Shown here: piece by piece, positions 1-41,301 of the stretch
Numbering within the stretch: the stretch's first letter is position 1
Layout of the letters: every line of letters starts with the position of its first letter
Assembly: GCA_947471035.1 (NCBI GenBank)
Contig: CANIWJ010000022.1
Coordinates: 1-41,301, forward strand
DNA from: Verrucomicrobiota bacterium
GTDB lineage: Bacteria; Verrucomicrobiota; Verrucomicrobiia; Opitutales; Opitutaceae
DNA length: 41,301 nucleotides
Direction of reading: 5' to 3'
Translations under genes and position numbers: made by a program
Notes under the pieces: generated by a model
What the model saw: the letters and a program-made list of their open reading frames with translations, nothing else
Databases searched by the model: none
What the model was told of the DNA's origin: nothing

Positions 1-2
1 AC

Positions 3-491
3 CAAGAATTAGATGAATACGACTTTTTGCCCTACCTTAGTCGTCCTGTTGCTAGTGAATATTTGTATGCTGCGCAACATCTTGTAAATGATTTTGATGA
101 CGAGACACGCCGCGACAGAGTTTATATGTGTCGCCAGTTTGCTCTCTGGTGCGCAAACGATCCGCTGCGAATAGATAAAACAAGAACGCTTTCTAAAAAA
201 TCTAAGGAAAACATAGAAGAATTTATTTTGTTAAATGATGATGATTCGCACGACCGTCGCATACTTCGTGGGGACTGTTGGCGTATGTTGAAAAATTTTA
301 ACTTAGCTAAAAGGGAACTTGATGTAGAATTCTTTGGTTCTAATAAAAGAATACAGAAGGTATTGCAAAATCTAATTTTAGAAAAGAATTCCACAGTTGT
401 TCAATTGGATTTCGATCCATCTCCGATTAATGAAATCGTAAAGTTTCTCCATGAATTCGAGAATGAAGAAGATGATGGTGATAAAAAATAA
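3..491 (+). CDS. C-terminal part of an unknown island protein
   Basis: The frame is open to the window edge, with in-frame codons upstream of the first possible start (a TTG at 27), so this is most likely the 3' end of a longer gene. The visible part, about 162 residues, is rich in charged residues and predicted helix. It ends in an acidic and lysine tail with the pattern ENEEDDGDKK. I recognise no domain. The paired Tyr, Arg and Asp residues in the first third could be helical-repeat packing, but that is a guess. It converges on the ribbon-helix-helix gene across a 136-base gap. Base composition matches the island. Confidence 0.6.
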   Translation, partial: QELDEYDFLPYLSRPVASEYLYAAQHLVNDFDDETRRDRVYMCRQFALWCANDPLRIDKTRTLSKKSKENIEEFILLNDDDSHDRRILRGDCWRMLKNFNLAKRELDVEFFGSNKRIQKVLQNLILEKNSTVVQLDFDPSPINEIVKFLHEFENEEDDGDKK

Positions 492-564
492 ACGATTTCC
501 GGTTTATCCTGAAATCACTTAGAGAGCAATAGGTTATAGAAAAAAATTGGCTTCGATAGTAAAA

Positions 565-580
565 GGGGTTCCGCCACCCC
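565..580. other. Small hairpin in the convergent gap 492-627
   Basis: GGGGT (565-569) and ACCCC (576-580) can pair across a six-base loop. It lies between the convergent genes ending at 491 and 628. No T-run follows on either strand, so it is at best a weak terminator. The rest of the 492-627 gap holds the perfect palindrome at 613-628 and nothing else I can name. Confidence 0.3.
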
Positions 581-612
581 CCTACCTAAAACTTCGAGAG
601 GGGGCAGAATGC

Positions 613-628
613 AGGTGGGTACCCACCT
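613..628. repeat. Perfect 16-bp palindrome at the 3' end of the RHH gene
   Basis: AGGTGGGTACCCACCT reads identically on both strands and has no spacer. It touches the TGA stop (628-630) of the ribbon-helix-helix gene. No T-run follows on the minus strand, so a simple terminator is not supported. A binding or recombination site for the neighbouring RHH protein or serine recombinase is possible. Confidence 0.55.
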
Positions 629-876
629 CAAATTTCAAGGTCACCCGTGTCCCCGTCCCCCCCTCCAGTGGGCCGTTCATTTAATTTATCGGCAACGAGT
701 TCGCCAGCGGAGAGAAGGTATTCCGAAACACTCATCCCCAGTGATGCCGCCACCGCTTTAAATCGGTCTTTCCGTTCCGGTGTTACACGTATCTGAATCC
801 ATTGGCTGCGCAAAATCTTTTGAGCAACTTCTTGTTCAGTGATAACAGGTAGAACTTTACTTTCTGGATTACTCAT
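628..876 (-). CDS. Ribbon-helix-helix DNA-binding protein, MobC-like
   Basis: The 82-residue protein starts at the ATG at 876, which overlaps the TGA of the serine recombinase as ATGA, so the two are translationally coupled. A single ribbon-helix-helix fold is visible: beta strand WIQIRVTP (about 26-33), then helix ERKDRFKAVAASLG, turn, and helix SVSEYLLSAGEL (about 49-60). The pattern of a VTPE-type strand end followed by an S-x-S-E-Y-L helix is typical of plasmid mobilisation accessory proteins (MobC type) and of small repressors. The tail after residue 68 is Gly- and Asp-rich and encoded by a C-rich tract. Family knowledge suggests it binds a short palindrome; an autoregulatory or relaxosome-like role is inference. 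Confidence 0.75.
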   Translation of the reverse strand: MSNPESKVLPVITEQEVAQKILRSQWIQIRVTPERKDRFKAVAASLGMSVSEYLLSAGELVADKLNERPTGGGDGDTGDLEI

Positions 877-1559
877 GCTGCTAAAAGTTTTGCTTCTCTC
901 TCTAGGATAAACTTTACCGTGGCTGGATACCATTTGCCACCGTACTTAGTTTTCATTCCCGACGATTCTAGTTTATTTGCAATCGCACTTAACTTAGCAC
1001 CTTCGGATTTCCAGTTTTGTATCTGGCGTATAGTTAATTGCTCCTCTGGATTTGGAATAAGACTCTCTCCGTCAGGTGCTAGATCGTAACCTAGCGGGAT
1101 GCGTGAAGATATTTTCTTATTCATTGTTCTCATGTAAGTCATTGCCCCGCACGTTCTTTCCGACAAAAGTGATTTTTCAAACTCAGCTAAAGAAATAATT
1201 AGGGTAAAAAATAGACGCCCCACGGCGCTGTTCGTATCAATTTTTTCCGTCAAGGACGCAATGTGGGCACCGGCTTTGTTGATCCGATCACTAATCTGAA
1301 GAGTGTCGCGGATATTTCGGCTTAACCGTGAAAGGGAATATATAACCAACACGGCTTGTTCACGACACGTCAAATCAAGGGCATTCATAATCAGTGGACG
1401 ATTCGACATCTTTCCACCGCTCATGCTTTCTGAAAATGATCCAATTATTTCATATCCATGTAGTTCACAAAAAATTTTAGCTCTATGCAACTGGACATGA
1501 TGACTTACATTTTCAGATTGTTCTAGAGTTGAACAGCGAGAATAGATTACGGCCTTCAT
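873..1559 (-). CDS. Serine recombinase (resolvase/invertase family)
   Basis: I chose the ATG at 1559 because the protein then begins MKAVIYSRCSTLEQ, the usual start of a resolvase domain. It is 228 residues long. The catalytic serine is Ser10 in the RCST motif, with Arg8 beside it. The YSLSRLSRNIRDTL stretch carries the conserved active-site arginines. The C-terminal part (about 140-215) has the pattern of a short Recombinase domain: an IPLGYDL segment, then LIPNPEEQ, a helix with GAKLSAIANKL, and a KYGGKWY segment. It is much shorter than large serine integrases. It could resolve, invert or integrate DNA of the island. It is coupled to the downstream RHH gene by a 4-base overlap. Confidence 0.9.
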   Translation of the reverse strand: MKAVIYSRCSTLEQSENVSHHVQLHRAKIFCELHGYEIIGSFSESMSGGKMSNRPLIMNALDLTCREQAVLVIYSLSRLSRNIRDTLQISDRINKAGAHIASLTEKIDTNSAVGRLFFTLIISLAEFEKSLLSERTCGAMTYMRTMNKKISSRIPLGYDLAPDGESLIPNPEEQLTIRQIQNWKSEGAKLSAIANKLESSGMKTKYGGKWYPATVKFILEREAKLLAA

Positions 1560-1838
1560 GTATTGAAGGAAAACAATACGCCTGTTGCGTGTCAATTTAA
1601 ATTCGTAGTGATTTCAAGCAATACCTTAATTCTTCAACTTTTAAAAGGGTTCCCTTATCTAGTGCTTTTGTGGTCATTTTTTACCCAAATCACGGTCTCA
1701 TTAAGGAATCCACGCATCAAATGCTATCAATTTACATTAGTGAGTTGGGTTAAAAGGTGGGGACATGTTGGTGATTATCGGTCTGCAATTGGGGGGACTC
1801 CCCCCATTATATGCACAAAGGGCCATTTATCCCATACC
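1560..1838. other. 279-base gap with a G6/C6 hairpin
   Basis: No convincing gene is seen here. GGGGGG-ACT-CCCCCC at 1791-1805 forms a compact hairpin downstream of the polymerase-like gene, without a T-run. The promoter of the serine recombinase should lie near 1560-1640 on the minus strand, but I see no clear consensus boxes. A 115-codon plus-strand reading frame here looks accidental. Confidence 0.4.
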
Positions 1839-3329
1839 TTATGCCATTACGAAAAAATCATCATACTGAGTAGCATTATCCAACTCCTCTTTTCTTATCT
1901 GCAATTCTAGTACCTCAATATTTTTATTAACACTCGATATTGCGCATTGGTGGTCACTTACGTCTTCACCATTTCGACGTTTTTCATTTCTTATCTTTTT
2001 CAAAAACCAAAGTGTAAACTCCAGCAGCATCTTACGTTCATGACCTTTGGCACGAGGCATGTATTCAGTCGCAATTATAGTGGTTCTTTTTCTTGTGCTA
2101 TCCTCTTCACTCAGCGGACTCGATTTAAATTTAATGTACTTATAGTCTTTCAGTAATACAACTATCATGGCATTCAATTGTTCGATGTTTTCCTTCAAGC
2201 AAAGAAACCCATCGTGTTGTCTAATAAGTGGAATCCCCAGCGTAATACACTCGCGTATTAATCGACACAGTAACTCAGTTTCTACATCTTCCAATTCCCT
2301 CCACACTTCTTCTTTTTTACAAATAAAATCGGCCATCTCAGTAAACCCTCTCTTGCGGAGTAGTGCAGTGAATGGATGTTTTATCTTTATAGACTTTTTT
2401 AAGTTTATATATTTACCGAATTCGATCTTTAGAATATCTCGATTTAAACTAAGACCATCACCAATTATTGAGTAGAAGTCTGATTTGTTTGAAGGACACA
2501 TATGTCCTCCCTCCTCCCCTCCCCCCCCTCTCCCCCCTGTTTGATTATTGTAAATTTTTTCCATCAAAAAAGAAGGATACGCACAAGTAATATCGAAGTT
2601 AACTAAATTATCCTTACCATCGTAACGTAAATACTTCTTAAACTGATTCTTGAGCACTACAGAGTTAAAATAAAACCGAGTTGATTCATCCTGAGTAGCC
2701 GGAATGAAATTACCATTGTTTATACGCTCGCACATATACGAATAATACCCCGTCCACTCATCATCTATTTCGTCTATAGCCGATTCATCCAGAGAAAGTT
2801 TTCGCTCAAAATTCAAACAATAGAGTAGTTCAGCGTCATGTTTTGATTTTGGAGTGAAGACTAGGTTGCCATCTATCAACCCATCAGAAATTAACTTACT
2901 TTGCTCCCATACAATTACCTCGAACTGGTGTTTTTTGGTGAATCTATACTTTTTACAGAACGCTTTGCACTCACCTCCGGTAGAGTACGAAAAATTACCG
3001 GTTTTATCGGAAAGAAATGGTTCAATTAGTTGATTGTCATGAATAAAGTAATCCAAAAACTTGTTGTAATTACTTCCAGCCGTTAATCTAAAGGTTTCAC
3101 GCGAAATCGGTACAAACTCATTATCCTCGAACTCGCCATTCTTTATTTGAAGAATCTGGATTATTGATAATACCCTCAATGCTGCAAACCTTTCCCCATC
3201 CTTGGTAAAGTCTTTGAGCACTCTTTCTACCGCTCCAACTGGTACATAGAAATGGTATGTATTTCTTTTAATGCGCATTCCATCTGGAACGCAGCGAATC
3301 CGACACTGCACAGTAATTTTGTTTTTCAT
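1839..3329 (-). CDS. Putative replication protein with palm-polymerase-like motifs
   Basis: A 496-residue protein that I cannot assign to a named family. Three segments resemble a polymerase palm. Residues 242-253 read LVNFDITCAYPS, like motif A (Asp246 followed by a YPS as in family B polymerases). Residues 346-365 carry a helix with LEDVETELL. Residues 366-377 read IPLIRQHDGFLC, like motif C of family A polymerases (His-Asp 372-373). From memory, uncharacterised mobile-element proteins with a D-I-x-N-S-Q-P motif and a later H-D-S share this order. No exonuclease or primase motif is visible. A Gly/Glu-rich insert (264-275), encoded by a G-tract, follows motif A. The gene is divergent from the small gene at 3535 across a palindrome-rich region. 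A role in replicating the island is inference. Confidence 0.6.
   Translation of the reverse strand: MKNKITVQCRIRCVPDGMRIKRNTYHFYVPVGAVERVLKDFTKDGERFAALRVLSIIQILQIKNGEFEDNEFVPISRETFRLTAGSNYNKFLDYFIHDNQLIEPFLSDKTGNFSYSTGGECKAFCKKYRFTKKHQFEVIVWEQSKLISDGLIDGNLVFTPKSKHDAELLYCLNFERKLSLDESAIDEIDDEWTGYYSYMCERINNGNFIPATQDESTRFYFNSVVLKNQFKKYLRYDGKDNLVNFDITCAYPSFLMEKIYNNQTGGRGGGGEEGGHMCPSNKSDFYSIIGDGLSLNRDILKIEFGKYINLKKSIKIKHPFTALLRKRGFTEMADFICKKEEVWRELEDVETELLCRLIRECITLGIPLIRQHDGFLCLKENIEQLNAMIVVLLKDYKYIKFKSSPLSEEDSTRKRTTIIATEYMPRAKGHERKMLLEFTLWFLKKIRNEKRRNGEDVSDHQCAISSVNKNIEVLELQIRKEELDNATQYDDFFVMA
2506..2538 (-). repeat. Poly-G tract inside the polymerase-like gene
   Basis: On the coding (minus) strand this is a run of G-blocks separated by single A residues, including a block of eight Gs. 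It encodes the GGRGGGGEEGG insert of the polymerase-like protein. Runs like this are slippage-prone, and four or more G-blocks could form a quadruplex. Confidence 0.7.
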
Positions 3330-3373
3330 AGTGATGATTTGTTGCGTATGACAAACAAAGATTGTTCTTTTAA

Positions 3374-3413
3374 TGAATTACTGGAATGGGGATCAATCCA
3401 TTCCAGTATTTCA
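3374..3413. promoter_or_regulatory. Large inverted repeat in the divergent promoter region
   Basis: TACTGGAATGG (3379-3389) and CCATTCCAGTA (3398-3408) are a perfect 11-bp inverted repeat around an 8-base spacer. After one T/T mismatch the arms extend by four more pairs (TGAA/TTCA). It lies 45 bases upstream of the start of the polymerase-like gene and upstream of the small gene at 3535. It is a good candidate for an operator or a replication origin element; which of these cannot be told from sequence. Confidence 0.65.
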
Positions 3414-3517
3414 AACAAACCTCACCTATCATACTGTATAGATAAATATCGCATGAAAAACGAAACGGTGAAAAAACTTACTAGATCGTAGAATGTTTTC
3501 AGTGGAATCGACATAAT

Positions 3518-3533
3518 TTGGATATTTATCCAA
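3518..3533. promoter_or_regulatory. Palindrome abutting the start codon of the 3535 gene
   Basis: TTGGATA and TATCCAA form a perfect 7-bp inverted repeat with a two-base centre, one base before the ATG at 3535. No Shine-Dalgarno sequence is visible; the palindrome occupies its place. It could be an operator, or an mRNA hairpin that limits initiation. Confidence 0.55.
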
Positions 3534-3534
3534 T

Positions 3535-3786
3535 ATGAAAAATCATACCGATCCTACTCCACTGGCAGTCTTGCAACAACTCGACCGCATGCTCCAAGAA
3601 ACCTCTAGTATTAAAAAAGATTCTAAGAAAATTGAACAGGTCATTCACAATTATGATGACTACATTTTTTCAGAAAACACTAATTTCGACGCGGATCTTG
3701 AGTTCAAGAAATTCTGGATGCGTGAATCCTTGAAGCGAAGCAGGGAGAAGAATAAAAAAGATTCTGAACCAAATCCAGAAGCGTGA
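3535..3786 (+). CDS. Small charged protein of unknown function
   Basis: An 83-residue protein with no recognised domain. The first half looks like an amphipathic helix or coiled coil (about 12-38, LAVLQQLDRMLQETSS and on). A short aromatic-acidic middle (YDDYIF) follows, then a strongly basic helix (about 62-78) and an acidic tail. It is divergent from the polymerase-like gene. The palindrome touching its start codon, the larger inverted repeat upstream and a possible terminator after it support a real transcription unit. A DNA-binding regulator or accessory replication protein would fit the context, but no motif proves it. Confidence 0.55.
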   Translation: MKNHTDPTPLAVLQQLDRMLQETSSIKKDSKKIEQVIHNYDDYIFSENTNFDADLEFKKFWMRESLKRSREKNKKDSEPNPEA

Positions 3787-3803
3787 TATGTCAAAGAACG
3801 TGA

Positions 3804-3840
3804 CTGCTACTAATGAGGTTTAGCTATAGCAGAGTTTTTT
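3804..3840 (+). terminator. Possible intrinsic terminator after the 3535 gene
   Basis: CTGCTA (3804-3809) pairs with TAGCAG (3827-3832) across a 17-base loop and is followed two bases later by six Ts (3835-3840). It sits 18 bases after the stop of the small gene. The stem is short and the loop large, so confidence is modest. Confidence 0.4.
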
Positions 3841-3859
3841 GATAACTCAATACAATTAC

Positions 3860-3876
3860 GGAAAATGTTATTTTCC
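3860..3876. repeat. 7-bp inverted repeat upstream of the sirtuin gene
   Basis: GGAAAAT and ATTTTCC form a perfect inverted repeat around GTT, in the 187-base gap before the sirtuin gene. It could be an operator; no -35 or -10 boxes are clear around it. Confidence 0.35.
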
Positions 3877-3973
3877 AGATGGTTTATTTTGGGGTATTAA
3901 AACGCAGATGGATTTTTATAGAAAAACAGATTAGTTTATTTCCAGACCTCGCTAGAAGTGCTATTGCTTGACC

Positions 3974-4666
3974 ATGAAGATCGTTGTTTTAACCGGAGCG
4001 GGTGTCAGTCAACCCAGTGGAATTAAAACGTTTAGAGACGCTGGTGGACTATGGGAAGGTCATCGAATCGAAGACGTTGCTAGTCCCGAAGGGTGGAAGA
4101 AGAACCCACAGGTAGTATTGGACTTCTACAATGCTCGCCGCACCCAACTTGCAACCGTTGCCCCTAACGCTGCGCACATCGCTATTGCCGAGTGGCAGGT
4201 AAAGCATGATGTTACGGTCATCACCCAAAATGTTGACGACCTGCATCAACGAGCTGGTTCTAAGAACGTTATCCATCTCCACGGTGAATTGACCAAAGCT
4301 AGGAGCACCATTAACAGTGACTTAGTACAAGATATTGGTTATCAAGAAATAAAAAATGGAGACGTAAGCAAATACGATGGTAGTCAACTACGACCTCATA
4401 TCGTTTGGTTTGGTGAAAATGTCTCACTAATGGAAGAAGCGCATAACATTACAAAGACAGCAGATGCGTTCATTGTCGTTGGGACATCGTTGCAAGTTTA
4501 CCCAGCGGCTGGATTATTGGAGTTTGCTCCGAAAAACTCTTTTAAGGTTTACGTTGATGCTAAACCGGACATTGGACTATTGCCGCCAGACTTCCACACT
4601 ATCACCAATTCCGCCGAGATTGGCGTGCCATTACTTGGGGCGCATCTGGATAGGGTAAACCGCTAG
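3974..4666 (+). CDS. Sir2-family NAD-dependent protein deacylase, zinc-less type
   Basis: A 230-residue sirtuin, full length for a bacterial single-domain enzyme. I start at the ATG (3974) rather than a TTG two codons earlier. The NAD site GAGVSQPSGI (8-17) with TFRDAGG, the TQNVDDLH loop (84-91), catalytic His103 in HLHGEL, and the GTSLQVYPAAG segment (170-180) are all present. Tyr52 and Arg55 in FYNARR match the acyl-pocket pair that in CobB and SIRT5 favours succinyl- and malonyl-lysine. The four zinc cysteines are missing, and the protein has no cysteine at all. It stands alone as island cargo. Protein deacylation is expected from the family; a role in element maintenance or defence is not shown. 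Confidence 0.92.
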   Translation: MKIVVLTGAGVSQPSGIKTFRDAGGLWEGHRIEDVASPEGWKKNPQVVLDFYNARRTQLATVAPNAAHIAIAEWQVKHDVTVITQNVDDLHQRAGSKNVIHLHGELTKARSTINSDLVQDIGYQEIKNGDVSKYDGSQLRPHIVWFGENVSLMEEAHNITKTADAFIVVGTSLQVYPAAGLLEFAPKNSFKVYVDAKPDIGLLPPDFHTITNSAEIGVPLLGAHLDRVNR

Positions 4667-4793
4667 ATCACTCAATTTTTTAGACTTGGGTTCTCACACG
4701 GGATTGGTATCTAGGACTTTTCAGGAAATAAGTAATACATCATAGCGGCGATTAACTTTAACTTATATACTAGCCGACAACATAATACATGAC

Positions 4794-5075
4794 ATGAAAA
4801 TTACAAGCAAGCTCAAGTCCGACATCAATAACTTTTCTGTATTTGCCCATAATTCAATCGAATGGGTTTGGGCGCATGAAAATAAAGACTATAAACTGGG
4901 TGGATTTGAATCTGTTTATCACGCAATTACTAAATTCATTTACGAAAATTCTGATCAAGGCATCAATTTTACTATCAGGGACATCGAAATTGCCCTCAAA
5001 TTGAATTCAGTGAAGCATTGCCCGAAGCCATCGGCAATTGAACGTCGAATTATCCGTTTGATGAAGAAATGTTAA
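4794..5075 (+). CDS. Small protein of unknown function
   Basis: A 93-residue protein without a recognised domain. It has an aromatic middle (NSIEWVWAHE at about 21-30), then a region resembling a winged-helix or HTH fold: YHAITKFIYEN (41-51), FTIRDIEIALKLNS (59-72), and a basic C-terminal helix SAIERRIIRLMKK. That resemblance is only by eye. It follows the sirtuin gene on the same strand after a 127-base gap that holds no clear promoter or terminator. The base composition is that of the island. Confidence 0.55.
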   Translation: MKITSKLKSDINNFSVFAHNSIEWVWAHENKDYKLGGFESVYHAITKFIYENSDQGINFTIRDIEIALKLNSVKHCPKPSAIERRIIRLMKKC

Positions 5076-5251
5076 AAATTGTTAGTGTTTTTCTTCCTTT
5101 GCGAAGACACGGTAAATGCGATATTTATTCCCTGCCAGTATATCTAACATGGTATTGACGAAATAACGCCGGAAATCACCATTGGGCGATGATTGGAGGG
5201 TGGTATGATGTGAGACGAAGTATTTTTGTAGGGATGTATAGGTTGTAATAC
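5076..5251. other. Convergent gap of 176 bases
   Basis: This lies between the small gene ending at 5075 and the integrase stop at 5252. I see no gene, no strong palindrome and no convincing terminator. Short A- and T-runs near 5075-5095 do not form a supported hairpin. Confidence 0.4.
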
Positions 5252-6580
5252 TCAATTCTTGCTATTTTCTTTCACCCTCTCCGCATCGTCATCCACGGAG
5301 TCCGGTGCATCTTCTAACGGCATTGCATCTTTTTCTTCTTTGGTAAGTATAGCAATCGGTTCGTTTTTTAATTGCTGATACAGTGATCGTAATCTTAGTT
5401 TACTTCCAACCTCGAACCATGCCTTAGCTTCAAGGTGATTAGAAAGTTCCTTGTAGTTAGTTTCTATCGTATCGGCGGAATTTCCAGCGCCCAATGAAAC
5501 CCTTCCAATGTCGCCAGTTAATTCTAACTGATGTGTAATGAATGAATGGCGAAGTGTGTTAGTATGCCATTTGATGCCTTCTTTTTTTGCAATCCGTGTT
5601 AATATACGTTGGACGTCTTCATATTCGGTGAGTTTTCCGTTTTTCTTTCGTTTGATCCATTTGAATAAATTCTTAAGGGAGTCCGTTATCTGCAAACCTC
5701 GCCGTCTTTTCATTTTGGCGCTTCTTGGTGGCACATATATTGAAAGCAGATTGCCTTTGTCGTCGTATTTAATGTTTTCCCATGTGAGTCGTTTAAGTTC
5801 CGATACGCGAATCCCAGTGAATGCCTCCAGTCCTGCAACTATCAATAATTGGTCTTTGTCTGGGCGGTCGCATGCACTGACTAATATTTTCATCAAATCG
5901 GATGATGGCATTAGTTTATTAACGTAACCCTCAGATGTTTCTTCTGGGTATGGTTTAACTTTTTCTAAAATATGAGGATTTCGCTCCGATACGAATTGGT
6001 TGTGCTTAGCCCAATTAAAAAACCCCTTGATGCTATTAAGTCGGTTATTTTTCGTTCGTCCGTTACTGTATCCTTTTGCCACATAACTAAGCACTTCATC
6101 TCGTTTGAGTGACGACATCATTCTTTTTCCGAATTTCTTGGATAGTCCGCCCACATGCAATCGAATGTCCTTTTTGTGGAATTCACCGACGTGCTTCTTG
6201 TCTTCAGTGAATCTCACGAATGCGTCCTTAACTGAAGTTTCTTTAATATCGGGTTCCCAGTTTTCCATGAACCGCGCAACCACCTGCTGAAGGGTTAATT
6301 TTGTGGGCAGAATTTGTCTTTGAATGTCAAGCATCATTTCACGCTCAAGGACCGTTATTCCGGCAAGCTCGCTTCTGCCCTCGCTAATCAATTTCGCGAT
6401 TTCTTCCGCTCTTAAACGGGCCTCATCGCGATCCCTTTTGAATTCAGTTCGTTTTTCTCCACCTTCAAACCAAGCAATGCGGTAGCTGACATATTTTCCG
6501 CCTACTCCACCTTTCACGGTGTAAATTGAGACTGAAACTGAACCGTGGGTAACTTTTACGACAGGACTCGTTTTCTTCAC
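5252..6580 (-). CDS. int: Tyrosine recombinase / integrase
   Basis: A 442-residue tyrosine recombinase starting at a GTG (6580). The N-terminal part (about 1-90) looks like an arm-binding and linker region. A SAM-like core-binding domain follows (about 92-200, with NNRLNSIKGFFNWAKHN). The catalytic domain holds Arg258 (TGIRVSELKRL), a lysine hairpin (289-291), Arg344 in NTLRHSF, and Tyr376 in IETNYKEL. Box II has Asn in place of the usual His (NTLR for HxLR), and the usual GHS is GNS. Both changes occur in integrases I associate with Verrucomicrobiota and Planctomycetota. The gene starts 64 bases from the tRNA-Gly 3' end and reads away from it, as expected for a tRNA-targeting integrase. Confidence 0.93.
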   Translation of the reverse strand: MKKTSPVVKVTHGSVSVSIYTVKGGVGGKYVSYRIAWFEGGEKRTEFKRDRDEARLRAEEIAKLISEGRSELAGITVLEREMMLDIQRQILPTKLTLQQVVARFMENWEPDIKETSVKDAFVRFTEDKKHVGEFHKKDIRLHVGGLSKKFGKRMMSSLKRDEVLSYVAKGYSNGRTKNNRLNSIKGFFNWAKHNQFVSERNPHILEKVKPYPEETSEGYVNKLMPSSDLMKILVSACDRPDKDQLLIVAGLEAFTGIRVSELKRLTWENIKYDDKGNLLSIYVPPRSAKMKRRRGLQITDSLKNLFKWIKRKKNGKLTEYEDVQRILTRIAKKEGIKWHTNTLRHSFITHQLELTGDIGRVSLGAGNSADTIETNYKELSNHLEAKAWFEVGSKLRLRSLYQQLKNEPIAILTKEEKDAMPLEDAPDSVDDDAERVKENSKN

Positions 6581-6644
6581 GTCGTAAATCTGTCGTAATT
6601 TCCTTTTTGAGCGAAGGATTTTCTTCTTTTGCCTCTAGGAAAGT

Positions 6645-6672
6645 TGGTGCGGGCAGAGGGAGTCGAACCCTC
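6645..6672 (-). other. Probable attachment site in the tRNA-Gly 3' end
   Basis: The composition changes sharply at the tRNA, and the integrase gene lies just beyond its 3' end, so the crossover core should be within the T-arm and acceptor stem. The tRNA stays intact, CCA included, as is usual after such insertion. The partner repeat is not in the window, so the exact core is not defined. Confidence 0.5.
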
Positions 6673-6719
6673 TTCTCATGCTTGGGAAGCACACATAATA
6701 GCCGGTATACTATGCCCGC
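6645..6719 (-). tRNA. tRNA-Gly (anticodon CCC)
   Basis: On the minus strand the acceptor arms GCGGGCA (6719-6713) and TGCCCGC (6655-6649) pair fully. The D-arm region carries AGTATACCGGCTA. The anticodon stem TGTGC/GCATG encloses the loop TTCCCAA, giving anticodon CCC (glycine). The T-arm is GAGGG-TTCGACT-CCCTC. The discriminator A and an encoded CCA (6647-6645) follow. It is the insertion target of the island to its left. Confidence 0.95.
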
Positions 6720-6818
6720 GACTCAACTTGCCGCCAAGACCTAGCTTCGCGGCCGCCTCGCGCAACACCCATTTGTTTTCTAAGCGGCAAAACATACGTT
6801 TCCACCTCCGCGCACGAC

Positions 6819-8474
6819 TCACCGTTTCGTCACCGGCAACCCCAGCTCGGCCACCCCCGTGATTACCTCAGCCAGCAGCGGGTCCGTCGCCAACCGTTCC
6901 CACTCCACGTTGCTCGATATACGCACAAAGGCCTGCGCCTCCTCCCGCCGCACTCCGCGCTGCCAAAAAACCGACAACTGCTCGCGCCACGAACGCGGAT
7001 CAAATGCCCGCATCGGTCTTCCGTCCACCAGATGCCAGAACCACACGTTCTGCGGGTAATCCCGACTGATAAACGCCCGTTTTTCCGCCTCCCCCACCCG
7101 CACCCCCTGGCCCAGCGCCAACTCTCCTCTCTGCTCCGCGCCCGGCACCGCCTGCCAACCCGCGCCCGGCCAGCACGCCTCCGGAGTATGCGCCGCCACC
7201 GTGCTTACCGATGCCCCGCCCGCCGGCCACCACGCCACATAAACCGTCACCTGCCAGCTCTCGCCTGTGTCCATGACTCTCGAATACGTACGCTCCAACA
7301 GGTGCTCCGTCTGCAAAATCCCCGCAAAGCGTACCAAATCCCGCCGCGTCTGCACCCGCCATCCCCCCGGAGCCACCGCCGGCACCAAACGCTCCAAATC
7401 AGGCGCGGCCACCGTCACCCCGCCGCTCGACTGTGTCCGCACCCCCATAAAACAAAACCACCCCGTTGCCAACACCAAGGCCATCACCGCCAATACCCCG
7501 CTCCAGTTGGCTAGTTCTGACTCCATGAGTTTCTCGCCCGGATCGCGGGATTTTACCGCCACGCTCAGCGGTTTCTCCTCCAGCAGTCCCGCCAGTCCCG
7601 CCAGCAAACCCATTGTCAGTACCAACACCCCGTAGCCGAGCCCATCGTGCCATGCCCCTTCGATATTCACCCTGTTTCCGGCCAGCAAGGTAAGCGTTAG
7701 CGAACGCCCGAAATTTGCCGCCAGAGCCAGCGGTACAGCCAAAAATGCCAGCCAGAACTTACGCCATGGCGAATCCAGCCACAGGGCAGACAACACCAGC
7801 CCGCCCAGCACGCACGACAACAGACTGCGTACACCACTACATGCCTCCTCCACCCCCACCGCCGTCGAACCGAGCTGGATTACGTTTCCCGCACGCAAGG
7901 CGGGCACTCCAAAAAGCCGCAACGTATCCACCACTCCGATCGTAACCATCTCCTGCAAGCCCGACGTCAGCCGTGCATAGGTGCCCGGCGGCAACGGCGA
8001 ACTCAACACCACCACCAGAACCATCACCATCAACGGCCAGCCCGGCCTCACCCAACGTACACTGCGACCCGCCGCCAAGACCAAGGCCATCCCCAGCGCG
8101 CTCGCCGCCGCCACGCTCAAGAAAAAGAGTGTCGGCGTGGCTCCCCAGCCCAGGGCCACCGCATACACCGTCGTAAACATAGTCGCCACCGCCAGCCCCA
8201 TCAAACCCAGTCCCACGCCCAGCCCGACCAATCCTGCGCTCAAATGCTCCTGCTGCTGTGCCCGTCCTGATTTCACGTCCTCCCGCGCCCGTTTCCAGAG
8301 CATCGCCAAGACCGGCAGCGCCAGAAACCCGTGCGACAAATCCGGATTTTCCCTCCATGCGGGCCACAAGCAAACCGCCCACCCCAGCAAACCGCCCGCC
8401 GCAAGCACACTGGCCAGCCCGTTGCATCGTTTCGCCCGCGAACCAGCCCGCCAAAATTGAACGATGTTCACCAT
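6819..8474 (-). CDS. Exosortase fused to an EpsI (DUF3485) domain
   Basis: A 551-residue inner-membrane protein if started at the ATG at 8474; a TTG at 8525 would add 17 residues. About eight hydrophobic segments make up the first 300 residues. The exosortase active site is visible: Cys212 in EEACSGVR, Arg257 in NFGRSLTL and His276 in WHDGLGY. After another membrane segment near 325-345, a soluble C-terminal domain of EpsI type follows, with HTPEACWPGAGW (429-440). Exosortases act like sortases on proteins with PEP-CTERM-type tails and are genetically tied to exopolysaccharide loci, which fits the polysaccharide genes nearby. It follows recR closely on the same strand. No tail-bearing substrate gene is in the window. 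Confidence 0.93.
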   Translation of the reverse strand: MVNIVQFWRAGSRAKRCNGLASVLAAGGLLGWAVCLWPAWRENPDLSHGFLALPVLAMLWKRAREDVKSGRAQQQEHLSAGLVGLGVGLGLMGLAVATMFTTVYAVALGWGATPTLFFLSVAAASALGMALVLAAGRSVRWVRPGWPLMVMVLVVVLSSPLPPGTYARLTSGLQEMVTIGVVDTLRLFGVPALRAGNVIQLGSTAVGVEEACSGVRSLLSCVLGGLVLSALWLDSPWRKFWLAFLAVPLALAANFGRSLTLTLLAGNRVNIEGAWHDGLGYGVLVLTMGLLAGLAGLLEEKPLSVAVKSRDPGEKLMESELANWSGVLAVMALVLATGWFCFMGVRTQSSGGVTVAAPDLERLVPAVAPGGWRVQTRRDLVRFAGILQTEHLLERTYSRVMDTGESWQVTVYVAWWPAGGASVSTVAAHTPEACWPGAGWQAVPGAEQRGELALGQGVRVGEAEKRAFISRDYPQNVWFWHLVDGRPMRAFDPRSWREQLSVFWQRGVRREEAQAFVRISSNVEWERLATDPLLAEVITGVAELGLPVTKR

Positions 8475-8534
8475 AACTTCACCGCATCCTCCCCACCCGA
8501 TAGCCAGAGGCAATCCCTGCGCCAAAGCGCCTGT

Positions 8535-9137
8535 TCACACGTAGTCACGACGTCCATCCAGCGCACTCTTCAGCGTAACCGCATCCGCATACAAAACCCC
8601 GCCGCCGCTCGGCAGCCCAAAGCCGATGCGCGATACCTTCACCGCTACATCGCGAACCGTCCCCAGATGCTGGGTGATAAAGTGGCAAGTCGCCTCGCCC
8701 TCCACATCGTTGCCCAGTGCCAGAATCAGTTCACGCACCGCGCCCGATTCCAGACGCGTCCGCAACGCCTCCCAATTCAGCTCGCCCGGCCCCACGCCGT
8801 TGATCGGCGAAAGCCGGCCATAGAGAACGTGATAGACCCCGCGATACGCCCCCGAGCGCTCCATCGCCACCAGGTCGGGCACATGTTCCACCACGCACAC
8901 CACCGCCTCGTCGCGCCGCGCGTCGGCGCACACCGCGCACTGCTCACCCTCGGCCAGATTTCCGCACCGCACGCACCGGTGCACCGCGCGCGCCGCCGCC
9001 TCCAGCGCCGCCACCAAGGCGACCCGCCGCTCCGGCTTCTCCACCAGCAGATGCAGCGCCATACGCTCGGCCGAACGGTAGCCGACGCCCGGCAGGCTCT
9101 TCAGCGCCTGCTGGAGTTTCTCAAAGGCGGGCGTCAC
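8535..9137 (-). CDS. recR: Recombination mediator RecR
   Basis: A 200-residue RecR, the normal length, taking the GTG at 9137 so that the protein begins MTPAFEKLQQALKSLPGVG. An N-terminal helix-hairpin-helix (LPGVGYRSAERMA) is followed by a C4 zinc motif (Cys55, 58, 67, 70). A Toprim domain follows from about 78, with CVVEHVPDL and LGNDVEGEAT. RecR works with RecO and RecF to load RecA on gapped DNA. The gene starts 14 bases after the ybaB stop, the widely conserved ybaB-recR order. No dnaX is seen upstream; an SDR gene is there instead. Confidence 0.97.
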   Translation of the reverse strand: MTPAFEKLQQALKSLPGVGYRSAERMALHLLVEKPERRVALVAALEAAARAVHRCVRCGNLAEGEQCAVCADARRDEAVVCVVEHVPDLVAMERSGAYRGVYHVLYGRLSPINGVGPGELNWEALRTRLESGAVRELILALGNDVEGEATCHFITQHLGTVRDVAVKVSRIGFGLPSGGGVLYADAVTLKSALDGRRDYV

Positions 9138-9151
9138 GATGCGCGACCGCC

Positions 9152-9460
9152 TTAGAACATGCCCGGCATCTGGAAGGCCGAGGTCACCTTCGCCATCTCG
9201 TCCTCGTTGCACTTCTTGGCCGCTGCAGCGGCTTCTTGCACAACGGCCAGAATTTCGGCCGCTACCGTCGCGGCGTCTTCCTTCAAGAATTCCGCATCCA
9301 GCTTCAACGCGAGGAATTGTCCGGCGCCGTTGACTTTGACCTGCACCGCGCCGCCGCCGCGCGAGAAATCGAGCTCCTTGGCCGCGAGCTGGCTTTGGAG
9401 GCCCTCGATGGAGCGCTGCATTTTCTGAGCTTGTTTAAGGAGTTTACCGACGCCGGCCAT
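9152..9460 (-). CDS. ybaB: YbaB/EbfC nucleoid-associated protein
   Basis: A 102-residue protein of the YbaB/EbfC family, which forms small DNA-binding dimers. It starts MAGVGKLLKQAQKMQRSIEGLQ, the family's signature N-terminal helix. The central GAVQVKVNGAGQFLALKLD strands and a C-terminal helix with MPGMF are also typical. It precedes recR on the same strand with a 14-base gap, so the two are very likely co-transcribed. Confidence 0.96.
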   Translation of the reverse strand: MAGVGKLLKQAQKMQRSIEGLQSQLAAKELDFSRGGGAVQVKVNGAGQFLALKLDAEFLKEDAATVAAEILAVVQEAAAAAKKCNEDEMAKVTSAFQMPGMF

Positions 9461-9536
9461 GGTGATGCTTGGGTTTGAGGGTTAATTAAAAGGAAACGAA
9501 CAGCCCGCGAGTGCCACGCAAGCGCGCCGCGCTTTC

Positions 9537-9703
9537 AACCCGAAAACCGATTTTGAAGTGAGTGAGCTGGCGCAAGATGCTGGAGCAGTTGGGTGTGAAC
9601 GAATCCCCGAGGTGCACTGGCAAGTGCATTGAGGTGGTGAGCGAACACGCAGATGCCCAGTAGATTGCGCCAGACCGCCACGATCAAAGTCGGGTTTCGG
9701 GTT
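9537..9703. repeat. 167-bp imperfect long-hairpin element (MITE-like)
   Basis: The ends are inverted copies: AACCCGAAAACCGATTTTGA (9537-9556) matches the complement of 9684-9703 at 18 of 20 positions. Inside it, CTGGCGCAA (9567-9575) pairs with TTGCGCCAG (9665-9673), and CTGG (9580-9583) with CCAG (9657-9660). At the centre TGCACT/AGTGCA (9613-9628) closes on a four-base loop. The whole piece can fold into one long interrupted hairpin. It fills the gap between ybaB and the SDR gene, and its right arm reaches the SDR stop codon. It could be a small non-autonomous mobile element or a structured RNA. Confidence 0.65.
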
Positions 9704-10635
9704 TAAGCCTGGATCGTCGTCTTCAAAATCTCCGCGTAGCCTTCCCGGTAGGTCGAATAAGCCGGTCGCCACCCCAAAACCGCCCGCGCCAGCCCGGAGT
9801 CGATGATCCGATCCGGCGTCACCGCCCGCCGCCCGCCCGCCGGAGCACCAGTAAAACGCGGTGCAACCACGCCAAGCCGGGCCGCCAGCCACGCCACCAC
9901 TTCGCCCTTGGTCGCCGCGCCCTCATCCGCCAGGTTAAACACTTCCGCGCCCCGCCGTTCAGTGTCCGCCCAGACGGCGTCCATACCACTTAAAATATCC
10001 TCCCGATGGATCAGGTTTAGGTGAAAATCCGCCCGCCCTGCCACCTCGCCGCTCCTCACCTGCTCCAGCAAATACGTGCGCTCCGGCCCGTAAATTCCGG
10101 CCAAGCGCAACACCGTCGCCGCCCGTCCTGGCCAAGTGGCGGCGATGCGCTCCGCCTCAATCAAGGCCTGACTCGTCTCCGCCTCTCCGCCTACCGCGTC
10201 CGCCTCCGTCACCCGCACCCCGCCATCCTGTGGATACACCGAGGTGCTGCTCGTATAGATCAAATGCCCGCAAATTCCGCGCTCTCCGTTCTCTGCGCTC
10301 CGTTCCTTCATTCGCGCGCCCCAAGCGACCACGCTGGCGAGCCCTTCCACGTAGCTCCGCCTATACCCCGCCGCGCCGCCGCCGCCACTGGCCACCGTAA
10401 CCGCCACCCGATCCGCCCCGCCGCGCAACTCCGGTGCGTCCCACCAATCGCCTGAAGCCAACTCGGCGATCACCACCGCACACCCCGCCGTCCGAAGTTC
10501 TTCCGCCGTCGAAGGATTACGGGTCAACGCCGTCACCCGCCAGCCCTCCGCCAACGCCCGCCGCGCCAGCGCGCCGCCGACGTAGCCCGCGCCGAAAACC
10601 ACCAAATGACGTTTCGCCGTTTCCACTGTATGCAT
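9703..10635 (-). CDS. NAD(P)-binding SDR / epimerase-like protein (YeeZ-type)
   Basis: A 310-residue extended SDR. The Rossmann nucleotide site VVFGAGYVGGALARRAL is at 12-28. YTSSTSVYPQDGG (about 127-139) supplies the serine/threonine and tyrosine region, but the classical Y-x3-K lysine is absent (Tyr-Pro-Gln-Asp-Gly). LRLAGIYGPER and a C-terminal LGWRPAYSTYREGY segment are as in epimerase/dehydratase relatives. The missing lysine suggests an atypical SDR like YeeZ, whose substrate is unknown. It is on the minus strand upstream of ybaB-recR and divergent from the DJ-1 gene, with a 91-base shared region. A sugar-modifying role is possible only by context. Confidence 0.87.
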   Translation of the reverse strand: MHTVETAKRHLVVFGAGYVGGALARRALAEGWRVTALTRNPSTAEELRTAGCAVVIAELASGDWWDAPELRGGADRVAVTVASGGGGAAGYRRSYVEGLASVVAWGARMKERSAENGERGICGHLIYTSSTSVYPQDGGVRVTEADAVGGEAETSQALIEAERIAATWPGRAATVLRLAGIYGPERTYLLEQVRSGEVAGRADFHLNLIHREDILSGMDAVWADTERRGAEVFNLADEGAATKGEVVAWLAARLGVVAPRFTGAPAGGRRAVTPDRIIDSGLARAVLGWRPAYSTYREGYAEILKTTIQA

Positions 10636-10726
10636 GGCCCGTGTCTCACGCCCTCGTGCCGCCGAGTCGAGCCCGCGCCGCCCCGGGCTCGACTACGTCC
10701 CTGGCTTGAGTTTCTCTCCCGCCACC

Positions 10727-11272
10727 ATGCCCACGGTCCTAGTCATCTTGCCTGAGGGATTTGAAGAACTCGAAGCCGTCGCGCCCATCGACCTCCTTCG
10801 CCGTGCCGGTTGCCAGGTAACTATCGCCGCTCTCGGCCCCGGCATCCACGTCACCGGTCGCAACGCCATCACCCTCCACGCCGATCTCCCTCTCGCTTCC
10901 CTCCCTGCCGAAGCCGCGCCTTTCGATTGTCTGCTCCTGCCCGGAGGACCCGGCGTGTCCCTGCTCCGCGCCTCGCCCGTCGTGCGCGAACTCGTCGCCC
11001 GCCACCACGCCGCGGGCGCCTTGCTCGCCGCCATTTGCGCCGCCCCCGCCGTGTTGCACGACGCCGGCCTGCTCGCCGGACGCCGCTACACCGCCCACCC
11101 CAGTGTAGCCGGAGAACTCCCCGACATCCTCGCCGACCAACGCACCGTGCTCGACGGCCGCCTGCTCACCTCGCGCGGCGCGGGCACCGCCATCGACTTC
11201 GGCCTCGCCTTGGTCTCCGCCCTGGTTTCCCCGGAAAAATCCGCCGAAATCGCGGCAGCCATCCGATTCTAG
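10727..11272 (+). CDS. DJ-1/PfpI family protein (YajL-like)
   Basis: A 181-residue protein starting MPTVLVILPEGFEELEA at the ATG at 10727. The frame extends upstream, but that part is GC-rich non-coding-looking sequence. The DJ-1 features are the Glu in the PEGFEE segment, the LLLPGGPG turn (about 79-86) and the nucleophilic cysteine in AAICAAPAVLHDAG (about 101-114). Family members protect against glyoxal damage or act as chaperones; the activity here is not decided. It is the first gene of the long plus-strand run but is not obviously part of the polysaccharide pathway. A repeat-rich spacer separates it from the asnB gene. Confidence 0.93.
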   Translation: MPTVLVILPEGFEELEAVAPIDLLRRAGCQVTIAALGPGIHVTGRNAITLHADLPLASLPAEAAPFDCLLLPGGPGVSLLRASPVVRELVARHHAAGALLAAICAAPAVLHDAGLLAGRRYTAHPSVAGELPDILADQRTVLDGRLLTSRGAGTAIDFGLALVSALVSPEKSAEIAAAIRF

Positions 11273-11290
11273 CTGCACCTTCCGTCTCCT

Positions 11291-11345
11291 AACTTACCTG
11301 CTCTACTAGCTTACTAGCTCTGCCAGCTTACTAGCTCCTTCGCTC
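11291..11345 (+). repeat. Degenerate CTAGCTTA tandem repeat before asnB
   Basis: Units such as CTAGCTTA, CTAGCTCT, CCAGCTTA and CTAGCTCC follow each other in the 75-base gap and end a few bases before the asnB ATG (11348). The same units recur at 13321-13398, 34411-34459, 37676-37735 and 41187-41235. Confidence 0.8.
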
Positions 11346-11347
11346 TT

Positions 11348-13324
11348 ATGTGCGGAATCGCCGGTTTTATTTCCCTTCGTCACCCCGCCTCCACCCGTGA
11401 GGCCGCACTCGCGCGCATGCTCGACGCCCAGCGCCAACGCGGGCCGGACGACGAAGGCAGCGTTACCCAGGGCCCTGCCACCCTCGGCATGCGCCGCCTC
11501 GCGGTTTTCGACCCCGCCAACGGCCACCAGCCCATGATCTCACCCGATGGCCGTCACCATCTCGTCTTCAATGGCGCCATCTATAATTTCCGTCCCTTGC
11601 GCGCCGCCTACGCCCAGCGCGGCTGGGCTTTTCGCACCGAGTGCGACACCGAAGTCCTGCTCGCCGCCCTCGCGCTCGACGGTGTCGTCGCGCTCCCCAG
11701 CCTGCGCGGCATGTTCGCCTTCGCTTGGTGGGATGCCCGCGAAAAAACCCTCCTCCTTGTCCGTGATGCCCTCGGCATCAAACCCCTGCTCTACCACATC
11801 GACCCGGTCGGCCCACTCCTCTTCGCCTCCGAATCGCGCGCCCTGCTCGCTTCTCGCCATGTGCCGGGCGAGCTCGATCCCGCCGCCGCCGCCGAATTCC
11901 TCCGCTGGCAATCCGTGCCCGCCCCCCGCACCTTGCATGCGGGCGTGCGTTCCTTGCGCCCCGGCGAACAACTCCGTTGGCACGACGGACGCAGCGAAGT
12001 CTCCGCCTGGTGGACGCCCGCCGCCTGCCTCGCCACCGCCCACCAACGCCCCGGCCTGCCGCCTCCGGCCGCTTCCACCACTGAACTTCAGACCCAGTTG
12101 CGTGCCCGCCTAGAAGATTCCATCCAGGCCCACATTGCCGCCGATGTTCCGGTGGGCACCTTCCTCTCCGGCGGACTCGACTCCGCCATCGTCACTGCGC
12201 TCATGGCCCGCCAAGTCGGCCCCGACCGCGTGCAGACATTTTCCATCGGCTTTGAGGAAAACGCCTTCTCCGAAACCACCGAAGCCGCCGCCACCGCCCG
12301 CCACCTCGGCGTCGCGCACCACACCCACATCCTCACCGGTGCCGCCGTAGCCGGAGATTTGGACAACATTCTCGCCACCCTCGACCAACCCACCGGCGAC
12401 GGCCTCAACACCTACTACGCCGCCCGTTTCGCCCGCGCCGGTGGCCTCACCGTGGCTCTCTCCGGACTCGGGGCCGATGAACTCTTCGGCGGCTACCCCG
12501 CGTTCCGCCGCCTGCCCAAGCTCGCCCGCTGGCTTCCGCGCTGGGCCCTCATACCCGCCCCGCTGCAACGCACCCTTCTCGGCTTGTTAGACGCGCGAGG
12601 CACCGCCGCCCGCAAACTCGCCGACACTCTGCGCCTCGGCAACGACCTCACCGACGTGGCCCTGACCCAACGCCAGGTTTTCTCCACCAGCGAAATCTCC
12701 CGCCTGCTCGCCCCTCCGTCCTCCTCCCAAGCCTCGAGTAACCTATTAGGTTACTTTTCGCCCGGTTCCCAACTCCTCCATCCCGCCGTCCCTGAAATCC
12801 GCGCCGCTTGGGAAGCCGCGCTCGCCAACCGCCCCACCGAGGCACCACTTCCCCTGGCCCTGCTCGCCAGCCTTGCCGAAACCCGTGGCTACATGACCGA
12901 CGTGCTCCTGCGAGATGCCGACGAATTCAGCATGCGTCACTCCCTGGAGTTGCGCGTGCCCTTCCTCGACTTGCCCTTAGTCGACTGGGCCTGGGCGCAA
13001 GACCCCGCCCTGCTCCACCCCTCCGGTGCCGCGCCCAAATCCGTCCTCTCCGCCGCCTGCGCCGACCTGCTACCCCCTGCCCTGCTGACCCGCCAAAAAC
13101 GCGGCTTTACCCTGCCCTTCGCCCGCTGGCTGCGTGGTCCCCTTCGCCCGTTTATGGAAGATACGCTCAGCTCCGCATCAGTCGGCCGCTGCGGACTTTT
13201 CGACCCTTACGCCGCCGGCAAACTCTGGCGCGCTTACCGCGACGGCTCGGACGACCGCGCCTGGTCCCGCGTCTGGTCCCTCGCCGTGCTCATCCACCTC
13301 GCCAACCGCTCTCCGACACACTAG
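11348..13324 (+). CDS. asnB: Asparagine synthase-type amidotransferase
   Basis: A 658-residue glutamine-hydrolysing amidotransferase of the asparagine synthase family. After Met removal Cys2 (MCGIAGF) is the glutaminase nucleophile. RGPDDEG and the LVFNGAIYNF segment belong to the class II glutaminase domain (about 1-200). The ATP-pyrophosphatase loop SGGLDS is at 274-279, and LSGLGADELFGGYPAF follows. AsnB-like enzymes are frequent in exopolysaccharide loci, where they may amidate a sugar acid rather than make asparagine. The stretch 455-475, encoded around a palindrome at 12737-12755, is poorly family-like and may be an insertion. Its TAG stop lies in a CTAGCCCA repeat unit. Confidence 0.95.
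   Translation: MCGIAGFISLRHPASTREAALARMLDAQRQRGPDDEGSVTQGPATLGMRRLAVFDPANGHQPMISPDGRHHLVFNGAIYNFRPLRAAYAQRGWAFRTECDTEVLLAALALDGVVALPSLRGMFAFAWWDAREKTLLLVRDALGIKPLLYHIDPVGPLLFASESRALLASRHVPGELDPAAAAEFLRWQSVPAPRTLHAGVRSLRPGEQLRWHDGRSEVSAWWTPAACLATAHQRPGLPPPAASTTELQTQLRARLEDSIQAHIAADVPVGTFLSGGLDSAIVTALMARQVGPDRVQTFSIGFEENAFSETTEAAATARHLGVAHHTHILTGAAVAGDLDNILATLDQPTGDGLNTYYAARFARAGGLTVALSGLGADELFGGYPAFRRLPKLARWLPRWALIPAPLQRTLLGLLDARGTAARKLADTLRLGNDLTDVALTQRQVFSTSEISRLLAPPSSSQASSNLLGYFSPGSQLLHPAVPEIRAAWEAALANRPTEAPLPLALLASLAETRGYMTDVLLRDADEFSMRHSLELRVPFLDLPLVDWAWAQDPALLHPSGAAPKSVLSAACADLLPPALLTRQKRGFTLPFARWLRGPLRPFMEDTLSSASVGRCGLFDPYAAGKLWRAYRDGSDDRAWSRVWSLAVLIHLANRSPTH
12737..12755. repeat. Palindrome inside asnB
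   Basis: AGTAACCT and AGGTTACT form a perfect 8-bp inverted repeat around ATT, followed by TTT. This AT-rich patch stands out inside the GC-rich coding region and encodes SSNLLGYFS. It may be a small inserted repeat unit. Confidence 0.55.
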
Positions 13325-13398
13325 CCCATTAGCTTATCCCCTTTACTAGCTTACCAGCTCCCCCCGCTTACTAGCTCCCGCTCCCCCCGCTCCCGCCC
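13321..13398 (+). repeat. CTAGCTTA and CCCCGCT-type repeats between asnB and the GT4 gene
   Basis: The whole gap is degenerate repeat: CTAGCCCA, TTAGCTTA, CTAGCTTA and CCAGCTCC units pass into GCTCCCC heptamers that run up to the ATG at 13400. The first unit supplies the asnB stop codon. Confidence 0.8.
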
Positions 13399-13399
13399 T

Positions 13400-14491
13400 A
13401 TGAAAGCCGTGCTGCTCGCCCCCGATTTTACCGGCACCGGCGGCGTGCAGCGTATTTTGCGGCTCTACCTCGATGCCATGGCCGAGGACCCCACCCATGG
13501 CACCTTGACGCTGGAATCGCTCAACGACTCCACGGACCATTTGGCGTCCTATCCCGCCGCCACCACAGGCATTATTAAAGGCAAACCACTCAAAGCCCGC
13601 GCCCACTCCCGCTCCAAAACCAGCTTTATACACGCTGCTTTGAGTGCCTGCGCCCAAGCCAACCGCATCGTTTGCGGACACATCGGACAACTCCCCGTGG
13701 CCGCTTTTGCCGCTGGTCGTTCCACCCGCCTAGCCCTCGTGGCGCACGGCATCGAAGTCTGGCAGCCCGCCTCCTTGCTCCGCCGCCTGGCCCTTCGCCG
13801 CTGCGACCGGATTTTTTGCGTTTCGCATTACACCCGCGACCGCCTCGCAACCAATCACCCCGAACTCAAGGCCCGTCTGCGCGTGGTGCCCAACGCCCTC
13901 GACCCCGCCCTGCTCTCCCGCCCAAAGCCCTCGCCTCCACCGCTCGACCACCCCCCCACCGTTCTGTGCGTCGGCCGCCTCAGCGCCGCCGATGCCTACA
14001 AAGGCTACGACCTGCTCCTGCGCGCCTTCGCCCTCCTGCCCCACGCGGCGTTTTATCACCGGCCCGCCTTGCTACCTAGACTGCGTTTCGTGGGTGAGGG
14101 CGACGATCTTGCCCGCCTGCAACAGCTGGCCATCGACCTTCATGTCGCTGATCGGGTGGAGTTTTCCGGCCGCCTCTCGGACCCCGATCTCAGCCGCGCC
14201 TTCGCTGACTGCACCTGCTTCGCCCTCCCTAGCTCCGGCGAAGGCTTCGGCTTGGTTTACCTTGAAGCCCTTGCCGCCGGGCGCCCCTGCGTCGGTGTGC
14301 GCGCTGGAGCCGTGCCCGAGCTCATCACTGCCGAGGCCGGCACCCTGGCCGCGCCCGACGACCCCGCCGCCCTCGCCGCCGCCCTAACCGATTGCCTTAT
14401 CCGGTGCTGGGATCCGGGCGACCTCCGCAAACTTGCCCGCCCCTACAGTTACGACCACCTCGTCACCGCCCTAGCCACCGCCTGGTATTAA
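13400..14491 (+). CDS. Glycosyltransferase family 4
   Basis: A 363-residue GT-B-fold transferase. The N-terminal half begins MKAVLLAPDFTGTGGVQR, the usual glycine-rich acceptor-side loop, and has VAHGIEVW near 115 and a linker with FCVSHYTRD. The C-terminal half has VLCVGRLS and GEGFGLVYLEALAAGRP, the E-x7-E motif that contacts the sugar nucleotide. Activated sugar and linkage cannot be read from sequence. It is predicted to be cytoplasmic at the membrane. The gene starts right after a repeat array and is followed by a 101-base gap, so it may end a sub-operon with asnB. Confidence 0.93.
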   Translation: MKAVLLAPDFTGTGGVQRILRLYLDAMAEDPTHGTLTLESLNDSTDHLASYPAATTGIIKGKPLKARAHSRSKTSFIHAALSACAQANRIVCGHIGQLPVAAFAAGRSTRLALVAHGIEVWQPASLLRRLALRRCDRIFCVSHYTRDRLATNHPELKARLRVVPNALDPALLSRPKPSPPPLDHPPTVLCVGRLSAADAYKGYDLLLRAFALLPHAAFYHRPALLPRLRFVGEGDDLARLQQLAIDLHVADRVEFSGRLSDPDLSRAFADCTCFALPSSGEGFGLVYLEALAAGRPCVGVRAGAVPELITAEAGTLAAPDDPAALAAALTDCLIRCWDPGDLRKLARPYSYDHLVTALATAWY

Positions 14492-14592
14492 CTCTCCTAA
14501 AACCCACTACGCATAATCCGCCCCATTTATTCGTAAATAGAGCGTGAAGACATCCACCGAGCGTTCCTAACTAACCCTTGCAATAGCCCCGC
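14492..14592. other. 101-base gap before the ABC exporter genes
   Basis: This is one of the longer gaps in the polysaccharide locus and is richer in A and T than its surroundings. ATTTA-TTCG-TAAAT (14525-14538) forms a small hairpin. A promoter for the exporter genes may lie here, but no boxes are clear. Confidence 0.35.
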
Positions 14593-15450
14593 ATGGATTC
14601 CCCCGCCACCGCCACCCCGTTCACGACTATCGAGCCCCCTGCTCTCGTGCTATGCGCCGGCCGCGCCTCGGCCCACTACTGGCGAGACCTCTGGCGCTAC
14701 CGCGAACTGGCGGGCTTCCTCGCCTGGCGCGATATCAAGGTTCGCTACAAACAAGCCGTGCTCGGGGTCGCTTGGGCCGTGGTCCAGCCCGCCGTGCAAA
14801 CCATCCTGCTCACCTTTGTTTTCGGCAAACTCGCCAAAATGCCCGACGGCGGCGTGCCCTACCCACTGCTCGTCCTCTGCGGCCTCCTGCCATGGCAACT
14901 TTTCACCGGAGCCTTCAACGGCGCCGGCAGCAGCCTGGTCGGCAACTCCCACCTCATCAGCAAAGTCTACTTCCCCCGCCTCATCGTGCCCGTCTCGGCC
15001 CTCGCCGTCGCCCTGCTCGACTTTGGCGTCATGCTCGCCCTCGCGTTGCCCGTCATCGCGTTATTCGGCCTCTGGCCCGGCTGGCAACTTCTGCTGCTGC
15101 CAGCTTTTATTCTGCTTACCCTAGTCATCGCCCTCGGGGCCGGGCTCTGGATCACCGCGCTCACGGTCAAATTCCGCGACTTCCGCTTCATCACCCCCTT
15201 CATTCTGCAAATCGGCATGTTTGTTACCCCCGTCGGTTACCGCACCGATTTCCTGCCCAACTGGCGCGACTTGCTCGCGTTAAACCCCCTCTCCGCCGTG
15301 GTGGACGGCATGCGCTGGTGCCTGCTCGGTGGCCGCACCGAAATATACCTGCCAGGTCTCGCCATCTCGATCATCACCGCCGTCCTGCTGCTTATCTCGG
15401 GCGTGTGGTATTTCCGCCGCACCGAACGCAGCTTCGCCGACATCATCTGA
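14593..15450 (+). CDS. wzm: ABC-2 polysaccharide exporter permease (Wzm-like)
   Basis: A 285-residue inner-membrane permease with about six hydrophobic segments. The N-terminal YRELAGFLAWRDIKVRYKQAVLG segment (about 38-60) is the amphipathic entry typical of Wzm/TagG permeases. The LPWQLFTGAFNGAGSSLVGNSHLISKVYFPR stretch is the family's conserved cytoplasmic loop. A C-terminal LNPLSAVVDGMRW segment follows. It should form the membrane channel with the ATPase encoded 11 bases downstream, moving a lipid-linked glycan across the inner membrane. Confidence 0.95.
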   Translation: MDSPATATPFTTIEPPALVLCAGRASAHYWRDLWRYRELAGFLAWRDIKVRYKQAVLGVAWAVVQPAVQTILLTFVFGKLAKMPDGGVPYPLLVLCGLLPWQLFTGAFNGAGSSLVGNSHLISKVYFPRLIVPVSALAVALLDFGVMLALALPVIALFGLWPGWQLLLLPAFILLTLVIALGAGLWITALTVKFRDFRFITPFILQIGMFVTPVGYRTDFLPNWRDLLALNPLSAVVDGMRWCLLGGRTEIYLPGLAISIITAVLLLISGVWYFRRTERSFADII

Positions 15451-15461
15451 ACTGCGACACC

Positions 15462-16682
15462 ATGCCTTTACCCGCAATCGAAGTCAGTGGCCTCTCCAAA
15501 CGCTACGTTATCGAGCGTGAATCACGCCACGACAGCCTGCGCGACACCCTTCACCACAGCGCACGCAAACTCTGGCGCCGCCTGCGCTGGGGGACCGGTT
15601 TTGAGCGCGAAGAATTCTGGGCCCTGCGCGATGTTTCTTTCTCCATTCAACCCGGAGAAGTGGTGGGTATCATCGGGCGCAACGGCGCGGGCAAAAGCAC
15701 CCTGTTAAAAATCCTCTCCCGCATCACCGAACCAACCGCCGGCCAGATCACCCTGCGCGGCCGGGTGGCGAGCCTGCTCGAAGTCGGTACCGGTTTCCAC
15801 CCCGACCTGAGCGGTCGGGAAAACATCTACCTCAACGGAGCCATCCTCGGCATGCAGCGGGCCGAGATCCGCGCCAAGTTCGACGAAATCGTGGCCTTCG
15901 CCGAAGTGGAGCGTTTCCTCGATACGCCGGTGAAGCGCTACAGCAGCGGCATGTATGTGCGCCTGGCCTTCGCCGTCGCCGCGCACTTGGAGCCGGAGAT
16001 CCTGATCGTGGACGAGGTCCTCGCGGTCGGCGACGCCCAGTTCCAAAAAAAATGCCTCGGCAAAATCGAGGACGTCGCCCGAAACCAAGGCCGCACCGTG
16101 CTTTTCGTGAGTCACAATATGGCGGCGGTGCAAAGCCTCTGCCAGCGCGCCATTTTCCTGCGCGGAGGCACCCTATTTTACGACGCCCCCGTCGCCGTTG
16201 CCCTACAAGCCTATTTAGCCGACGCGCAACCCGACGCGAACGACCAATTCCACGGCGAAACCTACGCCCTGCGCGTGGATCATATAGGCTTCACCCAAGC
16301 AGGGGCCTTTCCAGCCATCGCCCTCGACCTCACCCTTCGCGCCAAGCTCCCCGGTCGTTTGGCGCTGGAAGTCATTGTGAAATCCAGCATAGGCACGCCG
16401 GTCGCCTTCGCCGACGCCGGCTCACTCCGCTTCGACCAAGCCTTGGTCCTCACTCCCGGCGACACCCGATCGCGCTGGCTTCTAGATGCCTCACAGCTCG
16501 CCAACGGCGGTTACTTCATACGCCTGCAGCTGTTTGAAGTCGGCGTGGAACACCACCTCATCCTGGATCATCCCGCCGCGATCGAAGTAACCCGAGCAAC
16601 CCCGGACGGAGTTGATCGCGTGCTTCAGGCCGACTGGAACGTGGGCGCGGTAACATTGCCCTTATACCCGGTGAAAAACTAA
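15462..16682 (+). CDS. wzt: ABC exporter ATPase with C-terminal glycan-binding domain (Wzt-like)
   Basis: 406 residues. I took the ATG at 15462, after the permease stop; the frame is open further upstream, but only as a shadow of the permease gene. Walker A GRNGAGKST (72-80), signature YSSGMYVRLAF (160-170), Walker B ILIVDE (180-185) and H-loop His218 are all present. Residues beyond about 245 form a beta-rich domain, like the Wzt domain that recognises the finished chain end in some O-antigen systems. That extra domain suggests export depends on a specific terminal modification. The methyltransferase gene three bases downstream could supply one; this is inference. Confidence 0.95.
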   Translation: MPLPAIEVSGLSKRYVIERESRHDSLRDTLHHSARKLWRRLRWGTGFEREEFWALRDVSFSIQPGEVVGIIGRNGAGKSTLLKILSRITEPTAGQITLRGRVASLLEVGTGFHPDLSGRENIYLNGAILGMQRAEIRAKFDEIVAFAEVERFLDTPVKRYSSGMYVRLAFAVAAHLEPEILIVDEVLAVGDAQFQKKCLGKIEDVARNQGRTVLFVSHNMAAVQSLCQRAIFLRGGTLFYDAPVAVALQAYLADAQPDANDQFHGETYALRVDHIGFTQAGAFPAIALDLTLRAKLPGRLALEVIVKSSIGTPVAFADAGSLRFDQALVLTPGDTRSRWLLDASQLANGGYFIRLQLFEVGVEHHLILDHPAAIEVTRATPDGVDRVLQADWNVGAVTLPLYPVKN

Positions 16683-16685
16683 GTC

Positions 16686-17564
16686 ATGAGCACCAACCAA
16701 ACACCTGCCCACTCGTCGCTCCCTTTCGGCCATGGCTTGCTCTCTCGCTATTATCGTCGCGCAGAACACCCAGGCCGACTGCGCATCCTGAATACCTTAA
16801 CCGCGCTTCTAGCTCGTCCCAGTATTCATTCTGAAATTAGCCCCGGCGTAGTCATGGCTCTCGATCCCAATGACTACGTGCAAAGGGAAATCCTGTTTCA
16901 TGGCGGCTACGAACTACCAACCCTGGAGCGGTTCGATTCTTTGCTCCTTGATGCGCGTGGTTTTACCGATTTCGGCGCTCACATGGGGCTCTACACTCTG
17001 CGTGCCGCCCGCGCCCTCCTGCCTCGCGACGGACGTGTTTTTGCGATCGAACCCACCATCCCAAACGCCCACGCCCTGCTGCGTAACGCACACCTGAGCG
17101 GCCTGCAAAACATCGAACTCTGCTGCGCCGCCTTTTCCGATCAAGGCGGTCTGCTGCGCATGATCGCGCCCCACTTCAACAACACTGGCGGCAGCCGTCT
17201 AGGCAACCCACGCAACCTAGCTTCAGACCAGCGCGAAATCGCCCTGCATGTCGCGGTTCGTCCCGCCGCCGAACTCGTTCCTCTCATACCCGAGGCTTGC
17301 CTCGATCTCGTTAAACTCGACGTGGAGGGTCAGGAGTTCCGCATCCTGCGCTCACTCTTTGCCTCCACCCCGATCCGCCCGCGTAACCTGATCGTCGAAT
17401 ACCTGCCCGGGATATGCGAAAATGACACCGTGGACCAACTGGCCCTCGAACTCGCCTGGTTACAGTCGGAGGGCTATGAACTGCTCAACGTCCACGGCGA
17501 ACCATACCGGCCTGAAGTCGTCTTACCCGACTCCAACCTGTGGCTGCGCCGACGCACCAGCTAG
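16686..17564 (+). CDS. FkbM-family SAM-dependent methyltransferase
   Basis: A 292-residue methyltransferase. The SAM-binding loop FTDFGAHMGLYTLRAAR lies near 93-109, VFAIEPTIPNAHALL gives the acidic strand 2, and LVKLDVEGQEFRILR near 207-221 is the FkbM hallmark (D-V-E-G-x-E). Family members O-methylate sugars or lipids. The gene starts three bases after the exporter ATPase stop, so it is in the same operon. Base composition is slightly less GC-rich than its neighbours. The target hydroxyl is unknown. Confidence 0.92.
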   Translation: MSTNQTPAHSSLPFGHGLLSRYYRRAEHPGRLRILNTLTALLARPSIHSEISPGVVMALDPNDYVQREILFHGGYELPTLERFDSLLLDARGFTDFGAHMGLYTLRAARALLPRDGRVFAIEPTIPNAHALLRNAHLSGLQNIELCCAAFSDQGGLLRMIAPHFNNTGGSRLGNPRNLASDQREIALHVAVRPAAELVPLIPEACLDLVKLDVEGQEFRILRSLFASTPIRPRNLIVEYLPGICENDTVDQLALELAWLQSEGYELLNVHGEPYRPEVVLPDSNLWLRRRTS

Positions 17565-17571
17565 GACGCGC

Positions 17572-18342
17572 ATGCTGAACCGGCTGAAGCACCTTCTTCG
17601 CACCCGACTTGGCCAGGACCGGATGCTCGACCTCTACTATTATCCGCGTGAGCGCCTGCTTAGGGCCGCCGGTCTTTTCGCTCCCGCCGTTAAGCCTGAG
17701 CAAGTGGCCGTGGTCTCCATGTGGGACGCGCGCCAGGCCGACCTCGCCGCCATCACCTCGCCCAACAAGGCCGCCTACTGCTCGCGCTGGGGTTACCACT
17801 GGATTCCCCGCACTTCCGGTTTCGACCCGGCGCGCCCGGTCGCCTGGAGTAAACTCCGCTTCATCCAGGAAGCCTTGAGCTCCCACGCTTGGGTCTTCTG
17901 GTCCGACCCCGACAGCCTGATCACCAACCCCGCGCTCAGCCTCGCCCCCTTGCTGCGCACGCGTGCCGGCATCGTCATCACCCGCGATCAAGTCGGCTAC
18001 AACTCCGGCAGTTTCCTGCTGCGCCGCTGCCCCTGGACGCTCGCCTTTCTGGAAACTGCCTGGGACTTCCCCGCCACGGACGAATATCGCAGCGAGTATG
18101 ATCTGCATACCGATCGGCTCTGGGAAAATCGCGCCATCGACCTGTTGCTCCGCAAAAAACACCACCGTAGCCAAGTCCGCGTGGTCCGGCAAAACCGGCT
18201 CAATTCATACTTGCCCGCACTCACCGCCTGCGACCCCGAAGGTGCCTATCGGCCCGGGGATTTTGTGCTCCATCTGCCCGGCGTCGCCCACGAAACCCGG
18301 CTGCGCGAACTCTCCGCCCGCGCCGCCGCCCTCGCCCCATGA
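17572..18342 (+). CDS. Glycosyltransferase resembling GT34 (GMA12/MNN10 type)
   Basis: 256 residues with the start at the ATG at 17572; the longer frame is a shadow of the FkbM gene. The core starts with VVSMWDARQADLAAITSPNKAAYCSRWGY, and then comes PVAWSKLRFIQEAL. WVFWSDPDSLITNP follows with the DxD-type metal site (Asp-Pro-Asp). NSGSFLLRRCPW and a C-terminal HLPG segment complete the pattern of the GT34-like galactosyl/mannosyl transferase fold. It is a single-domain GT-A enzyme, probably cytoplasmic. It overlaps the next gene by four bases (ATGA). Confidence 0.85.
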   Translation: MLNRLKHLLRTRLGQDRMLDLYYYPRERLLRAAGLFAPAVKPEQVAVVSMWDARQADLAAITSPNKAAYCSRWGYHWIPRTSGFDPARPVAWSKLRFIQEALSSHAWVFWSDPDSLITNPALSLAPLLRTRAGIVITRDQVGYNSGSFLLRRCPWTLAFLETAWDFPATDEYRSEYDLHTDRLWENRAIDLLLRKKHHRSQVRVVRQNRLNSYLPALTACDPEGAYRPGDFVLHLPGVAHETRLRELSARAAALAP

Positions 18343-19568
18343 CGCCGCTCGCTCCTCCGCCTCGCGTCGTGCTCTTGACCCGTTACTTGGCCACTCCGGC
18401 GCAGCCTGATAGCGGCATAGGCCGCCATTTCCTCGTCCTGGCCGATGCCCTGGCCGAGGCCGGCGCCTGCGTCCACGTCGTGCTGCTGGTGGCGGAAAAC
18501 CCCTTCGCCCAGCGCGCGGCCCTGGCCAAACTCGGCCCCCGCTGGAGTTACACCGTCGTTGATTGTCAACTACCCGCTTGGCTGAGTCCTTCCCCCGCGC
18601 GCTGGCCCCTGCTTTGGCTTCTGCGCGACCTCTGGTCCGCCGGTCTCGCCGTGCGAGAATTGCTGCGCCTGCGCGTACACCAAACCAACACCGTGGTGGA
18701 AACCCACTCGACCTGCGTTCCCGCCCTGGCTTTCAACGCCTTGGGTTGGACGACCTTGGTCCGCGTCTCGACTACCATGGCCCGTATGTATGAAGAACGC
18801 GCCATCAGCTCGCGTTGGCTGCGCCTTGGGGCCTCCCTGGAAACCCTGCACCTAGCGCTTAGCCCGGCTCTGCTCACCCACAGCGCCCGCCACCGCGATC
18901 AGGTGTGCGCTGACACTGGCTTGGATCCTCGATGTTTCGCCCTGATCCCGCACGGCCTGCCCGCACCGGAATCCGGGCCTTTAACCGCACCTAGATTCAA
19001 ACGGTTGCTCTTCCTCGGCCGTTTCGAACGACGCAAGGGCATCGACACCCTGCTCGAAGCATTGCCCGAGCTACTCCTCCGTCACCCCGACCTTGAAGTT
19101 TCGCTCGTCGGCGAGATTGGAGAAAACCACGACTGGGCCGCGCCGCTCGCCCACTTGCACACCGAAGCTCGTGAGCGCGTGCGCGCTCACGGTCGTCTCG
19201 ATAATCAAGCACTCAACGCCCTATGGGATGAAACCACCCTGCTTGTCGCCCCTTCACGCTACGAATCCTTTGGGCTAATCTATGTCGAGGCGATGTCGCG
19301 CGGTATCGTTCCGATCGGTTGCGCCGTAGGCGGCGTGCCCGACGTGATAACGAGCGGACACGACGGCCTGCTCGTGCCTCCCGCATCGCCCGCCGCACTC
19401 GCTGACGCTATTCATCAAGCACTCTCCAACCCCGCTCAGTGCGCTATCCTGGGTGCGAACGCTCTCGCCACCTACCACGAGCGTTTCTCCAGCTCAGCAT
19501 TGGCTCGCTCCAGTCTGAATCTTTACAATAAACTCGGGTCTTACCTTAACCCGCCCGAAGCGATATGA
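18339..19568 (+). CDS. Glycosyltransferase family 4
   Basis: A 409-residue GT-B transferase starting at an ATG that overlaps the previous stop. The N-terminal domain has DSGIGRHFLVLADALAEAG. A hydrophobic stretch, WPLLWLLRDLWSAGLAV (about 88-104), may touch the membrane. The C-terminal domain has LLFLGRFERRKGIDTLLEAL and SRYESFGLIYVEAMSRG with the E-x7-E motif. It is a retaining transferase by family; donor and acceptor are unknown. It ends in a 4-base overlap with the acyltransferase gene. Confidence 0.93.
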   Translation: MTPLAPPPRVVLLTRYLATPAQPDSGIGRHFLVLADALAEAGACVHVVLLVAENPFAQRAALAKLGPRWSYTVVDCQLPAWLSPSPARWPLLWLLRDLWSAGLAVRELLRLRVHQTNTVVETHSTCVPALAFNALGWTTLVRVSTTMARMYEERAISSRWLRLGASLETLHLALSPALLTHSARHRDQVCADTGLDPRCFALIPHGLPAPESGPLTAPRFKRLLFLGRFERRKGIDTLLEALPELLLRHPDLEVSLVGEIGENHDWAAPLAHLHTEARERVRAHGRLDNQALNALWDETTLLVAPSRYESFGLIYVEAMSRGIVPIGCAVGGVPDVITSGHDGLLVPPASPAALADAIHQALSNPAQCAILGANALATYHERFSSSALARSSLNLYNKLGSYLNPPEAI

Positions 19569-20719
19569 TGGGTGCCGTTCACACTTCAGCGTCAAAGCCT
19601 CAAACCAGATTGGCCTGGCTGGACGGCTTGAGAGGCATCGCCGTTATTTTCATTTTAGTTGCCCACTACTTCCCGTCTCCCCTGCCCGGAGAGTACGCGA
19701 CGCCGGTGGCTTACGCACGCCGCGCCATCCATCTCACCTTCACCGGCATCGACCTGTTCTTTGTCCTCTCGGGATTCTTTGTGGGCGGGATTTTGGTCCG
19801 CACCTGGGGCGCGGGCCGTCCGGACAAGGATTTTTATCTACGCCGCGCCGCCCGTATTTTACCGCTCGCGGCGGTCTGCATCGGCCTCACCTACGTCGGC
19901 CTCAGTCTGGGCTACCACGATAATTTCACCTTGGCGGACGTGGAGCGAAACTACCCTTGGTGGACGTATGTTGCCTTCGTCTCGAACTGGCCGCTCGCCT
20001 ATAATCTCGAATGGGGCAGCGGGTCGCCCCTAGCCCACCTCTGGTCGCTCGGCGTGGAAATGCAGTTCTACCTCGCCGCCCCTCTGCTTTTTCTGCTGCT
20101 GCGCAGTCCAGTGCGCGTGGGAGTGTTTCTCGTCACCCTCGGATTGGGCTCCCGCCTGCTCCTCTTGGCCTTGGCTCCCGAGGCTGGCTTCGCCACCCAC
20201 TTTCTACCCTTTTGCCGCGCCGACTCCTTCGGTCTCGGCATTCTGGCCGCCGGCTGGCTGGCGAATGGCAAGCCCTCCCCATGGCTGGAAACTCGCCGAC
20301 CGGCGCTACTTTCCGGATGGATTCTTTGCGGCGGAGGCATGCTGGCACTTACCGCCAAAAACGTCGGCCCGCACGACATTCTGCTAGCAGGTTTCGGCTA
20401 CACTATAATCGCCGGCTTTTTCATGCTTTCGATCTTGTTGCTCGCCGGCCGCCCCGACTCGCTTCCGCGTCGCCTGCTCACCCGACCCTGGCTGGTGCGT
20501 TTCGGCACCTATTCCTATTTTATCTACATGTTTCAGGATCTGACCGCGCGCCTCGTCGGCCACGGCTACAAACTCGTCCCGGACCTGCCCGTCGACGGCC
20601 TGCGCTTCGCCCTGTTCCCCTTGGCGACCGGCATCCTGCTGCTCCTCGCCCCGTTGAGCTGGAAATACCTGGAGGCACCGTTTATCCGCCTAGCCACCCA
20701 ATACGGAATTTCACGCTGA
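19565..20719 (+). CDS. Acyltransferase 3 family membrane protein (OafA/YrhL-like)
   Basis: A 384-residue membrane protein with about ten hydrophobic segments. The family start WLDGLRGIAVIFILVAHYF (about 18-36) contains the conserved His. IDLFFVLSGFFVGG, FYLRRAARILPL and SLGVEMQFYLAAPLLF are also family hallmarks. Such proteins transfer acetyl or other acyl groups to sugars in surface glycans. No SGNH domain is fused to the C-terminus. The second Met could also be the start. It overlaps the next gene by one base in TGATG. It is one of three acyltransferase-3 genes in the locus. Confidence 0.94.
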   Translation: MMGAVHTSASKPQTRLAWLDGLRGIAVIFILVAHYFPSPLPGEYATPVAYARRAIHLTFTGIDLFFVLSGFFVGGILVRTWGAGRPDKDFYLRRAARILPLAAVCIGLTYVGLSLGYHDNFTLADVERNYPWWTYVAFVSNWPLAYNLEWGSGSPLAHLWSLGVEMQFYLAAPLLFLLLRSPVRVGVFLVTLGLGSRLLLLALAPEAGFATHFLPFCRADSFGLGILAAGWLANGKPSPWLETRRPALLSGWILCGGGMLALTAKNVGPHDILLAGFGYTIIAGFFMLSILLLAGRPDSLPRRLLTRPWLVRFGTYSYFIYMFQDLTARLVGHGYKLVPDLPVDGLRFALFPLATGILLLLAPLSWKYLEAPFIRLATQYGISR

Positions 20720-21891
20720 TGCTGAACCCCCTCCGCGCCCTTTTCCGCGGCCGCTACCTCCCGCCGCAGCTCGCCCGCCTGGTCCCGCGCCGCGTGCGCG
20801 CGTTCGCCCCGCCGCGCCGCTACCTCTCGGCGACCGACCTCGCCGCCGGCTCCATTCTCGCGACCGAAGCGGCCGAACCCATCCCTCGGCTCAAACTCAC
20901 CCTGCATGGCGACGTGCTGGACGACGGTCTCGGCGCGCTCAGCTCCGAAGCTCCCGTGAACCATGTTTTCGCCTTGCGCCACGCCCGCCTGCGCGACGCC
21001 GACGGCCACATCATTACCCAAAATAACGAATTGGTTTTCGACGCGGGTTTCTGGAGTCGCCTCCGCCCACGCCCTGATCGCGACCACAGCGCCTATCAAC
21101 TGCGCAAGACACCCCCCGCCCAGCACCTGCCCGGCCTCACCGTTTCCATCGCGAGCGACTTCGCCGCCGGAGGCTACGGGCACTTTATCCATGACTGCCT
21201 GCCGCGTCTGAGATTGCTGCAACTGGCCGGGATAGACTTCACCAAAGCCGACTGGATCTTCTGCCCCCGCCTGCCCAGCGCTACCGTGGATGACCTTTGT
21301 GACGATCTCGGCATCGCCCGCGCCAAACTGCTCAACCACCGCCCGGGCTGGGATTACCTCTGCGACCAGTTGATCGCCACCACCTACCCGGGCGCGGTCG
21401 GCACCATCGCCCCCCGCGATGCAAGATTCCTGGAAACCCTCGGGGAGCGTTGGCGGCAAACCCCGCCCTTTACCCGTCGCGTCTACCTGGCTCGAGCTGG
21501 GTGCGCACGAAACTTCCTCAACGAAGTCGAGGCGCTAACCGTCTTGCGCCAACACGGCTTCGAGATCATCGACCCCGCCGCAGGCCGCTCCGCCCTCCAG
21601 GCCTGCGCCAACGCCGCCGTGATCGCCGGAATCGACGGCGCCAACCTCTCCAGTCTGGCCTTTGCCCCCGCTACTGCCCGCGTGCGGGTGATCTACCCCG
21701 AACAAGCCCCCACCCTGCCTTATCAACTCACCCTGGCCGCCTCCGCGGGACGGGAAGTTCATCTCTTCGGCCCAGCCCCCGCCAACCAAGTTCGACGAAC
21801 CTACCTGGAAGGCTTTTGCGTGCTTCCCGAGCGATTTGACGCTTGTTTAGCCACCGTCTGCGCAGGACTCCCACCGCCACCTCTATTATGA
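20719..21891 (+). CDS. Glycosyltransferase family 61-like (DUF563)
   Basis: 390 residues, starting at the ATG that shares its A with the previous TGA. The C-terminal 200 residues look like a DUF563/GT61 domain: YGHFIHDCLPRLRLLQ (about 153-168), RRVYLARAGCARNFLNE, and AAVIAGIDGANLSSLAFAP, the G-x-H/D-G-A signature with Asp where His is common. The first 100 residues are family-poor. GT61 enzymes are GT-B inverting transferases often seen in capsule loci. The substitution near the signature may affect activity or may be a subfamily trait. Confidence 0.85.
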   Translation: MLNPLRALFRGRYLPPQLARLVPRRVRAFAPPRRYLSATDLAAGSILATEAAEPIPRLKLTLHGDVLDDGLGALSSEAPVNHVFALRHARLRDADGHIITQNNELVFDAGFWSRLRPRPDRDHSAYQLRKTPPAQHLPGLTVSIASDFAAGGYGHFIHDCLPRLRLLQLAGIDFTKADWIFCPRLPSATVDDLCDDLGIARAKLLNHRPGWDYLCDQLIATTYPGAVGTIAPRDARFLETLGERWRQTPPFTRRVYLARAGCARNFLNEVEALTVLRQHGFEIIDPAAGRSALQACANAAVIAGIDGANLSSLAFAPATARVRVIYPEQAPTLPYQLTLAASAGREVHLFGPAPANQVRRTYLEGFCVLPERFDACLATVCAGLPPPPLL

Positions 21892-22709
21892 ATTTTGCTT
21901 CACCCCGACTTATCCGCCGCCTTGGCCGATCCATCCGAATCACTCCGGGCCACGACTCCTTTTGGGATGACTTCGAGTCAGGCCGGTGGGAGCCGGACAC
22001 CCTTTCAATCCTCGATCACTACGTCGGACTTGACACACTCTATCTCGATATCGGTGCCTGGATCGGACCGACACTCCTCTTCGCCGCCCCCCGTGCCGGC
22101 CATGCCGTGGGCTTTGAGCCCGATCCCGTCGCCTACACCGAACTCGCGGCAAATCTGGCCGCCAACCCCCTGCCCAACCCGATTCAATCACATCGTTGCG
22201 CCGTTGCGAAACGGAACGGCGTCGTGCGCATGGGCAGCGACACCCAGCCCGGCGATTCCATGTCCAGCGTTCTCTTCGCCGACCGGGAGGGCGGCTGGAC
22301 TACTCCTGCCCGCCGCCTCGACTCGTTTGAGGCCGACTGGCCGGTCCTCCCTCACTGCTTTGCTAAAATCGATATTGAAGGAGGCGAATTTGACGTGCTT
22401 CCGTCAATGACACCTTTGCTGCTCCGGAGCCGAGCAACCGTATTTCTATCCCTGCATCAGCACTTCTTTCTTAAACCTTACCTCGGGAGAGGCTTCTTAA
22501 GCAAACTACAGGGAGAGCTTCGACTGCTGATCCGCATCATTCGCTTTTATCCTCTCCTGCGCGCCTATCCATTTATCTACGACAACGAACTTCGTCGCTT
22601 GCGTCCGACCGACTTCCTCCGTCGTCGCCATTGGCGCACCACCGCCACGCTCCTTCTCTCCCATGACGCACCACCTTGGTCGGTCTCTTCCGCAGGTTTT
22701 TCCCCATGA
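21888..22709 (+). CDS. FkbM-family SAM-dependent methyltransferase
   Basis: 273 residues with the start at the ATG at 21888, which overlaps the previous TGA; the 15 upstream codons in frame belong to the previous gene. SAM-site LYLDIGAWIGPTLLFAA, strand-2 AVGFEPDPVAYTELAANLA and AKIDIEGGEFDVLPS give the FkbM pattern. The C-terminal 90 residues are Arg- and aromatic-rich (HQHFFLKPYLGRG, then several RR pairs) and less GC-biased than the neighbours. It is the second of three FkbM genes in the locus; the sugar modified is unknown. Confidence 0.9.
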   Translation: MNFASPRLIRRLGRSIRITPGHDSFWDDFESGRWEPDTLSILDHYVGLDTLYLDIGAWIGPTLLFAAPRAGHAVGFEPDPVAYTELAANLAANPLPNPIQSHRCAVAKRNGVVRMGSDTQPGDSMSSVLFADREGGWTTPARRLDSFEADWPVLPHCFAKIDIEGGEFDVLPSMTPLLLRSRATVFLSLHQHFFLKPYLGRGFLSKLQGELRLLIRIIRFYPLLRAYPFIYDNELRRLRPTDFLRRRHWRTTATLLLSHDAPPWSVSSAGFSP

Positions 22710-23635
22710 TCACGCTCAGCGTCATCCTCTGCACTCGTAACCCGGATGCCGGACGCCTCAACCGAACGCTGGCTGGACTTGCCGGGCAAGCCTTGGCCCC
22801 AGACTGCTGGGAGCTACTCATTATAGACAATGGTTCTCGCCCTGCGCTTTCCGCGGAAAACATCCCGCTCTCCGCTCAGACTCAACGTATAATTCAAGAA
22901 GAGGTTCCCGGCCTCACCCCCGCCCGCCTGCGCGGCATCGCTGAGGCCAGCGGCGAAATCCTCGTCTTTGTGGACGACGACAACGTTCTTGCGCCCGCGT
23001 TTCTCTCCCACGCCCTGGCCGCCTTCCACGCCCACCCCCGGCTCGCTGTAGCGGGCGGACCCGTACGACCCGAGTTCGAAATCACCCCGCCCGACTGGGT
23101 GGCCGAGTTTTACCCGCTGCTCGCCCTGCATGACCACGGCCACACCGCCTTGGTCGCGACCGGTGACCCCGCCGCGCACTGGCCGGATTTCGCTCCCGCC
23201 GGCGCGGGGCTTTGCCTGCGCCGTGACTACGCCACCCTCTACGCCGCCGCCGTCCGATCCGATCCGACGCGCGCCGCACTCGACCGCCGCGCCGGAGCCC
23301 TCACCTCGGGCGGTGACAACGACATGGTTTTCACCGCCCTGCACGCCGGTGGTGATGTGGCCTATTTCCCCGAGCTTGAGCTCACCCACCTCATACCCGC
23401 TAAGCGCCTGGATCCGGCCTACCTCGCACGTTTAAATCGCGGTATCCAACGTTCCTGGATGCAAGTGCTGTCGCTGCACCGAGCGAACCCTTGGTCACCA
23501 CTCACTCCCCTGGGCGCCCGACTCCGCATCTTCAAGGCGTGGTTTCGCCATTTCCCCCTTTTCCGCAGCTCACCCGCCCACCGTATCCGTTGGCACGGTT
23601 CGGTCGGCCACTTCGAAGGTCGCGTCCGCCCATGA
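22706..23635 (+). CDS. Glycosyltransferase family 2
   Basis: 309 residues starting MITLSVILCTRN at the ATG that overlaps the previous stop. This is a GT-A fold. ELLIIDNGS gives the first acidic site (about 40-48), and EILVFVDDDNVLAPAFL carries the DxD metal site (about 88-104). The ALTSGGDNDMVFTALHAGG segment supplies the acceptor/base region usually written E/D-D. It has no membrane segment. The N-terminal TRNPDAGRLNRTLAGLAGQ fits rhamnosyl- or glucosyl-type GT2 enzymes, but the sugar cannot be told. It ends in an ATGA overlap with the next gene. Confidence 0.93.
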   Translation: MITLSVILCTRNPDAGRLNRTLAGLAGQALAPDCWELLIIDNGSRPALSAENIPLSAQTQRIIQEEVPGLTPARLRGIAEASGEILVFVDDDNVLAPAFLSHALAAFHAHPRLAVAGGPVRPEFEITPPDWVAEFYPLLALHDHGHTALVATGDPAAHWPDFAPAGAGLCLRRDYATLYAAAVRSDPTRAALDRRAGALTSGGDNDMVFTALHAGGDVAYFPELELTHLIPAKRLDPAYLARLNRGIQRSWMQVLSLHRANPWSPLTPLGARLRIFKAWFRHFPLFRSSPAHRIRWHGSVGHFEGRVRP

Positions 23636-24573
23636 GCATTCCAGGACAATTGCTTTATCACTTCTGGTACCGCCCCACCGGAGCGTTGCGCGAATCGCTT
23701 CGTCACGGCGGCCCCATCGCCCAATGGCACACCGAACGCGGTCGCCGCGAGATGCAGGATACAGCCGAAAACCTGCCCGCCCTCCCCGTCCTGGCCCCCG
23801 CCGCTGGTCGCCAAATCCATTTTCTCACCGGCGCCCGCTTTTGGTGGCAAACTGCCTTCTGCTTGCACTCCCTCGCGCGTACCAGCGGCGTAGCCCTGGA
23901 AACCCACCTCTACGACGACGGCACCTTGGGAGCTGAGCACCGGGAAAACCTACGTCGCCTCGGCCTTCCCCTCGTCTTCCACGACCACGCGGCCCTGCGC
24001 GAAAAAATCGAACGCCTCCTGCCTGTAAAAAGCTACCCGACGCTCCGCGAACGTTGGATAAACTATCCCCACATCCGCAAACTCATCGACGTTCATCTGG
24101 GCGGCACAGGCTGGAAACTCGTGCTCGACTCCGACCTCTTGTTTTACCGCCGCCCCGATTTCCTGCTCCACTGGCTCGCCGCCCCGGACCGCCCGCTCCA
24201 CGCGGTGGACTGCATCGAAAGTTACGGCTACTCTCGACCGCTCTTGGAACGCCTCGCTGGCCACCCCTTGGCAACCAAACTCAATGTCGGCCTCTGCGGA
24301 CTGAACAGTTCCGAAATCGACTGGGATCAACTGGAGTTTTGGTCTGCCACCATGATCCACGAAGAGCGCACCAACTACTATCTCGAACAAGCGCTAGTAG
24401 CCCTGCTCTGCGCTGGACGGACCTGCGCCGTCGCTCCGGAAAGGAACTATGTTACCCTACCCGCTCCCGCTGAAATCGCCAGCCCCTCCGCAGTGATGCA
24501 TCATTACGTGGACACAGCAAAGAGTGGCTACTTTCGCCACGCCTGGCGAAATTTTACCCTGCCATGCGCGTAG
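23632..24573 (+). CDS. GT-A type glycosyltransferase, family uncertain
   Basis: 313 residues with the start at the ATG at 23632 in a 4-base overlap. IHFLTGARFWWQTAFCLHSLA starts the nucleotide-sugar fold at about 62-82. WKLVLDSDLLFYRRPDFLL (about 160-178) holds the D-x-D metal site, and KLNVGLCGLNSSEIDW (about 217-232) and the NYYLEQALVALL stretch resemble GT8-like or nucleotide-diphospho-sugar transferases. A C-terminal HHYVDTAKSGYFRHAW segment gives the late His. I cannot fix the family number. It overlaps the next gene by ten bases. Confidence 0.8.
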   Translation: MSIPGQLLYHFWYRPTGALRESLRHGGPIAQWHTERGRREMQDTAENLPALPVLAPAAGRQIHFLTGARFWWQTAFCLHSLARTSGVALETHLYDDGTLGAEHRENLRRLGLPLVFHDHAALREKIERLLPVKSYPTLRERWINYPHIRKLIDVHLGGTGWKLVLDSDLLFYRRPDFLLHWLAAPDRPLHAVDCIESYGYSRPLLERLAGHPLATKLNVGLCGLNSSEIDWDQLEFWSATMIHEERTNYYLEQALVALLCAGRTCAVAPERNYVTLPAPAEIASPSAVMHHYVDTAKSGYFRHAWRNFTLPCA

Positions 24574-25400
24574 TACCCGCCTATCTGCCCCGTGCGCAGT
24601 TTCTTTGGGTCGGCGGCTCACTTTCCTGCCTGGAACAAACAAGCCTGCGCTCGTTTGTTGCCCACGGGTATCCGGTCGATCTTTATGCTTATACTGAAAT
24701 CGACGGCGTCCCTCCGGGCGTGAACTTATGTGCCGCTGAAACCATTTTGCCGGCAAGGCGCATATTTCGACAATCCAGCGGTTGGGCTCAGGGCAGCTAC
24801 GCAGGTTTCGCCGATCTCTTTCGCTATCATCTATTACGCCAAAAAGGAGGCTGGTGGTTCGATGCCGACATCATCTCCATCCGTCCGCTCCCCGCCCCTG
24901 CTGGACTGCGCCTCGCCTCCAGCTTCGAGGGCGGATACGGCCAGCTGGCCAACAACTGCGCCATCTATGCGCCCGTCGGCCATCCCGCGCTAAACTGGCT
25001 TTGCGAAAACGCCGAAACGGCGCTGCAAACTGCTGAACCCGAATTTGGCGCGCTCGGACCCTATTTGGTACAACGCATGGTGCGTGAACTAGGTTGCATG
25101 GATGCCGTCGCGCCGTGGTGGGAGTTCTCTCCCTTTCCTCATACGCAATTAGGCCGGGTGGTTTATGCCCGTGGCGCTCGCACTCGACTAATCCATTTAA
25201 TGCGCCACGTGAAATACCAGATCCGCGCCTTGCGCGACCCCGACTTCCGCGTCGGCCGCTTACGGCCAGGCACGCGCGCGCTCCATCTGCACAACGAAAT
25301 CTGGCGCTCCTCCGGCTGGGCTAAAAACGGGAGCTATCATGCCGCATGCTTGTTTGAATCACTCAAACGTCGGCACGGTATCGCCTGCACCGCACCATGA
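24564..25400 (+). CDS. GT32-like glycosyltransferase with DxD motif
   Basis: 278 residues. After a short start (QFLWVGGSLSCLEQTSLRSFVAHGY) comes the GT32 core AGFADLFRYHLLRQKGGWWFDADII (about 77-101), with the Asp-Ala-Asp metal site. SSFEGGYGQLANNCAIYAPVGHP follows, and the LGPYLVQRMVRELG and HLHNEIW segments complete the family pattern (OCH1/alpha-1,4-GlcNAc transferase-like). The first ten bases lie inside the previous gene. Codon use is somewhat less GC-rich than in the flanking genes. The sugar is unknown. Confidence 0.88.
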   Translation: MRVVPAYLPRAQFLWVGGSLSCLEQTSLRSFVAHGYPVDLYAYTEIDGVPPGVNLCAAETILPARRIFRQSSGWAQGSYAGFADLFRYHLLRQKGGWWFDADIISIRPLPAPAGLRLASSFEGGYGQLANNCAIYAPVGHPALNWLCENAETALQTAEPEFGALGPYLVQRMVRELGCMDAVAPWWEFSPFPHTQLGRVVYARGARTRLIHLMRHVKYQIRALRDPDFRVGRLRPGTRALHLHNEIWRSSGWAKNGSYHAACLFESLKRRHGIACTAP

Positions 25401-26446
25401 GCTTTGCCAATTCCCTGGCATCCGTTAGCGACCGCCAAACCCGCCTGGACGCCCTGCGCGGCCTGGCCGCCCTGGCGGTCGTGCTCCACCATCTGTTTGC
25501 GCCGTGGGAATGGCATGGTTCACACCCGATCTTGAAGACATTGGACGCTTTCGCCGCCTGGGGCTGGCTCGGTGTTCCGGTTTTCTTCGTTCTTAGCGGC
25601 CGCTGCGTCGGCCAGGCATGGCTAAACACGCCTGGCGCGGCTCACTTCACCCTTCGTCGTATGCGCCGGATATACCCAGCTTATCTCGCCAGTCTGGCCG
25701 TCTGCCTCGGGGTTATTTTACTACGACATTTGATCACCGGCACAAACGACTATGCTCCCCTGCCCCGCGACCTGCCTTCCATCTTAGCTCATCTCAGCCT
25801 GGCCATCCATCCGGCCACCTCCGTACCCGGCTTAAACTGGGTATACTGGTCCCTCGCCTGCGAAATGGCTTATTACCTCGTTCTGGCCGGACTGCTTTTT
25901 ACGCCTTCGTATCTCGGACGTGCCTCTGCCTGGGTTATGCTAAACCTTGGTTTTAGCCTGCTCAGCCTGATGGGCTGGGGAGTGCCCCGCACCCCGTTTT
26001 TCTTTCTAGAACACTGGGGGCTCTTCGCGCTTGGCGTCAGTCTGGCCCTGCGCGCAGCCGGCCACCGCCTGGCCCTTCCCTCCCTAATTGTTTCAGCGCT
26101 CTATTTCTCGATTTTGACCGCCCGGGGTGAAGCTGGTCCGCATCATTGGGTTGGGGTGCTCACCGCCCTCATACTGCTGCTTCCGGGTTTCTGGTGGAAT
26201 CCCGCTCCCGACCACGTTCTGGTCCGTGTAGGCATCGCATCCTACAGCCTATACCTGATTCATGTGCCGGTCGGTGTGTTTATGGTTTTTCTACCCGCCG
26301 CCCGACTACTGGGATCCAACCTCATGGGCATGCTCGCCGCGCTGAGCCTCGGCTTCGCCGCATCCCTCGCGGCAGGCTTTGCATTTTTCTATTTAGTAGA
26401 GCGTCCCTGCCTCTTGCCCCGGCGCAGCCCTCTGCCCACGCCATGA
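25397..26446 (+). CDS. Acyltransferase 3 family membrane protein
   Basis: A 349-residue membrane protein with about ten hydrophobic segments. It starts with RLDALRGLAALAVVLHHLFAPW (about 15-36, conserved His pair). Then come WLGVPVFFVLSGRCVGQAW and FTLRRMRRIYPAYLASL, as in the OafA-like family. VYWSLACEMAYYLVLAG matches the S-L-x-x-E segment. It should acylate a sugar of the glycan during assembly at the inner membrane. It is joined to both neighbours by ATGA overlaps. Confidence 0.93.
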   Translation: MSFANSLASVSDRQTRLDALRGLAALAVVLHHLFAPWEWHGSHPILKTLDAFAAWGWLGVPVFFVLSGRCVGQAWLNTPGAAHFTLRRMRRIYPAYLASLAVCLGVILLRHLITGTNDYAPLPRDLPSILAHLSLAIHPATSVPGLNWVYWSLACEMAYYLVLAGLLFTPSYLGRASAWVMLNLGFSLLSLMGWGVPRTPFFFLEHWGLFALGVSLALRAAGHRLALPSLIVSALYFSILTARGEAGPHHWVGVLTALILLLPGFWWNPAPDHVLVRVGIASYSLYLIHVPVGVFMVFLPAARLLGSNLMGMLAALSLGFAASLAAGFAFFYLVERPCLLPRRSPLPTP

Positions 26447-27420
26447 CTCCGCTCGTCTCCATTGTCATGGCCGCCTACCAAGCCGAACGCCACTTGGCCG
26501 CCGCCCTCGATTCCGCACTAGCCCAAACCTATCCGGCCATCGAAATCATCGTGGTTAACGACGGCTCGACCGATTCCACCCCCCGTATTCTCGAAAGCTA
26601 TCAGACCAACTTCGGCATCACGGTTCTTGAGCAACCCAACTCCGGCCAGTCCGCCGCCCTCAACCACGGCTTAACCCGTGCCCGAGGAGATTACATAAAA
26701 TTCTTCGACGCTGACGACATCCTCGCCCCTGAATCCATCACCATCCAGGTCGCCGCCCTCGCCTCCCACCCTTCCGATCGCCTCGCCTACGGGCAGTGGG
26801 CGCGCTTCCACACCGACCCCGCCGAGGCCGTCTTCATACCTCGACCGGGAGACCTCGACGCTGCCCCGCTCGACTGGCTCCTCGCCACTTGGGCCGATGC
26901 CGAACCCATGTATCAATGCGCCCTGTGGCTCATTCCTCGCACCCTCATCACCCGCACCCGTGCCTGGGATGAACGCCTTGGCTTGATCAACGATTTCGAA
27001 TTCTTCACCCGCCTCGCCCTCGCCTCCGGCGGAATCATTCACACCCCTGGTGCCCGCCTTTACTACCGCTCTGGCCTGCCCGGCAGCCTCTCCCAGCAAA
27101 CCAGCCGCCGCGCGCTCGAATCCGCCTATCTCTCCTGCCGACTCGCCACCGAACACCTGTTAAACCACGAAAACTCGCCGCGCACCCGCCGCGCCGCCGC
27201 CGATGCCTTGATGACTTTTGTTCAAGGCTACTATCCCGCCGCGCCAGATCTCATGCGCTCGGCCTTAACCTCGATCAATCAGCTCGGAGGCTCAAACATT
27301 CGCCCCGGCGGCGGGCGCGTTTTAAAGCTGATCTCCCGCTTCCTCGGCTGGCGTTTCGCGCTTCGCATCCGCAAGCTGGTGCGCAGGCTTAACTGCCCGC
27401 CTCGCTCCGATCATGCCTAG
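26443..27420 (+). CDS. Glycosyltransferase family 2
   Basis: 325 residues from the ATG at 26443, which overlaps the previous TGA. MTPLVSIVMAAYQAERHLAAALDSALAQTYP and EIIVVNDGSTDST give a textbook GT2 start, and GDYIKFFDADDILAPESI holds the D-x-D site (about 81-98). The WDERLGLINDFEFFTRLAL segment supplies the catalytic-base region (E/D-D). The C-terminal 100 residues are helical and end in a basic RIRKLVRRL patch, perhaps for membrane contact. It overlaps the next gene by eight bases. Confidence 0.94.
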   Translation: MTPLVSIVMAAYQAERHLAAALDSALAQTYPAIEIIVVNDGSTDSTPRILESYQTNFGITVLEQPNSGQSAALNHGLTRARGDYIKFFDADDILAPESITIQVAALASHPSDRLAYGQWARFHTDPAEAVFIPRPGDLDAAPLDWLLATWADAEPMYQCALWLIPRTLITRTRAWDERLGLINDFEFFTRLALASGGIIHTPGARLYYRSGLPGSLSQQTSRRALESAYLSCRLATEHLLNHENSPRTRRAAADALMTFVQGYYPAAPDLMRSALTSINQLGGSNIRPGGGRVLKLISRFLGWRFALRIRKLVRRLNCPPRSDHA

Positions 27421-28693
27421 CGCCCGCATCCTCATCCTCACCAACTCGCCCCTCTGCCGCAATCCGCGCGTGGTCAAGGAAGCCACCACCCTGGGTCACG
27501 CCGGTTACGAGGTGACCGTGCTGGGCATTAGCAACCACCTACCCTCCGTCGCGATCGACCGCGATCTCGTGGCCCGCTCTCCCTTCCGCCACCTCAGTGT
27601 CGATATGCTAGGTCGTGAGAGTTCTTTCCCACAGCGCCTCGCCGTCTGGCTTCGCCGCCTCCAACACCGCGCCGCCCGTGAGCTTTGCCACCGCTTTCAC
27701 TGGCAACTCGCCGCCGCCCTAGGCCCCGCCGAATCCCTCCTGCGTGCCGCCCTCCGCCATCCCGCTGAACTAATCATCGCTCATAACGAGATTCCCCATT
27801 GGTGCGTCTCCCGCCTGATCGCCGCCGGTCGCCGTGTCGCCGCCGACATCGAGGACTGGCACTCCGAGGATCTCCTGCCCCACGAACGCTCCGGACGACC
27901 TCTCCGCCTCCTCCGCGCCAGCGAAAGCTACCTCCTCCACCACGCCGCCTTCACCACCACCACCTCGCACGCCTTGGCCAACGCCCTGCATGCTCGTTAC
28001 GGCGGCCGCCGCCCCGAGGTCATTACCAACTCCTTCCCCCTCGATCCGCTCCCGGCTCCCCGTTCCCGGCTCCCCGCTCCCGATTCCCCGCGCCTTCCAC
28101 CGTCGTTTTTCTGGTTCTCCCAAACTACCGGACCTGGTCGCGGGCTGGAACTTTTCCTCGCCGCTTGGTCGCGCACCACCCAGCCCTCCCGACTCGTTCT
28201 CTTGGGCGAAACTCGCTTCGGCTATCGTCAACGCCTGCTCGAGACCTTGCCCGAATCTTTCCGCTCCCGTGTCACTTTTCTCCCCTTGGTTCCGCCCGAT
28301 CAGCTCCCGGCTCTTATCGCCCGCCACGACATCGGCCTCGCTCTGGAAAAGGACTTCATCTTCAACCGCGACCTCACCATAACCAACAAAATCCTCCAAT
28401 ACCTAAACGCCGGCCTCGCCGTGGTCGCCTCCAATACCCAGGGGCAGCGTGAGGTGCTTACCCACGCGCCGGAGGCTGGACTGCTGGTTGCCTTGCACGA
28501 GACCACCACTCTCACCACCCAACTCGACACCTTGCTGGCGGATCCGGCCCATCTCGACCGCCGCCGACTCGCCGCCCGCCAACTGGCGGAACAGCTCTAC
28601 TGCTGGGAAAGAGAAGCCCCCCGCCTGCTCGCCTTGGTCGCAACCGCCCTGCTTCCCGCCTCGGGCTCCCCGCTCCCCGCTCCTAGCGCCTAG
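27413..28693 (+). CDS. Glycosyltransferase family 4
   Basis: A 426-residue GT-B transferase. ILILTNSPLCRNPRVVKEATTLGHAGYEVTVLG is the N-terminal acceptor domain start, and IAHNEIPHW and DIEDWHSEDL lie in the middle. The C-terminal half has a weak donor site: FWFSQTTGPGRGLELFLAAW, then IGLALEKDFIFNRDLTITNKILQYLNAGLAVVAS. Two repeat-derived parts are visible: residues 212-226 (the PAPRSRLPAPD stretch) come from a GCTCCCC array, and the C-terminal SGSPLPAPSA plus the stop come from another. Both look like insertions. Confidence 0.88.
   Translation: MPSARILILTNSPLCRNPRVVKEATTLGHAGYEVTVLGISNHLPSVAIDRDLVARSPFRHLSVDMLGRESSFPQRLAVWLRRLQHRAARELCHRFHWQLAAALGPAESLLRAALRHPAELIIAHNEIPHWCVSRLIAAGRRVAADIEDWHSEDLLPHERSGRPLRLLRASESYLLHHAAFTTTTSHALANALHARYGGRRPEVITNSFPLDPLPAPRSRLPAPDSPRLPPSFFWFSQTTGPGRGLELFLAAWSRTTQPSRLVLLGETRFGYRQRLLETLPESFRSRVTFLPLVPPDQLPALIARHDIGLALEKDFIFNRDLTITNKILQYLNAGLAVVASNTQGQREVLTHAPEAGLLVALHETTTLTTQLDTLLADPAHLDRRRLAARQLAEQLYCWEREAPRLLALVATALLPASGSPLPAPSA
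28046..28090 (+). repeat. GCTCCCC/GCTCCCG repeats inside a glycosyltransferase gene
   Basis: Near-heptameric units (CGCTCCC, GGCTCCC, CGTTCCC, GGCTCCC, CGCTCCC) lie in frame between the two halves of the GT4 gene and encode a Pro/Arg/Ser linker. Confidence 0.7.
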
Positions 28694-28699
28694 CTCCCC
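28660..28699 (+). repeat. GCTCCCC/CTAGC repeats over the stop codon of the GT4 gene
   Basis: CCCCGCT units followed by CCTAGCG and CCTAGCTCCCC supply the last codons and the TAG stop (28691-28693) of the GT4 gene and end at the ATG of the PIG-L gene (28700). Confidence 0.7.
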
Positions 28700-29518
28700 A
28701 TGCGTCGCGCGATTATCATCATTCTTATCCTCTGCTCGCTCGGTTCTGCGCTCTTGCCCAACGCCAAGCGAACCGTTCGCCGCCTCCTGCGCACCATCAT
28801 TCACCGACTGCTGCTCCTGCGCAGCCGCCCCCTCGCTCTAACCAACGAAATCACCCTGCTGGTCGCCCCCCACCAAGACGATGGCACCCTAGGCTGCGGT
28901 GGACTGGTTTTTCAAAAAAGACTCTCGGGCAACCCGGTCCATGTACTTTACCTGACCGACGGCTCGGCCTCGCATCCGGGCCACCCCACCCTCACCCCGG
29001 AAACGCTCTCCGCCCTTCGTAAAAAAGAGGCCAGGCTGGCCAAATCCCGCCTCTACCTCGATTCCGCCTGCCTGCACTTTCTTGACCTGCCCGACGGCCG
29101 CCTACCTCACCTGGACGAGTCCTCACGCGCTGAGGCCCTGAAAAAGCTCGGTGCCTTACTCACCTCGATAAACCCCCGCACCCTACTCCTTCCCTGGCGA
29201 CAGGACGGCAGCTCGGAGCACGAAGCCGGCTTTTACTTGGTCACCGCCGCAGTGGCTGAAATCGGATTGCGACCACGCGTATTGGAATACCCAGTATGGG
29301 CAACTTACCGCCCCACCCTTTTGCTTCAAACCCTGCTGCCGCCTCTGCGCGTGCATCATTTTAGCTTCTTCGGCTACGGTGCGCAAAAAGAATACGCCCT
29401 CTCTTCCTACGCCTCTCAATTTAAACCCGTGCCGCCGTGGACCGAGCCCGTACTGCCGGCCGATTTCGCCGCCAGCTTCAAACGCGAAGAGGAATTCTAC
29501 TTCGAACAAGCCCCATGA
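28700..29518 (+). CDS. PIG-L family deacetylase
   Basis: 272 residues. A hydrophobic N-terminus (IIIILILCSLGSALL, about 5-19) with basic flanks suggests a membrane anchor. The metal site reads APHQDDGTLGCGG (56-68). The usual motif is A-H-P-D-D-E, so His58 and the Asp pair are kept but the Glu is Gly, with Gln replacing Pro. RQDGSSEHEAG gives the later H-x-x-H-like region. Family members remove N-acetyl groups from GlcNAc-type sugars with zinc. The context suggests de-N-acetylation of the glycan or an intermediate. It ends with an ATGA overlap. Confidence 0.9.
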   Translation: MRRAIIIILILCSLGSALLPNAKRTVRRLLRTIIHRLLLLRSRPLALTNEITLLVAPHQDDGTLGCGGLVFQKRLSGNPVHVLYLTDGSASHPGHPTLTPETLSALRKKEARLAKSRLYLDSACLHFLDLPDGRLPHLDESSRAEALKKLGALLTSINPRTLLLPWRQDGSSEHEAGFYLVTAAVAEIGLRPRVLEYPVWATYRPTLLLQTLLPPLRVHHFSFFGYGAQKEYALSSYASQFKPVPPWTEPVLPADFAASFKREEEFYFEQAP

Positions 29519-30144
29519 GTGCCGCCACCTCACCCCTCGCCCGCTTCCTGCATCGCCTCCGCTACGCGCTCTACGGCAGGCGCGCCGGCCTGGGGCGTCC
29601 CGTGCCTACCTTCGCCTTGGATAATGAATACACCTCCGGCGCCTGGGACCACTTCTTCGGCCCCAACGAACTCGCTCGTCATGAAATGCTGGTGAATCTG
29701 ATCCGCCAGGCTCACCCCCACCCCCGGCTTCTCGACCTCGGTTGCGGCTCCGGCCGCCTCGCCAGCCTCCTTAACCCCGCGCATCTCACCGGCTACCTTG
29801 GCGTGGATCTCTCCATCGCTGGTCTTGCCCGCGCCCGCGCCCTTAATCTGCCCCATGGCAATTTCGCCTGCCACGATTTCGAGGAATGGACACCTGCGCC
29901 TGATAGCTTCGATGTTATCACTTTCAACGAATGCCTGGGCTACGCAGCCGACCCACTCGCCACTGCCTTGCGCTTTTCCAAAGCCCTGCCCTTAGGCGGA
30001 GCCCTCTTCGTCTCCCACTTCCGCTCCACCAATCACGCCGCCTTCTGGCAACGCCTCGGCCGTGGTTTTACCTTCCCGTTGGAACGCGTCGTCACCAACT
30101 CTGCCGGCCAAACTTGGGATCTGTGCCGCCTGCAAAAACGCTAA
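29515..30144 (+). CDS. Class I SAM-dependent methyltransferase
   Basis: 209 residues from the ATG at 29515, in a 4-base overlap. Motif I is LLDLGCGSGRLASLL (about 71-85), and YLGVDLSIAGLARARAL follows as motif II. FDVITFNECLGYAADP and LPLGGALFVSHFR complete the Rossmann-like fold. The ubiquinone/type 11 methyltransferase pattern does not tell the substrate; a sugar is likely from context. The next gene starts six bases after its stop. Confidence 0.92.
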   Translation: MSAATSPLARFLHRLRYALYGRRAGLGRPVPTFALDNEYTSGAWDHFFGPNELARHEMLVNLIRQAHPHPRLLDLGCGSGRLASLLNPAHLTGYLGVDLSIAGLARARALNLPHGNFACHDFEEWTPAPDSFDVITFNECLGYAADPLATALRFSKALPLGGALFVSHFRSTNHAAFWQRLGRGFTFPLERVVTNSAGQTWDLCRLQKR

Positions 30145-30150
30145 GGACGC

Positions 30151-31260
30151 ATGCGCGCCACGCCCGCCATCACCACCCACTGGGCTGCCTTAGATGGCTT
30201 GCGTGGCCTGGCCATCCTCGGCGTCTTGCTCGGCCACCTCACACTCACTCCCAGCTCGGAACTATCGCCCGTGATCGCAGCTCTGGCCGAACTGGGCGGC
30301 CGGGGCGTGGATTTATTTTTCGCTCTCTCCGGCTATTTGATCTTCAGCCACCTACGCACCCGGCGCGCCCTCCCCGACTGGGCGGGTGATTTTTGGCGCC
30401 GCCGCGCCGCCAAGATCCTCCCGCTCTACGCCGCCTTGCTCAGCGTCGTTTACCTGATGCTACCTCCTTTGCTGCGGCTTGATGGGTTCGAGACGAAACT
30501 AGCCACCCAGATCGGAGCGTCCGGAGACTGGCTTCGGTATGCCACCTTCACGTCAAACTGGCTTAATTTTCAAGCCGGGCGCTTCATAAACCCAGCCATG
30601 GATGTCGCTTGGTCGCTAGCCATCGAAGTGCAGTTCTACGTCTTGATCACCGTCGTCTTCGCCCTTCGCCCGGACGGCGGCACGCGCCGCTTTTGGTGGC
30701 TTCTTGCCTCTACCGCCCTCGTATTCCGCGTCGTAGCGTTTTACGCCGATGCCAACTGGATCCAAATCCTGGTCGCCACCCCCGCCCGGCTAGATGCCTT
30801 TGCCGCCGGGCTGCTCCTTGCCTACGGCATTAAACCTCTGCCCGCTTGGCTGCGCGCCCTCGGTCTCCTCGGCCTGCTCTTCGCCGCCCTGCCCGCCTGG
30901 TCCCGCGAAGGCGCCTGGGGTATGACCCTGGGCTATACGTGGTTCGCCCTCGGTTGCGCAGCGCTAGTGGACATCGCGCGCCAGCCCCTGACCAGCCCAT
31001 CCCTTCAAAGGTTACTCACCGCGCCCACGCTTACCTGGCTCGGAACCCGTTCTTACGCGCTCTACCTTACCCACCTCCCCATCCGGGCCGCGCTGCGCGA
31101 CCTCTTGCTCCCGGCGACGATAACGCTTTCGCCGAGCGGAGTGGTTGGTGTTCAGCTGCTCTTTTACGCTGGTGCCGGTACTGTCTGCATCGTCGTGGGT
31201 CATATCGTCTGGCGTTGGTGTGAAAAACCCGCCCGCAACCTAATTCTACGCTCTGCGTAA
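30151..31260 (+). CDS. Acyltransferase 3 family membrane protein
   Basis: A 369-residue membrane protein with about ten hydrophobic segments. WAALDGLRGLAILGVLLGHLTL (about 11-32) is the family start with the conserved His. GVDLFFALSGYLIFSHL, FWRRRAAKILPLYAALL and AWSLAIEVQFYVLITVV are the other hallmarks. It is the third acyltransferase-3 gene of the locus, and the SLAIEVQFY segment closely resembles SLGVEMQFY of the one at 19565. It would O-acylate the glycan. It is followed by a 15-base gap. Confidence 0.94.
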   Translation: MRATPAITTHWAALDGLRGLAILGVLLGHLTLTPSSELSPVIAALAELGGRGVDLFFALSGYLIFSHLRTRRALPDWAGDFWRRRAAKILPLYAALLSVVYLMLPPLLRLDGFETKLATQIGASGDWLRYATFTSNWLNFQAGRFINPAMDVAWSLAIEVQFYVLITVVFALRPDGGTRRFWWLLASTALVFRVVAFYADANWIQILVATPARLDAFAAGLLLAYGIKPLPAWLRALGLLGLLFAALPAWSREGAWGMTLGYTWFALGCAALVDIARQPLTSPSLQRLLTAPTLTWLGTRSYALYLTHLPIRAALRDLLLPATITLSPSGVVGVQLLFYAGAGTVCIVVGHIVWRWCEKPARNLILRSA

Positions 31261-31275
31261 CCCGCCGAGCTCCCG

Positions 31276-32580
31276 ATGAAACGCGTTCTCATTATCAGCC
31301 CGCACTTTCCTCCGGTAAACGCCCCCGACCTCCATCGCGTTCGCCTCGCCCTCCCTTACCTTCGCGGCTTGGGTTGGGAACCCACCGTGCTCGCCGTCGC
31401 CCCCGAGACCATCGAGGGTGCCATTCTGGAAACTTCGTTAGAGCAGACCTACCCAGCCTCAATTCGGGTGGTGCGGGTTCGCGGAGTGTCCGCACGTTAC
31501 ACCCGGCCCTTTGGCTTTGGTTCTTTATGGTGGCGCGTCGGCCACGCCCTGCGTCGGGCCGGCGATCGGCTTCTTGCCGCCGAGCGTTTCGATTTAGTAT
31601 TTTTTTCCACCACCCAATTTCCAGCCTTCGCCCTCGGCCCCCGCTGGCTGGCGCGTTTTGGCGTGCCTTACGTGCTCGATTATCAAGATCCGTGGCTCAA
31701 CGACCACTACGCCAAAACCGGGGCACGGCCTCCCGGCGGACACCTGCGCTTCCTCGTCGCCCAATTAAACGCCCGCCGTAACGAACGTCGAGCCGTGCTC
31801 GGGGCCAGCGCCTTGATTACTGTTTCGCCAACCTACGGTCCGCAACTGCGCGAACGCTACCCTGCCCTTTGCGCCAAACCTATCCATCACCTCCCGTTTG
31901 GAGCCGCCGCCGAAGATTTGGCTTTCGCGCGCACCCGCACACCAGCGGCTCCGTTGGTTTGCGCCGAGCCCGGCATCTGCAACGTAGTCTATGCCGGGCG
32001 CTGCGTGCCCGGCATGGCCCCCGCTCTTACCCTGCTGTTTCAGGCCTTGCGCGTCCACCTCGCGAAACCCGGAGCCGCTCGATTCCACTTCCATTTTATC
32101 GGCACCAACTACGCCTCGGAGGCTCAAGCCCGCCCCATGGTGTTGCCGCTCGCTGATCGCGAGGGCGTTGCCTCCTGCGTTTCCGAACACACCCAACGCG
32201 TACCCTACTTTGATGCGCTTCACTATCTCGCGACCACCGACGCCATCCTCGTCCTCGGCTCCGACGACCCTGGCTATAATGCTTCCAAACTCTACCCCTG
32301 CTTGCTCGCCGCCCGTCCGTTGCTCTGCATCGCGCACCCGCTAAGCCCTATCTTTCATACCGCCAGCCAATACACTCCCGATTCCACGTTCGCCGCGCCC
32401 GACGAGACCGGGGCCGAGCTCAAACGCCTCGCTACCTCTTGGCTCGGTGGCGTAGGCTGTAGCCGACTGCCCGACATCAACTCGCAATCACTCGTCTCTC
32501 ATTCAGCCGAAGTAATGACCCGGCGCTTGGTCGAAATTTTTGACCATGCCCACATCCCCAGCGGAAACTCAACTCAGTGA
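31276..32580 (+). CDS. Glycosyltransferase family 4-like protein
   Basis: 434 residues. RVLIISPHFPPVNAPDLHRVRLALPYLRGLGWEPTVLAV is the GT4-like N-terminal domain start, VLDYQDPWLNDHY lies near 135-147, and ALITVSPTYGPQLRERYP follows. The C-terminal half is divergent. NVVYAGRCVPGMAPAL marks the donor domain, HYLATTDAILVLGSDDPGYNASKLYPCLLAARPLLCI replaces the usual E-x7-E region, and no clear glutamate pair is seen. It is close to the YfhO- and WcaI-like uncharacterised transferases. It overlaps the next gene (GTGA). Confidence 0.85.
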   Translation: MKRVLIISPHFPPVNAPDLHRVRLALPYLRGLGWEPTVLAVAPETIEGAILETSLEQTYPASIRVVRVRGVSARYTRPFGFGSLWWRVGHALRRAGDRLLAAERFDLVFFSTTQFPAFALGPRWLARFGVPYVLDYQDPWLNDHYAKTGARPPGGHLRFLVAQLNARRNERRAVLGASALITVSPTYGPQLRERYPALCAKPIHHLPFGAAAEDLAFARTRTPAAPLVCAEPGICNVVYAGRCVPGMAPALTLLFQALRVHLAKPGAARFHFHFIGTNYASEAQARPMVLPLADREGVASCVSEHTQRVPYFDALHYLATTDAILVLGSDDPGYNASKLYPCLLAARPLLCIAHPLSPIFHTASQYTPDSTFAAPDETGAELKRLATSWLGGVGCSRLPDINSQSLVSHSAEVMTRRLVEIFDHAHIPSGNSTQ

Positions 32581-33998
32581 GCACTCCTGACTACGACTAC
32601 AGCCCCCCTCCCAGCCAGAATGCGTCGCTACGTCTCTATCAGGCCGGGCTCAGTGTACTGCTCTTGGCCATAGGCTGGTTCGTGTTTCGCTCCAGTGGGG
32701 ACATCAACACCGGTACGATTCTCGGCATCATAATCATGGTTGCGGCAAGTTTCCCCATGCTCCAGTGGGCAAAACTTCGGCGCAGCTGGTTCCCGGCTTT
32801 CGAGATCTCCTGCCTTACCTGCGTGGCTTTTTACGCCATTCCCTTGCTCACCGGACACGAAGAGCTGCGAGCCTACCCGGCCACCGTGGTAAACGAATCC
32901 GCCACCCTGGTGCTCGCCTACCTATGTGCTGCGTTAATCGGTTTTAATCTGCAAAAACAACCCGTGCGCGCCTCCGCCTGGGCCACCGCCAGCTTGTTGC
33001 CTCAAACCATTTATCGCTACGTGCCGGTCGGTCTGGCGCTTAACACCCTTCACCTTTGCTTGGAGAGCTACAGCAATCTGCTTCCCGCCAATCTCGAAGG
33101 CACCTTGCGCGCCCTGTTTTTCGGCCTCGGCACCGTGGCCGTATTTGTTCTCTCGCGACTGTATGGGCTGGGCATGCTAGACGCACGCGCCCGAGTTTTC
33201 TTTTTCGGTAACCTGGCCCTGCAGATCATCATTCTTTTTTCCCACCTCTACCTCATTCGTGGCATTTCTCTGCTTGCGCTCGGCTTGATCGCTTACGCCT
33301 CCGCCCGCCGCAAAATCCCCATCATTGCCATCGCCCTGCTCCTGCCCGTGCTCGGCGTGCTCCACAATGGAAAGTCCACCATGCGGGAGCTTTATTGGGA
33401 GAGCGACCGTCCTCCGCCTACTCTAAGCCAGCTCCCTGCGTTTTTCTCCGAATGGGTGGACTACGGCCTGACGAACCGTAACAAGGACGACCAACGCCTC
33501 CGCGCCTCGGTCTTTGATCGCGCCTCCTTGCTCCAAATGCTTTGCCTAGCGGTGGACCGCGTGCCCGCTTTCAAGCCCCACCTCGGAGGCGAAAGCTACG
33601 TCGATATCCCCGCCCAGTTTATCCCGCGCTTCGCTTGGCCCGATAAACCCTCCAGCCTGCTCGCGAACATCCGTCTAGCCCTTTACTTTAACCTCATCGA
33701 CCCCGACAACCCCTTCAAGGTCTCCATCGCCTTCGGTATGATCGCCGAAGCCTACATCAATTTTGGCGCGATCGGGGTCATATTCCTCGGCTTCGGTTTC
33801 GGCCTGCTGTCCCGTCGCCTGGCCATCCTCTCGATTGATGTGCCCCAGTTTTCCGCCTTGGGCATCCTCATGATTCTGCTCACCGCCTGGAGCTTTCAGG
33901 CCGAATTCGTCATGGCCACTTGGGTTTCATCCCTCTTTCAGGCCGCCGTAGTCTGCATCGGCATCCCGCTGGTGTATCGAAAATTTACGACCAGTTGA
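32577..33998 (+). CDS. Wzy-like polysaccharide polymerase, membrane protein
   Basis: 473 residues starting at a GTG that overlaps the previous TGA. About eleven hydrophobic segments span the chain. A large non-membrane loop (about 265-355) contains FDRASLLQMLCLAVDRVP, GGESYVDIPAQFIPRFAWPDKPS and an Arg/Asp-rich stretch, as in the long periplasmic loop of Wzy/O-antigen polymerases. AEAYINFGAIGVIFLGFGFG closes the loop, as in many exosortase-associated polymerases. It would join repeat units in the periplasm. Its presence beside an ABC exporter is unusual. Confidence 0.8.
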   Translation: MSTPDYDYSPPPSQNASLRLYQAGLSVLLLAIGWFVFRSSGDINTGTILGIIIMVAASFPMLQWAKLRRSWFPAFEISCLTCVAFYAIPLLTGHEELRAYPATVVNESATLVLAYLCAALIGFNLQKQPVRASAWATASLLPQTIYRYVPVGLALNTLHLCLESYSNLLPANLEGTLRALFFGLGTVAVFVLSRLYGLGMLDARARVFFFGNLALQIIILFSHLYLIRGISLLALGLIAYASARRKIPIIAIALLLPVLGVLHNGKSTMRELYWESDRPPPTLSQLPAFFSEWVDYGLTNRNKDDQRLRASVFDRASLLQMLCLAVDRVPAFKPHLGGESYVDIPAQFIPRFAWPDKPSSLLANIRLALYFNLIDPDNPFKVSIAFGMIAEAYINFGAIGVIFLGFGFGLLSRRLAILSIDVPQFSALGILMILLTAWSFQAEFVMATWVSSLFQAAVVCIGIPLVYRKFTTS

Positions 33999-34002
33999 GG
34001 CG

Positions 34003-35217
34003 ATGCACATTCCCCTTACTCCTCGCCGCCTTGCCATCGTCGTCTCGCACCCGATTCAATACTACGCCCCGTGGTTCCGCCACCTCGCTACCGGGCAGAC
34101 CCTCGATCTGAAGGTTTTTTACCTCGCTGACCACGGCGTCACCACCCGCTCCGATGCCCAATTCGGCACTACCTTCGCCTGGGATACCGACTTGCTGTCC
34201 GGCTACGCCCACGAGTTCGTCCCCAACCTCGCCGCCCACCCCGACGTCACCCGCTTCTCCGGCCTGCATAACCCCGGTCTCCGTCACGCCCTGCGCGCTT
34301 TCGCCCCCGACGCCATTCTGCTCTTCGGCTACGCCTACCGCACCCACCTCGACCTCCTACTCCGCCCCCCCGCCCCCATCATCTTCCGCGGCGACTCCCA
34401 CCTCCTCGGCCCTACTAGCTCTAACTGCTCTACTAGCTTACTAGCTAAACTAGCTCCCCGCCTCCTGCTCAAACACCTCGCACTCCGCCTCCTCTTCTCC
34501 CGTTGCGCCGCCTTCCTCCCCGTGGGCACCGCCAACACCGCCTATTTCCGCCACTACGGCGTGCCTACCTCAAAGTGCTTCCTCGCCCCTCACGCAGTGG
34601 ACTCCGTCCACTTCACGATCACCCCCGAGCGCATCGCCGCTGCCGCCGCTCAACGTGCCGCTCTAGGCATCCCGGCCTCCGCGCCCGTCGCCCTCTTCGC
34701 GGGAAAATTCATCCCCAAGAAACGCCCCGACCTCCTCCTCTCCGCCTTCATCGAAGCCGCCGTCCCCGGCGCCCACCTCGTCTTCTCCGGGGACGGCGAA
34801 CTCCTCCCCCAACTCCGCGCCGCCGCCCAAGGTCTCCCCTACGTTCACTTCCTGCCCTTTGCCAACCAGTCCGCCATGCCTGCCCGCTACCTTGTGGGAG
34901 ATATCTTCGTCCTCCCGTCCCAGGGTCGCCACGAAACCTGGGGCCTCGCCGTCAACGAATCCATGCACCTCGCCCGCCCCTGTATCGTGAGCGATCACGT
35001 CGGCTGCGCCGCCGATCTCATCCGCCCCGACACCGGCTGGGTTTTCCCCGCCGGCGACCAAGCCGCACTCGCTGCCACCCTCCGCACCGCCCTCACTTTA
35101 TCTTGCTCCGAACTCGCCGCATTCAGCCAAAACGCCGCCCGTCATGTAACTCATTTCAGTTACGAATCCGCCACCACTGGCCTCGCCGAAGCACTCCAAT
35201 CGCTCGTCAAATGCTAA
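34003..35217 (+). CDS. Glycosyltransferase family 4
   Basis: A 404-residue GT-B transferase. RLAIVVSHPIQYYAPWFRHLA starts the acceptor domain, LLFGYAYRTHLDLLL and IIFRGDSHLL lie near 106-135, and ALFAGKFIPKKRPDLLLSAF starts the donor domain. PSQGRHETWGLAVNESMHLARP is the E-x7-E-type motif. Residues 137-152 (PTSSNCSTSLLAKLAP) are encoded by a CTAGCTTA repeat array and interrupt the family pattern between the HLL and LLKHLALR segments, where homologues would normally run on. It overlaps the next gene by seven bases. Confidence 0.93.
   Translation: MHIPLTPRRLAIVVSHPIQYYAPWFRHLATGQTLDLKVFYLADHGVTTRSDAQFGTTFAWDTDLLSGYAHEFVPNLAAHPDVTRFSGLHNPGLRHALRAFAPDAILLFGYAYRTHLDLLLRPPAPIIFRGDSHLLGPTSSNCSTSLLAKLAPRLLLKHLALRLLFSRCAAFLPVGTANTAYFRHYGVPTSKCFLAPHAVDSVHFTITPERIAAAAAQRAALGIPASAPVALFAGKFIPKKRPDLLLSAFIEAAVPGAHLVFSGDGELLPQLRAAAQGLPYVHFLPFANQSAMPARYLVGDIFVLPSQGRHETWGLAVNESMHLARPCIVSDHVGCAADLIRPDTGWVFPAGDQAALAATLRTALTLSCSELAAFSQNAARHVTHFSYESATTGLAEALQSLVKC
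34411..34459 (+). repeat. CTAGCTTA repeat array in frame inside a glycosyltransferase gene
   Basis: Units CTACTAGCT, CTAACTGCT, CTACTAGCT, TACTAGCT and AAACTAGCT follow one another and are read through as protein residues 137-152. The same repeats are intergenic at 11291, 13321 and 37676. Confidence 0.85.
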
Positions 35218-35960
35218 CCCGCCTCATCCATTTCCTCGGGCACCTTCCCGTAAAAATCCTGCGTGGTCTCGCTCGGGGAGCATGGTTTTCGATCTACCCG
35301 CACTCCGCCTACTGGAGACTCGGCGGCAACGACCCCGCCGTCGAAGCCGCCCTCCTCCACCACGCCTGTCGTCCCGGCCTCGTCTGCTGGGATCTCGGCG
35401 CCCACTACGGCATCTACGCTGTCGGCCTCGCCCGTCATGTCGGCCCCACCGGTCACGTCGAAGCCTTCGAGCCCGACCCCATATCCTTTCGCCGCCTGAG
35501 CTGGCATGCCCGGCTCAATCGTTTACCCCAGCTTAAACTGCACCCGGTCGCCGCCTCCGATGCGCAAGGCACCGCCCGGCTCTACCAATACGAAGGCTTC
35601 GGCTCCACCACCTCGCACCTGCCTTTTCCCGGAGAAACCCTCGCCAACGTCCCCTTCCGCGAGATCACCACCGTCGCCCTCGACGCCTGGGTTGCGACCG
35701 GACGCATCTGCTCGCCCCACTTCATAAAGATCGATGTCGAAGGCCACGCCGTGCCCGCCCTGCGTGGCATGCGCCACACTCTGTCCATAGCCCACCCCAC
35801 CATTCTGCTCGGAGTTCACACTCACGAAGAGCTCAAAGGCTGCCGCGCCCTCCTCTCGGAGCTCGGATACACCTTCCAGCCCTGTTCCCCCGCATCCTTA
35901 GCCGAACTGGAAAACAACTCTTTCGGCGAACTGCTCTGCCTGCCGCCCCCCGCCGCATGA
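35211..35960 (+). CDS. FkbM-family SAM-dependent methyltransferase
   Basis: 249 residues with the start at the ATG at 35211, seven bases inside the previous gene. CWDLGAHYGIYAVGLARHVG gives the SAM loop, HVEAFEPDPISFRRL the second strand, and FIKIDVEGHAVPALRG the FkbM hallmark, with Ala-Val in place of the more usual Glu-Phe. An N-terminal stretch, LIHFLGHLPVKILRGLARGAW (about 5-25), is amphipathic and may contact the membrane. It is the third FkbM gene of the locus. It ends with an ATGA overlap with the next gene. Confidence 0.92.
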   Translation: MLTRLIHFLGHLPVKILRGLARGAWFSIYPHSAYWRLGGNDPAVEAALLHHACRPGLVCWDLGAHYGIYAVGLARHVGPTGHVEAFEPDPISFRRLSWHARLNRLPQLKLHPVAASDAQGTARLYQYEGFGSTTSHLPFPGETLANVPFREITTVALDAWVATGRICSPHFIKIDVEGHAVPALRGMRHTLSIAHPTILLGVHTHEELKGCRALLSELGYTFQPCSPASLAELENNSFGELLCLPPPAA

Positions 35961-37090
35961 AAATCACCCTCGTGCACGGTTTCTTCCTCCCCATCCCGCC
36001 CGTCGCTGGCGGTGCCATGGAAAAAATCTGGTGGCGACTCGCCCGCGAATTCGCCGCCCGCGGCCACGAGGTCATCTCAATCTCGCGTCGCTGGCCCGGC
36101 TTTCCCGACCGCGAAACCAGCCACGGCGTTCACCTGCTCCGCCGCCCCGGCCACGACCACTCCCGCCACCTTCCGCTCAATCTGCTGCTCGATGCGCTTT
36201 GGAGCCTTCGCGCCCTGCGCCATCTCCCCGCCGCCGATATTCTCGTAAGCAACAACGTTGCCCTGCCTGCCCTCGCCCCGCGCCTCGCCCCCCGCGCCGG
36301 AAGACTCGTTGCCAATCTCAATCGTTACCCCAAGGGCCAGCTCCGCACCTGGGGCCGCGTGGCCCGCGTGCAAGCCGCCTCCGCCGCCATCGCCGCCGCC
36401 GCCACCCGCCAAGCTCCCTCCCTCGCCTCGCGCATCCGCCTCACGCCCAACCCCGTTGACCTCGCCCTCTTCAATACCCCAGCCCCCTCCCGCCCGCCCG
36501 GCACGCCGCTAACCCTCGGTTTCACCGGCCGCCTTCACCGCGAAAAAGGCCTGGAACTCCTCGCCGCCGCCGCCCGCCACCTCGCCACCCTGCGCGACCT
36601 CCCCCCTTGGCGTATCGTGATCCGTGGCCCGGCCGATATCCCGCGAGGCGGCGGCGGCCCCTCCTTCGAGGCAAAACTCCTTGCCCTCGCCGGTCCCCTC
36701 GTCGCCGAGGGTCGCTGGCAGCACGCCCCCCCCGAATTCGACGCCACTCGTCTCGCCGCCACATATCACGACTACGACCTCTTCGTTTACCCCACTCGCG
36801 CCGAGCTCGGCGAAGCCCTCCCCGTCGCCGTCCTCGAAGCCCTCGCGGCCGGCGTCCCCGTGGTCGCCACCGACCTCGCATGCTTTAAAGATTACGTCAT
36901 ACCCGGTCGCACCGGCCAGACGGTCCCCCTCGCCGCCGACGCCCGCGCCTGGGCCGAAACCCTCGCCACCCTCATTCGCGCCCCCGGCACCCGCGCCCGG
37001 CTCGCCGCCCGGACCCGCCACGCCGTCGCCCACCTCGACTACTCTGCCCAAGCCGAATCCATGCTCGCCGATTTCGCCGCCCTCGCCTAG
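35957..37090 (+). CDS. Glycosyltransferase family 4
   Basis: A 377-residue GT-B transferase. MKITLVHGFFLPIPPVAGGAMEKIWWRLAREFAARGHEV is the N-terminal acceptor loop, DILVSNNVALPALAPRLAPRAG follows, and LTLGFTGRLHREKGLELLAAAARHL starts the donor domain. PTRAELGEALPVAVLEALAAGVPVVA carries the E-x7-E motif. A segment with RGGGGPSFEA (about 226-235) looks like a surface loop. Its sugar cannot be inferred. It starts in an ATGA overlap and is followed by a 12-base gap. Confidence 0.94.
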   Translation: MKITLVHGFFLPIPPVAGGAMEKIWWRLAREFAARGHEVISISRRWPGFPDRETSHGVHLLRRPGHDHSRHLPLNLLLDALWSLRALRHLPAADILVSNNVALPALAPRLAPRAGRLVANLNRYPKGQLRTWGRVARVQAASAAIAAAATRQAPSLASRIRLTPNPVDLALFNTPAPSRPPGTPLTLGFTGRLHREKGLELLAAAARHLATLRDLPPWRIVIRGPADIPRGGGGPSFEAKLLALAGPLVAEGRWQHAPPEFDATRLAATYHDYDLFVYPTRAELGEALPVAVLEALAAGVPVVATDLACFKDYVIPGRTGQTVPLAADARAWAETLATLIRAPGTRARLAARTRHAVAHLDYSAQAESMLADFAALA

Positions 37091-37102
37091 CCCATAACCA
37101 CC

Positions 37103-37675
37103 ATGCCCGAAGCCGCCCCCGAGCCACCCTACCTCGCCCAAGGCTGCGTCACTCCCTACCCTCGTGCTGAACTCGCACGCCAGCGTCTCTGGTCACTCGT
37201 CCAAGCCACCCTTTTTCGCTTCAGTCTCCCCCGCGCCCACGGCTTTCGCGCCCGGCTCCTCCGCTGCTTCGGCGCCGACATTCCCGCCCCGTCCCAAGTC
37301 GTCATTTTTGCTTCCGCCCGAGTATTCTTCCCCTGGAAACTACGACTCGAACCCCGCTCAATGATCGGCCGTGAGGTAAACATCTACAACCTCGGCCCCG
37401 TCATCCTTCGTCGCGGGGCCAATCTCTCCCAGGGCGTACACCTCTGCTCCGGATCTCATGACTACACCCGCTGGTCCATGCCCCTGACTACCTCGCCGAT
37501 CGAAGTCGGCCCCAACGCCTGGCTCGCCGCCGAGGTCTTCGTCGGCCCCGGCGTCACCATCGGCGAACTCGCCGTCATCGGTGCCCGCTCCGTCGTCGTC
37601 TCCGACCAGCCTCCCCGCATGGTCTGCGCCGGCCACCCCTGCCGTGCCCTCAAACCCCGCCCCGACCCCACTTAA
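37103..37675 (+). CDS. WcaF-like hexapeptide-repeat acetyltransferase
   Basis: 190 residues with a left-handed beta-helix. Strand motifs such as SMIGREVNIYNLGPVILRRGANLSQGVHLCSGSHDY (about 87-122) and PIEVGPNAWLAAEVFVGPGVTIGELAVIGARSVV (about 131-164) have the hexapeptide spacing of colanic-acid acetyltransferase WcaF. The His in CSGSHDY is the likely catalytic base. It would transfer acetyl from acetyl-CoA to a sugar or sugar nucleotide in the cytoplasm. The N-terminal 60 residues are basic and may anchor it to the membrane. A repeat-filled spacer follows. Confidence 0.92.
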   Translation: MPEAAPEPPYLAQGCVTPYPRAELARQRLWSLVQATLFRFSLPRAHGFRARLLRCFGADIPAPSQVVIFASARVFFPWKLRLEPRSMIGREVNIYNLGPVILRRGANLSQGVHLCSGSHDYTRWSMPLTTSPIEVGPNAWLAAEVFVGPGVTIGELAVIGARSVVVSDQPPRMVCAGHPCRALKPRPDPT

Positions 37676-37735
37676 AGCCCCGGCTCTAAAAGCCTACCAG
37701 CCCTGCAAGCTTAGCAGCTCTACTAGCTCCTTCTT
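37676..37735 (+). repeat. CTAGCTTA-type repeat spacer
   Basis: The 65-base gap before the next GT4 gene is made of degenerate units: CCTACCAGC, CCTGCAAGC, TTAGCAGC, TCTACTAGC and TCC. It ends next to the ATG at 37741. Confidence 0.75.
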
Positions 37736-37740
37736 CCACC

Positions 37741-38907
37741 ATGATCGACGTCCTCCACGTGACCGCCAGTCTCGACCCTCGCCATGGCGGCCCGTCGCGC
37801 ACCGTGCCCGCCCTAGCCGCCGCCCAGTCCGAACTCGGAGCCTACGTTAATCTCGTAACCGTTGGCTCGATACCGCCTGACTTCTCCGCCCGTTACCCGC
37901 GCCTGCCGGTCCACGCCTTTCCCGCCCGCCCCGGCCCGCTCGGCCGTATCTGCGCCTGCGCTTCCGGACTGGCCGAATTCCTCCACCATACCCCCGCCCG
38001 TGCCCTCCACGTCCACGGACTCTGGCAACGCCCCCTTTACCACGCCGCCGCCGCCGCCGTCCACCACCGCATCCCCCTGGTGGTCGCCCCACGCGGCATG
38101 CTCGAACCCTGGGCCCTCGCCCACCACACTTGGAAAAAACGCCTCGCCGCCACCTTCGTGCACTCGCGCGCCCTTGCGTCCCTCTCCGGCTGGCACGCCA
38201 CCAGCCAGCAAGAAGCCGATCACCTCACCCACCTTCCCTCCTGGCTCCACGCCCCCAGCTCCCCGCTCCCAGCTCCCGCCTGCATCGCGCCCAACGGCAT
38301 AACCGCTCCCGCCGCCGCCTCGGCCTCCGCCGCTCGCTCCGCCTGGTTGTCCGTGTATCCACAACTCAAAAATACCCGAGTCGCCCTTTTCTACGGTCGT
38401 CTCCACCGCAAAAAACGCGTCGCCGAGCTCATCGCCCTCTGGCGTTCCACTCCCCGCCCCGGCTGGACCCTTCTTCTCGCCGGCATCCCCGGCGACTACA
38501 CCGTCGCCCAACTCCAAGCCCTCGCCCCCGCCTCCAACACCTCCCCCATCGTGGTTGCCGACGGCACCGACCTGCCCGCGCCCTACCCGCTGGCCGAGCT
38601 TTTCCTACTCCCCTCGCATTCGGAAAATTTCGGCCAAGCTGTGGCCGAAGCCCTCGCCACCGGCCTGCCCGCGCTTGTCACCGATACCCTGCCTTGGCGT
38701 GGCCTCGCCGCCGCTTCCGCCGGACGCTGCGTCCCCTGGGCCGACTATCCCGCCGCCCTCGCCGCCTACCTCGCCACGCCCGCCCCCGCCCTCGCCGCAC
38801 TTGGCGGCAATGGCCGGACCTGGGTTTTGGCAAACTACACGTGGAAATCCGCAGCTCAAAACCTGCTTAACTTCTACACTCAACTGCCTGCCCGCCCGAC
38901 GACTTGA
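37741..38907 (+). CDS. Glycosyltransferase family 4
   Basis: A 388-residue GT-B transferase. IDVLHVTASLDPRHGGPSRTVPALAAAQ is the acceptor loop, HVHGLWQRPLYHAAAAAVHHRIPLVVAPRGMLEPWAL is a classical GT4 core (about 89-125), and VALFYGRLHRKKRVAELIALW starts the donor domain. PSHSENFGQAVAEALATGLPALV is the E-x7-E motif. Residues 171-181 (APSSPLPAPA) come from CCCAGCT/CCCCGCT repeats and form a loop. The enzyme resembles transferases of EPS loci, but the sugar is not known. The next gene starts 15 bases downstream. Confidence 0.94.
   Translation: MIDVLHVTASLDPRHGGPSRTVPALAAAQSELGAYVNLVTVGSIPPDFSARYPRLPVHAFPARPGPLGRICACASGLAEFLHHTPARALHVHGLWQRPLYHAAAAAVHHRIPLVVAPRGMLEPWALAHHTWKKRLAATFVHSRALASLSGWHATSQQEADHLTHLPSWLHAPSSPLPAPACIAPNGITAPAAASASAARSAWLSVYPQLKNTRVALFYGRLHRKKRVAELIALWRSTPRPGWTLLLAGIPGDYTVAQLQALAPASNTSPIVVADGTDLPAPYPLAELFLLPSHSENFGQAVAEALATGLPALVTDTLPWRGLAAASAGRCVPWADYPAALAAYLATPAPALAALGGNGRTWVLANYTWKSAAQNLLNFYTQLPARPTT
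38253..38280 (+). repeat. CCCAGCT/CCCCGCT heptamers inside a glycosyltransferase gene
   Basis: Four units (CCCAGCT, CCCCGCT, CCCAGCT, CCCGCC) follow in frame and encode a Ser/Pro loop of the GT4 protein. Confidence 0.7.
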
Positions 38908-38922
38908 ACCTCGCTTTGTATC

Positions 38923-40380
38923 GTGGTTAAACCTCCCGCCACCTCCCGCGCAATCCAGCGAGAAAAACTCGTAGTCGCCCATGTCGCCCTCGTTGCCGTC
39001 GCCTCCGCCTGGCTGCTCGGCGGCATCGGCCCCCGGCTCGAATGGGTGATCGCAGCTATCACCGCCCCCGCTTATTATTTTCTCGTCACCGAAGCACGGG
39101 ACCGTCTCCGCCACCATGACCGGGCCGGTTTCCGTCGCCTCCTCCGCTGGACCGCCCCGCTCCTGGGGCTCGCCCTTATCGTTATCATTAGCGCGCTCAA
39201 CCCCTCCCACCGCCCCGCCTTCCTCTACAACACCTACGTGCTGCGCCCCGTGGCCCACGTCGAGTGGTTACCCGCCTCCGCCCTTCCCCTCGCCAGCCTG
39301 CGCGTGCTCGCCTGCTTCGGCGGTCTAGCAGCCACCGGCCTCACTCTCGCCTTTTGCCTCTATTCACGACGCCTCCTGCGCAGTCTCATTATCCTGCTAG
39401 CCTTCAACGCCCTCGCCCTCGCCGTGCTCGGCACCCTGCAACGCCAAGCCCACGCACCCGGCCCCTACTTCGGTTTTGTTACCTCTGATAATCCGGCCTG
39501 GTTCGCCACCTTCCTCTACCATAACCACTGGGGTGCCTTCGCTGTTCTGAGCACCGCCGCCACCCTGGGCCTTGTTTTTCATTCTCTGCGTTACCCCCCG
39601 GACAACGGCTGGTTTCACGGTCCCGGCCCCCTGCTCACCTTAACCGCTATCCTCGTAGCGGCCACCGCGCCCCTCTCCAGCTCACGTTCCTCCACCGTAT
39701 TAATGGTCCTGCTCGCTTTTGCCGCCGGCGCGGCCTCCCTGCGCCACCACTTCCGCACCCGGCATCGGAATCGTCATCAACCGCTCCGCGCGTCGCTCAT
39801 CGTCGGACTGTTCGCCCTCTTCGCCACCCTAGGCGGACTCGTTTTTTTCCAAAGTCGCGAGGTCATCCAGCAACGCTTCGCGCAAACTCTCGAACAACTC
39901 TCCAGCCTGCGCGCCGCCTCGACTGGTTATACTCGTCTTGACCTCTACTCTGACACGTGGCGCATGGCCGCTGATCGCCCCGCCTATGGCTGGGGACTCG
40001 ACTCCTACGGCCCTATTTTCCTTAACTATTCCCGTTTCCGGCCAGGCCCCGACCGGCTCATGAACACCTTCGAAGACGCCCACTCCGACTGGCTGCAATC
40101 CCTCGCCGAGATCGGTTTTGTCGGCACTAGCATGCTTCTGCTTTGCGCGCTGGTGCCTCTTGCCGAAACCTTTCGCCCCCGCCGCCTTACCGCCCTACCC
40201 GGCGGCCTGTTCACCGGCTGCGCCTTGATCGCGCTCTACGCCTGGGTCGAGTTCCCCTTCGCCAACCCCGCCGTCGTCGCCCTCTGGTGGATCTGCTTCT
40301 TCGCCGCCATTCGCACCCTTCAGCTCTCACCCGCTGTCTCCGCCCGTTCCCGCGCCGCATGTTCTCCGTCGTCATCCTGA
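38923..40380 (+). CDS. O-antigen ligase family membrane protein (Wzy_C domain)
   Basis: 485 residues starting at a GTG. About eleven hydrophobic segments are visible. The Wzy_C/WaaL region lies between the later membrane segments: RFAQTLEQLSSLRAASTGYTRLDLYSDTWRMAADRPAYGWGLDSYGPIF (about 325-370), then FEDAHSDWLQSLAEIGFVG. The Arg in the first part and the His in DAHSDWLQ are the residues expected in the large periplasmic loop. The family includes O-antigen ligases and polymerases, so it could attach or extend the glycan. It is the second large membrane enzyme of this kind in the locus. Confidence 0.88.
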   Translation: MVKPPATSRAIQREKLVVAHVALVAVASAWLLGGIGPRLEWVIAAITAPAYYFLVTEARDRLRHHDRAGFRRLLRWTAPLLGLALIVIISALNPSHRPAFLYNTYVLRPVAHVEWLPASALPLASLRVLACFGGLAATGLTLAFCLYSRRLLRSLIILLAFNALALAVLGTLQRQAHAPGPYFGFVTSDNPAWFATFLYHNHWGAFAVLSTAATLGLVFHSLRYPPDNGWFHGPGPLLTLTAILVAATAPLSSSRSSTVLMVLLAFAAGAASLRHHFRTRHRNRHQPLRASLIVGLFALFATLGGLVFFQSREVIQQRFAQTLEQLSSLRAASTGYTRLDLYSDTWRMAADRPAYGWGLDSYGPIFLNYSRFRPGPDRLMNTFEDAHSDWLQSLAEIGFVGTSMLLLCALVPLAETFRPRRLTALPGGLFTGCALIALYAWVEFPFANPAVVALWWICFFAAIRTLQLSPAVSARSRAACSPSSS

Positions 40381-41189
40381 CCCTCAACGAGGCTCATAAC
40401 CTGCCTGCCTGCCTCGCCACCCTGCCCGGAGTGGACGACATCCACGTGCTGGACTCCGGCTCCACCGACGCCACCGCCCAAATCGCCCGTGCCGTCGGTG
40501 CCCACGTTTCAGTCAACGCCTTCCAAAACTTCGCCCAACAACGCAACCACGCCCACACCGTCCTCCCGCTGCGCCACCCCTGGGTTTTCCACCTCGACGC
40601 CGACGAGCGCATGACCCCCGCCCTCCTCGCCGAACTGCGCGCCGCCGCCGCCGCCCAGACCGGCCCCGCCCGCACCGTGGATGGTTTCTGGGTTGCGCCA
40701 CGCATGCTTTGGCAAGGTCGCTGGGTCCCCCATTGCACCGACTACCCCGCCTGGCAGGCCCGCTTTTGCCACGCCCCCACCTTCCGCTTCGTCGAACGCG
40801 GACACGGCCAGCGCGAAGCCGAAGGCCAGCGACTCTCGCATCTCCAAGCTAACTACGAACACGACATGTCCGCTTCCGGCGTGGACGACTGGCTGGCCAA
40901 GCACCGCCGCTACGCCAGACGCGAAGCCGAAACCTGGCTCGCGACCCGTCGCCCCCTCTCCGCCGAGCTGCGCGAACTCTTCGCCACCACCCCACTCGCT
41001 CGCCGCCGCGCGCTCAAATCCCTCAGCTACCGCCTGCCCGCCCGCCCCCTCGCCCGTTTCATTTATCAATACTTCCTGCGTGGAGGTTTTCTCGACGGCG
41101 CTCCCGGCTGGCGCTACTGCCGCCTGCTCGCCCGCTACGAGGGCTTCGCTGCCGCCGAACTGCGCCGCTTGCGCACCGCCCCCCGCTAG
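40359..41189 (+). CDS. Glycosyltransferase family 2 (WaaE/KdtX-like)
   Basis: 276 residues from the ATG at 40359, 22 bases inside the previous gene. FSVVILTLNEAHNLPACLATLPGVDDIHVLDSGSTDATAQIAR is the family start, FQNFAQQRNHAHT follows, and HPWVFHLDADERMTPALL holds the D-x-D site (about 74-91). The C-terminal part has the LxYRLPARPLARFIYQYFLRGGFLDGAPGW segment typical of lipopolysaccharide core glucosyltransferases of the WaaE group. It may transfer a branch sugar. Its TAG stop lies in a CTAGCTTA repeat unit. Confidence 0.93.
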   Translation: MFSVVILTLNEAHNLPACLATLPGVDDIHVLDSGSTDATAQIARAVGAHVSVNAFQNFAQQRNHAHTVLPLRHPWVFHLDADERMTPALLAELRAAAAAQTGPARTVDGFWVAPRMLWQGRWVPHCTDYPAWQARFCHAPTFRFVERGHGQREAEGQRLSHLQANYEHDMSASGVDDWLAKHRRYARREAETWLATRRPLSAELRELFATTPLARRRALKSLSYRLPARPLARFIYQYFLRGGFLDGAPGWRYCRLLARYEGFAAAELRRLRTAPR

Positions 41190-41235
41190 CTTACCAGCTT
41201 TACTAGCTTATCAGCCCCCTGCTCCCCGCTCCTAG
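41187..41235 (+). repeat. CTAGCTTA-type repeats at the 3' end of the last gene
   Basis: Units CTAGCTTA, CCAGCTTTA, CTAGCTTA, TCAGCCCC and CTGCTCC run on into CCCGCTCCTAG. The first unit contributes the stop codon of the preceding glycosyltransferase gene. Confidence 0.8.
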
Positions 41236-41246
41236 CACCGCCTTTT

Positions 41247-41278
41247 CATTCGTCATTGGTCATTGGACATTCGTCATT
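41247..41278 (+). repeat. CATT(C/G)G(T/A) heptamer repeats
   Basis: CATTCGT, CATTGGT, CATTGGA and CATTCGT follow in exact 7-base phase, then CATT. This is a different unit from the CTAGCTTA repeats next to it. Confidence 0.8.
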
Positions 41279-41280
41279 TT

Positions 41281-41301
41281 CCCAGCTCCCAGCTCCCCGC
41301 T
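41281..41301 (+). repeat. CCCAGCT/CCCCGCT heptamers at the window end
   Basis: Three units in exact 7-base phase: CCCAGCT, CCCAGCT, CCCCGCT. The array continues past the window edge. It matches the heptamers inside the gene at 38253. Confidence 0.75.

Follow-up and report, generated by a model that had tools for sequence, protein, structure and literature searches.

Mobile elements and viruses carry minimal polymerases of the A family known as TV-Pols (Iyer, Abhiman and Aravind, 2008; PMC2579912), which are recognised by a hairpin arginine ahead of motif A, an RxxxK signature in the fingers and freedom from nuclease fusions; their genes often adjoin gamma-delta resolvases or integrases, and one subset is linked to a D5-like helicase (PMC2579912). 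As of 2020, CcPol of the SCCmec element was the sole biochemically characterised TV-Pol; CcPol-MP is an unusual primase, making primers de novo only together with the partner protein MP (PMC7581432).

We analysed a DNA stretch of 41,301 nucleotides from a Verrucomicrobiota bacterium (the window), in which a 496-aa protein is probably a TV-Pol-type minimal A-family polymerase of an island integrated at tRNA-Gly, likely replicating the excised circle (Table 1). The open reading frame, its two motifs and the numbering of Asp246 and Asp373 proved to be as the earlier note had given them, with LVNFDITCAYPS at residues 242–253 and IPLIRQHDG at residues 366–374. Judged by its sequence, the protein carries the features listed for TV-Pols in PMC2579912: R218 corresponds to the hairpin arginine, which is expected to touch the template given the role described there, R297-DIL-K301 forms the RxxxK of the fingers, and scans against Pfam, PHROGs and NCBIfam found no nuclease domain. 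The recombinase neighbours expected of a TV-Pol are likewise present, as a serine recombinase and a tyrosine integrase.

Table 1 Features of the island and its integration site (window coordinates).
Feature	Position	Strand	Evidence
Ribbon-helix-helix (NikA/MobA-like) gene, after the recombinase	628..933	(-)	PF21983 E 4.9e-7
Short serine recombinase, resolvase and truncated Recombinase domain	873..1595	(-)	PF00239 E 3.2e-29, PF07508 E 8.8e-10
Predicted A-family (TV-Pol-like) polymerase gene, 496 aa	1839..3329	(-)	Profile without its own sequence, E 5.2e-10; fold matches at residues 157-405
Motif C, GIPLIRQHDGF, with H372-D373	2205..2237	(-)	H and D invariant
Motif B (fingers), RDILKIEFG, R297-x3-K301, F304, G305	2415..2441	(-)	Conservation in relatives
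Motif A, LVNFDITCAYPSFL, with D246	2565..2606	(-)	D246 and P252 invariant
R218 codon, hairpin Arg	2676..2678	(-)	Invariant, 32/32 relatives
Inverted-repeat region between the divergent genes, possible operator or origin	3330..3534	.	
83-aa ORF, divergent from the polymerase	3535..3786	(+)	Sub-threshold PHROG single-strand-binding match, E 0.023
Sir2-family gene, island cargo	3968..4666	(+)	PF02146 E 4.5e-43
Tyrosine integrase	5252..6580	(-)	PF00589 E 9.5e-11, phrog_1 E 2.1e-26
39-bp attachment core	6640..6678	.	Identical copy at G000:C120:5356-5394
tRNA-Gly (CCC), integration target	6645..6719	(-)	

Searched alone, the 496-aa protein gave nothing significant against Pfam, PHROGs, NCBIfam, PADLOC or PDB sequences, and tblastn against plasmids and phages returned chance matches only, the Acidovorax one lying among conjugation genes in a cluster. 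No homologue was found in 141 related genomes, and protein-centred scans of contigs, viral and genomic, yielded no relatives. We performed a bridge search for the ordered motifs in islands around relatives of the window's serine recombinase and integrase, and this gave one new protein of 400 aa in a genome of the same order (G108), at a locus where a tyrosine integrase and also a serine recombinase of 210 aa are encoded. In BLASTP it is colinear with the window polymerase from the hairpin arginine to motif C, a match that is weak taken alone. The G108 protein has relatives in huge phages, and a three-sequence profile built from these proteins retrieved 52 loci in IMG/VR and one in genome G186, where the relative belongs to a prophage: an integrase lies next to it, and the genes that come after it resemble terminase and portal genes by eye. 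The search for relatives and their neighbourhoods proposed in the earlier note found a group in huge phages and, beside integrases, in a prophage and an island.

Homology was measured with the window protein left out of the profiles. The three-sequence profile scored it at E 1.6e-6 among 3,688 ORFs, and the profile of 32 diverse relatives gave it 36.9 bits (E value in Table 1), whereas none of 5,000 shuffles scored above 12.3 bits; the controls were ORFs from the collected loci and the shuffles. These results clearly indicate that the motifs picked out by eye did not arise by chance. The stretch scored by the profile runs from residue 55 to 265, which extends the homology to the N-terminal region; motifs B and C, beyond that stretch, were positioned by multiple alignment. 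In that alignment R218, D246, P252, Y286, K301, E350, H372 and D373 are invariant across the relatives, including both metal-binding aspartates (D246 in motif A, D373 in motif C). Within motif B, K301 is conserved in all 32 relatives, F304 in 31, G305 in 29 and R297 in 24.

The unnamed phage, prophage and island group (L095, L097, L098, L099–L150 and L152) shows profile homology to the window polymerase in the palm as well as the N-terminal region, with identical catalytic residues and similar motif A-to-C spacing; it differs in overall sequence (15–21% identity), and the window protein has a longer C-terminus and departs from the group at two otherwise fixed sites, reading CAYP for NSQP and QHDGF for THDSI. 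The same QHDGF is present in plasmid TV-Pols. Between motifs A and B, the window polymerase carries a Gly/Glu-rich insert, GGRGGGGEEGG (about 2490–2540 on the minus strand, about residues 265–280), that is poorly modelled and missing from the relatives. An unannotated PHROG, phrog_4756, matches two relatives, and apart from it the group is in none of the libraries searched. In one huge phage (L098), the relative (2878–4041) overlaps a second, true DNA_pol_A gene (4038–5324; 428 aa, Pfam E 1.2e-19), so two A-family enzymes with different jobs are possible in one phage, perhaps one a primase and the other a polymerase.

We modelled the protein with AlphaFold, obtaining a pLDDT of 31.7 from the single sequence, too low for use, and a mean of 64.8, with about 85 in the palm, when 22 relatives were supplied. 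The model places the end of a strand at D246, helices at residues 250–264 and 339–364, and a strand right after D373; the part of the fingers that follows motif B is short, with pLDDT under 50 for residues 289–317, and an extra helical C-terminal region follows residue 405. Foldseek ranked apicoplast Pol and Taq at the top (E 0.05–0.2, none below 0.05). In a second fold search, nearly every row that covered residues 157–405 was either a mitochondrial RNA polymerase or an A-family DNA polymerase, at Z 7–9.3 over about 215 aligned residues; Z values of 7–9 are modest and single ones can be non-specific, and we place weight on the consistency of the rows and on the sequence evidence. Fold matches of residues 405–490 were ignored as unrelated long helices, and profiles searched against PDB sequences gave spurious rows only, with no A-family match. 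Since homologues went into the model, it and the profile result are not independent of each other. Together, the homologue profile, the invariant catalytic residues and the predicted fold support a thumb-palm-fingers structure of the A-family class over residues 157–405, and bear out the palm-bearing polymerase that the earlier note had proposed. The predicted layout is an N-terminal accessory region followed by thumb, palm and fingers, with no nuclease domain, and membership of the A-family superfamily (Pol I/T7-RNAP class), as a divergent and minimal member, is supported by sequence and model. The label of unknown family held insofar as the subgroup is unnamed in Pfam, and gave way insofar as the protein places in the A-family superfamily and is TV-Pol-like.

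The gene lies in a block of low GC, with a drop from 0.65 to 0.39 (0.36–0.43 over 1–6 kb of the window, 0.62–0.68 from 7 kb on), and the tyrosine integrase abuts tRNA-Gly. The 3' end of this tRNA gene has a single further copy in the genome, a perfect 39-bp block on contig C120, at a point where GC drops from about 0.66 to 0.43; no tRNA gene was found on that contig. Host DNA lies to the left of the C120 copy and to the right of the window's tRNA-Gly, and the two 39-bp sites therefore face each other correctly. The island seen spans at least 10.5 kb (3.9 kb on C120 and 6.6 kb in the window), with its middle unassembled. The integrase, an intact tRNA at one end, a partial copy at the other and the GC steps support an integrative island in tRNA-Gly and strengthen the earlier note's reading of a tRNA-integrated mobile element. 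The earlier note's remark that no primase, helicase or exonuclease is visible applies to the two assembled pieces, in which no helicase, D5-like or other, and no SSB was recognised; this absence proves nothing, because the middle of the island is unassembled.

The polymerase, short serine recombinase and ribbon-helix-helix genes are co-directional. The recombinase has a 48% identical homologue in genome G015, where, by eye, a similar small gene also comes after it. Upstream of the polymerase, the palindromes across which a small divergent gene had been noted were confirmed, with 16-nt arms at 3374–3389/3398–3413 (94%) and a perfect 10-nt pair at 3441–3450/3521–3530; they may serve as an operator or origin. 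Small ORFs and the Sir2 gene occupy the rest of the island piece in the window. Integrases adjoin the polymerase relatives in the G108 island and the G186 prophage, and likewise a TV-Pol in genome G352.

For comparison with TV-Pols, we took MAP_030 of Microcystis phage Ma-LMM01, which has transposase genes as neighbours, to be the published example, an identification of our own made from its motifs and position. A tblastn search with MAP_030 led to TV-Pols encoded by plasmids of Calothrix and Polaromonas, among them a 7.2-kb plasmid on which the TV-Pol accompanies ParA, RepA and a short serine recombinase. By eye, these plasmid proteins share SGRLY, [ND]YDIxNC and QHDGF with the window polymerase, which was the best non-member for one TV-Pol profile (E 0.1 among 2,127 ORFs, weaker once further members were added).

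Several of the TV-Pol genes found carry other labels or none. Those of the small Polaromonas glacier plasmids, at 37–1653 of L055 (NZ_MG869627.1) and 3787–5292 of L037 (NZ_MG869621.1), are labelled hypothetical or 'Clp protease N-terminal domain' and occur with ParA and short serine recombinases, and that of Calothrix plasmid L038 (AP018296.1), which spans the start of the circular record (12620–13693 and 1–483), is unannotated. In G352, of the same phylum, genes for a 452-aa TV-Pol, an HTH protein and a tyrosine integrase stand in a row (L070, 6838–8196 and 9283–10539, both minus strand), a layout resembling that of the window, and no helicase was recognised there. A 543-aa ORF with SLSGRVF, WYLDYSGCEFHVL and IPLHDGW, adjoining a repressor-like gene (L072, 796–2427, minus strand), is perhaps another A-family polymerase. 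A 387-aa ORF in genome G161 (L075, 853–2016, minus strand) has GGRIYATG, HDYDLKNCQPSIL and CFDGLVV, and its motif style suggests that the contig is a eukaryotic or viral contaminant.

The gene could instead serve the replication of a prophage, degraded or satellite, and the element would then not be an independent island, a reading that we consider possible, if somewhat unlikely. Most relatives are phage genes, the G186 relative and an adjacent integrase are part of a prophage, and the middle of the element is unassembled; against this, neither the 6.6 kb in the window nor the listed ORFs of the 3.9 kb of C120 showed a recognisable capsid, portal, terminase or tail gene, a check in which part of the island ORFs was scanned against family libraries. 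It is rather improbable that the protein has decayed or been repurposed and has ceased to synthesise DNA, for instance by turning into a regulator or into part of a defence system alongside the Sir2 gene. Sir2 proteins are often anti-phage defence proteins, one is encoded in the same island, and the altered residues at otherwise fixed positions, the long insert and the extra C-terminal helical region would fit such a change; however, the metal-binding aspartate pair, hairpin arginine, motif B lysine, Glu350 and motif C histidine are retained in an intact reading frame, QHDGF is known in plasmid TV-Pols too, and PADLOC gave no match for the polymerase or the Sir2 gene.

The earlier note had read the two motifs as a mix seen in no family it could name; by eye, DxxxxYPS resembles motif A of family B polymerases. 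The idea of a mix is not supported, as a motif A of the form [NE]-[FIY]-D-I then P, together with an HD-type motif C, is ordinary for TV-Pol-like A-family enzymes, and the protein has no component from family B. That it is a genuine family B polymerase or a hybrid of A and B is extremely improbable: the relatives, hairpin arginine, RxxxK, HD motif C and fold matches are all of A-family or T7-RNAP type, no search returned a family B match, and the family B models of Pfam, PHROGs and NCBIfam gave none to the 496-aa protein at E values up to 10.

Our best guess for the TV-Pol-type A-family polymerase is that it would be the island's own replication polymerase, and perhaps a primase, because of the analogy with TV-Pols and CcPol-MP. 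The tyrosine integrase would excise the island at the 39-bp tRNA core, and the polymerase would prime and/or extend DNA synthesis on the excised circle, aided by the host's replication proteins or by a helicase whose gene would lie in the unassembled middle. Resolving multimers or helping excision may fall to the short serine recombinase with its ribbon-helix-helix partner. A bolder and unlikely proposal is that the group forms a separate stand-alone A-family primase-polymerase lineage of huge phages, prophages and tRNA islands, which would need neither a D5 helicase nor an SSB partner to start replication and would find the origin through its own N-terminal region. This kind of polymerase is already known; the largely phage-borne subgroup was not found described in a narrow literature search, and we make no claim of first discovery. 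An unannotated group of many huge phages and of islands and prophages in related bacteria is placed in the A-family superfamily with its catalytic residues named, which makes its function directly testable, and a second, distant lineage beside CcPol would show the generality of CcPol-type priming (cf. PMC7581432).

Like CcPol-MP of SCCmec and the PolA-SSB primases (PMC7581432, PMC10061031), the window polymerase is an A-family enzyme of an integrative island with a serine recombinase; those systems use a large serine recombinase at rlmH or ssrA, whereas this island has a tyrosine integrase into tRNA-Gly and, in the pieces seen, no identified OB-fold SSB gene or helicase. With T7-like and mitochondrial RNA polymerases and Pol I (Taq, Bst and apicoplast Pol) it shares the predicted thumb-palm-fingers over residues 157–405, but it has no significant sequence similarity to them, is far smaller and is without exonuclease or promoter-binding domains. 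Profiles of the Ma-LMM01, Polaromonas, Calothrix and G352 TV-Pols reach it weakly, yet with TV-Pols it has in common the minimal A-family core, the hairpin arginine, the two aspartates, RxxxK, the absence of a nuclease, and a mobile element with a resolvase-type or lambda-type recombinase.
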